From: Planctomycetota bacterium
GTDB taxonomy: Bacteria > Planctomycetota > Phycisphaerae > FEN-1346
Length of the DNA: 7,749 nucleotides
Reading direction: 5' to 3'
Assembly (NCBI GenBank): GCA_026386995.1
Contig: JAPLMO010000227.1
Span: 1 to 7,749 of the forward strand
Below are positions 1 to 7,749 of this stretch, in pieces. Position numbers and translations under genes: made by a program. Position 1 is the first letter of the stretch. Each line of letters starts with the position of its first letter. Under the pieces are notes generated by a model, which was not told where the DNA came from, ran no database searches, and worked only from the letters and a program-made list of their open reading frames with translations.

Positions 1-20
1 GGGCGAGGCATGCCTCGCCC
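1..20. repeat. Perfect 20-nt palindrome downstream of the last GT4 gene
   Basis: The first 20 bases equal their own reverse complement. As RNA they can form an 8-bp stem (GGGCGAGG/CCTCGCCC) closed by CATG. The element starts 30 nt past the stop codon of the GT4 gene that ends at 51. It is followed on the plus strand by CTACG, so the true inverted repeat may be longer and be cut by the window edge. It could be a terminator for the leftward transcript or a dispersed REP-like hairpin. The bases needed to see a U-tract lie outside the window. Confidence 0.55.
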
Positions 21-50
21 CTACGCAACTGCGGGCACTTGTACCTGCGT

Positions 51-1220
51 TCAGGCGATTTCGCGATAGACGTCCTCCGTCTGTGCGGCGATGGTGTCCC
101 AGTTGAACGAGAAGGCGGCCTTGGCGCGGCCGCGCTCGCCCATCCACTTGGCGTGGGCGAAGTTGTGGAAGATTTCGTTGATGCCCCAGCAGATGGAGTT
201 CGGATTGTCGTAGACCAGCAGCCCGTCGGTGCCGTGCGAGACGATGTCGCGCATGCCGCCGTTGCGGGTGGCGACCACCGGCTTCCCGGCGGCCCACGCT
301 TCCAGGACGACGATGCCGAACGGCTCATTGCGGCTGGGGATACAGACGACGTCGGCCGACTTGTAGAGGTTGATGAGGTCGCTGTCGGCGCCCATCGCCC
401 CGAGGAACCGCGTGGCGTGGGCGACGCCGAGTTCGTGGCTCCGGTGCTCCAGGGGCCAGCGCATGTCGCCGTCGCCGACGAAGACGACCTTCACGTCGCC
501 GCGGCTCTTGAGGATGCCCGGCACGGCCTCCAGGAGGATGTCGGGGCCTTTCTGGGTGCTCATGCGGCCGACGAAGAGGACCATCGGCTCCATCGGGCCG
601 ATGCCGTACGTTTTCCGGCAGACGGCCGGGTCGATGAACCCGTCGAACCGCCGGCAGTTGATACCGTTATAGATGGCCCGCAATTTCCAGTCCGGCACGC
701 GGTAGAGCCACTTGACCTCGTCGGCCAGCGCGCCGGAGACGGTGATGACGCGGTCGGCCACGTAGACGCCCTCGCCCTCGACGCTACGGATGCGCTCTGA
801 CTGGCCGTTGTGCAGCACGTTGCCGCAGCGGCCGTACTCGGTGGAGTGGACCGTCAGGACGGTCCTGTTGCCGCGGTCGTTCTTGCACTGCACGAGGCCT
901 TTGGCGCAGAGCCAGTCGTGCCCGTGGACCATGTCGAACCGGTCGCCCTGGTGGGTCTCGACCTGGCCGAGGAAGTACACGAAACTGTTGCCCATGTTGT
1001 TCATCTCGGTGACGAAGTCGGGGTGGACCTGGATCGGGCAACGGTGATAGTGGACGTCGTCGACCAGGTCGTAAGGGGATTGCCCTTCGCCGACGCGCAC
1101 GAAGACATGGACCTCGTGGCCGCGGCGCTGGAGGGCGGCCGCCAGTTCCGTCACGTGGCGCGCGCAGCCCCCCACGGCAACGGAGTGAAGGCTCTCCCAG
1201 GCAAAGAAGGCGATACGCAT
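51..1220 (-). CDS. GT4 glycosyltransferase C, probable alpha-glucan (glycogen-like) synthase
   Basis: A 389-residue GT-B-fold retaining glycosyltransferase of family GT4, expected in the cytoplasm to transfer a sugar from a nucleotide donor. The N-terminal domain has the glycine-rich loop VAVGG (residues 14-18), the HGHDW motif (99-103) and HSTEYGRCGN (125-134). The C-terminal domain has VGRMSTQKG (217-225, with R219 and K224 as the usual donor-phosphate contacts) and the E-x7-E signature in NEPFGIVVLE (E299 and E307). The length is normal for GT4 and the protein stops right after the Rossmann domain. The ATG at 1220 is preceded by AGGGGA at 5 nt. It is the last gene of the GT4-GT4-GH57-GT4 run, 93 nt after the branching-enzyme gene. 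It is a clear paralogue of the gene at 3094-4716: 46 of the first 80 residues are identical by hand count. Family and fold are secure. The glucan-synthase role is inferred from the GH57 neighbour; another GT4 hexosyl transfer is possible. Confidence 0.9.
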   Translation of the reverse strand: MRIAFFAWESLHSVAVGGCARHVTELAAALQRRGHEVHVFVRVGEGQSPYDLVDDVHYHRCPIQVHPDFVTEMNNMGNSFVYFLGQVETHQGDRFDMVHGHDWLCAKGLVQCKNDRGNRTVLTVHSTEYGRCGNVLHNGQSERIRSVEGEGVYVADRVITVSGALADEVKWLYRVPDWKLRAIYNGINCRRFDGFIDPAVCRKTYGIGPMEPMVLFVGRMSTQKGPDILLEAVPGILKSRGDVKVVFVGDGDMRWPLEHRSHELGVAHATRFLGAMGADSDLINLYKSADVVCIPSRNEPFGIVVLEAWAAGKPVVATRNGGMRDIVSHGTDGLLVYDNPNSICWGINEIFHNFAHAKWMGERGRAKAAFSFNWDTIAAQTEDVYREIA

Positions 1221-1277
1221 CCTTGTCCCCTACGCGCCGCGCGACCCCATGCTACGGGGCCGCAGTTGCGACTTGCG

Positions 1278-1305
1278 GCGCGGCGGGTACGGAGACCCGC
1301 CGCGC
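1278..1305 (-). terminator. 11-bp perfect hairpin after the branching-enzyme gene
   Basis: Bases 1278-1288 (GCGCGGCGGGT) pair exactly with 1295-1305 (ACCCGCCGCGC) around a 6-nt loop. The hairpin begins 8 nt after the TAG stop of the GH57 gene and ends 57 nt before the start of the next GT4 gene. No U-tract follows, so it does not match a classical intrinsic terminator. It could attenuate, stop RNA decay or mark a processing site between the two genes, or be a REP-like element. Confidence 0.45.
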
Positions 1306-1313
1306 GAGTCCTC

Positions 1314-3020
1314 CTACGCGTTCCACCACGCGAGGTCAACCTTGGGGAACACCGTGTCGTGGATGTCGGCGTCCTCGACCTCGAACTTTTCGATCTCGCT
1401 GAGTTTGCCGAGGTACTCCGAGTCGGAGCCGAGTTTCTCGGCGATGTCGGTCAGGCACTCGAACCGCGAGACGTGCTGGGTGAACCGCTTGATGCCGTAA
1501 TCGACCGCCTGTGCCCGCGTGATGACGAACGGCCAGTCGCTGGCCTGAAGGAGCAGGAGTTCGCGGCCGGCCTTCTCCAGGAGTTCCCGCAACTGCTTGC
1601 GCTTCTGCCAAGGCAGGTTGAAGGTGAGTTTGCCGAAGATGGCCTCGCAGCGGTACTCGACCTCCCACATCCAGGCGGTTTTGTCGTTGGCCCAGACGCG
1701 GTTGTCGCCGCCCTCGCCCCACGAGCCGGCGGGCATCGAGACGAGTTTGTCGGGCGGGTGCGCCTTGAGGAACTCGGCCGAGGTCTGAAGGTCGACGTCC
1801 GGGTCGGCGTTAAGCGTCAGCATGACGTCGCGCAGGAACTGCGGCCCCTCGAACCACCAGTGGCCGAAGAGTTCCGCGTCGAAGCACGCCGCCACCACGC
1901 CGTGACGCCCCGTCCGCCGGTGGTATTCCCACAGGCGTTCCTTGACTTGGTTGCAGAAGTGCTGGGCGTGCTCGAATACCTTGCTCTTGATGTCGTCGGG
2001 GTAGTAGGGGTTCTTCTGGCCCAGGTCGACGCCGGTGCCGGTGATCTTCCAGTACCGCAGGCCCCGTTTCTCGCCCTGCTTTTTGTGGAATTCCAGATAG
2101 ACGCCGTTGGCCGGATATCCGCACACGCCCGACCAGACCTGCTTGCAGATTTCGGGGTCGCGGGCGAAGACGGCCATGCGGTGGGCGCTTGTACCGTCGC
2201 TGTTGACCCAGTGCGGCTCGTGGACGCTCCGCCAGCCGCGCTGCGGGTTGTTCGGGGCCTCGTCCCACGTGACCTTGTGCCAGGTGCCGTCGCCGTTGCT
2301 CATCCACTCGCTACGGCTCTGCTCGATGAGGTGGTTCTCGACAAAGAAGTGGTCGATCCCTTCGTCGGCCACGAGGTGCTCAATGCCCGGCCTGATGCGT
2401 GCGCCGCACCAGGGGATGGGCGGGCTCCAGTGGCCGCTGGGGCGGTACGCGCCTTCGGGCAGCCACATGCCGGTAGGCTTGAAGCTCAGAATACGCTGGC
2501 TGCTGGCCAGGCCGGCGCGAATCTGGGCCCGGACGGTCGAGTCCTCCATGAGGAGCGGCGTGTAGGCGTGCGTGGCGGTCGACGTCAGCATCTCCACGAG
2601 GCCCTGGGCCGCGCGGTTCGCGTAGGCCTTCGGGATGTCGCGATTGATCTTCTGGAACTGCTCGCCGAGTTTGGTGTACCAGTCTTCCCAGCGCGTGGCC
2701 AGCCACGCGAAGTGGGGCTCGCCCCGCTTCTTGAACTCCGCATGGTCCGAACGAGCCCGCTTGATGCGGTCCTCCAGGTACCGCTCGAACCCCTTCTTAA
2801 AGTAATCCTGCGAGAGTTGCTCCAGCAGAATGGGCGTCAGGCCGAGTGTCAGCCTTGGGTTGCCGTTGAGGAACTGACACTCGTCCAGGGTTGTCAGCAG
2901 TGGCAGATACGTTTCGGCCGCCGCCTCGTACAGCCAATCCTCACCGTGCGGCCAGATGCCGTGCCTGAGCACGTAGGGCAGGTGGCCGTGAAGCACCAGG
3001 CAGAAACTGCCAATCGCCAT
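1314..3020 (-). CDS. GH57 (DUF1957-type) 1,4-alpha-glucan branching enzyme
   Basis: A 568-residue family GH57 enzyme that cuts an alpha-1,4 chain and re-attaches it by an alpha-1,6 bond (EC 2.4.1.18). The N-terminus carries HGHLPY (residues 11-16) and WPHGEDWL, typical of the branching-enzyme branch of GH57. GMWLPEGAY (184-192) holds the expected nucleophile E189, and FDAELFGHWWFEG (380-392) holds the expected acid/base D381. These correspond to the Glu/Asp pair known from archaeal TK1436 and Thermus TTHA1902. Further family blocks are VWSGVCGYPANGVYLEFH (295-312), GSWGEGGDNRVW (432-443) and SDWPFVITRAQAVDYGIKRF (494-513). The length fits the catalytic core plus helical C-domain, without the extra C-terminal extension of some archaeal members. 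The ATG at 3020 has a strong AAGGAG site 6 nt upstream. It sits 73 nt after GT4 enzyme B and 93 nt before GT4 enzyme C. Some GH57 relatives are mainly hydrolytic, so branching rather than amylase activity is inferred. Confidence 0.93.
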   Translation of the reverse strand: MAIGSFCLVLHGHLPYVLRHGIWPHGEDWLYEAAAETYLPLLTTLDECQFLNGNPRLTLGLTPILLEQLSQDYFKKGFERYLEDRIKRARSDHAEFKKRGEPHFAWLATRWEDWYTKLGEQFQKINRDIPKAYANRAAQGLVEMLTSTATHAYTPLLMEDSTVRAQIRAGLASSQRILSFKPTGMWLPEGAYRPSGHWSPPIPWCGARIRPGIEHLVADEGIDHFFVENHLIEQSRSEWMSNGDGTWHKVTWDEAPNNPQRGWRSVHEPHWVNSDGTSAHRMAVFARDPEICKQVWSGVCGYPANGVYLEFHKKQGEKRGLRYWKITGTGVDLGQKNPYYPDDIKSKVFEHAQHFCNQVKERLWEYHRRTGRHGVVAACFDAELFGHWWFEGPQFLRDVMLTLNADPDVDLQTSAEFLKAHPPDKLVSMPAGSWGEGGDNRVWANDKTAWMWEVEYRCEAIFGKLTFNLPWQKRKQLRELLEKAGRELLLLQASDWPFVITRAQAVDYGIKRFTQHVSRFECLTDIAEKLGSDSEYLGKLSEIEKFEVEDADIHDTVFPKVDLAWWNA

Positions 3021-3033
3021 CGCTGTCTCCTTG

Positions 3034-3052
3034 ATCGGCGCCGGACGCCGAT
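3034..3052 (-). promoter_or_regulatory. 7-bp hairpin abutting the ribosome binding site of the GH57 gene
   Basis: ATCGGCG (3034-3040) pairs exactly with CGCCGAT (3046-3052) around a 5-nt loop. In the leftward transcript this hairpin ends directly before the AAGGAG ribosome binding site of the branching enzyme. A 10-nt perfect palindrome (GATGATCATC, 3065-3074) lies just upstream in the same 73-nt gap. The hairpin may tune translation or mark an RNA 5' end; no function can be proved from sequence. Confidence 0.35.
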
Positions 3053-3093
3053 GTCTTACGCAAAGATGATCATCCGCCTATCGTCCATTACCG

Positions 3094-4716
3094 TCAAGCC
3101 ACCGACATCCGGTGGTGTTTGGCCTTCGCGGCGGCGCCGGAGAGCAGCCGCGGGGCGGTCAGGCTGATTGCTGGGGTTTCCGCCGCTTCCTCGATCGTTT
3201 CAGTCTGCGGCGCGGCCGCGGCCGTGGCGCTGACCGGCTTGATTACCGTCATGAGGCGCGCCGCGCCCGTCCGGGCGACGATTTCGCAGCACTGCCGCAC
3301 GGCCTCCGTCACGGCGTTCCACTCGCCCTGGATGATGGCGCTGCGGCGCTGCAGATGGACCGCAAGGCCAGATTGTGCGAGCAGACGCTTGCACTCGCTG
3401 AAGGCGTCGGCCGCCAGGCGTCCGTCGCCCGTGATGCGGAACATCAGTTTCGCCTTGGCCAGCAGCGGGCTGGCGGCCGGGACGCGGGTCACTGGCACGG
3501 GGGCGGACACCGCCATCACCATCGTCGCCTTGGGCTTGGCCTGGCGCAGCGCGCCGTCCGGGTCGTAGGCGTTCAGCGTCTGCTCGACGATCTTGCTCCA
3601 CGTGAACCGCGCCTCGACGGCGTACCGGCCATTCTGGCCCATCCAGCGGGCGCGGTCGAAGTTCGAGAATAGCGTCGTCAGGCCCCAGGTCACCGACTGG
3701 ACCTGCGGGAAGATCTTCAGCCCGTTGACGTCGTGCCACACGTATTCGTTCGGGCCGCCGTTCTGCGTGACCACGACCGGCTTGCGGGCGCTCCAGCTTT
3801 CGAGCACCACGATGCCGAACGGCTCGTTGCGGCTGGGGACGCACAGGGTATCGCACATCTTGAAGAGGTTTACGAGTTCGGGGCCGCTACGGTATCCGAG
3901 GGACCGGACGGCGTTGCCGACGCCGAGTTGGCGGACGCGGTTCTCCAACGGGCCGCGCATCCCGCCGTCGCCGGCGATCACGAACTTCGCGCTGGGTTGG
4001 GCCCGCAGAACGGCGGGCATCGCCTCGACCAGGAGGTCGGGCCCTTTCTGCCACTCCAGGCGGCCGCAGAAAAGCACTGTCGGGTCCATCGGCCCGATGC
4101 TGTACCGCCTCTTCAGGCCGCCCTGGTCCACGGGCTCGTCGAACCGCTGCGGGTCAACGCCGTTGTAGACGACCGACGTCTTTTCCCGCGGCACTTCGTA
4201 CATCCAGGCGATCTCGTCCCTGGTGGCCTGGGAGACGGTGATGATACGGTCGGCCCAGTACGTCCCGGCCCGCTCCTGGTCGCGGACGCGCTGCGACCGG
4301 CCGCCGGGGAAAGTGTTGCCGCACCGCGCATACTCAGTGGAGTGGATCGTCAGGATGGCGCGCCGCCCGCGCCCGCGTTTGATCCAGATCATCGCGTTGG
4401 CCGTCAGCCAGTCGTGGGCGTGGATGATGTCGAACGGGGCGCCCAGCGTGTCTTCGAGGATGAAAACGCGGTCGACGAACGCGCGACACATGTTGTTGAT
4501 GTCGTCCACGAACTCCGGGTGGCTCACATAGGGGCACCGGTGATAGTGCACGCCGTCAATCAGGTCGTGGTACGTCTGGCCCGGCATCATCCGCGTGACG
4601 ACGTGGACGTCATGGCCCTTGCGGGCTAGGCCGGCGGCCAGGTCCGAAACATGGGCGGCCACGCCTCCGACCGCCACCGAGTGGTACGACTCCCACGATA
4701 ACACGCAAACACGCAT
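3094..4716 (-). CDS. GT4 glycosyltransferase B fused to a C-terminal MTH1187/YqgV-like (DUF77) domain
   Basis: A 540-residue protein. Residues 1 to about 387 are a full GT4 GT-B enzyme: VAVGG loop (14-18), HAHDW (99-103), HSTEYARCGN (125-134), CGRLEWQKG (217-225, R219 and K224), and E-x7-E in NEPFGIVVLE (E298 and E306). They align end to end with the GT4 protein at 51-1220. A linker rich in Ala, Pro and Val (388-418) leads to a second domain at about 419-496. It has a strand LMFRITGDGRL, a helix with CKRLLAQSGL, then IIQGEWNAVTEAVRQCCEIV and GAARLMTVIKP. This order and wording resemble the MTH1187/YqgV/yeast Ecm15 family (PF01910), a ferredoxin-like fold reported to bind thiamine-type ligands in some members. 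An Ala/Thr/Pro-rich tail follows. An upstream in-frame start at 4899 exists, but its first 61 residues would translate the gap. The ATG at 4716 fits the family N-terminus and has a GGGAGAG site. It lies 116 nt after GT4 A and 73 nt before the GH57 gene. GT4 is certain, the extra domain likely, the polymer made unproven. Confidence 0.9.
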   Translation of the reverse strand: MRVCVLSWESYHSVAVGGVAAHVSDLAAGLARKGHDVHVVTRMMPGQTYHDLIDGVHYHRCPYVSHPEFVDDINNMCRAFVDRVFILEDTLGAPFDIIHAHDWLTANAMIWIKRGRGRRAILTIHSTEYARCGNTFPGGRSQRVRDQERAGTYWADRIITVSQATRDEIAWMYEVPREKTSVVYNGVDPQRFDEPVDQGGLKRRYSIGPMDPTVLFCGRLEWQKGPDLLVEAMPAVLRAQPSAKFVIAGDGGMRGPLENRVRQLGVGNAVRSLGYRSGPELVNLFKMCDTLCVPSRNEPFGIVVLESWSARKPVVVTQNGGPNEYVWHDVNGLKIFPQVQSVTWGLTTLFSNFDRARWMGQNGRYAVEARFTWSKIVEQTLNAYDPDGALRQAKPKATMVMAVSAPVPVTRVPAASPLLAKAKLMFRITGDGRLAADAFSECKRLLAQSGLAVHLQRRSAIIQGEWNAVTEAVRQCCEIVARTGAARLMTVIKPVSATAAAAPQTETIEEAAETPAISLTAPRLLSGAAAKAKHHRMSVA

Positions 4717-4720
4717 GATT

Positions 4721-4727
4721 CTCTCCC
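4721..4727 (-). promoter_or_regulatory. Ribosome binding site that fixes the start of GT4 enzyme B
   Basis: On the minus strand the sequence reads GGGAGAG-AATC-ATG, a good Shine-Dalgarno match 4 nt before the ATG at 4716. It supports that start over the upstream in-frame ATG at 4899, which lies inside the coding region of the previous gene. Confidence 0.7.
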
Positions 4728-4781
4728 ATCTCTCAATCGAAGCAAACGTCCCGTATCCCCCTGACGCAAGCCCGCGCACGG

Positions 4782-4820
4782 CTTGGCCCGCCAGGCGGCA
4801 CGCGCCGCCGTGCGGCCAAG
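4782..4820 (-). terminator. Two-tier GC-rich hairpin after GT4 enzyme A
   Basis: CTTGGCC (4782-4788) pairs with GGCCAAG (4814-4820), and inside it GGCGGC (4794-4799) pairs with GCCGCC (4804-4809) around a 4-nt loop. An alternative inner pairing (GCACG with CGTGC) also exists. The structure starts 12 nt after the TGA stop at 4833-4835, in the 116-nt gap before GT4 enzyme B. No U-tract follows. It may be a weak terminator or an RNA-stabilising structure between the two genes. Confidence 0.45.
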
Positions 4821-4832
4821 ACCGGTGGTTCG

Positions 4833-6128
4833 TCAGTTCTTCAAGGTCGTCATCTGCTCCTCGTAAACGGCGACGCACTTGCGGGCCGCTTCGTCCCACG
4901 TGAGGCGCCGGACCTCGGCCACCCCCTGGCGCAGCACCGCTTCCGAGAGTTCCGGATGGTTCAAGAGAGACAAAATCAGGTCCGCCATCCGGTCGACGTC
5001 CCAGAAATCGACCAGCAGCGCCCCGCGCGGCAACACCTCCGCGGCGCCCGAGGTCTTCGAGATCACTACCGGCACGCCGTGCTGGATCGCCTCCAGGGCC
5101 GTCAGGCCGAACGGTTCGCTTACCGAGGGCATCACGTAGACGTCGGCCGCGCGGTACGCACGCCTTACCTCTTCACCTCGCAGGAACCCCGTAAACCGCA
5201 CGCTGGCGCCCAGGCCCATGGCGGCGACCTGCTCGACGGTACGCGGCCCGAGGTCGCCCCACCCGGCCATGACGAAGCGGACGTCGCCGCGCTTTGCGAG
5301 CACCCGCGCCGCCGCCCGCACGAAGAACTCCGGGCCCTTCTGCATGGTGATCCTGCCCAGAAAGAGCACGGTCTTCTTGCCATTGCCTGAGGACGCCGGC
5401 GGGGCGGGCCTGACCGGCTCGATCCCGTTGTGGACCACGCGCACTTTCTCGGGTGCGATGCCGTATCGCTCGACGATCGTCTGTTTCGTCCGCTGGGACA
5501 CGGCGATTATCGCCTGCGCCCCCTGCATGCCGAGCCGCTCGATCTCGTACACCGGCCGGTTGACGTTCTCGCCCGAGCGGTCGAACTCGGTCGAGTGCAC
5601 GTGCACCACCAGGGGCTTGCCGGTGCGGGCTGCGATCGCCAGACCGGCCGGAAAGGTCACCCAGTCATGCGCGTGGATGACGTCGAACGTCTCGTCCTTG
5701 ACGATCTCGGCGCACCGCGCCGTATACTCCTCGATGCGGCCGACGAGGTCGCCCTCGTAGCCGCCGGCCGCCCCCGTGCCGACGACGCGCAGGGCCGGCG
5801 ACACCACCGCCACGCAGCGCAGCGGCTCGGCCAGCCGCCCCTCGGAAAGGGCGGGGGGCTGCGGCATCGCGCGGCCGTACGGGCTGGTTACGGTGGACGG
5901 GACGGCCCGAAACTCAAGACTTCCCCCGTCATGCGCCGGGACCGTGCTTTCCGCGGAGAACTGTGCGGGTAGAGCCAGCACGCCTTTTTCCATTGCGATC
6001 GCCCTGGGAAGCACGAAGAGAATCTCCATATCACGGCGCATCATAGCCCGGGTCAGGCCGTGACAGGCCGTTCCGAGGCCGCCGCTTATGAACGGAGGAA
6101 ATTCCCAGCCGAGCATCAACACGCGCAC
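4833..6128 (-). CDS. GT4 glycosyltransferase A, glycogen-synthase-like
   Basis: A 431-residue GT-B glycosyltransferase. The N-terminus MRVLMLGWEFPPFISGGLGT has the GGLG loop (16-19) shared by glycogen-synthase-like GT4/GT5 enzymes. It also has HAHDW (152-156), HSTEFDRSGENVNRPVYEIE (178-197), LGRITMQKG (257-265, R259 and K264 at the donor-phosphate site) and the E-x7-E motif SEPFGLTALE (E338 and E346). Residues about 52-125 form a variable insert absent from the two other GT4 proteins here. The start is GTG at 6128. It is chosen because it gives the family-typical MRVLMLGWE, although the upstream GGTGG site is weak and an ATG follows four codons later. It lies 207 nt after the DUF2934 gene and 116 nt before GT4 enzyme B. 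It is the most glycogen-synthase-like of the three GT4 proteins, so it is the best candidate for the main chain-extending enzyme. Donor (ADP- or UDP-glucose) and acceptor cannot be read from sequence. Confidence 0.9.
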   Translation of the reverse strand: MRVLMLGWEFPPFISGGLGTACHGLTRAMMRRDMEILFVLPRAIAMEKGVLALPAQFSAESTVPAHDGGSLEFRAVPSTVTSPYGRAMPQPPALSEGRLAEPLRCVAVVSPALRVVGTGAAGGYEGDLVGRIEEYTARCAEIVKDETFDVIHAHDWVTFPAGLAIAARTGKPLVVHVHSTEFDRSGENVNRPVYEIERLGMQGAQAIIAVSQRTKQTIVERYGIAPEKVRVVHNGIEPVRPAPPASSGNGKKTVLFLGRITMQKGPEFFVRAAARVLAKRGDVRFVMAGWGDLGPRTVEQVAAMGLGASVRFTGFLRGEEVRRAYRAADVYVMPSVSEPFGLTALEAIQHGVPVVISKTSGAAEVLPRGALLVDFWDVDRMADLILSLLNHPELSEAVLRQGVAEVRRLTWDEAARKCVAVYEEQMTTLKN

Positions 6129-6260
6129 GGGGCCACCCGCTTCACCACTGGACCGATTGTCGTCGAGGCATGCCTTGCGGCGGAGCCGGCCGCCGATGCC
6201 GCATAGCCCTCACGGACCCGGCGGCAGGGGCAAGGCAGACCATGGACTCCCCAGCGCACG

Positions 6261-6291
6261 CGCCCGGCGTTTTCCACTGTGGTGCCGGGCG
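6261..6291 (-). other. 8-bp hairpin in the gap between the DUF2934 and GT4 A genes
   Basis: CGCCCGGC (6261-6268) pairs exactly with GCCGGGCG (6284-6291). The 15-nt loop contains a further CCAC/GTGG mini-stem. It lies in the 207-nt gap between the DUF2934 stop and the GT4 A start. No U-tract follows in the leftward direction. It may be a transcript structure in the leader of GT4 A or part of a weak terminator with the hairpin at 6324-6348. Confidence 0.35.
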
Positions 6292-6323
6292 ACGCCTCTT
6301 CGCACCCCTGTTTTCAAGGTATC

Positions 6324-6348
6324 GAATCGGCCGGACTATCGCCGATTC
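6324..6348 (-). terminator. 8-bp hairpin spanning the stop codon of the DUF2934 gene
   Basis: GAATCGGC (6324-6331) pairs exactly with GCCGATTC (6341-6348). The 9-nt loop holds the TAG stop codon of the DUF2934 gene. On the minus strand it is followed by GATACCTTGAAAACAGG, which is not a proper U-tract. Position fits a terminator or a 3'-end stabiliser, but termination is only a possibility. Confidence 0.35.
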
Positions 6349-6704
6349 ATTTCTTCGCGAAGTTGGCGCTCGGCTTCGAGCCAATTCTCCCGGTCGCGGC
6401 CGGGCTGGCACCCGCTCTTCGTCCAGATTGCGCGGGCACGCTCGGAGACCTGGTCGTGCGCCGGCGCAGCGTGACGGCCGGCGACGGTGGCGGTGGCGGT
6501 CTTCGTGGCCGGCGCCGCGGCGGGTTGGCTGAAGGCCGGGGCAGCGGCGGGCTTTATCGGAATCGAAGTCTTTGCGGGTGACGGCGGGGATGCGGGGCCG
6601 GCGCCCAGCGGACCCTTGCCGGCGGGCGATTCGGCCGCACGCGTCTTCTCGGACGTCTGCCGGGGGCGGCCGTTTGATGGTTTCTCGGAGTAGTTCCTGC
6701 TCAT
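6336..6704 (-). CDS. Small DUF2934 domain protein with a Pro/Ala-rich N-terminal tail
   Basis: A 122-residue, highly charged soluble protein with no signal peptide or membrane segment. Residues 1 to about 84 are low complexity: polar and basic at first, then Ala/Pro-rich with the unit PAAAPA twice (52-57 and 61-66). Residues about 85-117 match the short DUF2934 module: VSERARAIWTKSG, then PGRDRENWLEAERQLREE, with W94, G102, W108, E110 and E112 as the recognisable positions. DUF2934 has no established function that I know of. It is usually a lone short helix-rich module in environmental bacteria. The ATG at 6704 has a clear AGGA ribosome binding site 8 nt upstream. The gene follows a 532-nt non-coding region with a strong promoter and precedes the glucan cluster by 207 nt. 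It could share that transcript, but a hairpin at its stop codon may separate them. The domain call is good; the role is unknown. Confidence 0.8.
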   Translation of the reverse strand: MSRNYSEKPSNGRPRQTSEKTRAAESPAGKGPLGAGPASPPSPAKTSIPIKPAAAPAFSQPAAAPATKTATATVAGRHAAPAHDQVSERARAIWTKSGCQPGRDRENWLEAERQLREEMNRR

Positions 6705-6878
6705 TTCACAATTCCTTTCTTACGTTCCTCGTTCGTACCCGCCGGCCTTTTCCGCTGCCCAGCCATCCCGGCAGCACCCGCTCCGCCGCGGCGGTCGGCC
6801 TTGCCTCGGGGCGAGTCTTTCGATTTGGTGTGTCGTCACGCCCCACATCCTCTATGCTAATGGCGCGCGCTGCCACGA

Positions 6879-6895
6879 TGCTACAGGGTTGCCAA
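6879..6895 (-). promoter_or_regulatory. Possible sigma54-type (-24/-12) promoter element
   Basis: The minus strand reads TTGGCAACCCTGTAGCA. Its GG (6893-6892) and GC (6881-6880) have the exact spacing of the sigma54 consensus TGGCAC-N5-TTGCA, and TGGCA is intact. The -12 box has TAGC instead of TTGC. No activator site was identified. It lies about 175 nt upstream of the DUF2934 start. A single short match in a 532-nt region can arise by chance. Confidence 0.2.
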
Positions 6896-7096
6896 AAAAT
6901 CCGGAACAACCGCTCGGCAGGATCTCCCCTGCATCGGGACGGCTATCGAGACCTACACGACGGGCATCATACGCATGGTTTCCCCCGCTACGGTCCGCTA
7001 AGGGACGGTGGGCGGCAATACGGGCCTAACGTTTACCGTGGGTGTATCGAAGATGGAATCGCTGGAAAGTCGACGACGGGCCATCAACAAACGCCG

Positions 7097-7124
7097 ATCA
7101 TACCGATACGCGCGCGGTTGTCAA
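7097..7124 (-). promoter_or_regulatory. Near-consensus sigma70-type promoter, leftward
   Basis: The minus strand carries a perfect TTGACA -35 box (7124-7119), a 16-bp spacer and TATGAT (7102-7097) as -10 box, five of six bases matching TATAAT. Transcription would start near 7090 and run toward the DUF2934 gene and the glucan cluster. It is 113 nt past the sulfatase stop. In this GC-rich background such a match is unlikely to be accidental. Activity in this organism is inferred. Confidence 0.6.
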
Positions 7125-7236
7125 CAGAAAAATCCGCATAGAAACATCCCGCGAATTGAAAGGGCAGTAATGGGAGGAAGGGCAGCACGCCCGAGATAAA
7201 GCCTTGCCACGAATCTCGATGCGCCGGCGGCCGGCC

Positions 7237-7749
7237 TTACGCGATGACGTACCCCGGCGCCAGGGCCTCGCCGCTCGCGCGGTACCACTGCTGAAGGCGC
7301 TTGCGGCAATCGAGCAGCGTGTCGCGATACGCCGGGTCCGAGGCCAGGTTCTTCATTTCGCCGGGGTCTTTCTCCAGGTCGACGAGCATTTCGCGGTGCT
7401 CTCCCGTGTCGAAGACCGTGTACTTGAATCGGGCCGTGTGCAGCGCCCGGCAGTGGTGGCCCTCGACCACGAGCGAGTCTCTCCAGGACGCAGCCGTGCC
7501 GCCCTCGGCCAGGGGGCGGACGCTGCGGCCGGCCAGTTCCTTCTGGGGGGCGATTCCCGCGAAGTCGCACAGCGTCGGGATCAGGTCCAGCCCCGTCGAG
7601 ACCAGGTGCTCGCGGTCCACAAGCCCTGGCCGCGTCACGCCCTTGAGGCTGACGATGAAGGGCACCCGCTCGGACTCCTCGTAAAGCACGGACTTGTGCT
7701 CCAGGCGATGCGACCCGTCCATGTCGCCGTGGTCGCTGGAGAAGACGAC
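7237..7749 (-). CDS. Sulfatase (S1 formylglycine-dependent type), C-terminal part, cut by the window edge
   Basis: The final 170 codons of a sulfatase of the alkaline-phosphatase superfamily; the reading frame stays open to the window edge. The visible part begins VVFSSDHGDMDGSHRL, the conserved block whose Asp and His ligate the active-site calcium. It continues with HKSVLYEESERVPFIV (conserved Lys), then STGLDLIPTLCDFAGI and RSVRPL. The C-terminal subdomain has SLVVEGHHCRALHTARFKY and LVDLEKDPGEMKNLASDP, the usual ending that describes the substrate-pocket strand and the 'DP.E..NLA' motif. The protein ends APGYVIA with a TAA stop at 7237-7239. The catalytic Cys/Ser, any signal peptide and the start codon lie outside the window, so substrate class and location cannot be judged; many relatives are exported and remove sulfate from polysaccharides. 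It is separated from the next gene by 532 nt with its own promoter, so it is probably a separate transcription unit. Confidence 0.92.
   Translation of the reverse strand, partial: VVFSSDHGDMDGSHRLEHKSVLYEESERVPFIVSLKGVTRPGLVDREHLVSTGLDLIPTLCDFAGIAPQKELAGRSVRPLAEGGTAASWRDSLVVEGHHCRALHTARFKYTVFDTGEHREMLVDLEKDPGEMKNLASDPAYRDTLLDCRKRLQQWYRASGEALAPGYVIA

Follow-up and report, generated by a model that had tools for sequence, protein, structure and literature searches.

Why should a glycosyltransferase carry at its C-terminus a domain related to a family of stand-alone proteins? The question is raised by one gene in a 7,749-nucleotide stretch of DNA from a Planctomycetota bacterium (hereafter the window). 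GT4 enzyme B (GT4-B) is encoded on the minus strand at 3094..4716, stop codon included, and comprises 540 amino acids when read from an ATG that agrees with the starts of its homologues (alignment A1); the open frame extends to 601 amino acids if an alternative GTG start upstream at 4899 is used. Its catalytic part (residues 1-385; 3562..4716) matches Pfam GT4 domains above cut-off and contains EPFGIVVLE, whose glutamates E298 and E306 are shared by all 10 aligned sequences. We take this E-x7-E to be the GT4 catalytic motif, and GT4-B thus belongs to GT4 both by its Pfam domains and by this motif. Behind the catalytic part, on the same strand, lie an Ala/Pro-containing linker (residues 386-418; 3463..3561; pLDDT below 50 for 388-416), the MTH1187-like domain (residues 419-495; 3232..3462), which is supported by PF01910, the predicted fold, Foldseek, and alignment, and a C-terminal tail of low model confidence (residues 496-540; 3097..3231; pLDDT below 50 for 498-540).

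The genes around GT4-B all lie on the minus strand. In transcription order, they are the end of a sulfatase-like gene (7237..7749), a gene for a small DUF2934 protein (6336..6704; PF11154 at 45.1 bits, cut-off 22), GT4 enzyme A (4833..6128; Pfam scan and locus comparison), GT4-B, a GH57 branching-enzyme-like protein (1314..3020; PF03065 and PF09210 above cut-off), and GT4 enzyme C (51..1220), a paralogue without the extra domain by Pfam scan and GT4 tree. Judging by these families, the cluster appears to build an alpha-glucan; in it, the GT4 enzymes would extend chains and the GH57 protein would branch them. We infer a glucan as the product of GT4-B from its neighbours and from weak family matches: GT4-B misses the cut-off of TIGR02149, the GlgA/GlgM-like glycogen synthase model (137.7 bits versus 302.4), and the GH57 protein lies below the NCBIfam branching-enzyme cut-offs. 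According to an excerpt of PMC11046441, GT4 genes adjoining GH57 genes occur in some archaea, and a glycogen-synthase role for them is termed speculative there. The window shares GT4 domains and GT4-GH57 gene adjacency with GlgA/GlgM-like enzymes, but differs from them in its set of three GT4 genes with a DUF2934 gene, in the domain at the C-terminus of GT4-B, and in a score below the TIGR02149 cut-off.

Is the C-terminal domain a genuine relative of MTH1187? The initial annotation had placed a PF01910 domain fused to a GT4 enzyme at 3229-3459, pointing to the phrases AQSGL, IIQGEWNAV, and GAARLMTVIKP, all of which are found in GT4-B. The fusion is borne out within one 540-amino-acid protein: against a curated cut-off of 24.9 bits, PF01910 (Thiamine_BP) scores 33.0 bits (E 6e-8) in the 601-amino-acid frame, and the search of the C-terminal region that the annotation had proposed gives a significant 36.1 bits (E 6.3e-9) for the last 140 amino acids alone. 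With a profile of 11 stand-alone relatives, the tail scores 41.6 bits while the highest of 5000 residue shuffles reaches 10.4, so the match is not due to chance. The cut-off of TIGR00106 is missed by the C-terminal 140 amino acids (19.4 bits versus 54.7). The domain extends over residues 422-493 by alignment (window 3238-3453) and over 419-495 by predicted structure (window 3232-3462), and the annotated position was therefore nearly exact. Its remark that the paralogue at 51-1220 lacks the domain also holds, as a Pfam scan finds no PF01910 match in GT4-C.

The predicted fold agrees with this assignment. AlphaFold predicts the domain confidently as βαββαβ, and ranks 1-13 among the Foldseek matches listed are all chains of the MTH1187/YkoF-like superfamily, drawn from six PDB entries, as expected from the MTH1187-like fold that had been proposed. 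Profile and model together confirm residues 419-495 as a predicted ferredoxin-like domain related to MTH1187/DUF77. A PDB search with the single sequence returned chance-level matches only, and a search with a five-sequence profile reached 1YQH at E 0.003. Stand-alone PF01910 members presumably have a helix after strand 4; neither AlphaFold model contains a confident helix at this place. In the whole-protein model, built from 10 sequences, the GT4 part is poor (mean pLDDT 55.9), and the model was left aside for domain contacts.

Is the fusion peculiar to this genome? Domain-bearing GT4 proteins number 11 from 10 genomes with the window included, or 10 from nine other genomes, and the repeated architecture that had been anticipated in related genomes is thus found. 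Among the first nine related loci, four carry the tail (L001, L002, L003, and L005); seven of the nine are labelled Planctomycetota/Planctomycetia, the others Latescibacterota and Fibrobacteres, and all four fused loci are among the seven. With the limits set, relatives of GT4-B are present in three of six, 13 of 392, and 38 of 397 related genomes. The genome searches yielded further fused copies, one each in G013, G449, G574, G727, and G748 and a second one for G002, as well as candidate tails from G627 and G659 (L068 and L070). The second copy in G002 (L098) lies on a 16.9-kb contig without a GT4-A or GH57 match. The fusion was previously not known to have been described, and no description was found among the matches listed from the open-licence literature, with domain-architecture databases outside the scope of the search; the papers found on GH57/GT4, planctomycete glycogen, and DUF2934, and an excerpt of PMC6629080, likewise gave nothing on it.

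Thirteen tails, selected by eye among the GT4 rows, were compared with a profile built from 29 stand-alone proteins. At E below 0.01 (E-values for 13 targets), 11 of them match, the exceptions being L068 and L070. Scored as whole proteins with PF01910, three of the 13 pass (window, L016, and L001), six stay below cut-off (L002, L003, L005, L017, L061, and L063), and no match is seen for L062 and L066 at E 1 or for L068 and L070 at E 0.001; the L017 place passes in the genome search, at 25.8 bits. A profile of nine fused domains was run against 397 genomes of the G001 class, at most 14 candidates being scored in each, and matched 85 of them at E up to 0.001. Its six matches above 95 bits are the query rows themselves, so no further strong fused copy came to light in this sample. 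The next match, at 66 bits, lies in a 100-amino-acid frame, and weak matches in G668 and G507 have long open frames around them. In G001, G002, G003, G013, and G449, whose completeness is unstated, no stand-alone PF01910 copy was seen and the fused place is the only one. Plasmid and viral collections yielded no relatives at the settings used.

Have the fused proteins arisen by one event, or has the domain been acquired repeatedly? In a domain tree of 40 rows and 71 columns (L068 and L070 left out), in which branches are long and the bootstrap had not settled, the 11 fused domains lie on one side of a branch with support of 100/99. Two stand-alone subfamilies were made into profiles, A from 11 sequences and B from 17. 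Subfamily A beats B in all 13 tails and does so by a clear margin in 11 (41.6 versus 24.1 bits for the window); with either profile, L068 and L070 score within the range of shuffled sequences. The position of the 11 domains behind one supported branch, together with a single best-matching subfamily, suggests one fusion followed by erosion or loss. Subfamily A itself (L032-L042, from the class of G001) has the helix-1 and helix-2 cysteines in common with the fused domain, but its members are unfused and keep the conserved positions; the best PDB match of one of them, L035, is yeast YBL001c (1LXJ, E 1.2e-18).

On a GT4 tree of 53 rows, from which eight loci were left out as duplicates, the fused label is far from random, as none of 500 shuffles was as low. 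It needs five changes, and well-supported branches force two of these; later losses of the domain are therefore likely but not proven. A single gain with later losses would fit both trees. The earlier suggestion that the domain was gained or lost after duplication is thus sustained as to one gain, which fits the domain tree, and is only likely as to losses. An apparent loss of the fusion is seen at L006:8214-8375, where a shortened, out-of-frame remnant of the domain lies directly behind the GT4-B stop (E 2.4e-6, the tool having read through one stop). The domain is also missing from the close GT4-B relatives L004, L007, L008, and L069 and is unrecognisable by profile in L068 and L070, which indicates that it is not needed by GT4-B as such.

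The gene order was compared with that of the window in 17 loci. A GH57 gene lies behind GT4-B in nine of the 17 (L002, L004, L006, L096, L097, L099, L101, L140, and L141), and the order DUF2934, GT4-A, GT4-B, GH57 is found in six (L006, L096, L097, L099, L140, and L141); a DUF2934 gene precedes GT4-A in these six and in L003. GT4-C follows GH57 in five loci (L006, L096 in part, L097, L101, and L140), and the five-gene order of the window recurs in four of the 17 (L006, L097, L140, and, with a partial GT4-C, L096). No GH57 gene was seen with GT4-B in eight stretches (L003, L005, L007, L008, L009, L098, L100, and L139), some of which are cut by a contig end; L100 ends 1.3 kb behind GT4-B. The presence of GH57 does not track that of the domain, since GH57 accompanies a GT4-B that lacks an in-frame domain in L004 and L006, while L003, L005, L098, and L100 have the domain without GH57 in the stretch. 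Around the stand-alone copies L134-L138, no shared neighbour was seen by eye in the five loci. Next to the G013 cluster, on the opposite strand, there is a weak match to a sulfatase (39.7 bits; L097:6784-8409).

Which features of the family has the fused domain retained? The 13 fused tails were compared with 29 stand-alone proteins, one of them from G004 and the other 28 from the G001 class, over 15 columns that are conserved in at least 90% of the latter set of 29. Six positions are invariant in all 29: P13, S19, G44, T45, R81, and K91. In the fused tails, Pro13 and Ser19 are each kept once, and Gly44, Thr45, Arg81, and Lys91 never; three tails have a gap at position 81 and one has a gap at position 91. 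The placement of positions 13-20, in a loop, and of 91 depends on the alignment; positions 44-45 adjoin the conserved Gly49. Intermediate counts are found for Gly17 and Val20 (four tails each), Val24 (two), Ala25 (three), and Glu48 and Arg71 (five each). The fold glycines Gly35 and Gly49 are kept in all 13 tails, and Cys61 in helix 2 is kept in 11. By alignments with L035, the proline, the serine, the Gly-Thr pair, the arginine, and the lysine are present in 1LXJ, 1LXN, and 2EKY. The relation to the MTH1187/YkoF-like superfamily (PF01910, TIGR00106; structures MTH1187 1LXN, YBL001c 1LXJ, TM0486 1VK8, MJ1052 2EKY, and DUF77 1YQH) thus comprises the predicted fold, the Pfam match, and these two glycines and cysteine; the GT4-B domain differs in being fused, in having lost most conserved positions, and in missing the TIGR00106 cut-off.

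The domain is nevertheless under constraint, although loosely. Its dN/dS is 0.58 for window-L016, 0.55 for L001-L002, 0.32 for L005-L062, and 0.18 for L068-L070, while the catalytic part gives 0.27, 0.17, 0.10, and 0.04 for the same pairs. The 95th bootstrap percentiles of the domain pN/pS are 0.95, 0.94, 0.64, and 0.42 in the same order, all below 1, with the two widest intervals nearly reaching it. The domain diverges faster than the enzyme to which it is attached (57% versus 74% identity for window-L016).

What, then, might the domain do? We tentatively favour, with a probability put somewhat below even, the idea that a stripped-down MTH1187 fold has been reused to assemble or dock GT4-B, a putative glucan-building enzyme. 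GT4-B would have gained a C-terminal copy of a stand-alone MTH1187-like protein, probably in one fusion; the copy would have kept the ferredoxin-like core and lost most conserved positions, including the Gly-Thr pair and the arginine after strand 4. Held on a flexible linker, it would most likely serve as a non-catalytic assembly module, whose edge strand and helices could join GT4-B molecules to one another or to a cluster partner, GT4-A or the GH57 enzyme. An oligomerisation module, one of two roles suggested by the initial annotation, is accordingly possible and preferred. Edge pairing does occur in this superfamily, as the two ferredoxin-like repeats of YkoF, according to an excerpt of PMC3779223, form a single sheet by pairing through strands 4 and 8. 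The faster divergence of the domain, the two pN/pS intervals that nearly reach 1, the close relatives that lack it, and the domain-bearing loci without a GH57 gene in the stretch count against an assembly role, and the oligomer contacts of the family may need a part that the fused domain has lost.

The other suggested role was that of an allosteric sensor, in which the domain would bind a small molecule, thiamine-like or other, and tune the GT4 enzyme. PF01910 is named for thiamine binding, TM0486 is reportedly a thiamin-binding protein by the title of its study, the fold is confidently predicted and constrained, and a fold joined by a linker to the C-terminus is a common layout for a sensor. 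However, each of the six positions that the stand-alone proteins keep invariant has been lost from 12 or all 13 of the fused tails, which weakens the idea and makes the usual ligand site unlikely, though not impossible. Nor do the columns held in at least eight of nine strong fused copies (L, C, L, G, G, V, A, C) provide an invariant polar pocket as a replacement, and the sensor is judged improbable. The earlier interpretation thus stands as to the fusion, its fold, its recurrence, and its absence from the paralogue, and is weakened as to sensing through the usual site. The same columns hold no aromatic residue, which argues against the domain tethering the enzyme to its product polymer in the manner of a carbohydrate-binding module. 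Such a tether would suit the position of the domain, which follows a low-confidence linker in a glycosyltransferase with a GH57 gene next to its own in nine of 17 loci, and the tryptophan of a GDW/GEW turn is kept in seven of nine rows of alignment A3; yet this tryptophan is also common in the stand-alone proteins, and no carbohydrate-binding module appears by title among the 50 Foldseek matches listed. We regard a tether as doubtful, to the same degree as the sensor.

Could the domain instead be a decaying, functionless leftover of a chance fusion? Its fast divergence, the unrecognisable tails of L068 and L070, the out-of-frame remnant in L006, and the several relatives without it would all be expected of a relict, but dN/dS lies below 1 in all four pairs, one of which is L068-L070 itself, the fold is confidently predicted, and open frames run through the domain in 11 GT4-B proteins. 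A relict is therefore considered unlikely. There is also a small chance that GT4-B is a regulated glucan synthase of a new kind, whose MTH1187-type fold was recruited a single time, has lost its former conserved site, and now senses another small molecule or the glucan and thereby controls polymer building by GT4-B and GH57. If the domain assembles or controls GT4-B, it would offer a handle on an uncharacterised polysaccharide cluster. The fusion is also a natural case in which a widespread and poorly understood fold has become part of an enzyme and lost most of its usual conserved positions, which would make a structural role of the MTH1187-like fold separable from ligand binding.

Other PF01910 matches were found outside the GT4-B loci. 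Short matches in G491, G425, G422, G417, G140, G468, and G430 were considered as unfused GT4 partners and rejected; the stretches around these seven contain no GT4, GH57, or DUF2934 match, and their sequences belong to a different short family. This family (L088-L094; a pattern like SLYPL ... SNACP) matches PF01910 positions 1 to 70-75 in seven genomes of the class, over cut-off in six, and has no visible tie to the GT4 cluster in these stretches. The PF01910 match in G540 lies in what is presumably a FliF-like protein.

Small C-terminal additions to GT4 enzymes are not confined to GT4-B. On the GT4-C side of the same tree, proteins at L077, L078, L080, L084, L086, and L087 have a C-terminal DUF2934; they share with GT4-B the catalytic layout and a small C-terminal add-on, and differ in the add-on itself and in their side of the tree. 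DUF2934 is above the Pfam cut-off in six of seven GT4 tails picked by motif, the seventh, L074, having no match at E 0.001. As DUF2934 is C-terminal in proteins of the GT4-C side and encoded by a separate gene in the window, it seems to be tied to these GT4 enzymes.
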